Of a DNA stretch of 64,000 nucleotides, positions 1-64,000 are shown in pieces. Location: assembly GCF_023051165.1 (NCBI RefSeq), contig NZ_JALKIG010000008.1, forward strand, positions 1 to 64,000, written 5' to 3'. Position 1 is the first letter of the stretch; every line of letters begins with the position of its first letter. The notes below the pieces were generated by a model. It was given only the letters and a program-made list of their open reading frames with translations, ran no database searches and was not told the origin of the DNA. The stretch is from Veillonella sp. KGMB01456 (GTDB lineage Bacteria; Bacillota; Negativicutes; Veillonellales; Veillonellaceae). Position numbers and translations under genes: made by a program.

Positions 1-83
1 CGAACGGGAAGCATATATAGCGTGACTGCGTACGAATGATAGGTAGTCGCTGATTGAGCCGGTACGTACACTGCGTTACTAGC

Positions 84-300
84 TTTCTCTACCGCAGCGA
101 GCGAAGCAATGCGGCCACGTCCTAAATCAATAGAGCTTTCTCCCTCTAGCCTTCATAGCACTAAAAAAGTCACTAAAGCCGATCAATGCGGGTACGCCCT
201 AAATCAATAGAGCGTTAAGCCACTAGCCCCTAGCATTAAATGATAGTATTCCTACTACTGTAGCAAGCGAAGCAATGCGGCTACGCTCTAAATAATCAAA
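84..300. repeat. Three degenerate copies of a GCGAAGC-type repeat
   Basis: Three related stretches lie at about 98-137, 181-215 and 262-297. They share a core like GCGAAGCAATGCGG followed by ACG and CTAAAT; the middle copy is shorter at its left end. The core resembles the outer arms of the palindromic elements at 23.1 and 28.0 kb (GGCGAAGCCCT then TGTGGCCCTAG), so these may be worn relics of that family. No gene is visible in the first 440 bases. A short hairpin (arms 310-318 and 329-337) followed by a T-run at 343-348 could be a weak terminator. Confidence 0.5.
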
Positions 301-457
301 AAAGACTGCAACCTAAGTCGGTAGACAGACCTAGGTTACACACTTTTTATTAAACTGACTAATTCCTTGAAATATTATCAGTAAAATTATAATATAGTTT
401 ATAAGATATTTTAACTAAATATTAAGTATTGATATTTTACTATTGGGAGGCATTTGT

Positions 458-1171
458 ATGAAAGGTATTATTATTAGATTAATGTTTTGCTTTGCTTTTC
501 TAATGACAGCAGGTGGATCTTATATAGAAGCTTATTCCTATTCTTTAACAGATGATTTTGCAGCTGAAAAGAGTAGAGTATCTTTTATCATGCGCAGTGT
601 TGAGGGTACCAGCTATAATGTCTACATAGTAGGTGATGGAGATAAATATGCTGGAAAATCAGCGCCATTTGTTTGGGGCAGTACTAACGATTTAATTTAT
701 AAAGCAACAGCCTACACTCCTTATATTTCAGAGTTAAATGACGTAATAGCTCTGCAACAAGATATTAAGCTATTTGGAGATAATAGCAGAAACGAAGAAT
801 ATATCAATGTAACCAACCCGACTCGTACCGGTGGTGTGTATGTCATTAAAGGCATTAACGGACAACCAGATATTTTAGTAGCTGCTATTCAGACTACCGG
901 TGGTGGTTTTGTAGATTATCGCTTTTTTGCTATAAAAAATGGTGAATTACGACAAATGAAGCTTTTATTTTCTAACCAGAATACAAGATTAGTATCTATG
1001 GGCTATGTAGGCAATGGGCCTCACGCACTTTCTGATGGGACAATAGCTTTGCCATGGTTTAAACAAAAGATGGGCGGAGCAAAAGATTTTGGACAATTCA
1101 CTTCAGTTTATATGCCGGATTATAATAATCTGATTTTAATTTGGGCTTATACTGTCAAAGGAGATCTATAA
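458..1171 (+). CDS. Secreted protein of unknown function
   Basis: This encodes 237 residues. The ATG at 458 is chosen because GGGAGG lies a normal distance upstream; a TTG at 443 is also open. The first 25 or so residues form a hydrophobic signal peptide (MKGIIIRLMFCFAFLMTAGG), so the product is probably exported. The mature part is polar and rich in Tyr, Asn and Gly with no motif I recognise. The gene is more AT-rich than the housekeeping genes nearby. It stands alone, converging with the gene at 1178-1540. Function is unknown. Confidence 0.7.
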   Translation: MKGIIIRLMFCFAFLMTAGGSYIEAYSYSLTDDFAAEKSRVSFIMRSVEGTSYNVYIVGDGDKYAGKSAPFVWGSTNDLIYKATAYTPYISELNDVIALQQDIKLFGDNSRNEEYINVTNPTRTGGVYVIKGINGQPDILVAAIQTTGGGFVDYRFFAIKNGELRQMKLLFSNQNTRLVSMGYVGNGPHALSDGTIALPWFKQKMGGAKDFGQFTSVYMPDYNNLILIWAYTVKGDL

Positions 1172-1177
1172 TAGGCC

Positions 1178-1540
1178 TCAACCTAACTCCTTTTCTTTCA
1201 CCTCAATAAAATCCACCACCGCTTTTTCAAAATCCACGCCCATTCTATCGGCCAAGGCAGCGAGCCACCAAACGCACTCACCTAATTTATGTGGTAGCAA
1301 AATCTCTAAATCTTTATCCGGATTTTCGGTAGGCCATGTCTTTTCATAGGCCATGGCCATTCTACCTATAAGTGCAGCGTCAGTTAAAAAACCTAATGCA
1401 TCTTCTTCTATGGTCCAGCGTTTGCCGTTAATGGAATCTTCCAACTTATGATAGGAATCTCTGATTGCCAAATTACGGCTAATTGTTTCCTTTAGCGTTA
1501 TTGAATGTCCGGAATTAACTTTATCTGTTGTATTTTTCAT
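1178..1540 (-). CDS. MazG-like all-alpha NTP pyrophosphohydrolase family protein
   Basis: This encodes 120 residues on the minus strand with GGGAGG just before the ATG. The C-terminal half (HKLGECVWWLAALADRMG, then a helix rich in Lys and Glu) resembles the helical core of MazG-like or dUTPase-like proteins, which hydrolyse non-canonical nucleoside triphosphates. The acidic metal-binding pattern is only partly clear, so activity is not assured. It is a single gene, convergent with 458-1171. The family call is inferred from the helix pattern and is moderate; the gene itself is well supported by its RBS and length. Confidence 0.6.
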   Translation of the reverse strand: MKNTTDKVNSGHSITLKETISRNLAIRDSYHKLEDSINGKRWTIEEDALGFLTDAALIGRMAMAYEKTWPTENPDKDLEILLPHKLGECVWWLAALADRMGVDFEKAVVDFIEVKEKELG

Positions 1541-1698
1541 AATGACCTCCCTCTAAATGAATTGGAATAATCGTTTTTTCTATAAATTGAGTATAGCACC
1601 ATGGAAGAAAAGAATCTTTAATAGATATCATCGAAAAGGCTATTTTATTATCTGAGTTGTTAATTCACAATATCATGAGAAATAATGACATTCGTTTA

Positions 1699-1727
1699 TT
1701 GACAATGTATAAAAATCATGTTACTAT
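1699..1727 (+). promoter_or_regulatory. Sigma-70-type promoter of the cobalamin riboswitch transcript
   Basis: TTGACA at 1699-1704 and TACTAT at 1722-1727 are separated by 17 bp. Transcription would begin about 25 bp before the riboswitch core. Confidence 0.7.
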
Positions 1728-1756
1728 ACGTGTATAGAAAGTATCAAATAAATAAA

Positions 1757-1955
1757 ATACATAGTTGGGAATAGGTGCAGAAATGCATAATAGAGAAGTC
1801 GGTGTAAGTCCGACACGATCCCGTCACTGTAAGGCTGAGCGAATCTCATTTAAGTCACTGGGTAACACTGGGAAGGCGAGAGGAGCGGTGAAGCTAAGTC
1901 AGGAGAACTGCCTATTCATCATTCACCATTTGACCTACGAGCGATAGGGAGGAGA
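1757..1955 (+). promoter_or_regulatory. Cobalamin (B12) riboswitch
   Basis: The B12 box appears as AGTCAGGAGAACTGCC at 1897-1912, close to the family consensus. The core CCGTCACTGTAA, the GGTGTAAGTCC segment and an ACTGGGAAGGC block also lie in the expected order. CCTAT and ATAGG flanking a 30-base loop (about 1911-1947) fit the downstream regulatory arm. A terminator follows at 1965. An open frame runs across this region but has no RBS and is a by-product of the RNA. The next plus-strand protein gene is mfd, which has its own promoter, so this riboswitch has no obvious protein target. Confidence 0.9.
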
Positions 1956-1964
1956 ATCATATAT

Positions 1965-1997
1965 CCTTTTTCGCATGCGTCGGAAAAGGCTTTTTTA
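1965..1997 (+). terminator. Intrinsic terminator of the cobalamin riboswitch
   Basis: CCTTTTTCG at 1965-1973 pairs with CGGAAAAGG at 1981-1989, followed by a T-run at 1991-1996. Its position right after the aptamer suggests B12-dependent premature termination. Confidence 0.8.
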
Positions 1998-2175
1998 TTG
2001 CCTAAATCGATGATGCATGTGACACCCGTACCGGTCATGGCTATGGATATTTGGTATTATCACGCAAGTGTTAATATATTGTCATGATAATGTATGGGCG
2101 TACATTTTCATCATCTCCTAATCAAAGGCTCTACAAAATACTGTGATGGGTATTTTGTAGAGCCTTTGACCTTTT
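1998..2175 (+). ncRNA. Candidate structured small RNA under B12 riboswitch control
   Basis: Readthrough of the riboswitch terminator would produce only this stretch before a second strong terminator (arms 2123-2141 and 2150-2168). It contains a hairpin TATTATCAC-GCAA-GTGTTAATA at 2055-2076 with a GNRA-type loop and one mismatch. The flanks GATGATGCATGTGACACCCGTA (5' side, about 2009-2030) and the segment ending TCATC at about 2117 can pair in blocks. The longest peptide frame has no RBS. Riboswitch-controlled small RNAs are known elsewhere (EutX, Rli55), but this RNA matches no family I recognise. The alternative is a worn remnant of a lost B12 gene. Confidence 0.5.
2123..2174 (+). terminator. 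Strong intrinsic terminator
   Basis: A 19-bp perfect stem (2123-2141 with 2150-2168, loop of 8) is followed by ACCTTTTT. It would end any transcript that escapes the riboswitch terminator. Confidence 0.8.
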
Positions 2176-2202
2176 TAAACACTATAATTCAAATTTTAGG
2201 CA

Positions 2203-2226
2203 ATAAAAAAAGCCCTTAAGGGCTTA
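2203..2226 (-). terminator. Terminator of the tRNA-Leu gene
   Basis: On the minus strand AAGCCCTTAAGGGCTT is followed by a run of T residues, directly after the tRNA 3' end. Confidence 0.8.
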
Positions 2227-2237
2227 AAGTTCTTAAC

Positions 2238-2322
2238 TGGTGCGGGAGAAGGGACTTGAACCCCCACGCCCGAAGGCGCCAGATCCTAAGTCTGGTGCGT
2301 CTGCCAATTCCGCCACTCCCGC
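2238..2322 (-). tRNA. tRNA-Leu, anticodon UAG
   Basis: The acceptor arms GCGGGAG and CTCCCGC pair, with discriminator A and an encoded CCA at 2238-2240. The anticodon arm CCAGA-CTTAGGA-TCTGG gives anticodon UAG, which reads CUN leucine codons. A long variable arm (CGCC-TTC-GGGCG) and the T loop GGTTCAAGTCC fit the leucine class. The UAG anticodon does not read UAG stop codons, so this is not an amber suppressor. Confidence 0.95.
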
Positions 2323-2456
2323 AACAAAGATATATTATCATATCGGGCGCCATATCGTCAATAGATAATTAAAAAATAGCAAAGACAAAAGGGGAATGCA
2401 TTGGACAATATTAATATTTTTACTGATGTGACGGGCCTAATAACCACCTTTTCGTA

Positions 2457-2538
2457 TTGATGTTGCATGACTCCTATGGTACACTAAACATATACTTTGT
2501 AATTACAAGGGGCTTTGGCGTAGCTAAAGCCCGTTTTG
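2457..2538 (+). promoter_or_regulatory. Promoter and leader hairpin upstream of mfd
   Basis: TTGATG at 2457-2462 and TACACT at 2480-2485 are 17 bp apart. A hairpin with arms GGGCTTT (2510-2516) and AAAGCCC (2526-2532) followed by GTTTTG sits between this promoter and mfd. It looks like a short terminator or attenuator within the leader. Confidence 0.5.
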
Positions 2539-2583
2539 TCGTTGCTATATGAGCGTAAAAAGAAGAAGGTAATAGAAAATCCA

Positions 2584-5500
2584 ATGGAAACATTACAGGA
2601 ATTATTATATAAATACCCTGCCTATAAAGAGGCGGAAGGACTTTTCGGTAAAAAGGGAAAGCATGTAATATCAGGGCTTGGAGGCTCTCAAAAGCCGTTC
2701 ATTTACAGCACGGCTATGAAGGCTATAGAGCAGCGGCCTACTATTGTATTGGTGCATGATAAGAACCATAAAGAACAATGGGAACGCGATTTGGCATTCT
2801 TTTTGCCGGATGTGGACGTAATGCCATTTCCTATTACGGAAAAAGTCACATTCATTACGGCGGCGCGCAGCCTGGAAAATCAGGGGCTGCAGATGCGAGC
2901 ATTAGGTGCCTTATTACACGATGAACCGGTTGTAGTTATCGCTACAATTGATGAGGCAACCCAGCGTATTTTAACGCCGGAAGAATTAAAAGAAAGTGTT
3001 ATACATTTAGCCACCGGTGACATTGTTGAGCGTGAAATTATGCTCGAGAAATTGGTAACCTTAGGCTATGAACGAACAGACCAGGTGGAACAACGTGGTC
3101 ATTTTAGCGTGCGCGGCGACATTATCGACGTATTCCCGGTAAACAGCGATAATCCGTATCGTGTTGAATTCTTTGACGATGAAATCGATACCATTCGCAC
3201 CTTTGCTATCGACACGCAGCGCTCAATCGAGTCCGTTAAACATATGACAGTTATGCCGTTCCACTTGAACGATACGTCGGAAGAAGGCTCTTTATTGAGC
3301 TATGGCAAAAACGCCCTGCTTTTGTACGATGAACCGAATCGTTTGCAAGATGCCTTAAAAGGCTTTTTGAAAGAAGACGCCGTGCACCGTCAGCAGCATT
3401 TTACCTGGTCCGAGTTTATGGGGACTAATGCGGCTAAAAGTGAAATTGCATTTAACTTCCTGCAGCAGCGCGTGTCCGGTTTAGCCGGTTTTGACAGCAT
3501 TGGGCTTCAGAGTAAGTCTATGATGTCCTTTGAGCGTCAAATGCCGCTTTTAATTGATGAAATAGACGTGTGGCTAACCCAGGGGCGTCAAGTTGTGCTC
3601 GTTATGAACAATTTGCAACGCCGCGAAGGTTTAGAACGAGCCCTCAGCGAAGCGAATATTGCCTATGAAGTGAGCGCCGAATTGAAAGCAACTAAAGAGG
3701 CGGTTCTCATTGTAAGCGGGCTTTTATCGGAAGGTTTTGAATTACCACTTTGTAACCTGGTGGTAGTTACGGAAGGCAATATTTTTGGTCAACAGAAGCG
3801 AAAGCTTCGTAAAAAAGTGCCAAAAGGTCAGGAGATTACTTACTTTACCGATTTAACGCCGGGCGATTATGTAGTCCATGCTTTGCACGGTATCGGGAAG
3901 TACGTGGGCCTCAAAACGATTGAAACAGAAGGCATTCACAAGGACTACATTGAAATTGCCTATGCGGGCACAGACAAGTTGTTTTTGCCGGCTGACAATT
4001 TAGACCAATTACAGAAATATATCGGCAATGAAGGTGATGTGCCTAAAATTCATAAGATGGGCGGCCGTGAGTGGGGCAAAGTTCGTCAAAAAGCACAAAA
4101 ATCCATTGACGATTTGGCAGAAAAGCTGGTAGAACTCTATGCACAACGTGAGGTTGTGGATGGCTTTGCCTTTGACCCGGATGATACCTTCCAGATGGAA
4201 TTTGAAGAAGCCTTTCCGTATGAAGAAACGGAAGACCAATTGCAGGCATCTCAAGAAATTAAGGCCTCTATGGAACAGCCGCATCCGATGGACCGGCTGC
4301 TTTGCGGTGACGTTGGTTTTGGTAAAACGGAAGTGGCTATGCGCGCTATTTTTAAAGCGGTAAAAAGCGGTAAACAAGTAGCCGTCTTAGTACCGACAAC
4401 TGTATTGGCACAACAACATTTTCAGACCTTTACCGATCGTTTGGGTGCCTTTGGAGTACGCGTTGAAGTGTTGAACCGTTTCCGCTCCGCCGGTGAAAAG
4501 CGCGATATTATTAAACGGGTTGCCGATAAATCGGTGGATGTCTTAATCGGAACCCATGCGCTTTTAAATAAAAAAGTAGCTTTCAAAGATTTGGGACTCC
4601 TCGTTGTGGATGAAGAACAACGTTTCGGTGTAGCGCAGAAGGAAAAGTGGAAGAGTTGGGCCAATAATATTGACGTCTTGACGTTGAGTGCCACGCCGAT
4701 TCCGCGAACCCTCCACATGTCGCTTGTAGGGGTGCGTGAAATGAGTGTTATCAACACGCCGCCGGAAGACCGTTTACCGGTGCAGACCTATGTGGTGGAA
4801 TATGACATGAAGCTCATTGCCGAAGCCATTCGTCGCGAAATTCAGCGCGGTGGGCAGGTCTATTTCGTGTATAACCGTGTAGCTTCCATTGAGCACATGG
4901 GCGAACTTTTGGAAGCGGCTATGCCGGATTTGCGCTTTGCCATTGCCCACGGTCAGATGGCAGGCAGTGAAATGGAAGCCATCATGGTTGATTTTTATGA
5001 AGGTCATTATGATTTATTGCTATGTACCAGCATCATTGAAACGGGGCTCGATATTCCAAACGCCAATACGATTATCGTGTACGATGCGGATCGTTTGGGT
5101 CTGTCGCAGTTATATCAGATGCGGGGGCGTGTAGGTCGTTCCCGTCGTCGTGCCTATGCGTACTTCTTGTATCGTCCCGATAAAATGCTCAGTGAAACGG
5201 CGGAAAAACGTTTGAAAGCGATTGAAGAATTCACCGAACTGGGCGCCGGCTTTAAATTGGCTATGCGTGACCTTGAAATTCGCGGCGCCGGTAATTTACT
5301 GGGCTCACAGCAGCACGGCAATATCGCATCAGTCGGTTTTGCTTTGTATTGTTCTATGCTTGAAGAAGCGATTGCCAAAGCCCAGCATAAAACGGTTACC
5401 AAAACGGTGGAAGTGGATCCGGTTATCGATCTTGGCATCGATGCCTTCATTGATGAGGCCTATATCAATGATACGGCCCGGAAGATTACCATTTACCAGC

Positions 5501-5871
5501 GTCTGTTGCAGATTCGCAAGCTGGAAGATTTTGACGAATTTACCGATGAATTGATTGACCGATTCGGTTCGCCGACGCCGCCGGTGGAACGACTTTTGAA
5601 ATTGGCGCGCATTAAAGAACGAGCCAGAGCCATCGGCATTAAGAGCATGGTTATTCGTGAAGGTGTTTTAATCATTCACTGGGCGGACTTAGAGAAGATG
5701 GTCGGCTGGGATCCCGGCTTAGTAGCGACAAAGGTTTGGCAACATGTTAAAATAGATAAAAATAATGTGTTACGTTACAGCCCGATTGAAGAGGGTGCTT
5801 CCGTATTGACCACAGTTGAGGTGTTAATGGGGGAATTGGAAAAACGTGACCCTGCTTTACAATCTCAGTAA
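2584..5871 (+). CDS. mfd: Transcription-repair coupling factor Mfd
   Basis: This is a DNA translocase that removes RNA polymerase stalled at lesions and recruits UvrA for nucleotide excision repair. The 1095-residue length fits the family. The UvrB-like N-terminal region is followed by the RNA-polymerase-interaction region (near GDYVVHALHGIGKYVG) and RecG-like motor domains with Walker A GDVGFGKTE (about residue 575), the DEEQRFG box (about 675) and GRVGRS. The ATG at 2584 (METLQELLYKYP) matches the usual N-terminus. An upstream TTG at 2536 is in frame but overlaps the leader hairpin. The next gene begins 17 bp downstream, so they are likely cotranscribed. Confidence 0.95.
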   Translation: METLQELLYKYPAYKEAEGLFGKKGKHVISGLGGSQKPFIYSTAMKAIEQRPTIVLVHDKNHKEQWERDLAFFLPDVDVMPFPITEKVTFITAARSLENQGLQMRALGALLHDEPVVVIATIDEATQRILTPEELKESVIHLATGDIVEREIMLEKLVTLGYERTDQVEQRGHFSVRGDIIDVFPVNSDNPYRVEFFDDEIDTIRTFAIDTQRSIESVKHMTVMPFHLNDTSEEGSLLSYGKNALLLYDEPNRLQDALKGFLKEDAVHRQQHFTWSEFMGTNAAKSEIAFNFLQQRVSGLAGFDSIGLQSKSMMSFERQMPLLIDEIDVWLTQGRQVVLVMNNLQRREGLERALSEANIAYEVSAELKATKEAVLIVSGLLSEGFELPLCNLVVVTEGNIFGQQKRKLRKKVPKGQEITYFTDLTPGDYVVHALHGIGKYVGLKTIETEGIHKDYIEIAYAGTDKLFLPADNLDQLQKYIGNEGDVPKIHKMGGREWGKVRQKAQKSIDDLAEKLVELYAQREVVDGFAFDPDDTFQMEFEEAFPYEETEDQLQASQEIKASMEQPHPMDRLLCGDVGFGKTEVAMRAIFKAVKSGKQVAVLVPTTVLAQQHFQTFTDRLGAFGVRVEVLNRFRSAGEKRDIIKRVADKSVDVLIGTHALLNKKVAFKDLGLLVVDEEQRFGVAQKEKWKSWANNIDVLTLSATPIPRTLHMSLVGVREMSVINTPPEDRLPVQTYVVEYDMKLIAEAIRREIQRGGQVYFVYNRVASIEHMGELLEAAMPDLRFAIAHGQMAGSEMEAIMVDFYEGHYDLLLCTSIIETGLDIPNANTIIVYDADRLGLSQLYQMRGRVGRSRRRAYAYFLYRPDKMLSETAEKRLKAIEEFTELGAGFKLAMRDLEIRGAGNLLGSQQHGNIASVGFALYCSMLEEAIAKAQHKTVTKTVEVDPVIDLGIDAFIDEAYINDTARKITIYQRLLQIRKLEDFDEFTDELIDRFGSPTPPVERLLKLARIKERARAIGIKSMVIREGVLIIHWADLEKMVGWDPGLVATKVWQHVKIDKNNVLRYSPIEEGASVLTTVEVLMGELEKRDPALQSQ

Positions 5872-5888
5872 GCTTCAGGAGGAACCGT

Positions 5889-7469
5889 ATGAATCGATTT
5901 TTAAAAGGGGCTATGATTCTTACTTTAGCGGGCATAATTGTGAAAATTATCGGTGCTTTCAGCAAGGTGCTGTTGGCACGCATTTTAGGCGGTGAAGGGA
6001 TTGGGCTGTATCAGATGGCCTATCCCATTTACCAGATTATTGTCAGCCTGGCTACAGCAGGTTTACCGGTAGCCATATCGATTATGATTGCCGATAAACT
6101 GGCCTATAAAGACGTACGCGGTGCGTCAAAAATCTTTAGAGTATCCGCTACGGTTTTATTTGCCTTAGGTGCTTTTTTCAGCGTGGCACTGTTTCTGGCG
6201 GTACCGTGGCTGGTTGAGTCGGAATGGCTTACAGATCCACGCAGCAGCTTTGCGCTCATGGCCTTGGCGCCGGCAATTGTGGTAGTGACGATTTTGAGCT
6301 GCTTGCGCGGCTATTTCCAAGGGTTTCAGGACATGCTGCCAACCGGGGCATCGCAGGTTGTGGAACAATCTTTACGCGTTGCCTGTATGGTAGGTTTTGC
6401 TCTATTCCTCTTGCCTTATGGACTGCCAATGGCGGCGGCAGGGGCTACGTTAGCTACCTTTCCGGGCGTTGTAGGGGGCATATTGGTACTCCTTTATTTT
6501 TACCGACGTCAACGTCATTTGCGGGCTAAACTATTAGCTGAGCAAGCGACGGACATCATTCCGGAAAGCTCATGGCAAATCATGAAGCGTTTGTTTGTTT
6601 TGGCCATTCCCGTTTCCATGGCCAACATTATGATGCCCATCGTGTCGGGCATTGATCTGGGCGTTGTACCGCAACGCCTCATTGATGCGGGCTATTCCGT
6701 TCGCGAAGCAACCACCTTATTCGGTTATTTGACGGGCATGGCTACCTCGCTGGTGAACTTGCCGATTATTTTGACTACGTCCTTGGCGGCCAGTCTTGTG
6801 CCGGCCATTTCTGAGGCGTTTTCCAAAAAAGACATGGGGGAAATTCAGAATCGCAGCCATGTGGCGCTCAAAATAACCACCTTGATTACGGTGCCTGCGT
6901 TTGTGGGGCTTTATGTGTTGGCTACGCCGATTTCAGAACTTCTCTATGCCACACCGAATGCGGGAGGCCCCATTGCGGTTATGAGTCTCAGCATCTTCCT
7001 CTTAGGTGTACAGCAAGTGAGTACGGGGATTTTACAAGGCCTCGGCCATACGGCGATTCCTATGGTGAATCTGTTCATCAGTACACTCATTAAAATTCCG
7101 CTTAGCTGGTATTTGACGGCCTTGCCGGAATGGGGGATTAACGGGGCGGCTTGGTCCACGAATATTGACTTTGGTTTGGCCGCATTATTAAATATGATTT
7201 TTGTGCGCCGCTACATCAAGTATCAGGTGCCTTGGCTCGAATTGAGTAAAATCTCCTTAGCCGCCTTTGCCATGGGCGGTGCGACCGTAATGACCTATTC
7301 CTTCTTTGAACCGCTTCTGGGCGGTAATTTTGCGGTTTTTGGCGCTATTGTAGTGGCTATCGTCATTTATGGAGCAGGCCTTCTGATTACAAAAGCTGTT
7401 AAAGACGATGAATGGCAGGCCATGCCGGTCATCGGGAAGCGTTTGAAAAAACGTTCTCATAAGGACTGA
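5889..7469 (+). CDS. SpoVB/MurJ-type polysaccharide flippase (MOP family)
   Basis: This encodes 526 residues with about 14 hydrophobic segments. The N-terminus (GAMILTLAGIIVKIIGAFSK) and the motif GEGIGLYQMAYPIY are typical of SpoVB-like transporters that flip lipid-linked precursors across the inner membrane. AGGAGG lies before the ATG. The position between mfd and mazG is the same as spoVB in spore-forming Firmicutes, although nothing else here indicates sporulation. A role in peptidoglycan or other envelope glycan export is inferred from the family. Confidence 0.88.
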   Translation: MNRFLKGAMILTLAGIIVKIIGAFSKVLLARILGGEGIGLYQMAYPIYQIIVSLATAGLPVAISIMIADKLAYKDVRGASKIFRVSATVLFALGAFFSVALFLAVPWLVESEWLTDPRSSFALMALAPAIVVVTILSCLRGYFQGFQDMLPTGASQVVEQSLRVACMVGFALFLLPYGLPMAAAGATLATFPGVVGGILVLLYFYRRQRHLRAKLLAEQATDIIPESSWQIMKRLFVLAIPVSMANIMMPIVSGIDLGVVPQRLIDAGYSVREATTLFGYLTGMATSLVNLPIILTTSLAASLVPAISEAFSKKDMGEIQNRSHVALKITTLITVPAFVGLYVLATPISELLYATPNAGGPIAVMSLSIFLLGVQQVSTGILQGLGHTAIPMVNLFISTLIKIPLSWYLTALPEWGINGAAWSTNIDFGLAALLNMIFVRRYIKYQVPWLELSKISLAAFAMGGATVMTYSFFEPLLGGNFAVFGAIVVAIVIYGAGLLITKAVKDDEWQAMPVIGKRLKKRSHKD

Positions 7470-7520
7470 TAGAAGAGCGGCTATGGCACATAGAAACGGA
7501 GAAGCAGAAAAGGAGATTGT

Positions 7521-8747
7521 ATGAATACAGCAAATATCGGCCCTTTATTGGTTAAATTGAATATAGATGTGGCTCAGGGACTGTTTATTGTGGGTGCCGA
7601 TCAAATTGAGGAAACACCCTTTGACTTAACAGGCACTTTGTTAGTCACTGATTTAATAAATGATGAAACAGCGTTGACGAATCTTACTGATGTTTTGAAA
7701 AAACGTTTCGGTACCAATAGTCAAGTTGATTTATATGGCGTTGCGCTTAGTGAAAATAATGCGCTCGGCAAAGGGTTGCCGGTGAGTGATTTAAGCACGT
7801 TAGGCGCCTCCTATATGACTAAACTGGAAGCAGACATGGGTGAATCCCTGACTTGGGTATTGCTTCATCGCTCGGCTGAAAATACTGTTAGGACTTCAGA
7901 AAATGCCTCTAAAATCGATTTAACGGGCCTGGAAGGGGCGGAAACTGAAGAAGGGTATGAATTTACCTTACAACCTCTCATTGACGTGGTAGCGGCTTTA
8001 AGAGCGCCGGACGGGTGCCCTTGGGATCGTTTGCAAACGCATAGTACCTTGCGCCGTTATCTTTTGGAAGAAGTATATGAAGTCCTTGAAGCCATCGACA
8101 ATCAAGATATGGCCAATCTTCGCGAAGAGTTGGGCGACGTTTTATTGCAAATTGTATTCCATGCAAGACTAGCGGAAGAGCAGGGACTTTTTACCGTCCA
8201 AGATATTATTGACGATATAACGGCTAAAATGATTCGCCGTCATCCCCATGTTTTTGCCAAAGCTACATCGAAAGAATTAGCTTCAACCCAGCTAAACTGG
8301 GAGGCTTTGAAGGCGCAAGAACCGGGTCATGACAAAAAAACTTTGCTTGGCGGCATCTCCAAGGGCTTACCGGCTTTATTGGGGGCTCAAAAACTGCAAG
8401 AAAAGGCCGCGAAGGTAGGTTTTGACTGGGATACTGAGCCTCCGGTGTGGGCCAAATTTGAAGAAGAAATTGCCGAATTTAAGGAGGCTATCGCCGAAAA
8501 AGACTATGAAAATGCAGAATTAGAGGGCGGGGACGTGCTTTTTTCCTTGATTAATCTTCTAAGATGGTATAAAATAGGCGGTGAAAATGCACTAAACCGC
8601 ACCAACAATAAGTTCCGCCAACGTTTTGCCCATGTAGAACGCTGTGTTAAAGACAGTGGAAAATCGTGGAAGGACTTTTCATTAGAAGAATTGGACTTAT
8701 TTTGGGAATCGGCTAAAGTGTCTGAACAAAAACATTCATTGAAATGA
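7521..8747 (+). CDS. mazG: MazG nucleoside triphosphate pyrophosphohydrolase with methylase-like N-terminal remnant
   Basis: This encodes 408 residues. From about residue 150 the protein is canonical MazG, including LRAPDGCPWDRLQTH, LLEEVYEVLEAI and EELGDVLLQIVFH, then a second helical repeat. MazG hydrolyses NTPs and dNTPs to monophosphates. In Bacillus YabN a tetrapyrrole-methylase domain of about 220 residues precedes MazG; here the first 150 residues resemble only the second half of that domain (for example GLPVSDLSTLG) and lack a SAM-binding start. It is in the mfd-spoVB-mazG-HU series. RBS AGGAG precedes the ATG. Confidence 0.92.
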   Translation: MNTANIGPLLVKLNIDVAQGLFIVGADQIEETPFDLTGTLLVTDLINDETALTNLTDVLKKRFGTNSQVDLYGVALSENNALGKGLPVSDLSTLGASYMTKLEADMGESLTWVLLHRSAENTVRTSENASKIDLTGLEGAETEEGYEFTLQPLIDVVAALRAPDGCPWDRLQTHSTLRRYLLEEVYEVLEAIDNQDMANLREELGDVLLQIVFHARLAEEQGLFTVQDIIDDITAKMIRRHPHVFAKATSKELASTQLNWEALKAQEPGHDKKTLLGGISKGLPALLGAQKLQEKAAKVGFDWDTEPPVWAKFEEEIAEFKEAIAEKDYENAELEGGDVLFSLINLLRWYKIGGENALNRTNNKFRQRFAHVERCVKDSGKSWKDFSLEELDLFWESAKVSEQKHSLK

Positions 8748-8818
8748 TTCGTAAGGCGTGATATACTCTTACAAGTTACAATGAATGGATACATTCTATT
8801 TTTTAAGGAGGTTCTGTC

Positions 8819-9121
8819 ATGAATAAAACAGAATTAATCGCAAGTGTTGCTCAGAAAGCCGAATTAACTAAAAAGGATGCTGAAAAAGCAGTTAAAGCTG
8901 TGTTCGACACAGTAGCTGAAGAATTAGCAAAAGGCGAAAAAGTTCAGGTTATCGGTTTCGGTACTTTTGAAGTTCGCGAACGTTCCGCTCGTGAAGGCCG
9001 CAACCCACAGACTGGTAAAGCTATTACAATTGCAGCTTCCAAATCCCCTGCATTCAAAGCCGGTAAACAGTTAAAAGAATTAGTAAACGTACAAACTAAA
9101 GTTAAACCTCGCAAAAAATAA
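8819..9121 (+). CDS. hup: DNA-binding protein HU
   Basis: This encodes 100 residues, with the HU fold signature [22 protein letters not shown] and the typical start [11 protein letters not shown]. It is a small basic nucleoid protein that bends DNA as a dimer. AAGGAGG precedes the ATG. The C-terminus has a basic tail (KVKPRKK) slightly longer than the common 90-residue form. A branched terminator follows. Confidence 0.97.
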
Positions 9122-9133
9122 TTTGCCCGGTTT

Positions 9134-9222
9134 TAGAAGAGACCGCCCATGATGACAGCGTCGTTAAGACGGCTGTTACGATTGCCAATCGGCAATAAGG
9201 GGGTCTCTTTTTTTATGCAAAA
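9134..9222 (+). terminator. Multi-branched terminator after HU
   Basis: AGAGACC pairs with GGTCTCT and encloses two further hairpins (ACAGCGTC with GACGGCTGT, and ATTGCC-AATC-GGCAAT). A run of seven or more T follows. The three-way shape is unusual for a simple terminator. Confidence 0.65.
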
Positions 9223-9289
9223 AACAAGTTCTTTCCCGTTTCTAATTCGAAAAATATGTTATAATTGAAGAACAGGGAAGGAGACATTT

Positions 9290-10462
9290 ATGAGCAAGCC
9301 AGACAGAATACTCATAGTATCAGCTTCAATCGGTACAGGGCATACGCAAGCAGCCCGAGCCATTGAAGAGTATTGGGCACAGAAAAATCCTGATGCCATT
9401 ATTACCCATGTAGATTTTTTAAATACGAACAGTTTTTCTTTTGACAACTTGATTAAAGAAACTTATATTAAGATGATTGACGTATTCCCTATGCTGTACG
9501 ATGTTATTTATCGCATGTCGCAAGGGGATAAAAAAGGCAGCACCGCGCAGACGGCGTTGTCATGGATGTTGAAGCGTCGTATGTTAAAACTGATTAATCG
9601 GGAAAAGCCGGATATTATTATCTTCACTCATCCTTTTCCCTGTGGGGCGGCTTGTATTTTAAAACGCCAGCATTTAATTGATGTTCCTTTGGTAGCGGTA
9701 ATTACTGATTTTCAAGTACATCAATTCTGGGTGTACAAACAAATTGATGCCTATTTTGTAGGCACCACTTCGATGGTGGATGAATTATGTAAAGCCGGTA
9801 TTCCGGTCGATAAAATTACGATCACGGGTATTCCCGTACGCCGTACATTTTATGAGCATCGTTTAACCGAGTATAAGCATGCCTATCCGGTAAAGGTCCT
9901 CATTATGGGCGGTGGTCTCGGACTCGGTTGCGTGGAATCGGCATTGCAGCATTTAGATGAAGTATCCGGTATTGATGAGCTCATTGTTATTACCGGACGT
10001 AATGCGGAGCTTTACGAAGGGCTTATGAGCATGCGCAAGAATTTGCGCACTCCTACGACGATATACGGCTATACTTTGGAAGTTGCCAAATTGATGCGGG
10101 AAGCGGCCATGTTGGTTACCAAACCGGGTGGTTTGACCTGTATGGAAGCCGTTACGGTTGGTGTACCGATGGTTTTCTTCAGCGCCATTCCGGGGCAAGA
10201 AGAAGGCAATGCTGCTTTTTTTGAACAACAGGGTTTTGCCCGTTGGGTGCGCGATATTCATAATTTACACGCTGTAGTGACCGGTTTATTGGCTAATCCG
10301 GAACGATTACATGAGATGTCGAGGGAAGAATTGCATTGGAAGCTGGATGGGGCAGCCAATATTGTCAGAGCAGTTCAGTGTTTGTTAGATGAACGTAAAA
10401 AGCCTGTCGGTAATGTGAATACGTCTGTTGGGGATGTAAAAAACTCTCTTGCGAAGCTTTAG
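9290..10462 (+). CDS. Diacylglycerol glucosyltransferase / MGDG synthase-like GT28 enzyme
   Basis: This encodes 390 residues. The N-terminus (ILIVSASIGTGHTQAARAIEE) is the signature of MGDG-synthase-like proteins, and the C-terminal nucleotide-sugar site shows TKPGGLTCMEAVTVGVPMVF. Such enzymes add glucose or galactose from UDP-sugars to membrane diacylglycerol at the cytoplasmic face. A -10 element TATAAT at 9260-9265 and RBS GAAGGAG support its own promoter. It ends with TAG. The acceptor and donor are inferred from the family only. Confidence 0.88.
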   Translation: MSKPDRILIVSASIGTGHTQAARAIEEYWAQKNPDAIITHVDFLNTNSFSFDNLIKETYIKMIDVFPMLYDVIYRMSQGDKKGSTAQTALSWMLKRRMLKLINREKPDIIIFTHPFPCGAACILKRQHLIDVPLVAVITDFQVHQFWVYKQIDAYFVGTTSMVDELCKAGIPVDKITITGIPVRRTFYEHRLTEYKHAYPVKVLIMGGGLGLGCVESALQHLDEVSGIDELIVITGRNAELYEGLMSMRKNLRTPTTIYGYTLEVAKLMREAAMLVTKPGGLTCMEAVTVGVPMVFFSAIPGQEEGNAAFFEQQGFARWVRDIHNLHAVVTGLLANPERLHEMSREELHWKLDGAANIVRAVQCLLDERKKPVGNVNTSVGDVKNSLAKL

Positions 10463-10528
10463 AATTTTTTGTACAATGGACTAAACATCCCGAAGGGGAA
10501 TGGGGTTTTGTATTAAAGGAGGATTCGT

Positions 10529-10858
10529 ATGGACGGCGACGCGCTGGAATCGTTTTATGAGAATTTAGGTTTTGAATTAGTTGAAATTGACGATCGGGAA
10601 ACATTGTTTTATCAAATTGATGATGATGGTGATTATGCCACGATTACCGATGAAGATGGCGGTGTGCCGACTTCGTTGAATGAACCGATTATTTTTAACC
10701 TATATGATGATATGGATTCGTTTCAGTGGAGTGTGACAGTAGAAGATTCTGAATACTTTGGTGAATTATTTGCTCGCGTAGAAGATACGGACGAATTGCT
10801 TGCAGTATTAAAAGATATTCGACAAGAAAATATGGCTCGTTATGACGATAGCCTTTAA
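10529..10858 (+). CDS. Small acidic protein of unknown function
   Basis: This encodes 109 residues with AAGGAGG before the ATG. It is strongly acidic (for example YQIDDDGDYATITDEDGG) and has no membrane segment. Small acidic DUF1292-like proteins in Firmicutes look similar, but I cannot confirm that family. It follows the glycosyltransferase gene by 66 bp and is closed by a strong terminator, so it may be expressed with it. Confidence 0.7.
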   Translation: MDGDALESFYENLGFELVEIDDRETLFYQIDDDGDYATITDEDGGVPTSLNEPIIFNLYDDMDSFQWSVTVEDSEYFGELFARVEDTDELLAVLKDIRQENMARYDDSL

Positions 10859-10922
10859 TTAAAAGTTTGACTTAATCGATGCCGGCCGGTAAAGGCTGCA
10901 GATTGATATATGCCAAGCAATG

Positions 10923-10970
10923 AAAAAGCTATCCATTATTGCATCGTGTTGCAATGATGGATAGCTTTTT
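10923..10970. terminator. Bidirectional terminator between convergent genes
   Basis: The long stem AAAAAGCTATCCATTATTGCA with its complement ending TGGATAGCTTTTT serves both strands. It lies between 10529-10858 and the minus-strand gene at 11037. Confidence 0.8.
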
Positions 10971-10986
10971 AGTTAGGAGGGGAAAA

Positions 10987-11040
10987 ATGAAAAAGCAAAA
11001 TAATATTAAGTTAGATCAATCTTCTTGCGAATCAAATTAA
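10987..11040 (+). CDS. Possible 17-residue peptide
   Basis: TTAGGAGGGG sits 4-5 bases before an ATG that opens the frame MKKQNNIKLDQSSCESN. The strong ribosome binding site is the only evidence. The stop overlaps the end of the convergent gene at 11037. It lies just past a terminator, so it would need its own promoter, and none is obvious. It could equally be chance. Confidence 0.25.
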   Translation: MKKQNNIKLDQSSCESN

Positions 11041-11783
11041 TCTTCTTGTGGATGGAGCGTAAAGCTTAAGCTGGTAAAGATTTTATCTTGCGTAGCGAGG
11101 CCGTCAGATTGCGGATATGGGAAGGCGAGTTCAACGCCGATAACATTCACGCTGCCGTTGCGAACCGGTAAGTATGCTTTACCGTCCACATCCGTTTTTT
11201 CAACAACTGTGTGATGATTAATTAAATCCGGAATAATTTCTACATTCGGCATTGGCCGACCTTCATGCAATACTTGTACCGGCAAAATATCGCCTACGTT
11301 AAGCTGTGTAGGGTCTACCAACGGTACGATTTGATACGGAATATTCGGAATGGCTTTCGGTGTACCTACCTTATTCAGATAGTTGATGCTGTACTTAATG
11401 GCATGGGTTCCTTTAATAGCGCCCGGCACATCTTTCATAGGTGCGTTGTGAACCTTTTTCTGACTATCTACGCTCCAGTAGCCGTAATCGAAGACAATAA
11501 CGGCGACACTCGTGTTTTCACTTGGCGTAATGGTCACATGGTCGGCAAAATTTTGCTGTGGAATAGCAATTTGCTGAAAATCTTTGGTATAACCGGTCAA
11601 AGATTTAACCATGTTTGGCTGATAGGCATTATCTTCCGGTCCTTCGCCGAGCACAAGCTGTAATTGATCGAGACGCGGACCTACCCAAAGTCCGTGAGCA
11701 GAGGTTACACTTACCGCAGCGGTAGTCAAAAGAGCGGCGGCGCATAATGAAGCGGTGGCTTTAAGCAATTTACTACGAATCAT
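11037..11783 (-). CDS. Periplasmic DUF4198-like protein, probably metal related
   Basis: This encodes 248 residues. The start at 11783 (MIRSKLLKAT) has AAGGAG eight bases upstream. A signal peptide ends near TSAHG, so the mature protein begins with the AHGLWV motif typical of DUF4198 proteins. The family is exported and often found beside cobalt, nickel or iron uptake genes. Later segments look beta-rich (for example VDGKAYLPVRNGSVNVIG), a DUF4198 trait. A Fur-like palindrome lies about 115 bp upstream, which fits metal-regulated expression. There is no transporter partner next to it. Confidence 0.75.
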   Translation of the reverse strand: MIRSKLLKATASLCAAALLTTAAVSVTSAHGLWVGPRLDQLQLVLGEGPEDNAYQPNMVKSLTGYTKDFQQIAIPQQNFADHVTITPSENTSVAVIVFDYGYWSVDSQKKVHNAPMKDVPGAIKGTHAIKYSINYLNKVGTPKAIPNIPYQIVPLVDPTQLNVGDILPVQVLHEGRPMPNVEIIPDLINHHTVVEKTDVDGKAYLPVRNGSVNVIGVELAFPYPQSDGLATQDKIFTSLSFTLHPQED

Positions 11784-11895
11784 AGAACACACTCCTTATA
11801 AAAAACCAAAAAATACCAAAATACCTGTTATGAATGACTAAAACGCAGATGACATTCATATTATCCTCATCATGACGTATAATTAGTTACTTGTC

Positions 11896-11914
11896 AATAA
11901 TGGTAATTATTATT
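11896..11914. promoter_or_regulatory. Fur-like operator
   Basis: AATAATGGTAATTATTATT is a near-palindrome similar to the Fur consensus and lies upstream of the DUF4198 gene. The call rests on sequence resemblance only. Confidence 0.5.
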
Positions 11915-11987
11915 GTTTTTCATGATTAAAATAAGCGGCAGTAAGCTGTGAACGGAATCGTGTGGTTTTGAAATGTATAGTAGCCGT

Positions 11988-12016
11988 TTGGTAAAGCCGT
12001 TTCTTTGCGGTATAAT
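11988..12016 (+). promoter_or_regulatory. Promoter of the ABC-F gene
   Basis: TTGGTA at 11988-11993 and TATAAT at 12011-12016 are 17 bp apart. Confidence 0.6.
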
Positions 12017-12080
12017 AAAAATAACGTATTAAATGAATTTGAATAGATAACAATCATCAAGAAAAAGGATTGAATAGATT

Positions 12081-14069
12081 ATGAACGTGTTAACATTACA
12101 GGATGTAAGTCAATCGTACGGCACACGGCGATTATTTGAAGATGCCAATATGACCTTTACCGATAATAAACGGATCGGTTTAATTGGCGTTAACGGCACC
12201 GGTAAGTCAACCTTCATGCGCATGCTGGCAGGCCTTATTGAGCCGGAAAAAGGCACTATTTTGCGCAATGGTAAGGCATCGGTTTATTATTTGCCCCAAG
12301 CACCGGAATTTGACGAAGACGCATCCTTATTGGAAAATATATTTTTAGCGGATCATCCGGTTTTAAAATTAGTCCGTGAATACGAACGAATGGACCAAAC
12401 TGCGCCGGGCAGTCCTGAGCATTTAAAACTATTGAGTCGCATGGAAACCGAAGGGGGCTGGCAGGTTGAACAACAGGCCCGCACGATTTTAACTAAATTG
12501 GGCTTCACCGATTTGATGCGGCTCGCTAGAGAACTAAGCGGCGGCCAGCGCCGGCGTTTGGCGTTGGGTCAGGCTCTGTTATATCCCAGTGATTTATTGC
12601 TTCTCGATGAACCGACTAACCATTTGGATGAAGCCAGCATCGAATGGCTTGAAAAATATCTTTTGGGCCGTAAAGGCGGGCTCGTAATCAGTACGCATGA
12701 CCGCTATTTCTTGGATGCCTTGAGCGATGAAATTTTGGAATTGTCGGACCGTCATTTTTATAGCTATGAAGGAACCTATGAAACCTTCTTAACCTTGAAG
12801 GCGGACCGAGAAGAACGGGAAGCGGCGACGGCGGAAAAACGTCATCAGTTCTCGAAACGAGAACTGGCTTGGGTACGCCGTGGGGCTCAAGCGCGTTCGA
12901 CGAAGCAAAAAGCCCGTTTACAGCGTTATGAAACCTTAAAAGCCCAGGATGTGGCACGTCGTGCCGATACCTTGGATCCGATTGCTCTTAAGAGCCGTTT
13001 GGGCAAGACGATTTTTGATATTGAACACTTAACCTTCAGTCGCGGTGATATTCCGATTGTGAAGGATTTTACGTATCATGTGGTTCGTCATGACCGCATT
13101 GGTATCGTGGGACCGAATGGCATCGGTAAATCCACATTTATGGGGTTATTGGACGGTAAATTCGAACCGGATGCAGGAACCCTTGGGCGTGGTGAAACGG
13201 TCCGTATAGCGCATTTTACGCAAGAATTACCGGTATTTGATGAAGATCAGCGTGTATTGGATTATATTCGGGAAGACCATCGCTACATGGTGTTGGCCGA
13301 TGGCAGTACGTTGAGTGCCGGTCAGATTTTGGAGCGTTTCCTATTTACCCCGGAACTTCATGGTGTACCGATTCGCAAACTATCGGGCGGTGAAAAGCGC
13401 CGCTTGTATTTGTTAAAACTCCTCATGAGTGCCCCTAATGTGCTCTTATTGGATGAACCGACTAATGACTTGGATATTCCGACGCTGGAAGTGCTGGAAG
13501 ACTTCTTGGACTCTTTTAGCGGTATTGTCATTACCGTTTGCCATGATCGCTACTTTTTAGATCGCGTCGTAGATAAATTATTTGTATTTAAAGGGAACGG
13601 TCAAATTGAAATCGTCCATGGGGCGTATTCGGAATATCGTGATATGTTGGATGAAATGGAAGCAGACACCGGCATTGGTGTTTTGGCGGGTGGTAAATTA
13701 AATAGCGGTGTTGTAGGGCAGCAGGCAGGTACCTCCCAAACCGGAGCAGGGGATGCCAAAAATGAGCCGAAAAGCGATAAAATCGCTTCTAAGGGCTCTC
13801 ACACGGGTGATGCGGCTAATGACACCTCAACTACGGCAGAAACGGCTCCTGCAGCGTCTAAATCACTTACAAAGGCAGAGCAGGCAGAGCTTGCTCAATT
13901 AGAACTGGATATTTCCGAGCTGGAAGGCCTGTTAAAAGCTTATGATGCCATGCTTAATCAAGCGGGCGGCGATTACGAAGCCATGGAAAAGACTATGGCG
14001 GAACGTGCCGATGCGGCGGCGAAATTAGATGCTAAAACGGAACGGTGGTTAATGCTTGCCGAGCGGTAA
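12081..14069 (+). CDS. ABC-F family ATPase, Uup-like
   Basis: This encodes 662 residues with two ATPase domains and no membrane segment. Domain 1 has Walker A GVNGTGKST (about residue 36), LSGGQRRRLALG and LDEPTNHLD. Domain 2 has GPNGIGKST (about residue 342), LSGGEKRRLYLL and LDEPTNDLD. ABC-F proteins act on ribosomes rather than in transport. A linker of about 50 Gly/Ser/Thr/Ala-rich residues joins the second domain to a C-terminal helical segment (LELDISELEGLLKAYDAML) like the coiled coil of Uup, which also binds DNA. A resistance-type ABC-F cannot be excluded but Uup fits better. Confidence 0.9.
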   Translation: MNVLTLQDVSQSYGTRRLFEDANMTFTDNKRIGLIGVNGTGKSTFMRMLAGLIEPEKGTILRNGKASVYYLPQAPEFDEDASLLENIFLADHPVLKLVREYERMDQTAPGSPEHLKLLSRMETEGGWQVEQQARTILTKLGFTDLMRLARELSGGQRRRLALGQALLYPSDLLLLDEPTNHLDEASIEWLEKYLLGRKGGLVISTHDRYFLDALSDEILELSDRHFYSYEGTYETFLTLKADREEREAATAEKRHQFSKRELAWVRRGAQARSTKQKARLQRYETLKAQDVARRADTLDPIALKSRLGKTIFDIEHLTFSRGDIPIVKDFTYHVVRHDRIGIVGPNGIGKSTFMGLLDGKFEPDAGTLGRGETVRIAHFTQELPVFDEDQRVLDYIREDHRYMVLADGSTLSAGQILERFLFTPELHGVPIRKLSGGEKRRLYLLKLLMSAPNVLLLDEPTNDLDIPTLEVLEDFLDSFSGIVITVCHDRYFLDRVVDKLFVFKGNGQIEIVHGAYSEYRDMLDEMEADTGIGVLAGGKLNSGVVGQQAGTSQTGAGDAKNEPKSDKIASKGSHTGDAANDTSTTAETAPAASKSLTKAEQAELAQLELDISELEGLLKAYDAMLNQAGGDYEAMEKTMAERADAAAKLDAKTERWLMLAER

Positions 14070-14302
14070 TAGAATAATTTGTTTTAAAAATTTTTATTAA
14101 TACCTTTCGCTTTGATGCATTAAATTTTTATAAATTAAAATTATGATACTTAAGAAATCAGACATAATTAAAAATAATTTATTTTTTGAATACTCCATTC
14201 GCTTATTTTGATAAAATACGCCGTATAAACAAGAAATTTGATTTATAGTTTTGAAAGATGTAAACAATTTGAAAAAGTTTAAGGTATACATGAAATAAAA
14301 TA

Positions 14303-14332
14303 TTGAATTTTGTCGCTTGAATAGTATATACT
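14303..14332 (+). promoter_or_regulatory. Possible promoter in the AT-rich gap 14070-14398
   Basis: TTGAAT and TATACT are 18 bp apart. The 330-base gap is very AT-rich and otherwise shows no gene I can support on either strand. Confidence 0.4.
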
Positions 14333-14398
14333 AGAAACAGAGAAGCATAGTTATTTTTTTGCATGGCAGTGTTACGCATTTCCCAAGGGAGGATCGTT

Positions 14399-14575
14399 AT
14401 GAAAACTAACAAGTGGGGCGGCAAACGCGCGGGCGCAGGTCGCAAAAAATCATTATTCGACCGCAAAGGTCGTACATTCCGTTTGACGGATGCAGAATTT
14501 TTGGAAGTTAAGCCTTTGATTGACGCAATTCGTAAACGTACTGAAGCGGCTGCTTTGGCATCCAAAGTTAAGTAG
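14399..14575 (+). CDS. Small basic protein, possible nucleic-acid binder
   Basis: This encodes 58 residues, with the ATG at 14399 chosen for GGGAGG five bases upstream. The N-terminus WGGKRAGAGRKKS is a basic Gly/Arg motif seen at the start of many small DNA-binding and phage-like proteins. The C-terminal part (FRLTDAEFLEVKPLIDAIRKR) looks helical. It ends with TAG and stands alone between AT-rich spacers, with a terminator at 14696. Function is not known. Confidence 0.6.
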   Translation: MKTNKWGGKRAGAGRKKSLFDRKGRTFRLTDAEFLEVKPLIDAIRKRTEAAALASKVK

Positions 14576-14695
14576 TGTCAATTAAGGACTGGGGAGAGTC
14601 CGACATATTTGCTCATCGTTAAAGAATTCAATCAGCAGATTGTTACTCTACTTCTCATATTTTATTAACAATGTAGTAGATAGGTATGAGGACTT

Positions 14696-14728
14696 ATCGG
14701 CAACCGAGTATTCGGTTGCCGATTTTTC
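14696..14728 (+). terminator. Intrinsic terminator
   Basis: ATCGGCAACCGA pairs with TCGGTTGCCGAT across a four-base loop, followed by a T-run. It ends the transcript of the small basic protein. Confidence 0.85.
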
Positions 14729-14926
14729 TGTTCTGATGAGATGTATTTATCAGGTACGAAAAACTTTGTAAAAAATTTTTGATTTTATGACAGAAACAAG
14801 ATAACTATTTTTTCTTATAAAGTTTAGTCATTTTCTGCTATAATATGTAATAGTGAAAATATTGAATATAGTTCACAAATAGATTTAATAAAAATAAAAG
14901 GATAAAAGTTTATAAGGAGATATAGC

Positions 14927-15436
14927 ATGACAGAAACAATTAATACCGATATTTTAAAGAAAACCGATACTATTGTAAAAGCTGACGCGCGTCATACTTT
15001 TGATACCGTAGCGGCTGCATTGGGTGCTGATGCGCATAATCCGCTTGTAGTAGTAGGGACGGTTGCCAAAATGGAAAACGTCGGCGAAATCGTAAAGCGC
15101 GAATCTTTGGACGTTACACCGAATCTCGTAATTAAAGAATTTACCGGTCAAGGTTTGGTGGAAGCGTATACCGACAGCGTGACTTACGGTTATGTGGCCG
15201 ACTTCATGGAAGAATTCGTGCGCATTGATATGCTTTTAATCAGCGAGTTTGATTATGTAGTGCGTGAAGCGGATGAATCGGTACAAAAAGGGTTGCTCCG
15301 TTTGTTTGAAGGTTTGGTTCGCAATAATCGTCAGGTTGTATTTACCATGACACAGGCTCCCGAAACCTATGAAGCCTTAGTTTTACCGAATTTGGCAGAA
15401 CTCGTTGGCAGCGGTGCCTTCGTAGTTGTTAAATAA
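14927..15436 (+). CDS. DnaA/Hda-like AAA+ domain protein with inactive P-loop
   Basis: This encodes 169 residues with no close family name that I can assign for certain. It lines up with the ATPase core of DnaA: HTFDTV matches the HTFDNF entry motif, NPLVVVGTVAKMENVG falls where DnaA has NPLFLYGGTGLGKTHL, and FVRIDMLLISEFDYV followed by LLRLFEGLVRNNRQVVFTM matches DnaA VDALLIDDIQFF and the helix and strand after it. The Walker A Lys-Thr and the Walker B acidic pair are missing, so ATP hydrolysis is unlikely. The initiator's DNA-binding domain is absent. A Hda-like regulator of initiation is one possible role. It is a single gene with RBS AAGGAG and a TATAAT at 14839-14844. Confidence 0.6.
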   Translation: MTETINTDILKKTDTIVKADARHTFDTVAAALGADAHNPLVVVGTVAKMENVGEIVKRESLDVTPNLVIKEFTGQGLVEAYTDSVTYGYVADFMEEFVRIDMLLISEFDYVVREADESVQKGLLRLFEGLVRNNRQVVFTMTQAPETYEALVLPNLAELVGSGAFVVVK

Positions 15437-15460
15437 GAAACTAAAGTTAAAATGTAATAC

Positions 15461-15513
15461 AAAAGGGATATATCAGCGAAGAGTGGGTAGTTCTTCGTGA
15501 TATATCCCTTTTT
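15461..15513. terminator. Bidirectional terminator between convergent genes
   Basis: AAAAGGGATATATCA pairs with TGATATATCCCTTTT, with T-runs on both sides. It lies between the DnaA-like gene and the ABC permease gene. Confidence 0.8.
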
Positions 15514-15541
15514 GTGTAGGTGAGATTGTGTAAAACGTGTG

Positions 15542-16834
15542 TTAATTCATTACATCATGTAATTGTTTTGCCTTCCGGTGGAATGCGTACACCGGCAAGA
15601 GGCTTACCGCCAGACCGACGACTATGCAAAGGAGGGTGAGTTGCAAAGACGCTGAGGAGATGGCCAGCGGCATGATGATGGCTGAACTGGTGTTTAATGC
15701 ATAGGCCAGGCCGAGGTAGGCGCCAAAGCCCATGAGCCAGCCAAAGACTGCGCCAAGACCTATTACATAGGCCGTTTGCTGTATCAAAATACTGTACAGC
15801 TGCTTTTGTGTAGCGCCGAGCGCTTTTAAGATGGCGTAATCGCGGAGTCGATTCACCGTTGCCAAATAAGCAGTTACCAAAACAACGGCCATGGCAAGTC
15901 CGATTAATAAGTAACCGATGGGTTGCCATACTTTTTCACCACGCCCCATGAGGTTGAAGAGTTGGGTAATGACTTGGGCGGGGAATACGAGTTGAGCATC
16001 TTTGCGTTTGACATATTGGGCTGCTAGGGTATAGGCTTGTCCGAAACCTACCGGTTCGACCATGATAGCCGTCACATCGCCTTTTTCAGAAAGGTCGTGA
16101 CTATGATCTTGGTCTTGCACTTGCTCTTGGGCTTGAGCTTGAGCTTGAGCTTGAGCGGCTTTTGGGAGTTGTCCTTGTACTCGGTTTGGTTTATGACCGT
16201 GAGCATGGAGCTCCCAAATGCTTTCGATAGGTGTCAAAACGGCTTGATTATAAGGGCCGCCGGTATCGGCTAATATACCGACAACCGTAAATTTTTCTTC
16301 TTGATGCTCTTTACCTTTTGCCAAAGTACCATGTGTGGAGTAGAAGGTATCACCTAGAGCCAGGCCTAATTGTTTTGCCACATCTTGGCCGATAACGGCT
16401 TCAAAAGGGGTTTGGAACGGACGGCCCGATGAGAGGCGCAGCCATTCCGGTTTAGTATTATCGGCTCGTACGGTAAAAATTTCAGGCTCGGTACCAACTA
16501 AGCGAAACCCTTTTACACTATCGCCAAAAGCTAAAGGTATGGCCTGTTTTACAAGTTTAGTATTGGCGCGTAATTGAGTAACTTCTTGGTAACTGATATT
16601 GGAAAGGGGTTTGTCTTGTAAAAAGACGGTATTGAGTACAAACTGTTGGCTGCTTCCGGGAGAGCCTACGAGTAGGGTAAAGGGTTCGGTCGCGGCGATG
16701 AGTCCACGCTGCAGTCCGCTACCCAAGGAAACTACCAATACACTTAAGGCTACCGCGAGCGCCATGACGAGAAGCAGGAGCGATGTGGTCAGAGGTTTGG
16801 ACCAGAGCTGCTGCCAGGCTATTTTACGAATCAT
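15542..16834 (-). CDS. FtsX-type ABC transporter permease with Gln/Ala and His-containing loop
   Basis: This encodes 430 residues with the MacB/FtsX layout: one N-terminal membrane helix, a large periplasmic domain, then three C-terminal helices beginning near YLLIGLAMAVVLVTAYL. A low-complexity tract of alternating Gln and Ala followed by a His/Asp stretch (DQDHSHD) lies in the periplasmic part, encoded by repeats at about 16100-16160. Its start overlaps the end of the ATPase gene by 11 bp, showing a single unit. With the ATPase and the DUF3299-like protein it resembles gene sets linked to zinc or other metal handling, which would suit the His tract. Confidence 0.85.
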   Translation of the reverse strand: MIRKIAWQQLWSKPLTTSLLLLVMALAVALSVLVVSLGSGLQRGLIAATEPFTLLVGSPGSSQQFVLNTVFLQDKPLSNISYQEVTQLRANTKLVKQAIPLAFGDSVKGFRLVGTEPEIFTVRADNTKPEWLRLSSGRPFQTPFEAVIGQDVAKQLGLALGDTFYSTHGTLAKGKEHQEEKFTVVGILADTGGPYNQAVLTPIESIWELHAHGHKPNRVQGQLPKAAQAQAQAQAQEQVQDQDHSHDLSEKGDVTAIMVEPVGFGQAYTLAAQYVKRKDAQLVFPAQVITQLFNLMGRGEKVWQPIGYLLIGLAMAVVLVTAYLATVNRLRDYAILKALGATQKQLYSILIQQTAYVIGLGAVFGWLMGFGAYLGLAYALNTSSAIIMPLAISSASLQLTLLCIVVGLAVSLLPVYAFHRKAKQLHDVMN

Positions 16835-17495
16835 GAGAACCTCGCTTTGTTAAGTGTAATTGATTAGTGAATTGAGAAATAACAGTCGTTTCGTGACTGG
16901 CAATCAGTAAGGTGGCATTGGCTTCTGTGCTGTAGTTGCGCAATAAGTCAATAACGATGGCACTGTTGGCGGCATCAAGACTGGCTGTCGGTTCGTCGGC
17001 TAACAGTAGGGAAGGTTTTTTTATAAGCGCTCGGGCAATAGCCACGCGTTGTTGCTCACCTTTGCTCAATTGGGTCGGCTTTTTGTGACGGAGATTGGTA
17101 AGTCCCATGATATCCATGAGTTTCACCGCTTCATCGGTCATCTCTTTGTGCGTAAAACGATTGGCAAAGAAGGCACCGCTTATAATGTTTTCTTCGGCTG
17201 TTAAAAAACTGAGCAGATTGAAGTCTTGAAAAATATAACCAACTTGTTGACCGCGCCAATGATCGAGTTCTTTTGCGTTGATTTCGGTCAATTTGACATC
17301 ATCCGCCTGAATCGTGCCGGTAGTCGGTTGTAGGAGTCCGGCTATGCACTGAAGTAAGGTGGATTTGCCACTGCCGCTAACGCCGGTCAAACACCATTGA
17401 CTACCGGTCGGTGCTTCAAAGGAAGGCAAGTCCAATACGGTAATCAAGGTGTCGCCGTCAGGAAATTGACGGGTCAGATTTTGAATCGTCAACAT
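16824..17495 (-). CDS. ABC transporter ATP-binding protein (MacB/LolD type)
   Basis: This encodes 223 residues from the ATG at 17495 (MLTIQNLTRQFPDG), which has GAGG upstream and lies one base after the stop of the preceding gene. Walker A is GVSGSGKST, the signature LSKGEQQRVAIARAL and Walker B LLLADEPTASLD. The signature has Lys in place of the usual Gly at the third position (LSGGQ to LSKGE), seen in some LolD-like members. It energises the permease encoded just downstream, probably for periplasmic work rather than solute import. Confidence 0.9.
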   Translation of the reverse strand: MLTIQNLTRQFPDGDTLITVLDLPSFEAPTGSQWCLTGVSGSGKSTLLQCIAGLLQPTTGTIQADDVKLTEINAKELDHWRGQQVGYIFQDFNLLSFLTAEENIISGAFFANRFTHKEMTDEAVKLMDIMGLTNLRHKKPTQLSKGEQQRVAIARALIKKPSLLLADEPTASLDAANSAIVIDLLRNYSTEANATLLIASHETTVISQFTNQLHLTKRGSHDS

Positions 17496-17496
17496 A

Positions 17497-17946
17497 TTAA
17501 TAAACCTCAGCACCACGGAGGCGAACAAGACTTACGAAGCCTGTTTCACCATCTACATAGCTGCCTACTTCTAATTGTCCCGATACGGTAATGTCCTGAT
17601 CGTAAGGCAAAGCCGTTACGGAATCGTCCATATAAACGACTACAATATCACTAGGCCAATCTGCATCAGTTGAGCAGAAGGGGCAGATGGCCATAGGTGT
17701 TTCCGTGAGCACAAAGAAGTTGATGGTCGGTTTTAGCGGTGGAGCCATATAACCTTGCATCGTTACATTTTGCCCATTTAATGACAATAAGCTATCCGAT
17801 AAAATAAGCCCTTCTGAAGTTGCGCCTGCATACATGTCTTCAAAATTCAGCCAAGCCGCCAAAGCCGTGTTGGGCACCATGACAACTGCAAGCTGTACTA
17901 CGAGGCCAAGTATTAAAGGGCGTAGCCACTGTTTTAATTGCATCAT
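17497..17946 (-). CDS. Exported DUF3299-like protein with CPFC motif
   Basis: This encodes 149 residues. A hydrophobic signal segment ends near NTALAAW. The mature part has the pattern NFFVLTETPMAICPFCSTD, as in DUF3299-like proteins, with a CPFC pair that could bind metal or form a disulphide. It is the first gene of an operon with the ATPase and permease. Related three-gene sets occur with zinc-regulated systems in Proteobacteria. The phoA gene, whose product needs zinc, lies directly upstream on the same strand. The metal link is an inference from context. Confidence 0.7.
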   Translation of the reverse strand: MMQLKQWLRPLILGLVVQLAVVMVPNTALAAWLNFEDMYAGATSEGLILSDSLLSLNGQNVTMQGYMAPPLKPTINFFVLTETPMAICPFCSTDADWPSDIVVVYMDDSVTALPYDQDITVSGQLEVGSYVDGETGFVSLVRLRGAEVY

Positions 17947-17973
17947 TGTTCCTAGTCACATCCTTGTAAAAAA

Positions 17974-19824
17974 TTATTTGTTGTTATCTTTGTTGCCGTC
18001 AACGCCAAGGGCACGGAGGATACCGAAGAATACTTCAGTGTTGTCCATAACGCCGTGGAAGTATTCGGAACCAGGGCCTTGAGCCATGAGTACTACGTCG
18101 TCAGCGGAGTGAATTTCGCTGGTTTCACCGGTAGTTGTAGGTAAGTTGCCTTGTACTAAGCGAGCGCCTTGTGGAGCACGTTTAGGGTTAGCGATTACAA
18201 GACCGTCTTTGCCGGCTGTAGCTGGGCTGGTTGGTTCATTTTGGAAACGATAGTTTTCATAATGATCCGGAGCATTAGCGTATTGAACAGCTAAGGTTAC
18301 GTCAGCATCAGGGTTATCAGGGAAGCCGTCGCGGTTAGCATCGATGAATGTAGGCCAGCCTGCATCACCGTATACACGAACTGCTTCACGACCTACTTTG
18401 CCATCTTGTTCGCTGTAAGTACCGGTAATACTGATACCGTGAGCATGGTCAGCTACTACGATGATTAAAGTGTTGTCGCCATGAGCTTTGGAGTATTCCT
18501 GAGCCCATTGGATTGTCTGGTCGAATTCGATAGCGTCATAAGCCGCACGTTGCCAATCCATTGTATGTAATTGTTTGTCAATGGAGCCGGCTTCGGACAT
18601 AAGGAAGAAACCGTTAGGGTTCTTTTCTAATACGTCAACGGCTTTCTTAGTCATATCCAAAAGACCAGGTTGGTCGTTGAAACCTTTAAGCACGGATGGA
18701 TTTTCAGGTAAGAATTCGCGATCCATGTAAACGTTCATAGTGTTAAGCGTGAATAAACCGAGGATTGGTTTGTCAGCTGTAGTTTGAGCAAGTTCAGTTT
18801 TGTTACCGGCAAATTGGTAGCCTTTGTTTTTGAACTCTTGGATTACGTTCACATTATCTTTACGTTTGGAACCAGGAGTTTCTAATGGTAAGAAGAACTG
18901 GGAACCGCCGCCCAAAACAACAGCCGGTGGGTTTTTACGATTTAAGAAGTCCATTGCGATGAAGTTCTGTTCGCCGCGACGACGAGTGTGTGCAGTTACG
19001 GCAGCCGGAGTTGCGTCAGTTACAGCCGCAGTTGTTACCATACCGTAGGACATATCTTTCGCACGGGAAATGATTTCAGAGATATTTTCTACTTTTGGAT
19101 CATCCATTGGGTCCGGAGTGCTGTTTTCATACACGCCCATAGCGTTAACTACGGATTTGTTACCGGTGTTGTAAGCGGAAGCACTGTTGGCGGAGTCCGT
19201 TACGATGGAGTCATAACCGGAAGTAGTGATAAGAGCCATGTGAGGCATTTTTTCCATAGCCAAAACGTCGTTGAATTTACCGTCGCTCATGCCTTTAGAA
19301 AGGATACGAGCCACTTCTTTAGCTTGCATGCTCATGCCGTCGCCAACGAAGAGGATAACGTTTTTAGCTTTCTTTTGAGCTTTTTCGTTAACTACTTTGT
19401 AGTTAGCCATTTTTCTGATGGCGCCTTGAGCTGTGTTAGCAACTACGTTAACGCGTTTGTCGCCGGTGTCTTTGAAAGACACATCGTTAATGCGATAGGA
19501 AATATGGTCGGCGTATTGGGTGATTGTTGCGTCTTGTTTGAAAACTTTAGTAGCGTCTTCACCGTTGATTGTTACTGCTACTTCTGTAGTAGTAAGCGGT
19601 AATTCCACTTCAAAGTCAAAACGTTGACCCTGCCAGAATTTTGCCTGGTTAATAGGCATTACTTTAATTGCGTTACTTGTCACAGCCGTGGCAGGTAAGT
19701 TTGCTTGAGAAACTACACTCACTGCAGGAGCTGCTGCTTGGACTGCGGGCGTACTAAGACCGAACGCTAAGGCACCTGCTAAAGCAAAAAATACCATTTT
19801 ACGTAAATGCTGCTTTCCGTTCAT
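17974..19824 (-). CDS. phoA: Alkaline phosphatase
   Basis: This encodes 616 residues, a secreted phosphomonoesterase that uses two zinc ions and a magnesium ion. A signal peptide ends near AVQAA. NVILFVGDGMS holds a metal-binding Asp, and VTDSANSASAYNTG carries the nucleophilic Ser at about residue 211. Later metal ligands appear in GSIDKQLHTMDW and VVADHAHG. An extra domain of roughly 130 residues precedes the catalytic core, longer than in E. coli PhoA. AGGAGG precedes the ATG. I saw no clear Pho box upstream. Confidence 0.93.
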   Translation of the reverse strand: MNGKQHLRKMVFFALAGALAFGLSTPAVQAAAPAVSVVSQANLPATAVTSNAIKVMPINQAKFWQGQRFDFEVELPLTTTEVAVTINGEDATKVFKQDATITQYADHISYRINDVSFKDTGDKRVNVVANTAQGAIRKMANYKVVNEKAQKKAKNVILFVGDGMSMQAKEVARILSKGMSDGKFNDVLAMEKMPHMALITTSGYDSIVTDSANSASAYNTGNKSVVNAMGVYENSTPDPMDDPKVENISEIISRAKDMSYGMVTTAAVTDATPAAVTAHTRRRGEQNFIAMDFLNRKNPPAVVLGGGSQFFLPLETPGSKRKDNVNVIQEFKNKGYQFAGNKTELAQTTADKPILGLFTLNTMNVYMDREFLPENPSVLKGFNDQPGLLDMTKKAVDVLEKNPNGFFLMSEAGSIDKQLHTMDWQRAAYDAIEFDQTIQWAQEYSKAHGDNTLIIVVADHAHGISITGTYSEQDGKVGREAVRVYGDAGWPTFIDANRDGFPDNPDADVTLAVQYANAPDHYENYRFQNEPTSPATAGKDGLVIANPKRAPQGARLVQGNLPTTTGETSEIHSADDVVLMAQGPGSEYFHGVMDNTEVFFGILRALGVDGNKDNNK

Positions 19825-20077
19825 GAAAATACCTCCTAATGTATCAAATAAAAATGAACTTCTGCTCTCTTTATCCTAACAAAGTGCTAAAAAAAGATAT
19901 AGAAAAAAGGCAGTAAAGTATTTGTAAAAGAATTGTAATAGGACTAAGGTCTAAGGACGTTTGAATTTAGTACAACACAAATATCGTGTTTTATGCTACA
20001 ATAGAAAAGATAAACTATGTCAGAGGTTCAGCGTGTGAAGTCACATAGGGTCATTTTACAAAAGTTCGTAAATATTT

Positions 20078-20100
20078 GATAAAAGTCGGTAGCTTTTATC
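20078..20100. promoter_or_regulatory. Short hairpin in the phoA-focA intergenic region
   Basis: GATAAAAG pairs with CTTTTATC across a seven-base loop. It lies in the 450-base gap between divergent genes, upstream of the 14-bp repeats. A TACAAT about 80 bp earlier (near 19997) may be a -10 element for rightward transcription. Confidence 0.35.
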
Positions 20101-20136
20101 GGTCAGCCGTTAATGACTAAGTGGTCGTTATAAAAT

Positions 20137-20248
20137 AGCAGTGTATATGTAAAAGCGTATATGTAAAAGCGTATATGTAGCAGTGTATATGTAGCGGTAT
20201 GCATATAGTAGTATGTATGTAGCAGTATGCATATAGCAGAATGCATGT
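20137..20248. repeat. Eight tandem 14-bp repeats
   Basis: Eight units in exact 14-bp register begin at 20137, with consensus near AGCAGTATGTATGT; variants include AAAAGCGTATATGT and AGCAGAATGCATGT. The array ends 30 bp before the focA remnant start codon. Copy number could vary by slippage and alter promoter or leader spacing. Confidence 0.85.
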
Positions 20249-20278
20249 AACAGTCAGTTATTAGGAGGCGAATTTTTT

Positions 20279-20915
20279 ATGAATGATCCAAAATTGTTGA
20301 AACCTGTAGAAACAACGGCCCTGGCTATGTGGGCGCATTTCCCTATACCGTTTATTGCGTAATTGGGTGATTGTATTTATGGCAAACTTATTGGGGTCGC
20401 TTTGCATCGCGTGGTTGTTAAGCCAATCCGGGCTATGGCACAGTGGCGCCAACCTGCTGGGTGGCATGACGATTAAACTGGCGGTCGGCAAAGTGACGCT
20501 TACATTCGGCCAAGCATTGGCATTGGGAATACTTTGTAACTGGCTTGTATGTTTAGCCGTTTGGCTCAGTTTTAGCACCACATCAACGGCCGGTAAGATT
20601 CTGGCAATTTATTTACCTATATTCATGTTTATCGTATCCGGTTTTGAACATAGTGTGGCTAATATGTATTATATTCCGGCCGGTATTTTGGCGGCTTCCG
20701 ATTCGTCTTATGTGGCACAGGCCACGGCATTGGGGGTTACACCGGATGCTCTGGCACAACTTGGTTGGGGGTCTTTCTTTATTAACAATCTCTTGCCGGT
20801 CAGCTTAGGCAATATTATCGGCGGTGCCGTATTTATCGGCATGGCGTTAATGTATGGGAATGGTCGTCCCGATGAAACGTTGATTCAGGCTATGAAGGAA
20901 AAAGTTTTAAAATAA
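20279..20915 (+). pseudogene. focA: Formate/nitrite channel (FocA/FNT family), internally deleted and frameshifted
   Basis: FNT proteins are six-helix pentameric channels of about 250-280 residues that move formate across the inner membrane. TTAGGAGG precedes the ATG at 20279, but that frame ends after 27 codons at 20362 (…TTALAMWAHF…). The family sequence continues in the next frame from GRISLYRLLRNWVIVF to the C-terminus at 20915, including the typical GFEHSVANMYYIPAG and the final helix. Some 70 residues containing the first helices are missing between KPVE and TTALAMW. At least one deletion and one frame change are needed, so the gene is non-functional. Confidence 0.85.
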
Positions 20916-20963
20916 GGTAATCAAAATTTTAAAGTAAGTTAATCAAAGTTTTAAAGTAAGGTA
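20904..20963. repeat. Threefold 22-23 bp direct repeat across the focA stop codon
   Basis: TTTTAAARTAAGKTAATCAAA occurs three times in a row, the last copy partial. The first copy includes the TAA stop of the focA remnant. Confidence 0.75.
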
Positions 20964-21171
20964 CGAAGGTTAGTATACATCGGCATGGCTAATTATTATA
21001 AATCCGGAAATTAAAAGCCAAAGCTTGAAACCGCCTCTTTTCATTATCGAAGAAATTCGGTATACTAGAAGCAAAGCAATTAATAAAGTATGATAAGCAC
21101 TTTTTTAGAATCCTGTAATTTAGGTAATATAAGGAAGGCTTTGATTCCGAGTATTAGAAATGGAGTAGTCA

Positions 21172-21963
21172 ATGGAATATACTAATATTTTGTATTCAGT
21201 AAAAAACAAAGTAGCAACAATCACCTTTAATCGTCCGGAAGTACAGAACGGATTTAACATTCCCATGTGTAATGAAATTCTTGATGCCATCGAACGCACC
21301 GAGGCAGATCCGGAAGCTCGCGTACTGCTCTTTAATGCTGTAGGCAAAGTATTCTCCGTAGGTGGCGACTTGTCTGAAATGAAGCGCGCCGTTGAAGAAA
21401 ACGACCAGCAGTCCTTGGTAGCTATTGCCGAACTCGTTATGCAAATTTCCTTTGCGATGAAAAAAATGTCCAAACCGGTTGTTATGAGTACCGATGGCGC
21501 CGTAGCAGGGGCGGCTTTTAACATGGTATTGGCTGCGGATATTTGCATTGCCTCCACCAACAGCCGCTTTATCCAGGCTTTTGTTAACGTGGGCCTTGCA
21601 CCTGATGCGGGCGGCATGTTCTTATTGACCCGTTCCATAGGCATGAACCGGGCTATGCAACTTGCCATGACCGGTGAAGCGGTAACGGCGGAACGCGCTA
21701 GAGAATACGGCTTCGTCTATAAAGTGTGCGAACCGGAATTATTGGAAAAAACGACCGACCGTCTTTGTGCCCGTTTGGCAAAAGGCCCTGAATTATCCTT
21801 CAAAGCTATGAAAGAAATGATGTGGGCCAGCGTATTCAGCGGTTGGGATGAATATGCTAAATTGGAAGTGCATTTACAAACAACCTTGGGCTTTTCGGAA
21901 GACTTCAAAGAAGGCGTGCGGGCCTTTGCAGAACGTCGTCGTCCTAATTTCCAGGGGAAATAA
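21172..21963 (+). CDS. Enoyl-CoA hydratase/isomerase (crotonase) family protein
   Basis: This encodes 263 residues, the usual crotonase length. The oxyanion-hole segments are visible: FSVGGDLSEM near residue 62 and GAVAGAAFNMVLAADI near 108. The catalytic region FVNVGLAPDAGG has Asp rather than Glu at one position, which occurs in isomerase or dehydratase branches. The substrate cannot be told. RBS is weak (GGAG about nine bases upstream). It is followed by aldo/keto reductase genes but nothing shows a shared pathway. Confidence 0.88.
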   Translation: MEYTNILYSVKNKVATITFNRPEVQNGFNIPMCNEILDAIERTEADPEARVLLFNAVGKVFSVGGDLSEMKRAVEENDQQSLVAIAELVMQISFAMKKMSKPVVMSTDGAVAGAAFNMVLAADICIASTNSRFIQAFVNVGLAPDAGGMFLLTRSIGMNRAMQLAMTGEAVTAERAREYGFVYKVCEPELLEKTTDRLCARLAKGPELSFKAMKEMMWASVFSGWDEYAKLEVHLQTTLGFSEDFKEGVRAFAERRRPNFQGK

Positions 21964-22049
21964 GTTTTTATTTTGGGGGCTATTTTTAATGGCCCTCAAT
22001 TTTAATACTCAAAATAATTTAAATATTTGACGAATAGGAGCGAGATTTT

Positions 22050-22916
22050 ATGAAAACCAATGAAGTCAAAGAGTATGTAGTATTGAATAATGGTGTAAAA
22101 ATGCCGATTCTTGCCTTTGGGACCGATTTAATTCCCAATGAAGACACGAAACAGGCCGTTTTGGACGCGTTTGCTGCAGGCTATCGTCACATCGATACGG
22201 CTCGCTTGTACGGCAATGAAAATGAAGTGGGGGAAGCCGTGAATGCCACGTCTGTACCTCGTGATGAAGTTTTCGTAACAACGAAGATTTGGTTTAATAA
22301 TTATGGTTATGAAAAAGCCAAAGCAGCCATTGATGATGCTTTAAAACGTATGAACCTTGACTATCTTGACCTCATGCTCCTTCATCAGCCATATAATGAT
22401 TATTACGGTGCCTATCGTGCTTTGGAAGAAGCGTACAAAGCCGGTAAATTACGGGCCATCGGTGTAAGTAACTTCTATCCGGACCGCTTAAATGACCTCA
22501 TTGCCTTCAACGAAATTAAGCCGCAAGTGGACCAGATTGAAATTCATCCGTACTTCTAGCAGGAATTTGCTCGTGCCAATATGGAATCTCACGGTGTTCA
22601 GACTGAATCTTGGGCTGCCTTTGCCCGCGGTAAAGATGGTATTTTTACCAATCCAATCTTAGAAGAAATCGGTAAAAAATATAATAAATCTACGGCTCAA
22701 ATCATGATTCGTTGGCAGTTGCAGCGTGGCATTGTATGCCTTGCCAAGAGCTCCAGTCCTAAACGGATGGCACAAAACCTCGACGTATTTGACTTTAACC
22801 TTACCGAAGAAGACATGGCGGCCATTAAAACCATCGATAGAGATACAACCGTGTTTATGAGCCATTACGATCCGCGTATGCTAGAGGAATTATTAACTAG
22901 AGCCGTTGAGGCGTAA
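22050..22916 (+). pseudogene. Aldo/keto reductase with in-frame amber codon
   Basis: The frame from ATG 22050 (RBS AGGAG) is aldo/keto reductase throughout, with HIDTARLYGNENEVG near the N-terminus. A TAG at 22557-22559 interrupts it after HPYF, and the same frame continues to TAA at 22916 with FTNPILEEIGKKYN. The intact paralogue at 23461 has Gln at the TAG position (HPFNQQ), so one C to T change (CAG to TAG) explains it. Without readthrough the product lacks the C-terminal third including part of the NADPH site. The full-length form would be 288 residues. Confidence 0.88.
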
Positions 22917-23009
22917 GCCCTTTTTTTCATTCCGCTTATTTAGGACCTAGTCCACATAAAGGGCTAAAACGCCATAACCGGCCTAGTTAATAGGGGGAGA
23001 GGGGGAAGG

Positions 23010-23298
23010 GTTCGTATAGGCGAAGCCTGGATGCGGCCTTGTGTTAATTAAATAAATAACGACTCTCTCTATCCTGTTTGCTCCTACGTGCCATGGGCAC
23101 AAAGTCCTATTCCCCCAGTCGTTATGTGAAACGGCGAAGCCCTTGGTGTGGCCCTAGGGACTAAAGTAGCAGGAAGGCCAAAAGACCCTATACATCCTAT
23201 GAAGCGACTCTTTGTGCCCGCGGCACGTAGGAGCAAGTAGGATGTATAGGGTCTTTTGTTTTGTTAAATTAGGTTCGGGCCACAGCCGGGCTTCGTCT
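23010..23298. repeat. Nested palindromic element, one full and one degenerate copy
   Basis: The full copy spans 23133-23298. The outer arms are GGCGAAGCCC with TGTGGCCC on the left and their complement on the right. The inner stem of 19 perfect pairs joins 23180-23198 with 23239-23257. The apex at 23200-23238 carries GCGACTCTTT, a small hairpin GTGCC-CGC-GGCAC, and GTAGGAG. A worn copy in the opposite orientation lies at 23056-23125, with ATAACGACT arms and the complement of the same apex. T-rich sequence after the inner stem could terminate transcripts of the AKR gene upstream. Confidence 0.85.
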
Positions 23299-23460
23299 TT
23301 CACTAACTCCTTTTTCAGTATAACTATACCGTATACTGCTATGGATAACTACTATTGTACTTTAACGATAAGTTTCTATATACTTAGACATGTAAGTTAC
23401 GTAGAAGTGTTCACGAAGTTGTTTTTGAACGCAAGTACTTAGAATAAAAGGAGCGATAAT

Positions 23461-24339
23461 ATGACTATGAATAATTACAACGAAAAAGAAGTTATTTTGA
23501 ATAATGGTGTAAAGATGCCGATTTTAGGCTTCGGTGTGTACCAGATTCCGAAGGAAGATACGAAACAAGCTGTGCTTGAAGCGTTAAAAGTTGGGTATCG
23601 TCACATTGATACGGCACAATCTTATTTTAATGAAGCAGAAGTTGGGGAAGCGATTTCCGAATCCGGTATCCCTCGTGAAGAAATTTTCTTAACTACCAAA
23701 ATCTGGATTGATAACTATGGTTATGAAAAAGCTAAAGCGTCTATCGATGAATCTTTGAGAAAATTAAAAACTGATTATGTTGATTTATTCTTATTGCATC
23801 AGCCAATCAGTGATTACTATGGTGCCTATCGTGCGCTTGAAGATGCTTATAAAGCCGGCAAAGCACGTGCCATCGGTGTAAGTAACTTCTATCCGGATCG
23901 TTTGAGCGACATTGTGGCATTTACTGAAATTAAACCGCAGGTAAATCAGGTGGAAACACATCCGTTCAATCAGCAAATCGAAGCGCAGGAAAATATGATT
24001 AAAAACAATGTACAGTTAGAATCTTGGGCATCGTTTGCGGAAGGACGCAATAACATTTTCACAAATCCTGTTTTGATGGATATTGCTAAAAAATACAATA
24101 GATCAACGGCTCAGGTTATGATTCGTTGGCAAGTACAACGCGGCATTGTTTGCTTGACGAAGAGCGTTAAACCGGAACGTATGGCAGAAAACTTTGATGT
24201 GATGAATTTTGAGTTGTCCGCTGATGACATGGCGCGCATTCAATCTTTGGATACGAAGACAAGCTTATTCTTCAGCCATCAGGATCCGGCTACAGTAGAC
24301 TTTTTCATTAATTTGGTAAAAGAACGTCGCAATAAATAA
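23461..24339 (+). CDS. Aldo/keto reductase (2,5-diketogluconate reductase type)
   Basis: This encodes 292 residues, a TIM-barrel NADPH-dependent carbonyl reductase. The catalytic tetrad is complete: Asp50 and Tyr55 in HIDTAQSYFNEAEVG, Lys80 in TTKIW and His113 in LFLLHQP. The C-terminal cofactor segment shows TKSVKPERMAENFDV. AAGGAG precedes the ATG. It is the intact paralogue of the amber-interrupted gene at 22050. The substrate is unknown; small aldehydes or keto-sugars are usual for the family. Confidence 0.93.
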   Translation: MTMNNYNEKEVILNNGVKMPILGFGVYQIPKEDTKQAVLEALKVGYRHIDTAQSYFNEAEVGEAISESGIPREEIFLTTKIWIDNYGYEKAKASIDESLRKLKTDYVDLFLLHQPISDYYGAYRALEDAYKAGKARAIGVSNFYPDRLSDIVAFTEIKPQVNQVETHPFNQQIEAQENMIKNNVQLESWASFAEGRNNIFTNPVLMDIAKKYNRSTAQVMIRWQVQRGIVCLTKSVKPERMAENFDVMNFELSADDMARIQSLDTKTSLFFSHQDPATVDFFINLVKERRNK

Positions 24340-24428
24340 GGTTAATGGTGAAAAAATATGTTTTTGATAAATGGATAACAATGTTTTGTTTGAAATAACT
24401 TTTTCAAAAATATAAAGACGTAGTTTTT

Positions 24429-24468
24429 AAGAGACACTGATACGATTCATTTCGCATCATTGTCTCTT
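24429..24468 (+). promoter_or_regulatory. Leader hairpin upstream of the MFS gene
   Basis: AAGAGACA pairs with TGTCTCTT, with TGAT and ATCA pairing inside. It lies about 20 bases before the start codon and has no T-run, so a role in translation or RNA stability is more likely than termination. Confidence 0.4.
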
Positions 24469-24490
24469 ATTGAGTGAGGGAGTGATAGTT

Positions 24491-25729
24491 TTGGAATTTG
24501 TAAATAAAATGAGAAATAATTCATTTATATTCTTATCCGTGCTGGCTTCGTTGATGGCGGTTAACTCCTTATCGATGGATGTATACTTACCGGCGTTACC
24601 TGCTATGACGGAAATGTTGGGACCGGGGGCGGAACTCATAATCAGCGGCTATTTATTCGGTTTTATGATTGCGCAACTCGTGTGGGGTCCTATTAGTGAT
24701 AGCATCGGTCGTATTAAACCGTTAATTATGGGTTCGGTATTATTTGTTATCGGCACGATTGGTTGTGCCACTGCCGATACCATGACAGAACTCGTTATTT
24801 GGCAAATTTTTCAGGCTATCGGTGCCTGTGTGGGGCCTATGTTATCACGAGCCATGATTCGCGACCGCTACAGCCTTGCTGAAGCGGCTGACAAATTATC
24901 CTTGATTACCATGCTCATGGCAGGGGCACCAATTGTAGGCCCTTCCATTGGCGGTTTAATTGTTGAATTTGCTTCTTGGCATATGATTTTCTGGGCCGTT
25001 GCTGTTGTCGGTGTTTTAATCGGTATCGGCACATTCTTTTTACCGGAAACATTGCCGGAAGAACGTCGCAACAAGGCGGGGATTAAAAAAGCTTTTAAAA
25101 TTTATGGCGAATTATTTGCCGATTGGGCGTTTATGAAATACACCTTGTGCGTAGCTTTCTTCTATATGGGGGCTTATGCGATTATTGCCGGTACACCTTA
25201 TGTATATATTACTTATTATGGCATTCCGGAACGTTATTTCGGCGCATTATTTGCCATGAATGTTATCGGTGTAGTTATTATGAGCTCCGTAAACAGAGCA
25301 CTCGTTGCCCGCTATACGATGGACACCTTACTTCGGGCATCTACCTTAGGTACAATGGCAGCTGTATTATTGCTGGTTTTTATGACCTATACAAATGTGT
25401 GGGGCGTTTACGGTGTTATTTTGTCCGTAGTTTTAATCTTTGCAACCAATGGTATCATTTCAGCTTGCGCTACTGCAGCTGCCCTTGATAAAGCGGGCGA
25501 CAAAGCAGGAACCGCTGCCGCTCTTATCGGCTCCTTGCAATACGGTAGCGGCATCGTATCCTCCGTAGCCTTAGCACTCTTCTTTAACAACACCCCATGG
25601 CCAATGGTAGGTACCGTCGTAGTATGCATGGACATCTGTGCTTGGCTCGCTTGGAGCAAAACACCGGTTCGTGAAACTGATGAAAATGATGAAGCAGCAG
25701 ATGATGATAACATGTGTACTCAAGAATAA
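24491..25729 (+). CDS. Bcr/CflA-type MFS multidrug efflux transporter
   Basis: This encodes 412 residues from TTG 24491, chosen because GAGGGAG lies nine bases upstream. ATG at 24509 and TTG at 24470 are alternatives. Twelve hydrophobic helices are evident. The family motifs MDVYLPALPAMTEMLG in helix 1 and YLFGFMIAQLVWGPISDSIGR (helix 2 and loop, the DHA1 motif) identify the Bcr/CflA subfamily, drug:proton antiporters in the inner membrane. The tail is acidic (ETDENDEAADDD). A terminator follows. Confidence 0.9.
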   Translation: MEFVNKMRNNSFIFLSVLASLMAVNSLSMDVYLPALPAMTEMLGPGAELIISGYLFGFMIAQLVWGPISDSIGRIKPLIMGSVLFVIGTIGCATADTMTELVIWQIFQAIGACVGPMLSRAMIRDRYSLAEAADKLSLITMLMAGAPIVGPSIGGLIVEFASWHMIFWAVAVVGVLIGIGTFFLPETLPEERRNKAGIKKAFKIYGELFADWAFMKYTLCVAFFYMGAYAIIAGTPYVYITYYGIPERYFGALFAMNVIGVVIMSSVNRALVARYTMDTLLRASTLGTMAAVLLLVFMTYTNVWGVYGVILSVVLIFATNGIISACATAAALDKAGDKAGTAAALIGSLQYGSGIVSSVALALFFNNTPWPMVGTVVVCMDICAWLAWSKTPVRETDENDEAADDDNMCTQE

Positions 25730-25795
25730 AATTAGGATTTTAAGTTAAGTCATATGTGGGCTCTAATTCATCATCAATTAATATAAAAATACAGT

Positions 25796-25836
25796 AACCA
25801 CAAGGGTTTTTCCACCCCTTGTGGTTTTTGTTTTTT
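25796..25836 (+). terminator. Intrinsic terminator of the MFS gene
   Basis: AACCACAAGGG pairs with CCCTTGTGGTT, followed by a long T-rich run. The remaining spacer to 26050 is AT-rich, with no gene visible. Confidence 0.85.
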
Positions 25837-26050
25837 AGGGGGTATAAAGATAATTATGAAAATTATTTTATCATTCAGAGAATATTGTTATTTTTCATAT
25901 GAGTTGATATAATAAATAAAAGTTTTCAAGATGTACATTTGTTCTGTTCTAAAATATAAGAGTACGTTTATGGGGGATATGGTTTATTGTATTTTTAGTC
26001 GATAATTTGAAGTCTATATATTTAATGCTTTAAAATGGAGAAATAAAATT

Positions 26051-26527
26051 GTGAAAAATAGTTTGAGGCGCCTTATAAGTGCAACTGCTTTATTGATAGT
26101 ATTTTTTGGGCTATTGTTCTATCCTTTGGTAAAGGTAGAGCATGTGAAAGTAACTATAAATGAGTTTTTTGAACTGAATAGATTTTCTCTTTTGCCGGAT
26201 GGGCAGCGTATATTTTTATATGACAGGAAAAATAATAATATTATTGCTAAAGACATACAATCTAGTTATGAACGTGGTAATAAATTATATGTATATGGAC
26301 CTTATTTTCAGGGTATTATAGAGCGACAGAAGGATCAAATTCAGATATTTGTTGAAAATACAGAAGAAAAAGGCAAACTATTAAGATTACGTAATGAGGA
26401 TGGTCTTATATTAATAAATAAAAGTGATATGAATAAAGAAGAACTTAGAATATTTGAAATATTAAAGGTGTCGACAGAATTAAAAGAAGAAACAAAGCAA
26501 AAAGAGATGATAGTTAAAATTTATTAG
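26051..26527 (+). CDS. Membrane-anchored protein of unknown function
   Basis: This encodes 158 residues starting with GTG (26051) after GGAG. A single N-terminal hydrophobic segment (about residues 10-27) is followed by a polar region, consistent with an anchored extracytoplasmic protein. The C-terminus is rich in Lys and Glu. I recognise no family. The gene is clearly more AT-rich than its neighbours and belongs with the small genes at 26655 and 27227, which together look like a recently acquired patch. It ends with TAG. Confidence 0.6.
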   Translation: MKNSLRRLISATALLIVFFGLLFYPLVKVEHVKVTINEFFELNRFSLLPDGQRIFLYDRKNNNIIAKDIQSSYERGNKLYVYGPYFQGIIERQKDQIQIFVENTEEKGKLLRLRNEDGLILINKSDMNKEELRIFEILKVSTELKEETKQKEMIVKIY

Positions 26528-26654
26528 TATTTGATAATTGTAGACATTTTCTCATCAGGCATATATGCGTATATAAAAATGGGAGTCTTAATGAAAAATA
26601 ATTGTTAAAATAGTAGATTTGCATAAGTCATATCTACAAGAAGGAGGCTAAAAT

Positions 26655-27158
26655 ATGATTAAAAATAAAATTCCCAAAATTTTTTTAGTCTTCCTTCATA
26701 TATTGTATATGATGCTCCTAATATTGATGATATTTATTTGGTTAATTTCCATGATAATATCTAAATGGGGGTAGCCAAGGTATGAGGCTAATGGCATATT
26801 TCATGCTAATGTGCTGGTCGACAGAAAAATGAATATAGATTTACTGCTTCCTAAAAATGCTCTCGCGGATGCACAATATATCTATGGTCTTTGTATATAT
26901 CCAACTTCGTATGGGAAAGACGGGTTTATAAAAATAGACTATGTAAATGATTTGTATTATCTATATGATGCAAATGATAAACAAATAAAGGGCTTGCAAC
27001 AGGTGTATGGGGACAGGGTCATAGTATTACAGCGTTTGGAACCTGGTGATGAACAGATTTATTTACGATTAAAAGAAGGCAAAGCGGGGAAATTAGTAGA
27101 GACACCGGTTTATACAGACTCATGGGGAAAACCGATGTGGGATGAGTTTCGATTTTAA
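26655..27158 (+). pseudogene. Membrane-anchored protein of unknown function with in-frame amber codon
   Basis: AAGGAGG precedes ATG 26655. The frame begins with a strongly hydrophobic 39-residue segment ending IISKWG, then a TAG at 26772-26774. The same frame then runs on to TAA at 27158 starting PRYEANGIFHANVLVDRKM. There is no ATG in that second part before about 26829, and no good RBS, so one 167-codon gene split by an amber codon is the simplest reading. The layout (one N-terminal helix, polar exterior domain) matches the neighbour at 26051. Alternatively these are a 39-residue membrane peptide plus a separate fragment. Confidence 0.5.
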
Positions 27159-27226
27159 TAATATTTCAGAAAAGATGGAATGAACTAAGAGTTATATACT
27201 AACACCTTTGAGAGGGAGCTAGGGAT

Positions 27227-27502
27227 ATGGATTTAAAGGAATGGCTAAAGAAGATGTGTCAATTATTGGAAACATGGATTCCACGATTAGTACTATTCAT
27301 TTGTTTGTGTGGATTTCTATATGGCAATATTGCAGGAATTATAAACAATGGTAACTATACTTTTGACAAACTATTTAATGCGATTTATCTTCTGGGATCA
27401 TTGGCGTTATACCTATTTCTAAAAGAGTGTATAGTATGGTGTAAAGCCATTATAAAATTTTTTAAGAATATCTTTAATTATATGAGCAGTAATTTGAATT
27501 AG
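27227..27502 (+). CDS. Small membrane protein of unknown function
   Basis: This encodes 91 residues with two hydrophobic helices (IPRLVLFICLCGFLYG and IYLLGSLALYLFL) and a basic C-terminal tail. GAGGGAGCTAGGG precedes the ATG. It is AT-rich like the two genes before it. No family is recognised. It ends with TAG and is followed directly by the tandem repeat array. Confidence 0.55.
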   Translation: MDLKEWLKKMCQLLETWIPRLVLFICLCGFLYGNIAGIINNGNYTFDKLFNAIYLLGSLALYLFLKECIVWCKAIIKFFKNIFNYMSSNLN

Positions 27503-27560
27503 TGTACACAGTACTTTTAGAACACTATATCTTGAAAGCTTTTTATCTCTAAAGAACCTT

Positions 27561-28116
27561 TCTCCCTGAGCTAAGATCTAATACGGCGATACCCTTTGCT
27601 GTGGCCCTAGACGCTAAAGTAGCAGAAATAAAAAAAGGCACTATACATCCTGTGAACCGACTTTTGTGCCTGCGGCACCCAAGCTCTCCCCAGAGCTAAG
27701 ATCTAATACGGCGACACCCTTTGCTGTGGTCCTAGGTGCTAAAGTAGCAGAAATTTAAAAAGACACTATACATCCTGTGAACCGACTTTTGTGCCCGTGG
27801 CACCCAAGCTCTCCCCAGAGCTAAGATTGTATACGGCGACACCCTTTGATGTGGCTCTAGGTGCTAAAGTAGCAGAAACTTAAAAAGACCCTTACCATCC
27901 TATGAAGCGACTTTTGTGCCGCACTTCTCCTAGAGCTAAGATCTAATACGGCGATACCCTTTGCTGTGGTCCTAGATGCTAAAGTCGCAGAAACGCAAAA
28001 AGACCCTATACATCCTGTGAACCGACTTTTGTGCCCGTGGCACCTAGGAGGGAACAGGATGTATAGGGTCTTTCAGTTTATATATGTAGCACTACGGCCA
28101 CAGCAGGGCTTCGCCT
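27561..28116. repeat. Tandem array of half palindromic elements ending in one full copy
   Basis: A unit of about 125 bp starts at CTAAG positions 27571, 27696, 27821 and 27936 (the third spacing is 115). Units 1-3 hold only the left outer arm, the left inner-stem arm (for example CACTATACATCCTGTG) and the apex. The fourth continues into the right arms: the inner stem pairs 27999-28018 with 28054-28073 (20 perfect pairs) around apex 28019-28053, and the outer arms reach 28115. The full copy is the same family as at 23.13 kb and lies against the 3' end of guaC. Confidence 0.88.
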
Positions 28117-28124
28117 ATTACGAC

Positions 28125-29111
28125 TTAGCGATCCCCATTGAATATCGAATTCTTAACAATTACATAGTCCACTTTTCGAATTGCAGTCAAGTTATTACCG
28201 CCTGCATAGGAAATAGAGGACTGTAAGTCTTGTTCCATTTCAGTTAAGGTATCGAAAAGGCTGCCTTTGGAAGGAATGTACATTTTTTTACCCTCCACGT
28301 TTTTACGTTCGCCTTTTTGAGATTCGGAAGCGGAACCAAAGTATTCTTTGTATGGTTTGCCGTCGATTTCAACTTCTTTACCCGGAGATTCGGTGTGACC
28401 GGCAAAGAGGGAACCAATCATAACGAAAGTAGCGCCAAAACGAATGGATTTAGCAATGTCGCCATGGTCACGGATACCGCCGTCAGCGATAACAGGCTTA
28501 GTAGCCGCTTTGGTGCACCAACGAACAGCGGATAACTGCCAGCCGCCGGTACCAAAACCGGTTTTTAATTTCGTGATACATACTTTACCCGGTCCAATGC
28601 CGACTTTAGTAGCGTCAGCGCCGGCATTTTCAAGTTCACGAACGGCTTCAGGAGTACCAACATTACCGGCAATAACGAAGCTTTCCGGTAATTGTTTTTT
28701 TATATGCTGAATCATTTCAATAACGGAATTGGAATGACCGTGAGCGATATCGATGGTAATATATTCAGGAGAAAGACCGGCTGCTTTAATTTCATCAACG
28801 AAATCAAATTCTTCTTTTTTTACACCAATACTGATGGATGCAAATAATCCCTGTTCTTTCATACGTTTAATAAAATCAAGACGAGTGTGTGGAGCAAAAC
28901 GGTGCATGATGTAGAAGTAATTGTTGCGGGCTAATTTTTCAGCCAATTCTTCATCAATAATCGTCTGCATGTTGGCCGGTACAACCGGTAAACGGAATGT
29001 GCGATTGCCGAGTTTTACTGAAGTATCACATTCACTACGGCTGTTAACAATACATTTATTCGGGATTAACTGAATGTCTTCATAATCAAAAATGTTTGTT
29101 GTATTAATCAT
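28125..29111 (-). CDS. guaC: GMP reductase
   Basis: This encodes 328 residues from the ATG at 29111, which has AAGGAGG six bases upstream; an upstream start at 29144 lacks one. GuaC reduces GMP to IMP with NADPH for purine salvage. The IMPDH-like barrel shows the catalytic Cys loop [11 protein letters not shown], then [10 protein letters not shown] and the phosphate site [19 protein letters not shown]. Length fits the Firmicute type. It is a single gene, with the repeat array touching its stop codon, and no purine riboswitch was seen upstream. Confidence 0.93.
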
Positions 29112-29417
29112 GGAAGGCCTCCTTGTAATAACATAAATATCCATTAGACATTATATAGGAAAGATAGTGTTTTTGCAAGCCTAACTCGAACAGTATGATT
29201 TATATATCGTTTTAATGTTCGGGTTTTGTAAATGCCATGTTTGCTTTTTGTAAAAACTCCGATACTTGGGGCAAAAAACGGTATTGAGTTGATTTATACT
29301 TCGCTCTGGCGGTATAATTAAATTATATTTGCAAGCAATTGGGTAAAAAGCTTAAGGAGAACGCAAATCATATCTTTACTGTTGTTGTGATAACGACCCA
29401 TGGTCGGGAGGATATTT

Positions 29418-29954
29418 ATGGAACAAAAACAACGTACAAGAATGTTGGTGGAAGCGGGTTTATCGATTGCAATCGCATATGTATTACATTTTGTAGTCCT
29501 CTTTCAAATGCCGCAAGGCGGTTCGGTGAATGCAGCCAATTTGGTACCGCTTATCATTTTTGCCATTCGTTGGGGTGGTAAGTGGGGTGTCATAACTTGT
29601 ATGGCTTACGGTATCATCGATTTTTTGCTGGGCTTCAAATTTTCGCTTCATTTTTTAAGCATCTTACTGGATTATATTTTAGGCTATGGTGCCATCGGTG
29701 TTGCCGGTTTCTTCGGTAACAGCCGTGTACGCGCTATTTGGGGCGTTACAGCCGGATGTGCATTACGCTGGGTCTGCTCCGTTGTGTCGGGCGCTGTCGT
29801 ATTTGCTTCCTATGCACCGGCCGGTCAAAACCCATGGATTTATTCTATGATTTATAATGCCAGTTATATGGTGCCGGAATTAGTTATTAATATGGCGGTT
29901 ATAGTACTGTTCTATAACCGTATTATGAAAGGAATTCGTTCGGCGCGCGGTTAA
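29418..29954 (+). CDS. thiT: ECF-type thiamine transporter substrate-binding component ThiT
   Basis: This encodes 178 residues from ATG 29418, with GGGAGG upstream. Six hydrophobic helices and the motif MPQGGSVNAANLVPLIIFA, characteristic of ThiT, are followed by RWGGKWGV and LLDYILGYGAIG. ThiT binds thiamine in the membrane and works with shared EcfA/A'/T components encoded elsewhere. I looked for a TPP riboswitch in the 300-base upstream gap and found none; a TATAAT near 29315 may be the -10 element. mobAB follows 30 bp downstream. Confidence 0.92.
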   Translation: MEQKQRTRMLVEAGLSIAIAYVLHFVVLFQMPQGGSVNAANLVPLIIFAIRWGGKWGVITCMAYGIIDFLLGFKFSLHFLSILLDYILGYGAIGVAGFFGNSRVRAIWGVTAGCALRWVCSVVSGAVVFASYAPAGQNPWIYSMIYNASYMVPELVINMAVIVLFYNRIMKGIRSARG

Positions 29955-29984
29955 TTGTGGCTGAATGAGTTAATGGAGTTATTT

Positions 29985-31280
29985 ATGAAACGTCTTTTAG
30001 TAGAACGTACAGATATGAACCAATTGCATGATATGGGGCTTCTCATAGTGTGTGGCGGTCAAAGTACTCGCATGGGACGTGACAAAGCATCGTTGCCTTG
30101 GCAAGAAGGCACACTTTTGACCTCGCTCATGACCAGGGCGAGGTCCTTTGCTTTTTCACATATCGTTATCGCCGGTAATCAGCCGGTCGATTTACGAACT
30201 TTACCGGGTGAACTCTATGCTATGCATCCTTTATCGGATTTAAGTGGTCGGGTACGCCTTAGTGATGCTGAATTGGCCACCGTAGAGCCTCATGATGTGC
30301 ATCGTTTGGAATGGGTTTTGGAAAACGAGCGGACCTTATCTATCTTTTTAACGGCCGATCAGGGCGAACCATGCGGCCCTTTGGGCGGTTTGGCGGTCGG
30401 CCTTAGTGAAGGGCATTGTGATGCTTATTTGGCGGTGTCGGTGGACATGCCGTTATTTGACAATTTTGACTTTGGCGATGTAACAAAACTTCGCTCGCAT
30501 TTGGGGAGAACCCCGGTAGATTGTATTGTGCCTACTATAAATGGCAACTTAGAACCTTTGGGGGCCTTATATAGCCAGCGTTGTCTGCCGGTTATTATAA
30601 AGTTGTTACAGCAAGGGGAACGCCGTTTGCGGGCCATTTTTGACCATTGTCCGACAGAATATGTCGATGTATCGGCTAACGCCTATGCCTATAAAAATGT
30701 AAACACTTATAATGAATATAAGGCGATTCGCGCTTTAGCGTATAACAGTACTCGTCAAAAACCGATTATTTCCGTGGTGGCCAGTCAGTCTAAAACGGGC
30801 AAAACCGAAGTGGCTACGCGCTTAATTAAGGCTTTGGATGCTCTTGGCTATGAAGTGGGTTTTGTCAAAAGTGATGGTCACGGTTTTACCATGGATTCAG
30901 AAGGAACTGATACATGGAAGGCCGATAACGCCGGCGCGAAGGCTGTAGCCATTGCCGGACCTACCGGGTATGCGATTTTAAATAAAACGGAGGGGCCAAC
31001 CGATTTAATGACCTTGGCCGAACAATTGCCGGTCGATATTGTAGTTATGGAAACGCGGAGCCGCGGTGTAGAGCCGATTATTGAAGTGGTAACGGAGGCA
31101 CCGACGAATTTTGAAAACTGCATTACGCCGGTTGATAAATTATTGGCCGTGGTGTATATGAACGACAATGAGGCGTTTTCACAAGAAAATGTATTACCGT
31201 CAGACGGCGTAGCTGTGTTTTCATTACATGACATAGAATCATTGGCCAACTGGTTGGTAAAAGAAGTGTGCTTTAATTAA
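29985..31280 (+). CDS. mobA: Fused molybdopterin guanylyltransferase MobA-MobB
   Basis: This encodes 431 residues from ATG 29985 with GGAG upstream. The first 240 residues are MobA, with GGQSTRMGRDKASLPW for GTP binding and SVDMPLF for the metal site. From about residue 255 the protein is MobB-like, with P-loop ASQSKTGKTE and a segment FVKSDGHGF. MobA attaches GMP to molybdopterin to form the dinucleotide cofactor used by formate dehydrogenase and related enzymes; MobB assists. It likely forms one unit with moeA. The frame is intact although its likely main client, fdhF, is broken. Confidence 0.9.
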   Translation: MKRLLVERTDMNQLHDMGLLIVCGGQSTRMGRDKASLPWQEGTLLTSLMTRARSFAFSHIVIAGNQPVDLRTLPGELYAMHPLSDLSGRVRLSDAELATVEPHDVHRLEWVLENERTLSIFLTADQGEPCGPLGGLAVGLSEGHCDAYLAVSVDMPLFDNFDFGDVTKLRSHLGRTPVDCIVPTINGNLEPLGALYSQRCLPVIIKLLQQGERRLRAIFDHCPTEYVDVSANAYAYKNVNTYNEYKAIRALAYNSTRQKPIISVVASQSKTGKTEVATRLIKALDALGYEVGFVKSDGHGFTMDSEGTDTWKADNAGAKAVAIAGPTGYAILNKTEGPTDLMTLAEQLPVDIVVMETRSRGVEPIIEVVTEAPTNFENCITPVDKLLAVVYMNDNEAFSQENVLPSDGVAVFSLHDIESLANWLVKEVCFN

Positions 31281-31403
31281 GTCATTGTAGGAATTTGTAT
31301 TTTATTTTAAGAAATATACTATTTAAGATGATGTAGCAGATATTGCAGTTTTTTCAAAAGGTATATTTTATTTAGATTATAAAAAAGCTGAGGAGGTGAC
31401 CGT

Positions 31404-32696
31404 ATGGAAGGCATTACGGTTGAAGCGGCGCGAAGTAAATTATTGGATTTGGTAGCACAGTTACCGCCCCGAGAAACAGAGAATATTCCTTTAGAAGATG
31501 CGTTGGGCCGCGTTTTAAGCACAGAACTGACTGCCAAGACAAGTATTCCGCCATTTCGTAAGGCTCCTTATGATGGTTATGCCATTGTACATAGTGAAGG
31601 ACAATCGCAGTTTACGGTTATTGCCACAATCGGTGCGGGTGAAAAATATGAAGGCAAAGTTCTTCAAGGTGAAGCTGTGCGCATCATGACGGGCGCACCG
31701 GTGCCTGATGATTGTGACACCATTGTTATGCAGGAACGCTGCCGTTTGTGCTCCGATGATGGGATACCGTTGCAGCATTCGCAGGTGCGCGACGTAATGG
31801 AACCTATGGGTTACGATATTTTAGTAAACGGCGTTATTGAAAAAGGCGAAAATATTATTCCGGAAGGCGAAGAATGTGCCGAAGGGGATATATTGATGGA
31901 TGGTGGTGTTTTATTGGATGCAGGCCGTATGTCTGTAGCAGCCGGGCTCGGGCATCGACAATTGCCGGTATATAAAGAACCTAAGGTTGTAGTTTTAACT
32001 TCAGGTCGCGAAGTGGTGCCCCTTTCAGAAACGCTGCAAGGTGCTCAAATCTACAACTCTAATCTTTATATGCTGGAAGGTTTGTTGAAGGAGCAAGGGG
32101 TTACCGGTTTTAAAGCACATCATGTAAGTGACGATCCGGATAAGTTGGATGAAGAAATTGAAACAGTTCGTCAGTTGGCGGCTGATGCGGACTTAATTAT
32201 AAGCACCGGTGGTGTATCTGTGGGCCTCTTTGATTCTATGCCGGCGATTTATGAAGCCTTAGGGGCTGAAAAATTGTATGATCGCATCTTCATGCGTCCC
32301 GGTGCCGCTTCCTATGGCGGTGTGATTCGTCGTGAAAATGGTGGTCTTACTTTTTGCTTGGGCCTTTCCGGTAACCCTACAGCGGCGTATAATTGCTATC
32401 ATTTGTTAGTTTTACCGGTATTGCGTAGTTTGCAAGGACGACGCGATATCATGTTACCGGTAGTTATGTTAAAACTGGGCAGTGGCATTCACAAAAAGAA
32501 CCCCTTTGATCGTTATGTGCAAGGGGCCATTACCTGTGAATCAGGGGAAGCCGTGTTCATGCCGAATCGTGTATTCACTTCCAGTGCTTTACTGGGACTT
32601 GCCCACGCCAATGGTATGGCAAAATTGGAACAAGGTCAGCATAACTATGAAGAAGGGGATTTAGTGGCCGTATCGCTATTGAAGGCTCATGAATAA
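31404..32696 (+). CDS. moeA: Molybdopterin molybdenumtransferase MoeA
   Basis: This encodes 430 residues. MoeA inserts molybdate into adenylylated molybdopterin. PPFRKAPYDGYAI at the N-terminus, IMTGAPVPDDCDTIVMQE, STGGVSVGLFDSMP and LGLSGNPTAAYN are family signatures. GAGGAGGTGA precedes the ATG. It follows mobAB by 124 bp. Possible other clients of the cofactor are not in this window. Confidence 0.94.
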   Translation: MEGITVEAARSKLLDLVAQLPPRETENIPLEDALGRVLSTELTAKTSIPPFRKAPYDGYAIVHSEGQSQFTVIATIGAGEKYEGKVLQGEAVRIMTGAPVPDDCDTIVMQERCRLCSDDGIPLQHSQVRDVMEPMGYDILVNGVIEKGENIIPEGEECAEGDILMDGGVLLDAGRMSVAAGLGHRQLPVYKEPKVVVLTSGREVVPLSETLQGAQIYNSNLYMLEGLLKEQGVTGFKAHHVSDDPDKLDEEIETVRQLAADADLIISTGGVSVGLFDSMPAIYEALGAEKLYDRIFMRPGAASYGGVIRRENGGLTFCLGLSGNPTAAYNCYHLLVLPVLRSLQGRRDIMLPVVMLKLGSGIHKKNPFDRYVQGAITCESGEAVFMPNRVFTSSALLGLAHANGMAKLEQGQHNYEEGDLVAVSLLKAHE

Positions 32697-32710
32697 ATTC
32701 TTTTGTGGCA

Positions 32711-32840
32711 GCTCACCAATAAGGTTTACAAACTAACTATCGCCATCAGGATTCGATAAGGCTTATTAAAAATTTCTTATGACAACTCACCGATAAGGCC
32801 TATTAAAAAATCTCTTATGACAATTACCATAAGGCTCAAT
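32711..32840. repeat. Degenerate tandem repeat after moeA
   Basis: Related units containing CTCACCRATAAGG occur near 32712, 32754, 32786 and 32824, with the clearest pair 37 bp apart (CGATAAGGC then TATTAAAAA and CTTATGACAA). Confidence 0.6.
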
Positions 32841-32871
32841 TATCAGTAGCGATTTATGGGTATGCAACTAT

Positions 32872-32916
32872 AAAGGACATCTTCCGTGTTTTGTACATGT
32901 GACAGATGTCCTTTTT
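32872..32916 (+). terminator. Intrinsic terminator
   Basis: AAAGGACATCT pairs with AGATGTCCTTT, followed by T residues. It separates moeA from the symporter gene. Confidence 0.8.
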
Positions 32917-32961
32917 GTATAAACAATTATAAAAACGTATAATTAGTCATTCTATAGCAAA

Positions 32962-32990
32962 TTGCAAGGAACGAACTTTTTTGATATAAT
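32962..32990 (+). promoter_or_regulatory. Promoter of the symporter gene
   Basis: TTGCAA at 32962-32967 and TATAAT at 32985-32990 are 17 bp apart. Transcription would start near 32997, just before the structured leader. Confidence 0.75.
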
Positions 32991-33003
32991 AGAAAAGCTT
33001 CAT

Positions 33004-33145
33004 GTTAATTCAAGGGTATTTCAAGCGTAGTTATAATCCATTGGAAGAAGTAAAACCAATGGTTTATAACTCTTTTTTATTTTCTCCTTATTCTAAAACT
33101 ATGACTTGAGATTTGCCTATCTCAAGTCGAATTACCCTTGAATTA
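33004..33145 (+). promoter_or_regulatory. Structured leader RNA of the glutamate/dicarboxylate symporter gene
   Basis: An outer stem joins TTAATTCAAGGGTATTTC (33005-33022) with its complement at 33128-33145 (17 of 18 pairs). Inside, TTATAATCCATTGG (33031-33044) pairs with CCAATGGTTTATAA (33056-33069) and is followed by CTCTTTTTTATTTT, a terminator-like tail. A third hairpin has GACTTGAG (33103-33110) with CTCAAGTC (33121-33128). The element begins a few bases after the predicted transcription start, so a regulatory leader or attenuator is more likely than a stray mobile repeat. I recognise no known riboswitch class. Confidence 0.6.
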
Positions 33146-33198
33146 ATGAAGGCTCATTTGAAATAATTTATATGTATGCGAAAAAGGAAGTGATTGCA

Positions 33199-34482
33199 TT
33201 GGCTATGTTAAAAAAATTAAGTCTGGCTTCATGGATTATTATCGGCTTAGTGGCAGGCGTTATCGTGGGCGGCGTAGCTCCGGAGTTTGCCAAAAGTCTA
33301 AAACCATTGGGCGATGTATTTATCCGCATGATTAAAATGATCGTGGTACCGCTCATTTTTAGTTCCTTGGTCATGGGGATTGCCGGAACCGGTGATTTCA
33401 AAAAACTCGGACGTTTGGGCGGTAAAGCGATTTTATGGTTCGAATTTGCTACCAGTTTGGCATTAATCGTAGGCTTATTTGCCGTTAATGTCATGGAACC
33501 GGGCGTTGGCGTAGCTTTAACGCAAAACGGTGCTTCCGAAGTAGTTAATAAAGCGGCGTCTGCTCACGGTATCGACCATGTTGAAATGCTCGTTAATATC
33601 GTTCCGACCAATATCGTTGATGCTATGGGACGTGGCGATATGCTCCAGATTATTTTCTTCAGTTGTTTATTCGCCATTGCCGCAGCCAGCACGGGTAAAG
33701 ACGGCCGTCAAATCATCGACTTATCCAAAGATTTGGCACACATTATGTTCAAAGTTACTCATTATATTATGTATGTGTCGCCAATCGGTATTTTCGGCGC
33801 CATTGCCTACACGGTAGGTGAATTCGGCCTCGGTATGTTATTACCGCTTTTAAAACTCGTTCTTTGTTTATACTTAGCCTTGATTCTATTCTTGGTCATC
33901 GTAATTTCCATTGCCTCTTTTTTGACAAAAACCAATTTATTCCCGTTGTTAAAAGTCTTAAAAGAACCATTGGTATTGGCATTCTCTACGGCAGCCAGTG
34001 AAGCGGCGTTGCCGATTGCCATGGAAAAATTGGAACGCGCCGGCCTTCCTAAACACATTGTAAGTTTCGTGTTGCCGTTAGGTTATACCTTCAACTTGGA
34101 CGGCTCCACCTTGTATAGTGCGTTAGCTGTTGTATTTATCTCGCAGGTTTACGGTATTCCGTTCCCATTGGAATTACAGTTGTTGATGCTTGTTACCTTG
34201 ATGCTTTCTACAAAAGGCATCGCCGCGGTACCGGGTGCATCTCTTATCGTAATTGCCGGTACGGCGGCCGCTTTCGGTTTGCCGGTAGAGGGCATTGCCA
34301 TTATCCTCGGTGTTGACCGTATTCTTGATATGGCCCGCACCTTCTGTAACGTAACCGGTAACTGTGTGGCCGCAGCCGTTGTGGCTCGTTGGGAAAACGA
34401 AATCTCTGCCGATGACTTGGCTAAACGCATGAAAGAACCGTTTAGTGAGGAAGAATTGGAGAACTTAGAATTCTCGAAATAA
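33199..34482 (+). CDS. Dicarboxylate/amino acid:cation symporter (DAACS family)
   Basis: This encodes about 427 residues. The TTG at 33199 is preferred because GGAAGTGATT lies upstream; ATG 33205 and ATG 33172 are alternatives. The GltPh-like fold is clear: eight helices, with PLIFSSLVMGIAGTGDF near the start, the first hairpin tip region FSTAASEAALPIAMEKLE, PLGYTFNLDGS, and the substrate site GVDRILDMARTFCNVTGN. The Arg in helix 8 suggests acidic substrates such as glutamate, aspartate or C4-dicarboxylates. It is a single gene with its own promoter and structured leader. Confidence 0.92.
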   Translation: MAMLKKLSLASWIIIGLVAGVIVGGVAPEFAKSLKPLGDVFIRMIKMIVVPLIFSSLVMGIAGTGDFKKLGRLGGKAILWFEFATSLALIVGLFAVNVMEPGVGVALTQNGASEVVNKAASAHGIDHVEMLVNIVPTNIVDAMGRGDMLQIIFFSCLFAIAAASTGKDGRQIIDLSKDLAHIMFKVTHYIMYVSPIGIFGAIAYTVGEFGLGMLLPLLKLVLCLYLALILFLVIVISIASFLTKTNLFPLLKVLKEPLVLAFSTAASEAALPIAMEKLERAGLPKHIVSFVLPLGYTFNLDGSTLYSALAVVFISQVYGIPFPLELQLLMLVTLMLSTKGIAAVPGASLIVIAGTAAAFGLPVEGIAIILGVDRILDMARTFCNVTGNCVAAAVVARWENEISADDLAKRMKEPFSEEELENLEFSK

Positions 34483-34499
34483 AGTTTTCGAAATGAAAT

Positions 34500-34712
34500 A
34501 GTTGTCGGTGCGGTAAACGGCCGTTGCATAGTTATTTTGCGGTCGCCATGATACCGATAGACACTCAAAAACCCCTATACCTATCTACTCCCGGGCTCTT
34601 TCAGTGCAAAGGTCGTGTGATAGGTATAGGGGCTTTTTTCGCTTCTTTCATAGGCATTTATGGCAACCCTGTAAAATATCTATACTCACTGGCCGTTTCA
34701 AAGCACCGGCAC
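34500..34712. repeat. Nested palindromic element with conserved apex (minus orientation)
   Basis: The inner stem pairs CCCCTATACCTATC (34572-34585) with 34619-34632, extended by A and T runs. The apex 34586-34618 is, on the minus strand, ACGACCTTTG, CACTGAAAGAG, CCGGGAG, the family apex. Outer arms with CGGTGC and AAACGGCC reappear as a complement near 34690-34712. The right arm ends in CTTTTTT, so the element can terminate the symporter transcript. Confidence 0.85.
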
Positions 34713-34776
34713 CGTATTTACATTTCTCAGTGGGGGGAAGGGTAACTCCTCCACGGCGTGAGATGATAATACGCTG

Positions 34777-34985
34777 TTGGTGCTTGTAATCACGTTTAAT
34801 CGCTAAACGGCTCGGATATTTAGCTTAAAATTGAGATGATATAAGATACGAAAGGCACTATCCCATTACGCGACTCTTGCTCTGAAAGAGCGTAGGAGCA
34901 TATGGGATAGTGCCTTTCGTATACCCACAATTAAAGTCTGAATATCCGAGCCGGAATCAGTGGTTTGAACGTGTTACTTCACCAA
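34777..34985. repeat. Nested palindromic element with conserved apex (plus orientation)
   Basis: A 21-bp perfect inner stem joins 34846-34866 with 34902-34922. The apex 34867-34901 reads GCGACTCTTGCTCTGAAAG then AGCGTAGGAG. The outer arms (TTGGTG, CACGTT, GGCTCGGATATT) are complemented in order at 34930-34985, giving an imperfect hairpin of about 209 bases. It has no good T-run. It lies directly upstream of the tetR promoter. Confidence 0.88.
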
Positions 34986-35010
34986 CAGATATTTTATTGA
35001 ACAAAATTCA

Positions 35011-35040
35011 TTGACTTCCATTCAGTGAATGTGATACAAT
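35011..35040 (+). promoter_or_regulatory. Promoter of the tetR-AKR operon with internal operator
   Basis: TTGACT (35011-35016) and TACAAT (35035-35040) are 18 bp apart. The perfect inverted repeat CATTCAGTGAATG (35019-35031) fills the spacer, a typical TetR-family operator position, suggesting autorepression. Confidence 0.7.
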
Positions 35041-35074
35041 GTACACATAGTTCGAAAAGATTGGATGTGATGAT

Positions 35075-35674
35075 ATGAATAATCGGCAGTTGGCTGCCTT
35101 GGAAACAAAGAAAAATTTATTGGCGGCGGCTAAGAAGATTATTAGAGAAAAAGGTCTTGTAAATACTTCGGTGGCGGAGATTGCAAAAGCTGCAGGCGTT
35201 GCCAACGGCACGTTTTATACATATTTTAAACGTAAGGAAGATATAGTATATGAACTTGGCCTTGAAATATATGAGGAGCTTATAGAGAGAGCTAAGAATT
35301 ATGAAGGAACATTTTTAGAGCGACTTACATTTTTTATGACGAGTTTTTCGGCAGATATCGAAAAAAGCAGTTTAAAGCTTTGCCAGGAATGGGTACGCAA
35401 TACTGTGAATCCAAATTTAGTCGAAAATCCTGAGCATCGTAATAAAATATATATGGATATAAACACAGTGAAGTCTTTATTGGAAGGTGGTGTTGCTCGC
35501 GGGGAGTTGAAGGCCGATACGCCGGTAGATGTTTTGGCGCATACAATTATAGATATCTTGTATGGTCAGATGCTCTGTTGGAATATGACTGACGGTGCCT
35601 ATAGTTTTAAGGAAAGAACCAAAGAGTTTTGTAATATATTTTTAAAATCGTTAATGACACCTTATATTGTGTAA
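35075..35674 (+). CDS. TetR/AcrR family transcriptional regulator
   Basis: This encodes 199 residues. The N-terminal helix-turn-helix is canonical (TSVAEIAKAAGVANGTFYTYFKRKEDI, seen from about residue 32). The rest is a helical ligand-binding domain of unknown specificity. It is first in an operon with two aldo/keto reductase genes that start 25 and about 940 bp later. It probably represses the operon through the palindrome at 35019-35031 and is released by a toxic aldehyde or similar compound; this is inferred from the layout. Confidence 0.9.
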   Translation: MNNRQLAALETKKNLLAAAKKIIREKGLVNTSVAEIAKAAGVANGTFYTYFKRKEDIVYELGLEIYEELIERAKNYEGTFLERLTFFMTSFSADIEKSSLKLCQEWVRNTVNPNLVENPEHRNKIYMDINTVKSLLEGGVARGELKADTPVDVLAHTIIDILYGQMLCWNMTDGAYSFKERTKEFCNIFLKSLMTPYIV

Positions 35675-35699
35675 AAATTGACAAAAAGGAGAGATACTT

Positions 35700-36569
35700 A
35701 TGACTACAAAGATTCCTACAGTTACATTGAATGATGGCGTGAAAATTCCGGTATACGGTTTTGGTACATTCCGGATTCCTGCTGACGGCAGCACCTATAA
35801 AGCAGTACGTGAAGCTTTGGACTTGGGCATTCGCCATATTGATACGGCCGTTGCTTATTTTAATGAAGCAGAAGTGGGGAAAGCAGTTCGCGAAAGCGGC
35901 ATTCCTCGTGAAGAAATTTTTGTTACCAGCAAACTTTGGTTACAAGATTATGGCTACGAAGCGGCTAAAAAGGGGATTGAAACATCCCTTCGTAAATTAG
36001 GCCTGGATTACATGGATTTGTATTTGATTCATCAGCCATACGGTGATGTGCCGGGGGCTTGGCGTGCCATGGAAGAGGCGAAAGCTGAAGGCAAGATTCG
36101 CTCCCTTGGTGTAAGTAATATGACGCCGAAGATTTGGAATCAGTTTGTGCCGCAGTTTAAAACGATGCCGTTCGTTAATCAGGTGGAATTCAATCCATAT
36201 TATCAGCAAAAAGATATCCGCGCTATTATGGCCGAACATGATGTGAAATTAGAAGGCTGGGGTCCATTGGGGCAGGGGAATGCTAATTTGTTGAAGGACC
36301 CTGTGATTACAAAAATTGCGGATGCTCATGGTAAAAACGCCGGCCAGGTTATTCTTCGTTTCGAAGTGCAGGAAGGGATTATCGTTTTCCCTAAATCCAC
36401 GAAGCCGGAACGAATCAAGAGCAATATGGATATTTTTGACTTTGAATTGACCGAGAGCGAAATGAATGAAATGCGTGGTCTTGACACCGGTAAGGGCGTA
36501 CACAACCCTGATAATGAAGGTGTAGCCGAGTTTTTACTTGCAAACTATGATGTGCATGCCAACGACTAA
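35700..36569 (+). CDS. Aldo/keto reductase, TetR-operon copy 1
   Basis: This encodes 289 residues with a complete tetrad: Asp48 and Tyr53 (HIDTAVAYFNEAEVG), Lys78 (TSKLW) and His111 (LYLIHQP). The cofactor segment is FPKSTKPERIKSNMDIFDF. AAGGAG precedes the ATG, 25 bp after tetR. It differs clearly from the copies at 22050 and 23461, which are closer to each other. Substrate unknown. Confidence 0.92.
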   Translation: MTTKIPTVTLNDGVKIPVYGFGTFRIPADGSTYKAVREALDLGIRHIDTAVAYFNEAEVGKAVRESGIPREEIFVTSKLWLQDYGYEAAKKGIETSLRKLGLDYMDLYLIHQPYGDVPGAWRAMEEAKAEGKIRSLGVSNMTPKIWNQFVPQFKTMPFVNQVEFNPYYQQKDIRAIMAEHDVKLEGWGPLGQGNANLLKDPVITKIADAHGKNAGQVILRFEVQEGIIVFPKSTKPERIKSNMDIFDFELTESEMNEMRGLDTGKGVHNPDNEGVAEFLLANYDVHAND

Positions 36570-36614
36570 TTAATATTTACATAGTCAAGGAGATATAGAA
36601 TAAGGAGAGAAATT

Positions 36615-37460
36615 ATGGAATACAGAGAGTTATATAATGGTGTAAAAATTCCGATGCTTGGTTACGGTGTTTTTCAGATTCCGGACCATGAAGAAGCTAA
36701 AAAATCCGTGGCAACGGCTTTGAAAAACGGTTACCGTTTGATTGATACGGCTCAGGCCTATTTGAATGAAACGGCTGTTGGCGAAGCGATTAAAGAAAGT
36801 GGCATTCCGCGCGAAGAAATTTTCATTACCACCAAAGTTTGGGTTCAAGATTATTCGTATGAAAAGACTATCAAAGCGGTGGAATTGTCGTTGGAACGTC
36901 TTGGTGTAGAGTATATTGACCTTATGCTCCTACATCAGCCAATCGGTGATTATATTAATGCGTGGAAGGCTCTTGAAAAGTTATATAAAGAGGGCAAATT
37001 GAGAGCTATCGGCATGGCTAATTGCTATCCGCACGTAATTGCTGATCTTTGCATGACATTTGAAATTAAACCGATGATTAACCAAGTGGAATTACATCCG
37101 TTTTTTCAACAACAGCTTAACCTTGATACAATGAAGGAATACGGCGTTATACCGGAAGCTTGGGGACCTTTTAACGAAGGTAAACGTAATTTATTTACCG
37201 ATCCGATTTTGACGGCCATTGGTAAAAAATACAATAAAACAGCGGCACAGGTTGCTTTGCGCTGGAATATTCAACGTGGCGTTATTGTAATTCCTAAATC
37301 AGTTCGGGAAGAACGTATGCAACAAAACATAGATGTCTTTGATTTTGAACTTTCTCAGGAAGATATGGATCAAATCAAGACAATGGATATCGGCCATAGC
37401 GAAATCGTAAATCACTTTGACCCTGAATTTGTGAAGATGTTGCATAATCATAAAGTATGA
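36615..37460 (+). CDS. Aldo/keto reductase, TetR-operon copy 2
   Basis: This encodes 281 residues with Asp44, Tyr49 (LIDTAQAYLNETAVG), Lys74 and His107 in place. The NADPH-binding end shows IPKSVREERMQQNIDVFDF. TAAGGAGAG precedes the ATG, 45 bp after the previous gene, so it is cotranscribed with tetR and copy 1. A palindromic element follows and may terminate the operon. Confidence 0.92.
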   Translation: MEYRELYNGVKIPMLGYGVFQIPDHEEAKKSVATALKNGYRLIDTAQAYLNETAVGEAIKESGIPREEIFITTKVWVQDYSYEKTIKAVELSLERLGVEYIDLMLLHQPIGDYINAWKALEKLYKEGKLRAIGMANCYPHVIADLCMTFEIKPMINQVELHPFFQQQLNLDTMKEYGVIPEAWGPFNEGKRNLFTDPILTAIGKKYNKTAAQVALRWNIQRGVIVIPKSVREERMQQNIDVFDFELSQEDMDQIKTMDIGHSEIVNHFDPEFVKMLHNHKV

Positions 37461-37463
37461 TAG

Positions 37464-37671
37464 TCGGCCGTGAGGTAAAAAGCTATCGCACAGTAATTTT
37501 TCGGTCGCAGTAATACTTTGGGACTTAAAAATCCCCCTACCTATCTACTCCTGGGCTCTTCCAGAGCAAAAGTCGCGAGATAGGTAGGGGGATTTTTGCG
37601 TTATTATCATAAGCATTTACTGCTATGCCGAAAAATTACATCTGCAAAAAGCTTTTTCCAATCACGGCCGG
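37464..37671. repeat. Nested palindromic element with conserved apex (minus orientation)
   Basis: The inner stem AAAAATCCCCCTACCTATC (37527-37545) pairs perfectly with 37579-37597. The apex 37546-37578, read on the minus strand, is TCGCGACTTTTGCTCTGG then AAGAGCCCAGGAGTA. Outer arms CGGCCGTGA, AAAAAGCT and AATTTTTCGG are complemented in order up to 37671. The right inner arm ends in ATTTTT and can act as a terminator of the tetR operon. Confidence 0.88.
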
Positions 37672-37770
37672 CGTATTCATACCTAAGATTTGGGGCAGTG
37701 AGTAGAGAGTAAATATCCTATATTGATCTTCGGATATATAAAACAGAGCCTGCTAGAATAATTCTTTAGA

Positions 37771-37799
37771 TTGACTTTTAATGTCGACATCCCTATAAT
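37771..37799 (+). promoter_or_regulatory. Promoter of the amino acid permease gene with palindrome
   Basis: TTGACT at 37771-37776 and TATAAT at 37794-37799 are 17 bp apart. The spacer contains the perfect palindrome ATGTCGACAT (37781-37790), a possible operator. Confidence 0.7.
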
Positions 37800-37831
37800 A
37801 AGGACAAAGTTTTGATTAGGGAGGACATTAA

Positions 37832-39118
37832 ATGAATGATAAAAAGTGGAATTTACAAACAATCGTTCTGTACGGGATTAACAGTGTTATAGGTAGTGGA
37901 ATTTTTTTGCTACCGGGTTCAGCCTATGATCATTTAGGCCCGGCTAGCCTTTTGGCCTATTTATTTGTGTTTGTTTTGGTTATGTCTATTGCTCTTTGTT
38001 TTGCGGAGTGCGGCAGTATGTTTGAACAGTCCGGTGGACCATATCTTTACGCGAAACAAGCATTTGGGGATTTCTTTGGGTATGAAGTAGGGGTTATGAA
38101 ATGGATTGTTAGTATAATCGCCTGGGCGACTATGGCCGTTGGCTTTTCCACTGCTTTATCAGCATTGATTCCGCAAATTGCCTCTCCTGTATTGCAAAAG
38201 ACTATAGCTATCGGGATAATTCTTACTTTAAGCTTGGTTAATCTTTTAGGGATAAATATTATGGCGTATTTAAATAATATTGCTACTGTAGCGAAACTAA
38301 TTCCTATGGCAATATTTATTTTAGGGGGAATTTGGTATGTAGAGGGAAGCAATTATACTCCATTTATCCCGGCAGATTTGACAATTAACTCTGTGTCCAC
38401 AGCTTTTATTATTGTATTTTTTGCTTTTACAGGTTTTGAAAACTTAGGTGTAGCTGCCGGGGATATGGAGAATCCAAAAAGGAATGTTCCGTTGGCTTTA
38501 ATCATATCCATGTCTTTCGTATCGGTAGTCTATTTTTTCGTTCAGTTTAACTGTGTTGGTATTTTGGGCGCTGATTTAGGCGGAACGAAAACGCCCGTAG
38601 CAGATGCTATGGGGCGTGTTTGGGGGAGTAACGGCTTGTTGCTGGTAACGCTGGGGACCTTAATATCTATAGGCGGGTTGAATATTGCAAGTTCTTTTAA
38701 TACGCCACGATGTGCTCAAGCATTGGCAGAAGGCAGACTGTTACCTAAATTTATGATGAAAAATAATAAATATAATGTGCCTTATATTTCGGTGCTTATT
38801 ACAGGAGGATTGGCCATTTTATTAACCTTGACAGGAAGCTTTGCAGAACTAGCCGCAATTAGTGTTATCAGTCGATTTAGTCAATATATTCCGACTTGTA
38901 TTGCTGTTCCAGTTTTAAGGAAAAAGAGTTTTGGTCATGCAGGTTATAAAGTGCCGTTTGGGCTATTAGTTCCGGCAATTGCAGTAGTTGCTAGTTTATG
39001 GCTCTTAGCTAATGCAGATTTATATAAATTAGTAACCGGCCTTGGTGCGATGGTTCTTGTTGCACCTTTGTATATTCTTATGAAGAAATATAGTTCAGTT
39101 GAAAATAGCCGGCCGTGA
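37832..39118 (+). CDS. APC superfamily amino acid permease
   Basis: This encodes 428 residues with about 12 membrane helices. The opening IVLYGINSVIGSGIFLLPG carries the GSGIF substrate-binding loop of APC transporters. AFTGFENLGVAAGDMENPKR in the middle is the second conserved block. GGAGG precedes the ATG. Substrate specificity is not visible; relatives carry neutral or basic amino acids. Because the hut cluster is nearby, histidine is conceivable, but nothing in the sequence proves it. Confidence 0.88.
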   Translation: MNDKKWNLQTIVLYGINSVIGSGIFLLPGSAYDHLGPASLLAYLFVFVLVMSIALCFAECGSMFEQSGGPYLYAKQAFGDFFGYEVGVMKWIVSIIAWATMAVGFSTALSALIPQIASPVLQKTIAIGIILTLSLVNLLGINIMAYLNNIATVAKLIPMAIFILGGIWYVEGSNYTPFIPADLTINSVSTAFIIVFFAFTGFENLGVAAGDMENPKRNVPLALIISMSFVSVVYFFVQFNCVGILGADLGGTKTPVADAMGRVWGSNGLLLVTLGTLISIGGLNIASSFNTPRCAQALAEGRLLPKFMMKNNKYNVPYISVLITGGLAILLTLTGSFAELAAISVISRFSQYIPTCIAVPVLRKKSFGHAGYKVPFGLLVPAIAVVASLWLLANADLYKLVTGLGAMVLVAPLYILMKKYSSVENSRP

Positions 39119-39244
39119 GAGGAGGGCTTATAAATGAGATTGAATTATGTAAATAATTAATTATGCTAAATAAGCATAATTGAAAAAAGGAATTTGCAAT
39201 TACGATATAGAATTTACTTGTATCAGCAACTTTTGTTGACTTGT

Positions 39245-39272
39245 TAGTTTAGACGTATTAGTTTAGACATAT
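39245..39272. repeat. Two tandem 14-bp repeats upstream of fdhF
   Basis: TAGTTTAGACGTAT is followed at once by TAGTTTAGACATAT, 33 bp before the fdhF start codon. A pair of sites for a regulator is possible. Confidence 0.5.
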
Positions 39273-39304
39273 TAGGGAATTCAAGTGAATTGAGAGGCTA
39301 TACT

Positions 39305-41497
39305 ATGCAAACTACGTATGAAAAAGTTGTTTCGGTTTGTTCGTATTGCGGTTCCGGTTGCCAGATAGAATTTACTGTCGATAAAAAGGCTAACCGCATA
39401 ATTTCTGCAAAAGGCGCTCCGGGTCGTACCAACGAGGGGCGCCTTTGTTTAAAGGGTTTTTACGGTTGGGATTACCTGAATGACCCTCAGCTTTTGACTC
39501 GGCGTATTACGAGTCCGATGATTCGTAAAGGCGGTAAAGGCAGCCCGTTGGAACCGGTGAGTTGGGATGAAGCCATTGCCTATACGGCGGAACGGCTCAA
39601 AGCGATTATTAAAGAATATGGTCCTGATTCCGTTATGGGGGCCGGGTCGGCCCGCGGTCCGGGGAATGAAGCCGGCTATATTACGCAAAAATTTATGCGT
39701 GCCGTAGTGGGCACTAATAATGTGGACCACTGTGCGCGTATTTGCCACGCTGCGTCCGTAGCCGGCTTAAAAGCATCTATCGGGGAAGGAGCCATGTCAG
39801 TCAGTGTGCCTGAAATTGAAGATGCTGAAGTCATTTTTAACATCGGGTATAATGGAGCAACGTCTCATCCGATTGTGGCTCGCCGCATTATTAAAGCGAA
39901 AGCTAAAGGGGCGAAGATTATTTGTGCGGATCCTCAGATTTCGGAAACGGCTCGCATTGCGGATATTCATTTGCAGCAAAAAGGGGGCACCAATTTGTTG
40001 CTCCTCAATGCGTTGGCCTATACGATAATTGATGAGCATCTGACGGATGATGAATTTATCAAGGCTCATGTGAACGGCTATGAAGAGTTTGTGCCGAAGC
40101 TTGCCCAATATGCACCGGAAGCGGTGGCCGCTGAAATCGGCGTCAGTGCTCAGGCTATTCGTGAAGCGGCTCGGCTCTATGCTTCGTCGAAGCATTCTGT
40201 CATCCTTTGGGGCATGGGGATTACTCAGTTCTCTCAAGGCGTTGACAGCGTGGCGGCGTGCTCCAATTTGGCACTTTTGACCGGCAATTACGGTCATTAT
40301 GCGACGGGGGTAGGTCCGGTGCGCGGTCAAAATAACGTACAGGGCACCTGTGATATGGGTATTTTGCCGGATGTCTATCCGGGGTATCAGTCGGTGACGG
40401 ATGATGCGGTACGCGCTAAATTTGAAAAAGCCTGGGGTGTTTCCTTACCGTCCAAACCGGGGATTAAATTGACGCAAGTACCGGATTACGTGCTAGGTGA
40501 ACCGGATCCTAAGAAGCGGATTCATGCCTACTATATTCTCGGTGAAGATCCGGCCCAATCGGACCCTAATTTGGAAGAAATTCGTGAAACCTTAAAACAG
40601 ATAGATTTAGTTATCGTGCAGGATATCTTTATGAACCGCACGTCGGAATATGCGGATGTTCTTTTCCCGGCTACGGCGTGGGGTGAACACGACGCCATTT
40701 ATACCTGCTGTGACCGCGGTTTTCAGCGGGTTCGCAAAGTCATTGAACCGCCTGAAGGGGTAAAACCGGATTAGGAAATCCAAAGCCTCTTAGCTACGGT
40801 TATGGGTTATCCGATGCACTATAACAATACGCAGGAAATCTGGGATGAAATGCGTAAGTTATCTCCTAAATTCACCGGCGCCACTTATGAAAAAATCGAC
40901 GCCTTAGGCGGCGTACAGTGGCCTTGCTATGATGAAAGTATGGATGATAAAGGGACTATGTTCCTCCATGAAGGTGGTCATTTTGCTACCGAAGACGGTC
41001 GTGGGAATTTACTTTTCACCGATTATGAGCCGGTTAAAGAAGAAGTGGATGAAGAATATCCAATGTCCTTCTGTACCGTTCGCGAAGTAGGCCATTACTC
41101 GGCACGCACCATGACGGGCAACTGCCGCATGTTGGCAAAACTGGAAGATGAACCGGGTTGGGTAGCCATGAATCCTAAAGACTGTGAAGAACTTGGTGTG
41201 GCCCAAGGCGATTTGGTTCGTGTTCGTTCACGGCGCGGCAGTCTTATAACCCGTTGCTTGCCGACGGAACGGGTTAAACCGGGTTCGACCTACATGACCT
41301 ATCAGTGGTGGATTGGAGCTTGTAATGAATTGACGAATACGGCGCTTGATCCTAAGAGTAAAACGCCGGAATATAAATATTGTGCCTGCCGTGTTGAAAA
41401 GTTGGACGACCAAGCTGAGGCGGAAGCGTATGTACAGACACAATATGCATTGATTCGGTCCAAAATGGGGATAGAAAAGGCAGGTGCCAACGTATGA
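39305..41497 (+). pseudogene. fdhF: Formate dehydrogenase catalytic subunit (FdhF), interrupted by an amber codon
   Basis: The frame from ATG 39305 (RBS GAGAGG) codes for a molybdenum or tungsten bis-MGD formate dehydrogenase similar to E. coli FdhH. The [4Fe-4S] ligands are in CSYCGSGCQ and GRLCLKGF, and CARICHAASVAGL has Cys where FdhH has selenocysteine. A TAG at 40772-40774 (codon 490 of 731) follows GVKPD; the frame then continues EIQSLLATVMGYPMHYNN to TGA 41497. E. coli has Trp there (DWQII), so TGG to TAG is a single change. The truncated product lacks the C-terminal cofactor-binding domain. Confidence 0.92.
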
Positions 41498-42024
41498 ATC
41501 GATTTGTAAAAGGAAATCCTTTATTTTGTATAGGCTGCCGTACTTGCATGGTAGCCTGTGTAGTGGCTCATCGCGGTAACGGTATTTTCACGACCGATCC
41601 TGAGAGCGAAGATTTTTATCCGCGCATTCATGTGGTAAAAACGAAAACTAAGACAATGACGGTGCAATGTCATCAGTGTGAAAATGCACCGTGCGTCAAA
41701 GTGTGTCCCGTAGGGGCTTTGGAAAAGGGCACTGATAGTATTCTTATGCACGAAGAACGTTGTATTGGCTGTAAACAATGTACTATGGTTTGCCCGTTTG
41801 GCGCCATTCAAATGAAATCCGTAGCCGATGAAGGTACGGTGAGGGTAGTGGCCAATAAATGCGACCTTTGTGCAAATACGGAAGAAGGCGTACCGGCCTG
41901 CGTCAGCCATTGTCCGACTGACGCGTTGACATTTTATGAAATCGACAGTGTGCAGAACGCAGTGGATAAGAAAAATCTCCAAACAGCATTAAATGCATGG
42001 GCTGTAAAGGAGGGACAAGTATGA
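41494..42024 (+). CDS. hydN: HydN/HycB-like polyferredoxin subunit
   Basis: This encodes 176 residues with four [4Fe-4S] cluster motifs: CIGCRTCMVAC, CHQCENAPCVKVCP, CIGCKQCTMVCP and CDLCANTEEGVPACVSHCP. All 16 cluster cysteines appear present. It overlaps the fdhF stop by four bases (ATGA), so it is translated with it and should carry electrons from formate dehydrogenase. The frame is intact. Confidence 0.92.
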   Translation: MNRFVKGNPLFCIGCRTCMVACVVAHRGNGIFTTDPESEDFYPRIHVVKTKTKTMTVQCHQCENAPCVKVCPVGALEKGTDSILMHEERCIGCKQCTMVCPFGAIQMKSVADEGTVRVVANKCDLCANTEEGVPACVSHCPTDALTFYEIDSVQNAVDKKNLQTALNAWAVKEGQV

Positions 42025-42512
42025 ATCAGTTTGTATACTGTGATGTGAATCTTTGTATCGGCTGCGGCATGTGTGAACGACAATGCATCATGTCCCATTA
42101 CGATTTGAAGATGACGGACGTGAAACTTAATGATCCGTTGCAACGCGCTCGTTGCAAGACCTATCGTCAGCCGGAATTGAAAGCGGCGGTTCACTGCAAG
42201 CAATGTGAAAACCCGTCATGCATGGCGGCGTGTCCGGTAGGAGCTATCCATAAACGGGACGACAAGCTGATTTTTATTGACGAAAACAGCTGCATCGGTT
42301 GTCGTGAGTACGTACTGGCTTGTCCGTTCGGAGCCGTCCGCATGGCGCCCGTAGCAGACGGTCGGGTAGTGGCCACTAAATGCGATTTATGCGTTGATAC
42401 GAAGGCGGGCACACCGGCTTGCGTCAAAGGCTGTCCGAAGAAGGCCTTGACCTTGATGAACGATGAAACATTAAAGGCATGGCTTTTATATAAACAGGAG
42501 CATTCGGCGTAA
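42021..42512 (+). CDS. Second HydN-like polyferredoxin with a missing cluster cysteine
   Basis: This encodes 163 residues from ATG 42021, which overlaps the previous stop and has AAGGAGGG upstream. Motifs CIGCGMCERQC, CKQCENPSCMAACP and CDLCVDTKAGTPACVKGCP are normal, but the third reads CIGCREYVLACP, with Tyr (TAC at 42309-42311) where the family has Cys. A single G to A change explains this and should damage one cluster. It is the last gene of the fdhF unit, before a terminator. Confidence 0.9.
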   Translation: MNQFVYCDVNLCIGCGMCERQCIMSHYDLKMTDVKLNDPLQRARCKTYRQPELKAAVHCKQCENPSCMAACPVGAIHKRDDKLIFIDENSCIGCREYVLACPFGAVRMAPVADGRVVATKCDLCVDTKAGTPACVKGCPKKALTLMNDETLKAWLLYKQEHSA

Positions 42513-42586
42513 CTGCATTTTGTTATATTTAGTTGTTGTATTTTTGCTATAAGCTATAATGAGAATTATGTAATAAGGCTAAAAAA

Positions 42587-42640
42587 GGCTCTCTTGTAAA
42601 GTACGCTGTGAGGCGACTATACAAGAGAGCCGTTTAGTTT
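42587..42640 (+). terminator. Terminator of the fdhF operon
   Basis: GGCTCTCTTGTA pairs with TACAAGAGAGCC over a 21-base loop, followed by T-rich sequence. Confidence 0.75.
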
Positions 42641-42669
42641 TTACTGTTAAAAATTTAGTTTTATAGGGG

Positions 42670-42770
42670 TTATAGGACAAAACTTAGTACTGGGAAGCAT
42701 AGAATAATTTAGGGTTATAGGGGATAGAGTTATAGGACAAAATTTGGTACCGGGGAGTATAGAATAATTT
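42670..42770. repeat. 60-bp tandem duplication at the fdhD 3' end
   Basis: TTATAGGACAAAAC at 42670 and TTATAGGACAAAAT at 42730 start two copies of about 41 similar bases (31-36 identical by eye), also sharing CATAGAATAATTT or TATAGAATAATTT. It lies past the original fdhD stop and is read as coding only because of the frameshift. Confidence 0.8.
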
Positions 42771-43517
42771 ATTAGTTCTACAGAAGTCCTTTAATCCGTT
42801 CCGGATGGGTAATACATTTAAAGGAATCGGGGCGCAACACATTACAGAGGGTAATGTTATATTTTGTGCCAATTCGATGCCCAGTTCCGTCGGCATGGCA
42901 CGGGAACAGAAAATCGGCACACCGATACGGTGAACTTTTTTGATGACCGACTGTGGTACACGACCGCTGAAGATTAAAATTTTGTCGGATGAATCAATCT
43001 TTTGGGTGGTTATAATGCCTAAGAGGCGATCCAATACATTGTGACGGCCTACATCTTCCGCATAGGCTACCACCTTACCGTCTTTTACAAGGGCCCCTTC
43101 ATGAACGCCGTGTGACGTATGATGGGCTTTCGTGATGGAATCGAGAAGCCCACCGTAATTGCAGATTTCATCGGCACTGACCGTTAAATTGGCTTTGGCT
43201 GCCGGCGGAATGACCGGGGCCGATTCATTATAATAGGCTGTATTGTGGTTAAGCGTTACATCGATGCGATGGGAATCTGAATCCATGGCGATGTGAGCAA
43301 TATCTTCTAATTGGCTGATATGACCTTCCATGAGGCAATAGCCGATGATTAAATCGCGAAAATCATGCGGTGAGGCAATGAGCGTTGTAATACGCTTGTT
43401 TTCAATAAAAAGCTTATAGGCCACTTCGTCAGAGATAGTAAGCTGTTCTTCGACGGCGCCTTTGCCTTTTTGATAGGAGATACAATTGTGAGAATTAGTG
43501 TCTGATAAAGAATACAT
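42684..43517 (-). pseudogene. fdhD: FdhD sulfurtransferase, frameshifted near the C-terminus
   Basis: FdhD passes sulfur to the molybdenum cofactor of formate dehydrogenase. The N-terminal 200 residues are normal, with VVAYAEDVGRHNVLDRLLG and ILIFSGRVPQSVIKK. After IELAQ the open frame turns into PSVMCCAPIPLNV, which is not family-like. Adding one A to the AAAA run at 42862-42865 restores YNITLCNVLRPDSFKCITHP and a TAG stop at 42778-42780, giving a normal FdhD of about 246 residues. The present frame adds a random tail to 42684. AGGAGG precedes the ATG. Confidence 0.85.
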
Positions 43518-43649
43518 AACAAACCTCCTTGAATGATTCGCACTATGCGGACAATATGCCGGTGAGAATGTACTTGATTCCTATATTATACATGACTTGA
43601 GTATGTTATACAATTTTTATAGGAATTTACTATGTAAAAATAGCATAAC

Positions 43650-43685
43650 AAAAGCCCTAAGTGTGGAGACTCAGGGCTTTTGCCG
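43650..43685 (-). terminator. Terminator of the hutD gene
   Basis: On the minus strand AAAAGCCCT pairs with AGGGCTTTT across a 14-base loop and is followed by T residues. It lies downstream of hutD and upstream of fdhD. Confidence 0.75.
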
Positions 43686-43713
43686 TTTTGTGAAGAAGAT
43701 GAAGTTTGTATAG

Positions 43714-43770
43714 ACTATCCTGAGAGGATATATTGTAAAGTTTGAAGAAACTATCCTAAGAGGATACATT
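43714..43770. repeat. 36-bp tandem duplication at the hutD 3' end
   Basis: ACTATCCTGAGAGGATATATT (43714) and ACTATCCTAAGAGGATACATT (43750) are 36 bp apart, differing at two positions. The second copy contains the hutD stop codon. Confidence 0.75.
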
Positions 43771-44325
43771 AACGAAGAGTAGAGTGACAGCAGGATCCTC
43801 AAGGAATAAAGGAATCGACTCCGTGCAAGCGGACAAGACATAAAGTGTGTCCGGTTGTATTTGGAGGTTACCTATTTGAGCCTTGGCAGAGGGATCAAAA
43901 GGTAAATTTGGAACATAGAGGAAGCTATGTTCGAGAGGATTAAGTTGAGAAGAAGAAGTTAACACAGAGTAGTTAACCTTCATTCCTTGTTGGAACATAA
44001 CATTAAAATCTGTTGCTTTCCCCTTGGAGTAGGTGTGATAAGCACCATCGAAGTAAGCTACTTCGTACGGTTTTAATAGGTATGTTTCTGCTGTTTCTTT
44101 AAAAGATAGGTATAACTGATTGTTTAGCGGAGTAATTAGACGTTGATAGCCCGGAAGCAAAGTAAATTCAGACGATTCAACATCAACTGTAGCGGAACTT
44201 ATCCGAATGGCAAAATCTCTCTGGCTATAAGAGCTTTGCGGAGGATAAATATAAAACTCAGTTGTGGAACCACCGGACCAATTCGAGGTGGTGGCGTCTT
44301 TACGACTAATCGCTGTAATTTCCAT
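43756..44325 (-). CDS. hutD: HutD/Ves family protein
   Basis: This encodes 189 residues of a cupin-like fold. SNWSGGSTTEFYIYPP at the start, FAIRISSATVDVESSEFTLLPGYQRLI next, and LKPYEVAYFDG are HutD/Ves signatures. HutD is a conserved partner of histidine catabolism, proposed to bind a pathway intermediate such as N-formyl-glutamate and buffer flux; its exact role is unsettled. It is divergent from ftcD, so the shared 216-bp region probably controls both. It ends with TAG and has GGAGG upstream. Confidence 0.85.
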   Translation of the reverse strand: MEITAISRKDATTSNWSGGSTTEFYIYPPQSSYSQRDFAIRISSATVDVESSEFTLLPGYQRLITPLNNQLYLSFKETAETYLLKPYEVAYFDGAYHTYSKGKATDFNVMFQQGMKVNYSVLTSSSQLNPLEHSFLYVPNLPFDPSAKAQIGNLQIQPDTLYVLSACTESIPLFLEDPAVTLLFVNVSS

Positions 44326-44406
44326 AGCGCCTCCTAAGCGTTCTCATCTATTCGCTACATACAATATAAGTCAGTTACGTCTAAAAACTGTCAAAAATCA
44401 AAACTT

Positions 44407-44423
44407 TTTTCAAAATTTGAAAA
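44407..44423. promoter_or_regulatory. Inverted repeat between hutD and ftcD
   Basis: TTTTCAAAATTTGAAAA has perfect 8-bp arms around one base. Its place in the divergent hut control region makes it a candidate operator. Confidence 0.45.
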
Positions 44424-44541
44424 TTAGATGTTTTTTTGGTTATTCTTGATGTATATTAGACGTATAAATTTAACATTCCTAATATATGTACGGGAAATAT
44501 ATGTGAGGAATAAGTTGTATTTTTTGAATGGAGGCAATCAT

Positions 44542-45435
44542 ATGGCTAAGTTAGTAGAATTCGTTCCAAATTTTAGTGAAGGTCGCGATAAGGCAAAAGT
44601 TGAAAAAATCGTTGATGAAGCACGTAAAATTAAAGACTTGAAGATTCTTGATTATTCCAGTGATGCCGATCACAATCGCTCCGTAGTTACCTTAATCGGT
44701 TCCCCTGAAGCGGTAACCGAAGCAGCCATCAATATGGCTAAAGTAGCGATTGAACTCATCGACATGCGTACTCATGAAGGGGCTCATCCGCGTTTTGGAG
44801 CCGTTGACGTTGTTCCGTTTACACCGATTTCCGAAGTAACCATGGAAGAATGTGTTGAAATTGCTAATAAAGTAGGTAAAGCCTATGGTGAAATGGGGAT
44901 TCCGGTTTATCTTTATGAAGATGCCTGCACTAAAGAAGATCGCCGTAACTTAGCCTCTGTTCGTAAAGGGCAATATGAAGGCTTCTTCGACAAAATTAAA
45001 GACCCTAACTGGGTACCTGACTATGGACCTGCCGAAATGAATGAAAAATCCGGTTGCTCCGCTGTTGGCGCTCGCGTATCTTTGGTAGCCTTTAATGTAA
45101 ACTTAAATACCAGCGACCTTGCCGTAGCTGATGCTATTGCCAAGAAAATTCGTCATATCGGCGGCGGTTTACGCTATGTCAAAGCTATGGGCGTAATGCT
45201 GGAAGAACGCAATCAGGTACAAGTTTCCATGAACCTTGTTAACTACCATAAATCCTCCGTATATCAAGCTTTTGAAATGATTAAAATGGAAGCCAAACGT
45301 TATGGCGTATCTGTCGTAGGCAGCGAAATCATTGGTACCGTACCGATGGCAGCTTTAATGATGGCCGCTGAATATTATTTACAAGTTGAAAACTTTGACA
45401 TGAACCAAATTTTAGAAAAACAATTGTTAGACTAA
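44542..45435 (+). CDS. ftcD: Glutamate formimidoyltransferase
   Basis: This encodes 297 residues from ATG 44542 (MAKLVEFVPNFSEGRD), with GGAGG upstream; an earlier in-frame start at 44428 has no such support. It moves the formimino group from formiminoglutamate to tetrahydrofolate, releasing glutamate. HEGAHPRFGAVDVVPF holds the folate-site region. It is the single-domain form; the cyclodeaminase half found fused in animals is the separate fchA gene downstream. Order ftcD-fhs-fchA indicates a folate-linked end of histidine degradation. Confidence 0.95.
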   Translation: MAKLVEFVPNFSEGRDKAKVEKIVDEARKIKDLKILDYSSDADHNRSVVTLIGSPEAVTEAAINMAKVAIELIDMRTHEGAHPRFGAVDVVPFTPISEVTMEECVEIANKVGKAYGEMGIPVYLYEDACTKEDRRNLASVRKGQYEGFFDKIKDPNWVPDYGPAEMNEKSGCSAVGARVSLVAFNVNLNTSDLAVADAIAKKIRHIGGGLRYVKAMGVMLEERNQVQVSMNLVNYHKSSVYQAFEMIKMEAKRYGVSVVGSEIIGTVPMAALMMAAEYYLQVENFDMNQILEKQLLD

Positions 45436-45570
45436 TATAGCTTCCATGATTTACAACGATTAAATTGCGTATCGCTGTGCAATGAGAGTTGAAAAAAGTC
45501 CATATTTAGTGTAAATTAAAGGGTATAAAGTTATTTATCAAAGATTAACAGCCCTACAGGAGGTGCATTT

Positions 45571-47241
45571 ATGTTCAGCGATATTGAAATTGCGCAAGCC
45601 AATCAGATGGAACCGATTACCAAAATTGCCGAAGAATGCGGCATTTTGCCACAAGAATTGGAACAATATGGTCATTATAAAGCTAAAATTTCCCTTGATG
45701 TATTAAAACGTTTGGAAAATAAACCGGATGGTAAATTAGTTCTTGTAACTGCCATTACGCCAACTCCGGCGGGCGAAGGCAAATCCACTACCAGCATCGG
45801 TTTGGCACAAGCTTTAAACAAAATCGGCAAAAAAACTGTAGTTGCTTTGCGCGAACCTTCTTTGGGACCGGTATTCGGTATTAAAGGCGGTGCTGCCGGC
45901 GGCGGTTACGCTCAAGTAGTACCGATGGATGATATTAATCTTCATTTTACCGGTGATATGCATGCCATTACGGCAGCTAACAATTTATTATCCGCTATGA
46001 TTGACAATCATGTACATCAAGGCAATGAATTGAACATTGATGTGCGTCAAATCAGCTGGAAACGTGTTATGGATATGAATGACCGTGCTCTGCGCAACGT
46101 AGTTGTGGGGATGGGCGGCAAAGTATGCGGTTTCCCTCGTGAAGATCATTTCATGATTACCGTAGCGTCTGAAATTATGGCCGCGCTATGCTTGGCAACA
46201 AGCCTTCAGGATTTAAAAGCACGTTTCGGTCGTATCGTTATCGGCAGTACCTATGATGATCAACCGGTTTATGTACATCAGCTCGGCTGTGAAGGCGCCA
46301 TGGCTATGCTCATGAAAGACGCCATCAAACCTAACTTGGTACAGACTTTGGAACATACGCCGGCCATCGTTCATGGCGGTCCGTTTGCTAACATTGCTCA
46401 CGGTTGTAACTCCATTTTAGCGACTAAAATGGCTCTTAAATTGGGTGATATCGTAATTACGGAAGCTGGATTCGGTGCCGATCTCGGGGCTGAAAAGTTC
46501 CTCGACATCAAATGCCCATACGGCAATTTATTCCCACATGCCGTTGTTATCGTAGCCACTATTCGTGCGCTCAAAATGCATGGCGGTGTTAAAAAAGCGG
46601 ACTTAAACGAAGAAAACGTGGAAGCTGTTAATGCCGGTTTTGTAAACCTTGCCAAACAGGTTGAAAACATCCGTGCTTTCGGTTTACCGGTATTGGTAGC
46701 AATCAATAAATTCGCGTCCGATACACCGGCCGAAATTGAGAAGTTATTACAGAAATGTGATAGCTACGGCGTAGACGTAAGCCTTAACGAATGTTGGGAA
46801 AAAGGCGGCGACGGCGGTATCGATATGGCTAAACAGATTGCAACCATGGTAGAAGGTACCGATTTCAAACCTACCACTATGTACGATAAGGAAGAAAGCA
46901 TTCCGGCCAAATTGACAAAAATTGTGCAGAAAATTTACGGCGGCGACGGCGTTGAATTTACCGCCAATGCTAAAAAACAAATTAAACAGTTGGAAGACTG
47001 GGGTCTCGATAAATTACCGGTTTGTATCGCCAAAACACAGTATTCTTTGAGCGATAATCCGGCTTTATTGGGCGCACCTAAAGATTTTAACATTACCGTA
47101 CAAGACGTGCGTATAGCTAACGGTGCGGGCTTTATCGTTTGCCAGACCAGCAATATCATGGTTATGCCGGGCTTACCTAAGAAACCGGCGGCCCTCAATA
47201 TGGATATCGATGAGGACGGCAAAATCACCGGTTTATTCTAA
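45571..47241 (+). CDS. fhs: Formate-tetrahydrofolate ligase
   Basis: This encodes 556 residues, the normal length. The P-loop [16 protein letters not shown] and [18 protein letters not shown] are diagnostic. The enzyme joins formate and THF using ATP; in histidine fermenters the reverse reaction makes ATP and formate. AGGAGG precedes the ATG. It lies between ftcD and fchA, which favours the reverse direction here. Confidence 0.97.
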
Positions 47242-47291
47242 AATCAGCTTGCAAAAATTCATGCATACTGAACTTAATTGGGAGGAAACAC

Positions 47292-47912
47292 ATGGAATTA
47301 AAAGCTTTATCCGTAGAAGCATTTATCAATGAAACAGGTTCCGATTCGCCGGCTCCTGGTGGTGGCAGTATTGCGGCCCTTAACGGCGCAACCGGTGCAG
47401 CTTTAATCGAAATGGTGGCAGCGCTTACCATCGGTAAAGAAAAATATGCCGCTGTAGAAGCCGAAATGAAAGACATTCAGGTAAAAGCTCATGAAATGAA
47501 AGCGCGTTTCTTGGCATACATTGATGAAGACAGTGCAGCCTTCAATAAAATTATGGCGGCGTTCAAATTGCCGAAAGAAACGGACGAAGACAAAAAAGCT
47601 CGTTCCGCGGCTATTCAGGAGGCTACCAAAGGGGCTGCTTTGGTTCCGTATCATATCGGTGAATTGGCTAATGAATTATTGCCACTCGCTGAAGCTGTTA
47701 TCGTAAAAGGCAATCAAAATGCGGTTACTGACGGTGCCGTAGCTACGATGAATGCCAGAACAGCCGTACATAGTGCGTTCTTAAACGTAAAAATTAATTT
47801 AGGCAGCATTAAAGACGAAGCTTTCGTTGCCGATTTAAATCAAAAAATGGCAGCTATCGAAGAAGCTATTGATGCCAAAGAACAAAGTTTATTACAAAAA
47901 GTAAATTTATAA
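47292..47912 (+). CDS. fchA: Methenyltetrahydrofolate cyclohydrolase / formimidoyl-THF cyclodeaminase
   Basis: This encodes 206 residues. The N-terminal segment SDSPAPGGGSIAALNGATGAAL is the cyclodeaminase signature, and the rest is helical. It converts 5-formimino-THF to 5,10-methenyl-THF with release of ammonia, following FtcD. GGGAGG precedes the ATG, 50 bp after fhs. A terminator follows. Confidence 0.94.
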   Translation: MELKALSVEAFINETGSDSPAPGGGSIAALNGATGAALIEMVAALTIGKEKYAAVEAEMKDIQVKAHEMKARFLAYIDEDSAAFNKIMAAFKLPKETDEDKKARSAAIQEATKGAALVPYHIGELANELLPLAEAVIVKGNQNAVTDGAVATMNARTAVHSAFLNVKINLGSIKDEAFVADLNQKMAAIEEAIDAKEQSLLQKVNL

Positions 47913-48008
47913 GCCGTGAAGCAATCATAGCCTATAGTTTTACTTGAAACTTGATGGCATGGGATTTATTGCCATTTCAAAGTGATGATAAACTTTAAAA
48001 AGTAAACG

Positions 48009-48046
48009 AACAGAGCGGTTTTTTAGTAAACCGCTCTGTTTTTTTA
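48009..48046 (+). terminator. Terminator of ftcD-fhs-fchA
   Basis: AACAGAGCGGTTT pairs with AAACCGCTCTGTT, followed by seven T. From 48047 to 48273 the spacer is AT-rich with no gene; it probably holds the promoter of the next gene, but I cannot place it. Confidence 0.85.
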
Positions 48047-48273
48047 GATATTTTTAACAATGTCCGGACTAAATATGCGAAAATGTAATTTTAAATATTA
48101 CTCTGTAGAGTGTAAAATAAGTATTATGATAAGCACAATAATCATGTAAGATTGGTAGTATTAAAGGTGTTAGGTAACAGGATCGGTGTAGGGAGTTGAG
48201 GCTTGACTAAGAGGTCGCAGCCGTATAGTAAAACCGATCACAGGTATTTAGGTCCATAAAGGAGTGAGTTCTC

Positions 48274-50556
48274 TTGTTTAAAATCGTAAGAAAAATCGTT
48301 TTACATGCTAATATGTATCAATATGATATTTTGGCACCACGTTTAGCGGAGTCGGCATTACCGGGGCAGTTTGTAATCGTAAAGCACGGCGAATACGGTG
48401 AACGTGTACCGCTCACTATTACCGATTATGATCGCGAAGAAGGTACCGTGAGCATCGTTTTCCAAACATTGGGTGACTCCACGCAAAAACTCGCCAAATT
48501 GGAAGAAGGCGACTTTTTGACAGACTTCGTAGGGCCATTAGGGAATCCGACCGATTTGGCGGAAATGTCCGACGAAGAATTGAAAGAGAAAAAGATTTTA
48601 TTCTTGTGCGGCGGTGTCGGCACGGCGCCGGTATACCCGCAAGTTAAATATTTAAAATCCCGCGGCTGTTCCGCCGATGTTATTATCGGGGCTCGAAACA
48701 AAGATTTAATTATCTATGAAGAACAAATGCGTTCCGTAGCGGGGAATTTGTATCTTGCCACCGATGACGGCTCTACAGGCTTCCACGGCAATGTAGTAGC
48801 CTGCATGAAAGATTTAATTGAAAAAGGCAAAGAATATAATCACATCGTTGCCATCGGGCCGATGATTATGATGAAATTCGCTACCATTGCGGCTAAAGAA
48901 TTGAACATTCCAATCGTAGTGTCCTTGAACTCCATCATGGTTGACGGTACCGGCATGTGCGGTGCTTGTCGCGTTACTATCGGCAATGAAGTTAAATTTA
49001 CCTGCGTAGATGGCCCTGAATTTGACGGTTACTTGGTAGATTTTGACAATGCTATGCAACGTCAAACCATGTACAAGACGGAAGAAGGTCGTAAGTTAAT
49101 CCGTGAAATGGATAAAGCCAATCCAAATCCTGATTGCACGTGCAAAGCGGAAGAAGGCTCTGAAACTACAGAACTTACGGATAAGGCTAAACGCATTCCG
49201 GTGCGTGAACAGGATCCGGCCGTGCGTGCTACTAACTTTGAAGAAGTTTGCTATGGCTACAGCCAGACGGAAGCCATGCTGGAAGCACAGCGCTGCTTGA
49301 ACTGTAAAGTGCCTCGTTGCGTTGACGCTTGTCCGGTTCACATCAATATTCCGGGCTTTATCCAAGCTTTAAAAGCAGGGGATATTGAAGAAGCAGGGCG
49401 CATTATTGCGCAGCAAAGTGCCTTGCCGGCTATTTGCGGCCGCGTTTGTCCGCAAGAAGAACAATGTGAAGGCGCCTGCGTTATGGGGATTCGTAACGAA
49501 GCGGTGGCCATCGGTAAATTGGAACGCTTTGTAGCCGATACTAACCTTGCCAACGGTGTTGTTTTTGGTGAAAAAGAAGCGCCTAAGGGCATTAAAGTGG
49601 CTGTTATCGGTTCGGGTCCTGCCGGTCTCAGTTGTGCCGGCGATTTGGCCAAAAAAGGCTACGACGTAACGGTATTCGAATCCTTACATAAATTGGGCGG
49701 CGTTTTGGCCTACGGTATTCCTGAATTCCGTCTCCCTAAAGATCGCATTGTAAATAAAGAAGTGGAAAACATTAAGAATTTAGGCGTTAAGTTTGAAACG
49801 GACGTTATTATCGGGCGTACCGTAACCATCGATGATTTGATGGATAAAGAAGATTTCAAAGCCGTATTCATCGGTTCCGGCGCAGGCCTTCCTAAATTCA
49901 TGCATATTCCGGGCGAATCTTCGAACGGCGTATTATCGGCCAACGAATTTTTGACCCGTGCGAACCTTATGAAATCGTATGATGACAGCTACGACACACC
50001 GATTGCCATCGGCAAAGTGTGTGTAACCGTCGGGGCCGGCAACGTGGCTATGGACGCCGCTCGTACCGCCCTTCGTTTAGGCTCGGAATCCAAGATTGTA
50101 TATCGCCGCAGTGAAGATGAAATCCCGGCTCGTGCCGAAGAAGTTCATCACGCAAAGGAAGAAGGGGTTGAGTTCAATCTCTTAACCAATCCGGTTGAAA
50201 TTCTTCACGATGATAAAGGCTGGGTAACCGGTGTTAAATGTGTCAAAATGGAATTGGGCGAACCGGATGCATCCGGCCGTCGTCGTCCGAAGGAAATTGA
50301 AGGTTCCGAATTCGTTATCCCTTGTGATACCGTAATCATGTCCCTTGGCACCAATCCAAATCCATTGATTCGTTCTACCACTAAAGGTCTTGATACGGAA
50401 TCTTGGGGCGGTATTATTGCCGATGAAAAAGGGGCTACCACCAGAGAAGGCGTATTTGCCGGCGGTGATGCGGTAACCGGGGCCGCCACCGTTATCTTGG
50501 CTATGGGGGCCGGCAAACAGGCAGCCAGTGCCATTGATGAGTATTTATCTAAATAA
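48274..50556 (+). CDS. Fused Nfn-like flavoprotein (FNR-like subunit plus GltD-like subunit)
   Basis: This encodes 760 residues starting with TTG, with AAGGAGTGAG upstream. Residues 1-280 resemble a ferredoxin-NADP reductase-type subunit with a [2Fe-2S] site (GTGMCGACRVTIG, about 228, and a later Cys). Residues 310-760 resemble the small subunit of glutamate synthase, with CLNCKVPRCVDACPV, ICGRVCPQEEQCEGAC, and two FAD/NADPH Rossmann sites (VAVIGSGPAGLSCAG and VTVGAGNVAMDAARTA). NfnAB-type pairs exchange electrons between NADH, NADPH and ferredoxin; glutamate synthase or sulfide-type activity is also possible. It stands within the hut region. Confidence 0.85.
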   Translation: MFKIVRKIVLHANMYQYDILAPRLAESALPGQFVIVKHGEYGERVPLTITDYDREEGTVSIVFQTLGDSTQKLAKLEEGDFLTDFVGPLGNPTDLAEMSDEELKEKKILFLCGGVGTAPVYPQVKYLKSRGCSADVIIGARNKDLIIYEEQMRSVAGNLYLATDDGSTGFHGNVVACMKDLIEKGKEYNHIVAIGPMIMMKFATIAAKELNIPIVVSLNSIMVDGTGMCGACRVTIGNEVKFTCVDGPEFDGYLVDFDNAMQRQTMYKTEEGRKLIREMDKANPNPDCTCKAEEGSETTELTDKAKRIPVREQDPAVRATNFEEVCYGYSQTEAMLEAQRCLNCKVPRCVDACPVHINIPGFIQALKAGDIEEAGRIIAQQSALPAICGRVCPQEEQCEGACVMGIRNEAVAIGKLERFVADTNLANGVVFGEKEAPKGIKVAVIGSGPAGLSCAGDLAKKGYDVTVFESLHKLGGVLAYGIPEFRLPKDRIVNKEVENIKNLGVKFETDVIIGRTVTIDDLMDKEDFKAVFIGSGAGLPKFMHIPGESSNGVLSANEFLTRANLMKSYDDSYDTPIAIGKVCVTVGAGNVAMDAARTALRLGSESKIVYRRSEDEIPARAEEVHHAKEEGVEFNLLTNPVEILHDDKGWVTGVKCVKMELGEPDASGRRRPKEIEGSEFVIPCDTVIMSLGTNPNPLIRSTTKGLDTESWGGIIADEKGATTREGVFAGGDAVTGAATVILAMGAGKQAASAIDEYLSK

Positions 50557-50635
50557 GTAAATGGCAAATATAGCTTGATAATATAAGTCAAAAGATGTGG
50601 CGAATAAATAGCCATTAAAAAAATAATAAAAGTCG

Positions 50636-50726
50636 TATAATAAGCAGTTTCTAAATTCTTGCGCTTACCTAAAAGTTATGTTTATTTTGTGTGGGGCGAG
50701 ATTTAGGAACTGCTATATTATTTTCA
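50636..50726 (+). terminator. Large hairpin, probable terminator after the Nfn-like gene
   Basis: TATAATAAGCAGTTTCTAAAT is nearly complementary to 50701-50720 (ATTTAGGAACTGCTATATTA), with a loop of about 44 bases that may pair partly, then a T-rich tail. The rest of the gap to 50966 shows no gene. Confidence 0.5.
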
Positions 50727-50921
50727 AGTTGATTCATAGTTATTTTGTCAAATTTTTGGTGATTTACGGATAATTAGCTAAAAAAGTCTGAAAACAATCA
50801 AAATTATAATTCAAGTTGGGTTGGATTTTCTTGGACGTTTTTCAGATTAGAATTATTTAAAATACAGGTAAGAAGGTAGTAAATATACGCATTAGTGTAA
50901 TGTAAGTACCAATTGATGTAT

Positions 50922-50937
50922 GACAAAATAATTTGTC
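50922..50937. promoter_or_regulatory. Inverted repeat upstream of hutU
   Basis: GACAAAATAATTTGTC (arms GACAAA and TTTGTC) lies 29 bp before the hutU start. It is a candidate operator for hutUI. Confidence 0.45.
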
Positions 50938-50966
50938 GGTCGTAATTTTGCAAAAGGGGTGGACCT

Positions 50967-53015
50967 ATGAATAACGCAACTGTTCAATCTGCAATGACAA
51001 TCAAACTTGACTTCTCCAAGGGCTTACCGGCGAAGAAAACCTTCCAGGAAGGCATTCGTCGGGCACCTGATCGCGGTTTTCGTTTGACACCGGAACAAAC
51101 CGAAGTCGCTCTTAAAAATGCGTTACGTTACATTCCGGAAGAATATCATGATGAATTGATTCCTGAATTTTTAGAAGAATTAACGACATGCGGTCGTATT
51201 TACGGTTACCGCTTCCGCCCTGAAGGTAATTTGTACGGCAAACCAATTGATGAATATAAAGGCAAATGTGTAGAAGGTAAAGCCTTCCAGGTTATGATTG
51301 ACAATAACTTGGACTTCGCCGTAGCCCTCTATCCGTATGAACTCGTTACCTATGGTGAAACCGGTAGCGTATGTCATGACTGGATGCAGTATCTCCTTAT
51401 TAAACGCTATTTGGAAGAATTGACACAGGACCAGACTCTTGTAGTGGCATCCGGTCATCCGGTAGGTTTATTCCGCTCCAAACCGGAAGCGCCGCGCGTA
51501 ATCATCACGAACGGTATGATGGTGGGCTTATTCGATAACTTAAAAGACTGGGAAATCGCCGAAGAAATGGGCGTTGCCAACTATGGTCAAATGACGGCCG
51601 GCGGTTGGATGTATATCGGACCGCAAGGTATCGTACACGGTACATTTAATACGATTTTGAACGCCGGTCGTATGAAACTCGGTATTCCGGTAGACGGCGA
51701 CTTAAGCGGTAAATTATTCGTTACCTCCGGCCTCGGCGGCATGAGTGGTGCTCAAGGTAAGGCAGCTGAAATCGCGAACTGCGTAGCCATTATTGCCGAA
51801 GTGGATTACTCCCGCATCAAAACTCGTTTGGATCAGGGCTGGATTTCCGGCGTGTCCGATTCCATTCCTGAAGTAATTAAAATGGCGCAGGACTCCATGG
51901 CGGCTAAAGAAGGTAAAGCCTATGCGTACCATGGCAACATCGTTGATTTACTTGAATACATCGCTGAACACGACGTGCACGTTGATTTGATTTCCGACCA
52001 GACTTCCTGTCATAATGTATATGACGGCGGTTATTGTCCAAAAGGCATCACCTTCGAAGAACGTACTCAAATGTTGGCTGAAGATCCGGCTAAATTCCAT
52101 GGCCTCGTAAATGAAACGTTGAAAGCTCACTTCGCCGCGCTTAAAAAATTAACGGCTAAAGGCATTTACTTCTTTGATTACGGCAACTCTTTCATGAAGG
52201 CCGTATATGATGCGGGCGTTAAAGAAATTTCGAAAAATGGCGTTGATGAAAAAGATGGTTTCATTTGGCCAAGCTATGTAGAAGATATCATGGGACCTCA
52301 TCTCTTTGATTACGGCTACGGTCCATTCCGTTGGGTATGCCTCAGCGGTAAACCGGAAGACTTACATAAGACTGACCAAGCCGCTATGGAATGCATCGAA
52401 GTGGATCGTCGTTATCAGGACCGCGACAACTATAACTGGATTCGCGATGCTGAAAAGAACCAGATGGTAGTGGGCACACAGGCACGTATCCTCTATCAGG
52501 ACGAAGTAGGCCGTGTACGCATTGCCCTTCGCTTCAACGAACTCGTTCGCTTAGGTGAAATCGGACCGGTTATGCTCGGTCGTGACCATCATGACGTATC
52601 CGGCACCGACTCGCCATTCCGTGAAACATCCAATATTAAAGACGGTTCTAACGTTATGGCCGACATGGCGATTCAAACCTATGCCGGTAACGCAGCGCGC
52701 GGCATGAGCTTAATCGCCCTTCATAACGGCGGTGGTACCGGTATCGGTAAAGCCATCAACGGCGGTTTTGGTCTCGTGCTTGACGGCAGCCATCGCGTGG
52801 ATGAAATCATCCGCTCCGCTTTATCCTGGGACGTTATCGGCGGTGTAGCTCGTCGTTCCTGGGCTCGCAACGAACATGCTATGGAAACGGCTGTTGAATT
52901 TAACAAAACCCGTGCCGGCGTAGGTCATATTACGATTCCGTTCGTAGCGGACGATGCGAAAGTAAAAGCCGCTGTTGCTAAAGTGTATCCGACAGCTAAA
53001 GTAATCAAAGACTGA
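50967..53015 (+). CDS. hutU: Urocanate hydratase
   Basis: This encodes 682 residues, an NAD-dependent enzyme turning urocanate into imidazolonepropionate. GGWMYIGPQGIVHGT, VTSGLGGMSGAQGKA and SDQTSCHNVYDGGYCP are conserved blocks; the last holds the catalytic region. The length is longer than the 550-residue proteobacterial form and fits the longer Firmicute type. AAGGGGTGG precedes the ATG. hutI follows 120 bp downstream; hutH is not in the window. Confidence 0.96.
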   Translation: MNNATVQSAMTIKLDFSKGLPAKKTFQEGIRRAPDRGFRLTPEQTEVALKNALRYIPEEYHDELIPEFLEELTTCGRIYGYRFRPEGNLYGKPIDEYKGKCVEGKAFQVMIDNNLDFAVALYPYELVTYGETGSVCHDWMQYLLIKRYLEELTQDQTLVVASGHPVGLFRSKPEAPRVIITNGMMVGLFDNLKDWEIAEEMGVANYGQMTAGGWMYIGPQGIVHGTFNTILNAGRMKLGIPVDGDLSGKLFVTSGLGGMSGAQGKAAEIANCVAIIAEVDYSRIKTRLDQGWISGVSDSIPEVIKMAQDSMAAKEGKAYAYHGNIVDLLEYIAEHDVHVDLISDQTSCHNVYDGGYCPKGITFEERTQMLAEDPAKFHGLVNETLKAHFAALKKLTAKGIYFFDYGNSFMKAVYDAGVKEISKNGVDEKDGFIWPSYVEDIMGPHLFDYGYGPFRWVCLSGKPEDLHKTDQAAMECIEVDRRYQDRDNYNWIRDAEKNQMVVGTQARILYQDEVGRVRIALRFNELVRLGEIGPVMLGRDHHDVSGTDSPFRETSNIKDGSNVMADMAIQTYAGNAARGMSLIALHNGGGTGIGKAINGGFGLVLDGSHRVDEIIRSALSWDVIGGVARRSWARNEHAMETAVEFNKTRAGVGHITIPFVADDAKVKAAVAKVYPTAKVIKD

Positions 53016-53035
53016 TAGCCTATCAGCAGGCGATT

Positions 53036-53070
53036 GGCAGTCGAATAGCAGTCGAATAGCAGTCGAATAG
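53036..53070. repeat. Threefold 11-bp repeat between hutU and hutI
   Basis: GCAGTCGAATA occurs three times in tandem just after the hutU stop. Confidence 0.8.
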
Positions 53071-53135
53071 AAGCTCCCTAGAGCTTAGTAACAAACACAA
53101 ATGAAAGACTGTATGAAGAACGAAAGGAGCTGAAT

Positions 53136-54380
53136 ATGGGAGACCAATTATTAATAAAAAATGCCGCCCAAGTCGTAACACCGCAAGGTCATACGGCGAT
53201 TAAGGGGGCATCCATGAAAGATGTTAAAATCTATGAAAATGCCTCTGTTCTCATCGAAGACGGTCACATTGTGGCCGTCGGCGATGGGGCGGAATGGGCG
53301 AAAACCGTACCGGTCGACAAACAGATTGACGCTACCGGCAAAACGGTACTGCCCGGTTTCGTAGATTCGCATACACACTTTGTGTTCGGCGGCTACCGTG
53401 CTGATGAGTTCCTGTGGCGCATGGAAGGCATGACGTACATGGAAATTATGGAACGGGGCGGCGGCATCAACAATACCATGAAGGCCACTCGCAATGCCTC
53501 AGCGGAAGAGTTGATTGAACACAGCATGGATATTTTAGAGAAGATGCTCGCTTTCGGTATTACCACGGTGGAAGGTAAGAGTGGTTACGGTATGGACCAC
53601 GATACGGAGCTCAAACAGCTGGAAGTCATGAAAGAATTGGAACAGCGCCAGCCCGTAGAAATTGTGCGCACCTTCATGGGGGCGCACTCCATTCCGCCGG
53701 AATACAAAGGTCGTAACGAAGAATTCTTGAAATTCCTTGTTAAGGAAGTGATGCCGGACGTTAAAAAAGCAGACCTCGCTCAGTTCTGTGATATCTTCTG
53801 TGAAAAAGGCGTTTTCTCCATCGAAGAAAGTCGCCAGTACTTGCAGCAAGCCAAAGACATGGGCTTTGACTTAAAAATCCATGCCGATGAAATCGTAACC
53901 TTGGGCGGTGCCGAATTGGGCGCCGAACTGGGTTGCACCTCGGCGGATCACTTATTACATGCTTCAGACGAAGGTATTAAAGCGTTGGCAAATAGCGATA
54001 CGGTAGCGACCTTGTTACCGACCACCGCCTTTTGTCTCAAAGAACCGTTTGCACCGGCTCGTAAAATGATTGATGCCGGTTGTGCCGTAGCACTCGCTAC
54101 CGACTTCAACCCGGGCAGCGGTTTTACCAACTCTGTACCTCTTATGATTGCTCTCGGTGTTATCTATATGGGAATGACGGCGGAAGAAGCCATTACGGCT
54201 CTTACCTTGAATGGAGCTGCCGCTGTTGGGCGTGCGGATACAATCGGCTCCATTGAAGAAGGTAAACAAGCCGACATCGTCATTCTCCAATACCCATCCT
54301 ACAAATTTTTGCCGTATCATACGGGCGTGAATATTGTAGAAACGGTCATTAAAAAAGGCAAAGTCGTTCATCAGGCGTGA
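53136..54380 (+). CDS. hutI: Imidazolonepropionase
   Basis: This encodes 414 residues of the amidohydrolase superfamily. The metal-binding HTHF (DSHTHFVFGG), GKSGYGMDHDTE, and the later His in KIHADEIVTLGG and Asp in ATDFNPGS are present. It opens the ring of imidazolonepropionate to formiminoglutamate, the substrate of FtcD encoded upstream. AAAGGAG precedes the ATG. A hairpin with AACAC and GTGTT arms and a T-run near 54470-54547 may end the transcript. Confidence 0.96.
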   Translation: MGDQLLIKNAAQVVTPQGHTAIKGASMKDVKIYENASVLIEDGHIVAVGDGAEWAKTVPVDKQIDATGKTVLPGFVDSHTHFVFGGYRADEFLWRMEGMTYMEIMERGGGINNTMKATRNASAEELIEHSMDILEKMLAFGITTVEGKSGYGMDHDTELKQLEVMKELEQRQPVEIVRTFMGAHSIPPEYKGRNEEFLKFLVKEVMPDVKKADLAQFCDIFCEKGVFSIEESRQYLQQAKDMGFDLKIHADEIVTLGGAELGAELGCTSADHLLHASDEGIKALANSDTVATLLPTTAFCLKEPFAPARKMIDAGCAVALATDFNPGSGFTNSVPLMIALGVIYMGMTAEEAITALTLNGAAAVGRADTIGSIEEGKQADIVILQYPSYKFLPYHTGVNIVETVIKKGKVVHQA

Positions 54381-54670
54381 GAACGACAAAGCCTTAATTA
54401 AGTGTAAAGCTCCGAGCTTTAGACTTAGTACCTAAACTTCAAATAAAACTTCAAACTTCTTTATACCTCGTTTAAAACACTCTTTGGTCGTTTTGGATAG
54501 CTAATATGTCAGGTTGGCTACAATAAAAATGGCTGAAGGGTGTTTTTTTGTGATTTTTTCTGTGTTGACTCATACTGTCAGTGCCAATGCGCACCATTGG
54601 TGGAATTAAGCAGGAATAAAAAAATAAATAAAGAAATTCTCTTTTGTAGCCGGGTATAAAGGGGGCGATT

Positions 54671-55696
54671 ATGTTTCAGGTTGAATTAGAATTGGATAAG
54701 TTGATTAGTCAAGCGGTAACGGAAAATGCCAGTGATATCCATTTTGATGCCACCAAGGATGGTTTATTAATACGCTTTAGAATTGATGGAGTTCTCGATA
54801 TACATGAAAAGATAGAGCAAGATGCAGCGGATAAGTTAATAAACAGAATTAAAATTTTGAGTGGTATGGACATTAGTGAAAAACGGTTGCCGCAAGACGG
54901 GCGTTGGTGTTGGCAAGGCAAAGATAAAAAAGATGTTATGCTTCGTGTTTCGTCATTGCCTTCAGTTTATGGGGAGACAATAGTATGTCGTATTGTAGGT
55001 AGCGAAAACTGTTATAAAAGTTTAGAGCAATTAGGGATGACGGAAGAAGTACGACAAATCGTAATTAATTTATTGCAAAGGCCGTATGGTTTGCTTTTAA
55101 TTTCAGGACCGACAGGCTCCGGTAAAACCAGTACATTATATGCGTTACTTAGGTTATTAAATACGGTTACAGACAATGTAATTTCACTGGAAAATCCTGT
55201 AGAAGCAGATATTCCGGGTGCTATACAGGTGCAAATAAATCCAAAAGCAGGATTAACTTTTCCTAAAGCATTACGTGCTGTTTTGCGACAAGATCCTGAT
55301 ACGATTATGGTTGGTGAAATTCGTGATAGAGAAACCGCAGAATTAGCGGTTCAAGCAGCATTAACAGGTCATCGAGTGTTGGCGACAATACATACTAATA
55401 CAGCATTAGGTGTACGAGAACGGTTATTGGATATGGGAATTGAAGATTATTTGGTACGAGCAACTTTATTGGGTGCTATAGCACAGCGCTTGGTACGAAG
55501 AAAAACGAGTTGTGGCTTTTGTGGACGATTGGCACTGTATGAATTATTAGCTTTACCGGATAATTCGGTAGATTGGACACATTGTGAACAATATGTAAGA
55601 CCTACTTTATTGGAATCAGGAACGCTTGCTGTAAGAATGGGGCTAACTACAGTTGATGAAGTAAGGCGTAACGGCATTGAAATTCGGGGAGTTTAA
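54671..55696 (+). CDS. pilB: Type IV pilus extension ATPase, short form
   Basis: This encodes 341 residues of the GspE/PilB/ComGA family, which power pilin assembly from the cytoplasm. Walker A is GPTGSGKTST, the Asp box LENPVEADIPG, Walker B region DPDTIMVGEIRDRETAELA and the His box TGHRVLATIHTN. Usual PilB has about 560 residues; here the N-terminal domains are absent, as in ComGA. Only one CxxC pair (CGFCG) remains of the zinc site. GGGGGCG lies before the ATG. It begins a run of twelve pilus genes. Confidence 0.9.
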   Translation: MFQVELELDKLISQAVTENASDIHFDATKDGLLIRFRIDGVLDIHEKIEQDAADKLINRIKILSGMDISEKRLPQDGRWCWQGKDKKDVMLRVSSLPSVYGETIVCRIVGSENCYKSLEQLGMTEEVRQIVINLLQRPYGLLLISGPTGSGKTSTLYALLRLLNTVTDNVISLENPVEADIPGAIQVQINPKAGLTFPKALRAVLRQDPDTIMVGEIRDRETAELAVQAALTGHRVLATIHTNTALGVRERLLDMGIEDYLVRATLLGAIAQRLVRRKTSCGFCGRLALYELLALPDNSVDWTHCEQYVRPTLLESGTLAVRMGLTTVDEVRRNGIEIRGV

Positions 55697-55716
55697 TATA
55701 TTGAAGGTGAATTACT

Positions 55717-56826
55717 ATGAGTTTAAGTGAATTGTTGCAGCGGGCCATTGCTGAAGGGGCAACAGATGTTCATCTTGAACTGCATCAGGAGCCTTATTTC
55801 CGCTTAGGTAATGATATTGTTAAGTGTAATGGGATTAAGGTATCAGATGCTTTGTTTACAGAAATTTTAAAAGCAAGTGAATGCGGCAAACTAAATAATG
55901 AAAATAGGGATAATAGTCATTTGAATGTAGTTACAACTTTGGAAAATAAAGTTAGCGATTCATTAGAAAAAGTGGCCGATGCACGTAAATTATATGCGGC
56001 ATTTTCGAAAGACAGCGCTTTTTCATTTAAAAAGATTAGAGTAAGGGTTCATTTATATCAAGCTAAACAACAACGTTGTGGTACATTGCGCATTTTATAT
56101 AATCAGTCACTGATGATGCCGAATGGGGAAGCAGGAAAGTTATTGCATCGTATTGTTCATTTACAAGAGGGCTTAGTCCTTGTTACCGGCCCTACCGGTT
56201 CAGGCAAAAGTTATACTTTGGCTACCTGTTTACAATGCATTAATGATGAGTGTCATAAGCATATTATTACCTTGGAAGACCCTATTGAATTTACATTCGA
56301 AAATAATCAAAGTTTGATTCATCAGCGTCAATTGGGACAAGATATGGAATCAATGGCTGCGGGCGTTCGCGATGCGTTACGAGAAGATCCGGATGTAATT
56401 ATGATTGGTGAATTGCGTGACCGTGAAACCTTGGAAGCTGCATTACATGCGGCTGAAACGGGACATTTAGTATTTGCTACTTTACACACACAAAGGGCCG
56501 TAATGGCTATTAATAGGATGATTTCGGTTTTTCCGGCTTCTCAACAAGAAGAAGTGAGAGCTCAACTATCTCAAGTATTAAGAGCTGTATTATGTCAGCG
56601 GTTATTAAGATTTGATAAACAATTTGTGGTAGTTAGAGATATTTTATTAAATACACCGGCTGTAGCAAATTTGATTCGACAACGTAAAGAACCACAAATT
56701 GTATCAATTCAAGAAACACAACCGCCAATGCAGACAATGGAAATGGCAGTGGCAGCTCTTAAAGCTGAATGGGGAGAACGTAGTGAATTTAAGGAGGTTT
56801 TGGAACAGGCTTATGAAACAGTATAA
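55717..56826 (+). CDS. pilT: Type IV pilus retraction ATPase PilT
   Basis: This encodes 369 residues. Walker A GPTGSGKSYTLATCL, EDPIEFTFENNQSLIHQRQLG and DALREDPDVIMIGELRDRETLEAALHAAETGH are PilT features. The N-terminal domain carries an insertion of about 30 residues (NNENRDNSHLNVV region). It follows pilB by 20 bp and overlaps pilC by 14 bp. PilT disassembles pili and drives twitching or DNA uptake. Confidence 0.92.
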   Translation: MSLSELLQRAIAEGATDVHLELHQEPYFRLGNDIVKCNGIKVSDALFTEILKASECGKLNNENRDNSHLNVVTTLENKVSDSLEKVADARKLYAAFSKDSAFSFKKIRVRVHLYQAKQQRCGTLRILYNQSLMMPNGEAGKLLHRIVHLQEGLVLVTGPTGSGKSYTLATCLQCINDECHKHIITLEDPIEFTFENNQSLIHQRQLGQDMESMAAGVRDALREDPDVIMIGELRDRETLEAALHAAETGHLVFATLHTQRAVMAINRMISVFPASQQEEVRAQLSQVLRAVLCQRLLRFDKQFVVVRDILLNTPAVANLIRQRKEPQIVSIQETQPPMQTMEMAVAALKAEWGERSEFKEVLEQAYETV

Positions 56827-57997
56827 CTATAGGGCCTTTGACGCAAAGGGGGTGATACAAGAAGATACCATATGGGCTGAATCAAGTGAAGAAATAGTTC
56901 AAAAATTGCAATATAAAGGATGGCATATTATTGAAGTTGCAGTAATAAAATCTTCTGAAGTAAATAGTGTTAAGTGGCGGTATAAAGATATTATAGAGTT
57001 TTCATATCGTATGTCTTTATTATTAGAAGCAGGTATTTCTATACGTCGTGTTATGCAATTTCTGAGCGCTAAGCCGATAAAGCATATTCCTTATGCAGTA
57101 ATTAATGAAGCTATACAGCGAGGTAATCCCCTTTCAAAGGTATTAACAGAGGTGGGGTTCCCTAATATCGGTTGCGCATTACTGCAAGCCGGTGAGGCTG
57201 CAGGTACCTTAGCGCACAGTTTTTCTCAAATTAAAGAATACTATGAGAAACAATGGGCGTGGCAACGACAATTAAGCGGAGCAGCGGCGTATCCGGCATT
57301 CTTATTGTTACTCATGATGATATTTATAGGCGTGACGGTAGTGTTTATATTACCGGCTTTTAAAAAAGTATTTATGTCTATGCAAGTACCTTTGCCATTC
57401 ATTACAAAAATATTATTTAGTTTCGGAGATTTTGTTACAACTCACGTAACTTTATGCATAGGTTTATTAGGCTTATTCATATTTGGGATTTGGTGTATCT
57501 GGCAACAAGCTGATATTCGTTTAGTTGTGTTGAGATATATATGGCAACGCGGTAGTGGGCATGAATGGTTTGATTGCTTTTATTTGGCCAGAATTACAAA
57601 GGTTTGGGCGATTTTATTGGACAGTGGCTTAACAATTACAGATATGCTGACATTAACAAAATCATTATGGGGAAATCCCTATGCTACTTTATTGCAAACA
57701 CAAGTAAATAATTTATTAGCTAAAGGAACTACATTTGGAGACGCTTTAAAAAAGGCCAAATTGGGAAATGAATTTCTTTGGGAGTTAATTACTATAGGTG
57801 AAGAGACTGGGGATATGGTAGCCATGCTGAATCATGGGGCTTCCTATTATGATCGATTAACTTCCCGTTATATGGCAAAATTACAACAATTAATGGAGCC
57901 TATTATGGTATCTCTTATGGGGATAGGGGTAGCTATCTTAGTTATTGCTGTTATGTTGCCTATGTTTAATGCAGTGACGGCAATGCAACATGTTTAG
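56813..57997 (+). CDS. pilC: Type IV pilus inner-membrane platform protein PilC
   Basis: This encodes 394 residues from ATG 56813 (MKQYNYRAFDAKG), a typical PilC/GspF N-terminus; AAGGAGG lies about 14 bases upstream inside pilT. Two GspF domains are visible, each around a cytoplasmic helical bundle (FSYRMSLLLEAGISI and FYLARITKVWAILLDSGLTI) with three membrane segments, and the motif GEETGDMVAML near the end. It connects ATPase work to pilin insertion. It ends with TAG. Confidence 0.92.
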   Translation: MKQYNYRAFDAKGVIQEDTIWAESSEEIVQKLQYKGWHIIEVAVIKSSEVNSVKWRYKDIIEFSYRMSLLLEAGISIRRVMQFLSAKPIKHIPYAVINEAIQRGNPLSKVLTEVGFPNIGCALLQAGEAAGTLAHSFSQIKEYYEKQWAWQRQLSGAAAYPAFLLLLMMIFIGVTVVFILPAFKKVFMSMQVPLPFITKILFSFGDFVTTHVTLCIGLLGLFIFGIWCIWQQADIRLVVLRYIWQRGSGHEWFDCFYLARITKVWAILLDSGLTITDMLTLTKSLWGNPYATLLQTQVNNLLAKGTTFGDALKKAKLGNEFLWELITIGEETGDMVAMLNHGASYYDRLTSRYMAKLQQLMEPIMVSLMGIGVAILVIAVMLPMFNAVTAMQHV

Positions 57998-58025
57998 TAA
58001 TTAGAGTGTTAGGAGGAGTTTTTTT

Positions 58026-58454
58026 ATGGATAATGTAACAAATATTTCACTTAGAGAACGCGTTAAACAGTGGTTAGCATCGTATCATAAAACCTTACGT
58101 GATAAACGTAAAAAAGAAGGTGGTTTCACCTTAGTCGAGTTAATGGTGGTAGTAGCGATTATTGCTATTTTAGCTGCGGTGGCAATGCCACAATTTTTAT
58201 CGGCCGGGGACAAAGCTCGTGATGCTAAAATCAAAGCAGACACACAGACAATTGCTAATGCGGCTCAACTTTATATGGTAGATAGAGGGACTGATGAAGT
58301 TCCTTCAGTTGAAGATTTATACAAAGCAGGCTATTTATCTGAAGCCGTTAAAACACCAAAGGGTGGAGATTATGCGGTAACATCTGAAAGCAATGCAGGT
58401 GGTACAGGTACTCATATTGTTGTAACGGCTACTGATAATACGAATGCAAATTAG
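58026..58454 (+). CDS. pilA: Major type IV prepilin with unusually long leader
   Basis: This encodes 142 residues. The class III signal sequence KKEGG-FTLVELMVVVAIIAILAAVA is clear: cleavage after Gly33, Phe34 as the first mature residue and Glu at mature position 5. The 33-residue leader is much longer than the usual 5-10 and contains no internal Met, so the ATG with AGGAGG upstream is the only good start. The mature pilin is 109 residues with Thr/Asn-rich end. It ends with TAG, followed by a 136-base gap before pilD. Confidence 0.92.
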   Translation: MDNVTNISLRERVKQWLASYHKTLRDKRKKEGGFTLVELMVVVAIIAILAAVAMPQFLSAGDKARDAKIKADTQTIANAAQLYMVDRGTDEVPSVEDLYKAGYLSEAVKTPKGGDYAVTSESNAGGTGTHIVVTATDNTNAN

Positions 58455-58590
58455 ACGAGAATCAGAATTTAATTATGGGGATAGTTTTAGAACGTCTAAA
58501 ATAGTAAATCGGTTAAATTAATCGATTAAACTTTATAAGTTAAGTAGCATGTAAGCTCTGATGTATAAAAAGGAACGTAGTGGTTAGTAT

Positions 58591-59208
58591 ATGTGGTTAC
58601 AATACAGTGTAGGTGGTATAAGTGGTGCATTGGCCGGATTAACCGGTTTCTATCTCTTAAAAGAAATTGTTATAGAACGAGAACGGCGTTCTATAATTTT
58701 GATGTTAATTTACATTCTTATAGGAATGCTCGGCGGATTAATTTGTAGCCATTTGACGGTAAATATAAAAGAAAGTCTTTTAATGATTATCTTCGGTTTC
58801 ACTCTTTTTATGGGCGCTACCATCGATAAGTATTACCTGATTATGCCTGATGAGGGTGCTGTTTTTTTGCTCATAGTTGGAATAAGTCGGATATGGTTAT
58901 TGGGGATTTCTTTTTTTCAAACTGTTGAAATGGCAGGAATTGTATTAGTGGGAGGATATCTATTTAGTAAATTAACAAACGACGGTTTGGGTCTTGGTGA
59001 TGTGAAATGGTGTAGTGTATTTACATTATGGTTATCACCATTGGCTTTGTGGCAAGCTATTTTATTGGCGCTTATCGGTGGAACCGGTTGGGTACTTTTG
59101 TACTATCTGTATTCAGGTAAGGTACTACGTATACTGCCATTTGGTCCTTTTTTATGTAGTGCAGCAGCTATTATGTATATTTGGGAAAATTTATGGTCAA
59201 TATTATGA
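58591..59208 (+). CDS. pilD: Prepilin peptidase PilD, minimal form
   Basis: This encodes 205 residues with several membrane helices. The two catalytic aspartates lie in ATIDKYYLIMPDEG and GLGLGDVKW. The N-terminal methyltransferase domain with its Cys pairs, found in PilD, is missing; archaeal and some Firmicute peptidases are short like this. It removes prepilin leaders at the membrane. Its stop overlaps the next start (ATGA). Confidence 0.88.
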   Translation: MWLQYSVGGISGALAGLTGFYLLKEIVIERERRSIILMLIYILIGMLGGLICSHLTVNIKESLLMIIFGFTLFMGATIDKYYLIMPDEGAVFLLIVGISRIWLLGISFFQTVEMAGIVLVGGYLFSKLTNDGLGLGDVKWCSVFTLWLSPLALWQAILLALIGGTGWVLLYYLYSGKVLRILPFGPFLCSAAAIMYIWENLWSIL

Positions 59209-59714
59209 AACATTATATAAATAATTTGAACATATATTATGGCAAAAATCATTGTAAGGGTGGATTTTTATTAATAGAAGTTTTGATTTATAGTACATTA
59301 TTAATTTTATTATTGGGGATGGCACAGCTTGCTATATCAAAAACCATGAGCGAAAACTGGCAATTTGATCGAGTGAGTAGACTATTTTATTACACAATTA
59401 AGCGAACTCAATTACTTTCTTTTAATGGTGGATCCGGAACACAGGGAAGGCCACTTAATACAATATACGTAAGTGATTCGTCATATGAGGTGAATTTATA
59501 TGCTACCTTATGGGGATATCAAGAAATTTTTGTGCCTAATACTATGAAGTTGGTAAATAATTCGAGAACAAAACAATCGGCATATTTAGGTAAATATGAT
59601 GGGCAGAGTGATTTATATAGTTTTGAAATCTATGATTATGTATTGCGAAAATATCGAAAGTATATTTTTTCACAACAAACACCGAGAATTCGTTGGATTG
59701 AAGGAACATTCTAA
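59205..59714 (+). CDS. Minor prepilin-like protein 1
   Basis: This encodes 169 residues from ATG 59205, which overlaps the pilD stop. A prepilin-type site appears in CKGG-FLLIEVLIYSTLLILLL, with Glu at mature position 5. The remainder is polar and Tyr-rich, with no recognised domain. Position suggests a PilV/ComGF-like minor pilin that primes pilus assembly. Confidence 0.75.
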   Translation: MKHYINNLNIYYGKNHCKGGFLLIEVLIYSTLLILLLGMAQLAISKTMSENWQFDRVSRLFYYTIKRTQLLSFNGGSGTQGRPLNTIYVSDSSYEVNLYATLWGYQEIFVPNTMKLVNNSRTKQSAYLGKYDGQSDLYSFEIYDYVLRKYRKYIFSQQTPRIRWIEGTF

Positions 59715-60078
59715 AGGATATTTATATGCTGAAACTTTAGGCGGTACAATGATTGTTGCCTTATTTATCCTGACTGTTACGGCGATGATGGGGACATTAA
59801 TTATTCAATGGCGAAGCGCTAAAATATCACAAGTAATAGTGCCCATTGCTATTACAGCAATGGAACAGAGTAAATATAATTATCAACAATTTGGAGAACC
59901 GGGCGAACTTCCTAAGGTAAAGGAGCCATATAGATTAGTTAGGGCAATAAATTCTAAGCATGTGCATAATATGGATGTTAAGGAGTTAGAGGTAGCAGGA
60001 TATTATGGAAATCAAGAAATACTTCATTTCTCAACGTATATTTGGCAGGGAATACCGGCTACTAATAAAGAGAGGTAA
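59698..60078 (+). CDS. Minor prepilin-like protein 2
   Basis: The start is uncertain. TTG 59698 would give a seven-residue leader before SKG-YLYAETLGGTMIVALFIL, with Glu at mature position 5, and overlaps the previous gene by 17 bp. A longer frame opens at 59596. The product is about 126 residues, with one N-terminal hydrophobic helix and no recognised domain. It is probably a minor pilin. Confidence 0.6.
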   Translation: MKEHSKGYLYAETLGGTMIVALFILTVTAMMGTLIIQWRSAKISQVIVPIAITAMEQSKYNYQQFGEPGELPKVKEPYRLVRAINSKHVHNMDVKELEVAGYYGNQEILHFSTYIWQGIPATNKER

Positions 60079-60604
60079 TTCCGGATTTTTATTGGGTGAA
60101 TTGTTAATTAGTACTACTGTTATTTGTATTGCCATGGGGGCCTTATTAAGCTTAATGTTAGTCTCTTTGCAATGGGCACAACGATGGCAAATAGAAAATG
60201 AGGTTTTATTAGAAAGTATGACGATACGATTAACAATAGTTAACTTTACTAAACGTGCAGATAAGACTGTTACGGTTGGTCGTACAGGCCAATATATTCT
60301 ATATGATGGTGTACGTTGGTTCGGTATTGAGGGCACAGAAGCTAGGCGTGTCTTAAGTGATGGTCAAAAACAAGCATTATCCTCACCTACCATTAGTCCG
60401 TCTTGGGGGAGGCTCATAGTGACACCCCTTATAGGGGGAAAATCATTTGAACAATTTTTACCAAAAAGTCCTATACACATGAATTGGCAAGTCGAAGTAA
60501 AGGGAACACCTAATACAATGAATGCTAATCAATATAAGATAGGGACGGATATTACGGTACTTCCTAATTTAGACTATTTTCAATATTCGCCGACAAGGAG
60601 TTGA
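60005..60604 (+). CDS. Minor prepilin-like protein 3
   Basis: This encodes 199 residues, overlapping the previous gene by 74 bp. RGNSG-FLLGELLISTTVICIAMG is prepilin-like, with Glu at mature position 5 and a 27-residue leader. The exterior part is of PilW/ComGF size. RBS is modest (GAGG about 15 bases upstream). Confidence 0.7.
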   Translation: MEIKKYFISQRIFGREYRLLIKRGNSGFLLGELLISTTVICIAMGALLSLMLVSLQWAQRWQIENEVLLESMTIRLTIVNFTKRADKTVTVGRTGQYILYDGVRWFGIEGTEARRVLSDGQKQALSSPTISPSWGRLIVTPLIGGKSFEQFLPKSPIHMNWQVEVKGTPNTMNANQYKIGTDITVLPNLDYFQYSPTRS

Positions 60605-60608
60605 TATA

Positions 60609-61085
60609 TTGAAGTGTCCTTTTAAGTTTAAAAACAAGCCCTGGTACTATGGGCGAAGAAAGAACAAATGCGCTAAGTCTAACAATATAGGTGGTTTTTT
60701 CACATATATGGCACTTATTATAGGGACAATATTACTCTTATTTTGGTCGGCATTGAGTGATGAAATGAATATTATCGTAGGGATTACTCATGATGAAGTA
60801 GCATTAACTGCTATGAATTATAAAGCAGAGGGTATCATTGGTTGCTTGTTACGAGAATACAGTGAGAAAGGTGATTTGATGCCTACACTTCAGGAAACAA
60901 TATATGAAAATGACGATAATTATACAGCGTCATATATATTAAACAGACAGGCAAGTAATAATGAATTTAAGGTTCGATATCGTAATCGTATTACAGGGCA
61001 AATCGTACAATATTTAGTAGTTTTTAGGGAAGACCCAGGGCCGTGGCCAAAAAATATTAATGTAGATTTAGTAAGATTTTTTTAA
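60609..61085 (+). CDS. Minor prepilin-like protein 4 (PilX/ComGG-like)
   Basis: This encodes 158 residues. A basic leader ends NNIGG-FFTYMALIIGTILLLFW, which lacks the usual Glu at position 5, as is normal for PilX/GspK-like tip pilins. It follows four bases after the previous stop; AAGGAG lies upstream. The exterior domain is unrecognised. Confidence 0.65.
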   Translation: MKCPFKFKNKPWYYGRRKNKCAKSNNIGGFFTYMALIIGTILLLFWSALSDEMNIIVGITHDEVALTAMNYKAEGIIGCLLREYSEKGDLMPTLQETIYENDDNYTASYILNRQASNNEFKVRYRNRITGQIVQYLVVFREDPGPWPKNINVDLVRFF

Positions 61086-61114
61086 CAGGCTGTTAATGAA
61101 GGGATGGTTAGCGA

Positions 61115-61987
61115 ATGAAATCAGAATTTATAGGGGTTGCGATGGGAGAGGCGCAAACAATTGCTATTAGTATGGCGAAGACTAAGAAGGGGATAATAAT
61201 TCAAGATGCAATTGTTGAAAAACGCCAAGATTCGTTAATGAATGATTGTAAGCACTTGGTAAGCAAATATTCCCTGGAAGATAAACCTATAGGTATAACA
61301 GCTCTTGGTGAACGTCAGGATAAAGTTATGATTATTCCACCATTATCACGTCTGGAGATTAATCAGATGCTACATTGGTCGGTTCCTGAATTTGTCACAT
61401 GGCCGGAAGATAGTTATTATTTTGATTTTGTAGCTATAAATTTACCAAATCAAGTTAGGTCTTCCGGGAATGATAAATTAGTATACGTAGTAGCATTAAA
61501 AAAAGAGCATATTAATGAATTGGCAACCGGTGTTTTAAAGAGTGGTGGAAACCTAAAAATTATAGATTATGCACCGGGACCGATAGCACATAGATTTGTT
61601 GAAAAAGAAGGCGCTGTAATCGGCATTATACATGAGGATATATTGGAATTAACAGCTTGGTATAACTTTGTATGTATTTGTAATCATAAAATTCCGCTTG
61701 ATTCGGTTGATATAATGAAAGAATTGGAAGATTTAGAGGTAGATTTATTCAGTTATGGTATAAGTGGAATTTCCGGATTTTATTTATACGGGGATATACA
61801 TGGCAATCTATCGGACGATGATTGTGAAGCTGCTTATGAGAAGTATGGTAAGCTTACTGCTATTCCTTTTGAAGAAACAAAAGAAGTAGCGAAAATGGAA
61901 AAGGTGATGTTTGAAAAATCAGATCCTTTTTTGTGGGATATGGCGACTGGTCTGGCATATCGAGGCATACAAAAAATGAGAAATTAA
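61115..61987 (+). CDS. pilM: PilM-like cytoplasmic pilus assembly protein
   Basis: This encodes 290 residues without membrane segments. The order before two bitopic membrane proteins and features such as INQMLHWSVPEFVTWPEDSYYFDF, followed by VYVVALKKEHINELATGVLKSGG, match PilM, an actin-like ATP-binding protein that docks PilN. The first ATP-binding loop is weakly conserved, so the call leans on context. GGGATGG is a poor RBS. Confidence 0.75.
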   Translation: MKSEFIGVAMGEAQTIAISMAKTKKGIIIQDAIVEKRQDSLMNDCKHLVSKYSLEDKPIGITALGERQDKVMIIPPLSRLEINQMLHWSVPEFVTWPEDSYYFDFVAINLPNQVRSSGNDKLVYVVALKKEHINELATGVLKSGGNLKIIDYAPGPIAHRFVEKEGAVIGIIHEDILELTAWYNFVCICNHKIPLDSVDIMKELEDLEVDLFSYGISGISGFYLYGDIHGNLSDDDCEAAYEKYGKLTAIPFEETKEVAKMEKVMFEKSDPFLWDMATGLAYRGIQKMRN

Positions 61988-62052
61988 CAACCACGCGTTG
62001 AATGATATTTGAATCATTAATAGCTAAAAATATAGTTGGCAGGTGAAATGAT

Positions 62053-62589
62053 GTGAATTTTTTGACTTGGCCGTTTCGGTGTGAACGGTACTATAGACAT
62101 CATAAAACAGCAATCATAATGATTGGAATCTTAGCCTTGTTCTTAGTAATATTCCTATGGGGATTTGGGTTTTACTTATACTATGCAAGTCAGAAACTGC
62201 ATGAAGATATATACGAAATGCAAGCGGTAGGCAGCGCGAATCACGAGGCAGTTCAAAAGTATGAAAAGGTTATTCAGCAACGACTGACAAAAGATTTAAA
62301 ACATAGTACCGGTCAAAGTATATTATTGCACACTGTTGATTGTGCAAATTCACAGATAGTTTTGGATACCGTTAATTTTACTGATGATGGTTTTAACGTA
62401 ACTGGTATATGTACAAAACCGGAGGTCGTATTGGCGTATAGTCAACGGCTCAAGGGGAGTTTGAAAGGAGTTATTGTTAATGCAAAACAAGGAATTGATG
62501 CTAATCGTAAAATCCATACATTTCAATTATCTGGAAAGTTTGAAAAGGCTAAACCTCAACCCAAAAAGGATACACCAAATAGTCGGTAG
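62053..62589 (+). CDS. pilN: PilN-like bitopic membrane protein
   Basis: This encodes 178 residues starting with GTG (AGGTGA upstream). A single membrane helix (IIMIGILALFLVIFLWGFGF, about residues 23-42) is followed by a coiled-coil segment and a small alpha/beta domain (ILDTVNFTDDGFNVTG is near it). This is the PilN plan, linking PilM to PilO. It ends with TAG and overlaps pilO. Confidence 0.75.
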   Translation: MNFLTWPFRCERYYRHHKTAIIMIGILALFLVIFLWGFGFYLYYASQKLHEDIYEMQAVGSANHEAVQKYEKVIQQRLTKDLKHSTGQSILLHTVDCANSQIVLDTVNFTDDGFNVTGICTKPEVVLAYSQRLKGSLKGVIVNAKQGIDANRKIHTFQLSGKFEKAKPQPKKDTPNSR

Positions 62590-63004
62590 CTACATGGTAC
62601 TTACAGTTTTGGGAGCTGGTATAGTTCTCTGGTTCCATCAGGAGAGAAGTGACTTATTAGCGATACAAGAACAACAGACTTTACAAAATGAAGCAGATCA
62701 AGTTGTTGTGAGCAGTCAGGCTTACGAGATGATTATGGCGACCGACAAGAAAGAAATAACTGAAGAAGCCTTAAAGGATAAACTGATGAAATATTTGTCC
62801 GGTAAAGCATTAACAATTACAGCGATGGAAGAAACGGAGAATAAGAAGGGTAAGAGCTTATCTGTAGAAGTAACAGGAAATTTACGAGATTATTTCACAT
62901 TGGTTGAAGAATTGAATGGAGATAGTCCCGAACTGCAAATAGAGCCTAAACAACTGAATAAACAAAACAATCAACTTCACATTCAGTTTGATATTATTTC
63001 TTAA
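62540..63004 (+). CDS. pilO: PilO-like bitopic membrane protein
   Basis: The start is uncertain: TTG 62540 gives about 154 residues, and ATG 62474 is further upstream in the same frame. One membrane helix (YMVLTVLGAGIVLWF) is followed by a coiled coil and a ferredoxin-like fold segment (SLSVEVTGNLRDYFTLVEELNG), the pattern of PilO. It overlaps pilN. No pilP or pilQ follows; a terminator does. Confidence 0.7.
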   Translation: MKRLNLNPKRIHQIVGSYMVLTVLGAGIVLWFHQERSDLLAIQEQQTLQNEADQVVVSSQAYEMIMATDKKEITEEALKDKLMKYLSGKALTITAMEETENKKGKSLSVEVTGNLRDYFTLVEELNGDSPELQIEPKQLNKQNNQLHIQFDIIS

Positions 63005-63008
63005 CCTA

Positions 63009-63040
63009 AAGCCGTGACTTTTGTCATGGCTTTTTTATTA
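63009..63040 (+). terminator. Terminator of the pilus gene cluster
   Basis: AAAGCCGTGAC pairs with GTCATGGCTTT across a four- to five-base loop, followed by six T. Confidence 0.85.
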
Positions 63041-63225
63041 TGTCTCTCACCCCAAACCTAAACATTTTCTTAATTCCTTAAATCCTATTCGTTTTATACT
63101 TTTACTAAATGCTGTGATGTAGTAGAATAGAATCAAATGGGTATCGTACATAATGAGAACGGAGTAACAGGTAATTGTTCGTTGTGATTATGTATGACAC
63201 AATCTGTAATAGGCGGGATTAAGTA

Positions 63226-63813
63226 ATGAAACGAAATATAATTTTAATCGGTACTATGGGGAGCGGCAAAAGTCATTTGGGACGCAATTTAGCGGAAGCC
63301 AAAGGTTGGCAGTTCGTTGATACGGATCGACTTTTGGAACGGCGCTATAATTTGCCCATAGCCGAAGTGTATGAGAAGCTGGGCGAGAAGCTCTTTCGTT
63401 CGGCGGAACGTGAAATTTTAAAGAAAGTTTGCATGTATCATGAGTGTATTATTTCCGTAGGTGGTAATTTTCCCCTTGATGTACGGACGGTACGATATTT
63501 ACAGCGGTATGCGTATATTATCGGTATTCGGGCTTCCGAGTATCGCATCGTGAAGCGGGTGAATCGTCGTATTGGTAAACGGCCGACCATGGATTATGAT
63601 GATGTGGCGGGCTTTGTAGAAACGATGATGCAACGCTGGAAACCGGTGTATAAGAAGTGTGATTGTGTCATAGATACGACGTATGGTCGCACTGAAAATT
63701 TAATTGATTCAATCCACGAAACGTTAGCACGTGAAGGTGTGGAGTTCAAAAAACGACGTCCTATGGGGGTAGAGCAACATGAAAAATATTGCGATTCTAA
63801 CGAGCGGCGGTGA
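63226..63813 (+). CDS. aroK: Shikimate kinase
   Basis: This encodes 195 residues. Walker [12 protein letters not shown], the shikimate-binding [20 protein letters not shown] and SVGGNF (usually SGGG or GGG) are in order. It phosphorylates shikimate in aromatic amino acid synthesis. The C-terminal 20 residues extend past the usual 170-residue length. The gene overlaps the start of pfkA by 35 bp. In Proteobacteria aroK also follows pilMNOPQ. Confidence 0.9.
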
Positions 63814-64000
63814 TGCGCCGGGCATGAATGCGGCGGTGCGTGCCTTGGTTCGTAAAGGGATTTACGAAGGGTTACACGTATATGGCATTAGCCGCGGTTT
63901 TGAAGGGCTTTTAAAAAATGATTTTGAATCTTTGAATCGACGTGATGTAGGGGCTATCGTCAACCGTGGCGGCACGATGCTCAAGACGGCTCGTTGCACA
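63779..64000 (+). CDS. pfkA: 6-phosphofructokinase, N-terminal part (runs off the window)
   Basis: The frame [20 protein letters not shown] is diagnostic of ATP-dependent phosphofructokinase, with the GGDAPG nucleotide loop; later [12 protein letters not shown] and [12 protein letters not shown] also match. GGGGG lies about 13 bases before the ATG. Only 74 codons are within the window. Confidence 0.93.

Follow-up and report, generated by a model that had tools for sequence, protein, structure and literature searches.

Organization of the locus and its riboswitch

The window, by which we mean the whole stretch of 64,000 nucleotides of Veillonella sp. KGMB01456 that was analyzed, carries a cobalamin riboswitch aptamer at positions 1756-1929 (+). 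The aptamer scored 102.9 bits (E 1.2e-24) against Rfam family RF00174, over the gathering threshold of 31.5 bits, and thus belongs to this family. A sigma-70-type promoter, TTGACA-17-TACTAT, was placed at 1699-1727 (+) by a promoter scan, and a TTGAC(A/G)-17/18-TA hexamer pattern was recognized by eye at the same place in other Veillonella clades among the alignment rows listed. The aptamer is followed by a P13-like hairpin region (GACCUACGAGCGAUAGGGAGG, 1932-1952, +), which was kept in all 12 species checked, and by the intrinsic terminator that the riboswitch is predicted to control (1965-1996, +; stem 1965-1989, then a T run). The 3' arm of the P13-like hairpin has an alternative partner in the 5' arm of this first terminator, with which it can form an antiterminator (1941-1953 paired with 1964-1974). 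The antiterminator was possible in 12 of 12 species checked, with energies from -8.7 to -14.2 kcal/mol, and in every one of them it was mutually exclusive with both P13 and the terminator. These mutually exclusive helices place the element among the cobalamin riboswitches with a transcription-termination platform (OFF switch). Since an antiterminator that excludes P13 and the terminator is the usual OFF-switch design, the small RNA encoded downstream should be made when B12 is low.

Beyond the first terminator lie about 125 bases with the potential to form hairpins and then a second terminator (2122-2176, +; stem 2122-2169, then a T-rich tail), after which come a tRNA-Leu gene on the opposite strand (2238-2322, -) and mfd from 2536 (+). 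No protein gene was found on the riboswitch strand between the riboswitch and mfd in the window. An earlier sequence-only reading of this DNA had described the same layout, namely a cobalamin riboswitch with its terminator, a stretch of hairpin potential with a GNRA-type hairpin, a second strong terminator and an opposite-strand tRNA as the only gene beyond, and all of these elements were recovered here. Elsewhere in the window, a 242-aa ORF at 443-1171 shows an apparent signal peptide and has no Pfam match.

Structure and noncoding character of the small RNA

The conserved body of the putative small noncoding RNA was delimited at 2004-2121 (+) by fold statistics, a covariance model and genus-wide conservation. 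The predicted fold of 1998-2122 reached -40.1 kcal/mol, whereas 200 dinucleotide shuffles gave -27.6 +/- 2.9 kcal/mol and none of them folded as well (z = -4.3). Covariance model R1, whose training set includes the window sequence, matched 2045-2121 with 87.4 bits (E 1.2e-17). The RNA would be about 120 nt long, separate from the riboswitch and ended by its own terminator; other species have a terminator of different sequence at the corresponding place.

Three elements were recognized in the RNA. Hairpin H1 (GUAUUA-U-CAC-GCAA-GUG-U-UAAUAU, 2054-2077, +) consists of the GNRA-capped core CAC-GCAA-GUG at 2061-2070 within an outer stem (2054-2059/2072-2077). In the alignment of 19 distinct sequences, 98.8% of its cells were paired, the six outer pairs were kept in all sequences, and the inner pair varied among CG, GC and AU. 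The covariation score was 0.135 against 0.055 for shuffled alignments (0 of 500 as high) and fell to 0.04 or less with the partner slid; because double changes occur in one pair only, this covariation support is real but thin. Across the genus H1 is capped by GCAA, GUAA, GAAA, UUCG or a longer extension. Hairpin H2 (AAUGUA-UGGGCG-UACAUU, 2089-2106, +) exposes a GGGC-containing loop, and its positions 2091-2104 form a 14-nt complement of the pocR leader. The 3' pairing tail (AUUUUCAUCAUCUCCUAA, 2104-2121, +) is antisense to the Shine-Dalgarno/start region of mutA; its consensus, UCAUCAUC(A)UCCU, stands directly before the terminator and was kept by every clade but the MAG clade. The fold prediction for the V. 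ratti clade has some of the tail paired internally, with the RNA's own 5' arm, and about 11 kcal/mol would be needed to open this pairing.

Two other readings of the stretch were considered and rejected. A small protein was discarded as sister species do not share the frame, length and sequence of the ORFs that cross the core, and an internal promoter at 2051-2080 was discarded as a hairpin insert in the V. parvula clade alters the hexamer spacing. None of the Rfam sRNA families reached its gathering threshold over 1930-2240, and at a relaxed threshold only weak chance matches were obtained. By its sequence features, the RNA thus appears to be an independent, noncoding unit with its own terminator, as is typical of trans-encoded sRNAs.

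Distribution and genomic context

Covariance-model searches detected one copy of the riboswitch-RNA unit in each of 28 Veillonella-family genomes (28/28) and in 0 of 33 genomes from three other families of the order, the genome search having used stricter filters that very diverged copies could escape. By BLAST, relatives in four clades (V. ratti, V. sp. CHU740, MAG and V. parvula) have the complete arrangement; the genome of the window falls in the V. ratti group, with V. ratti and V. seminalis as its nearest records. An exact-pattern scan with the RNA core over 84,980 prokaryote species matched Veillonella records and, in addition, only two MAGs, labelled Veillonellaceae and Negativicutes. 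The downstream neighbours, with gene names assigned by eye from translations, vary with the clade: in two clades the unit is followed by mfd, in a third by MATE or ADP-ribosylglycohydrolase genes, in V. magna by an integrase, and in the MAG clade by tRNAs with an MFS gene. The riboswitch and the RNA stay together despite these different neighbours. Judged from these comparisons, the unit is conserved, stand-alone and autonomous across the Veillonella family.

The sequence-only reading had favoured an on/off switch for a trans-acting RNA and had named as grounds for dropping it a B12-transport gene at this spot in relatives together with a lack of conservation of 1998-2122. No B12-transport gene was present at the locus in any relative compared, and the 1998-2122 sequence was found conserved next to the B12 riboswitch in all the family genomes searched, so that the idea of a B12-switched trans-acting RNA gains support from both sides.

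Complementarity to mRNA leaders

Candidate targets were ranked by duplex energy against a background of about 350 translation-start regions, taken from 400 kb of one genome per clade, and by an accessibility measure that includes the opening cost of both RNAs, against 150 regions. For the V. parvula clade the RNA and the targets came from one genome and the background from a near relative. A full-length duplex calculation with accessibility over-extended the duplexes and was discarded in favour of a compact version. Three genes stood out, and their complementarity to an RNA encoded far from them exceeded the background.

The first is mutA, encoding the large subunit of methylmalonyl-CoA mutase, which was noticed through a coding sequence near another H2-like match. 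In the three main clades its start region reads (T)AGGAGGATGATGA, and the tail of the RNA is antisense to its Shine-Dalgarno region. In most of the V. parvula clade 19 of 20 bases pair; V. sp. CHU740 reaches 16 of 17, and the window's genome 18 pairs that leave a single G bulged. Among about 340-360 start regions mutA ranked 2 (V. parvula), 2 (CHU740) and 4 (window's genome) by duplex energy; with accessibility it ranked 3, 4 and 1 of 153, respectively. It also turned up unprompted, by chance, in the background samples of the V. parvula and V. ratti clades. The pairing is weak in the MAG clade (a 7-nt run). A similar AGGAGGATGATGAA start region is found at mutA in families of the order without the RNA, which means that this sequence is not conserved solely for pairing, and the RNA may have evolved towards a pre-existing mutA site.

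Several further observations concern the mutA genes. In three loci of the RNA-less families, the mutA leaders contain a TTTTTAGGAGGA(T/A)GATGAA start region, and these families could have an unrelated RNA of their own. The coding sequence of the upstream CoA-transferase contains, some 95 nt ahead of mutA, a GCCCATACA stretch that complements the H2 loop in all clades (loci L200-L211); it may reflect coding constraint or a second pairing site, and as it sits within conserved coding sequence it was not counted as a target. A second methylmalonyl-CoA mutase operon, on contig C47 of the window's genome, has a strong B12 riboswitch ahead of it (locus L001, 853-1030 onward), and a B12-dependent enzyme behind what is ordinarily an OFF switch is unexpected. 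A riboswitch upstream of MCM in Veillonella is also reported in a metatranscriptome paper (PMC7160235).

The second gene encodes a protein of about 200 aa of the NIR/SIR siroheme type (NIR_SIR). Scanning V. parvula-clade genomes for complements of the tail pointed to a leader common to several species before this gene, and its site, GGATGATGATGAATA, occurs throughout the clade except in V. montpellierensis, two species having one A replaced by G. The NIR_SIR leader of the CHU740 clade is without the tail site and instead has ATGTACGCCCATACA, a 15-nt exact complement of H2 that ends just before the Shine-Dalgarno sequence. The pairing runs extend over 15-19 nt in 8 V. parvula-clade species and over 16 nt (one G-U) in 6 CHU740-clade species. 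NIR_SIR ranked 1 in both clades, by duplex energy and accessibility alike, although it had been found by a seed pattern search, which gives the rank some circularity in the case of the tail, though none in that of the CHU740 hairpin site. Neither V. montpellierensis nor the MAG and V. ratti clades have the site; for the clade that includes the window, NIR_SIR came 135th of about 360 and was rejected as a target. That one gene is matched through two unrelated pairing sites in two clades provides the strongest single argument for pairing in trans. Separately, contig C5 of the window's genome (locus L006) has a B12 riboswitch ahead of the gene for a cobalt chelatase of the CbiK type, which shows an apparent signal peptide. 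Sirohydrochlorin is the substrate of CbiK enzymes, in keeping with the notion that it is diverted from siroheme when B12 is low.

The third gene was obtained by searching for complements of H2, which, besides the RNA itself, returned a single site per genome, with no more than one mismatch, in three V. ratti-clade species; in the window's genome, too, it was the sole such near-match. The site, TTGTACGCCCATACA, lies about 30 nt before the start of an AraC-type regulator with a PocR domain (Pfam PocR, E 4.5e-37) and forms 14 perfect pairs with H2 in 6 of 7 V. ratti-clade species, being absent from V. magna. Because the protein scored 267.7 against the NCBIfam PocR equivalog, below the cut-off of 500, it is named PocR-like here. 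Its gene is divergent from an operon for the large and medium subunits of a diol dehydratase and a reactivase, and the protein is likely the activator of this adjacent B12-dependent operon. The leader ranked 10 by duplex energy and 8 with accessibility in the window's genome. Both this leader site and the NIR_SIR site of the CHU740 clade can fold into a small hairpin whose loop, CGCCCA, is the exact complement of the UGGGCG loop of the RNA, and these complementary loops suggest that pairing starts as a kissing interaction.

Proposed function and alternative explanations

Taken at the level of sequence, a family-wide small RNA controlled by a B12 riboswitch is real and its candidate targets are well supported, and we consider it likely that the locus encodes a stand-alone, B12-switched sRNA that pairs in trans with leaders of mRNAs for B12 use. 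When B12 is plentiful, cobalamin would bind the aptamer, P13 would dock and transcription would stop at the first terminator; when it is scarce, the 3' arm of P13 would pair with the 5' arm of the terminator and the polymerase would read on, yielding the RNA of about 120 nt up to its own terminator. The RNA would then pair with its target leaders and block ribosome loading, with the tail covering the mutA Shine-Dalgarno region, the tail (V. parvula clade) or the GGGC hairpin (V. sp. CHU740 clade) engaging the NIR/SIR leader, and the GGGC hairpin engaging the pocR leader in the window's own V. ratti clade. The best model is probably a B12-sparing sRNA of the RyhB kind, made at low B12 to shut down B12 spending. 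With somewhat less assurance we also favour the wider view of a genus-wide, multi-target antisense RNA that silences mutA and, depending on the clade, a siroheme enzyme or PocR, using two separable, target-swapping modules, the tail and the kissing-type GGGC hairpin. If so, silencing of the siroheme enzyme could make sirohydrochlorin, the precursor common to both pathways, available to B12 synthesis.

Among the alternatives, the one with the most weight, itself unlikely, is that the RNA is B12-switched and conserved but has other true targets or partners, the pairings seen here being secondary or fortuitous. In its favour, the targets were sought in a sample of about 350 start regions per genome, with the conserved seed as a partial guide, and some predicted targets are limited to certain clades; against this stand three independent B12- or tetrapyrrole-linked matches with top ranks in separate clades and the matching of one gene through two different pairing sites. 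We see little prospect for the view that TGTA-N6-TACA, which occurs in the RNA gene and in the pocR and NIR_SIR leaders and has palindromic arms, is a DNA operator of a common repressor, since in both targets the central six bases exactly complement the RNA, invariably in antisense orientation, and do not form a shared core, the V. parvula clade reaches NIR_SIR via the unrelated tail, and the mutA start is paired by the tail only.

ANTAR RNAs consist of paired hairpins with hexaloops that have A1 and G4. The sequence-only reading had likened the RNA to EutX and Rli55, and in a literal form of this likeness the RNA would be a sponge for an ANTAR-type antiterminator and would titrate an ANTAR protein when B12 is lacking. 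The proteins needed for this are at hand, as the window's genome encodes one ANTAR protein in the eut cluster and another beside a histidine kinase, and every genome examined in the order encodes at least one. The RNA itself fits poorly: a six-base loop is found only in H2 and only in part of the genus, where it begins with U or A or lacks the first base, and H1 ends in a variety of tetraloops or in longer stems. Furthermore, the eut cluster itself contains a weak B12 riboswitch, located between the adenosyltransferase gene and eutG, and a sponge would leave the leader complementarities unexplained. We therefore hold the sponge to be improbable and retain from the likeness the logic of a B12-switched RNA, without a convincing ANTAR-type dual hairpin. 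It is harder still to believe that the riboswitch is the leftover leader of a lost transport gene with unconstrained sequence downstream. The lack of a same-strand protein gene before mfd in the window would agree with this, but the downstream RNA is conserved and structured family-wide, the second terminator is always present, and no species has a transport gene in between; the covariation and the family-wide search contradict it.

Comparison with known regulatory RNAs

In logic, the closest parallel to the proposed trans-pairing sRNA is RyhB, the enterobacterial iron-sparing sRNA, which is induced by scarcity, controlled by the Fur protein and pairs with several mRNA leaders. Both would shut down the use of a scarce cofactor; RyhB is switched by Fur, whereas here a riboswitch in the same transcript would act, and no sequence homology is claimed. 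EutX of Enterococcus is an RNA under a B12 riboswitch that binds the ANTAR protein EutV through dual hairpins.

Besides EutX, the RNAs known to be under B12 riboswitches are AspocR and Rli55 of Listeria, of which the noncoding Rli55 sequesters the ANTAR protein EutV via dual hairpins (review PMC8079631). According to the same review, AspocR of Listeria monocytogenes is an antisense RNA of about 1,400 nt encoded opposite pocR, which is stopped by B12 and in its absence lowers the level of pocR, the activator of propanediol use (PMC8079631, citing Mellin 2013). SreA is a Listeria RNA that arises from a SAM riboswitch and acts in trans; its action on prfA is mentioned in the review (PMC8079631).

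The Veillonella locus shares with Rli55 and EutX a B12 riboswitch that controls a noncoding RNA and not a gene, but the ANTAR dual-hairpin motif is unconvincing in it. With AspocR it shares the proposed circuit, from B12 riboswitch to noncoding RNA to less pocR, but the Veillonella RNA is short, encoded far from its targets and seemingly has several of them, and in the window's genome it lies on a different contig (C8) from pocR (C7), not opposite to it. Like SreA it would be a riboswitch-associated RNA acting in trans, but SreA is the terminated riboswitch itself, made with ligand, whereas the Veillonella RNA is a separate module that would be made without ligand. By these comparisons it is similar to AspocR, Rli55 and EutX in apparent purpose, not in mechanism. 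A description of the Veillonella RNA was not found in the full text of open-licence papers, and the parts of a structured-RNA survey that report Veillonella motifs name the ilvD, potE and gltD motifs only (PMC8632094).

If the proposed model is true, Listeria and Veillonella have reached the same chain from B12 riboswitch through RNA to pocR by different routes. Riboswitches are usually viewed as controls of the neighbouring gene; here one would run a regulon via a diffusible RNA, as a B12 counterpart of RyhB. Veillonella is an abundant propionate producer of the mouth and gut, and methylmalonyl-CoA mutase is a central step of propionate fermentation, so the model would explain how these bacteria match fermentation to B12 supply. 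The genome of V. parvula SKV38 carries the unit and the species is genetically tractable, which makes the model directly testable.

Two other riboswitch arrangements were observed during this work. A cobalamin riboswitch below the Rfam threshold (30.2 bits; loci L007, near 1501-1637, and L061) lies on contig C24 of the window's genome, flanked by a PduO-type adenosyltransferase gene and a eutG-like gene and with EutS/EutV/EutW-like genes downstream of it. EutX occupies the same position in Enterococcus, and by analogy a second B12-switched, EutX-like RNA in this genome is possible. Several loci of other families in the order, L037 among them, have cobalamin riboswitches in tandem, spaced by about 250 bases.
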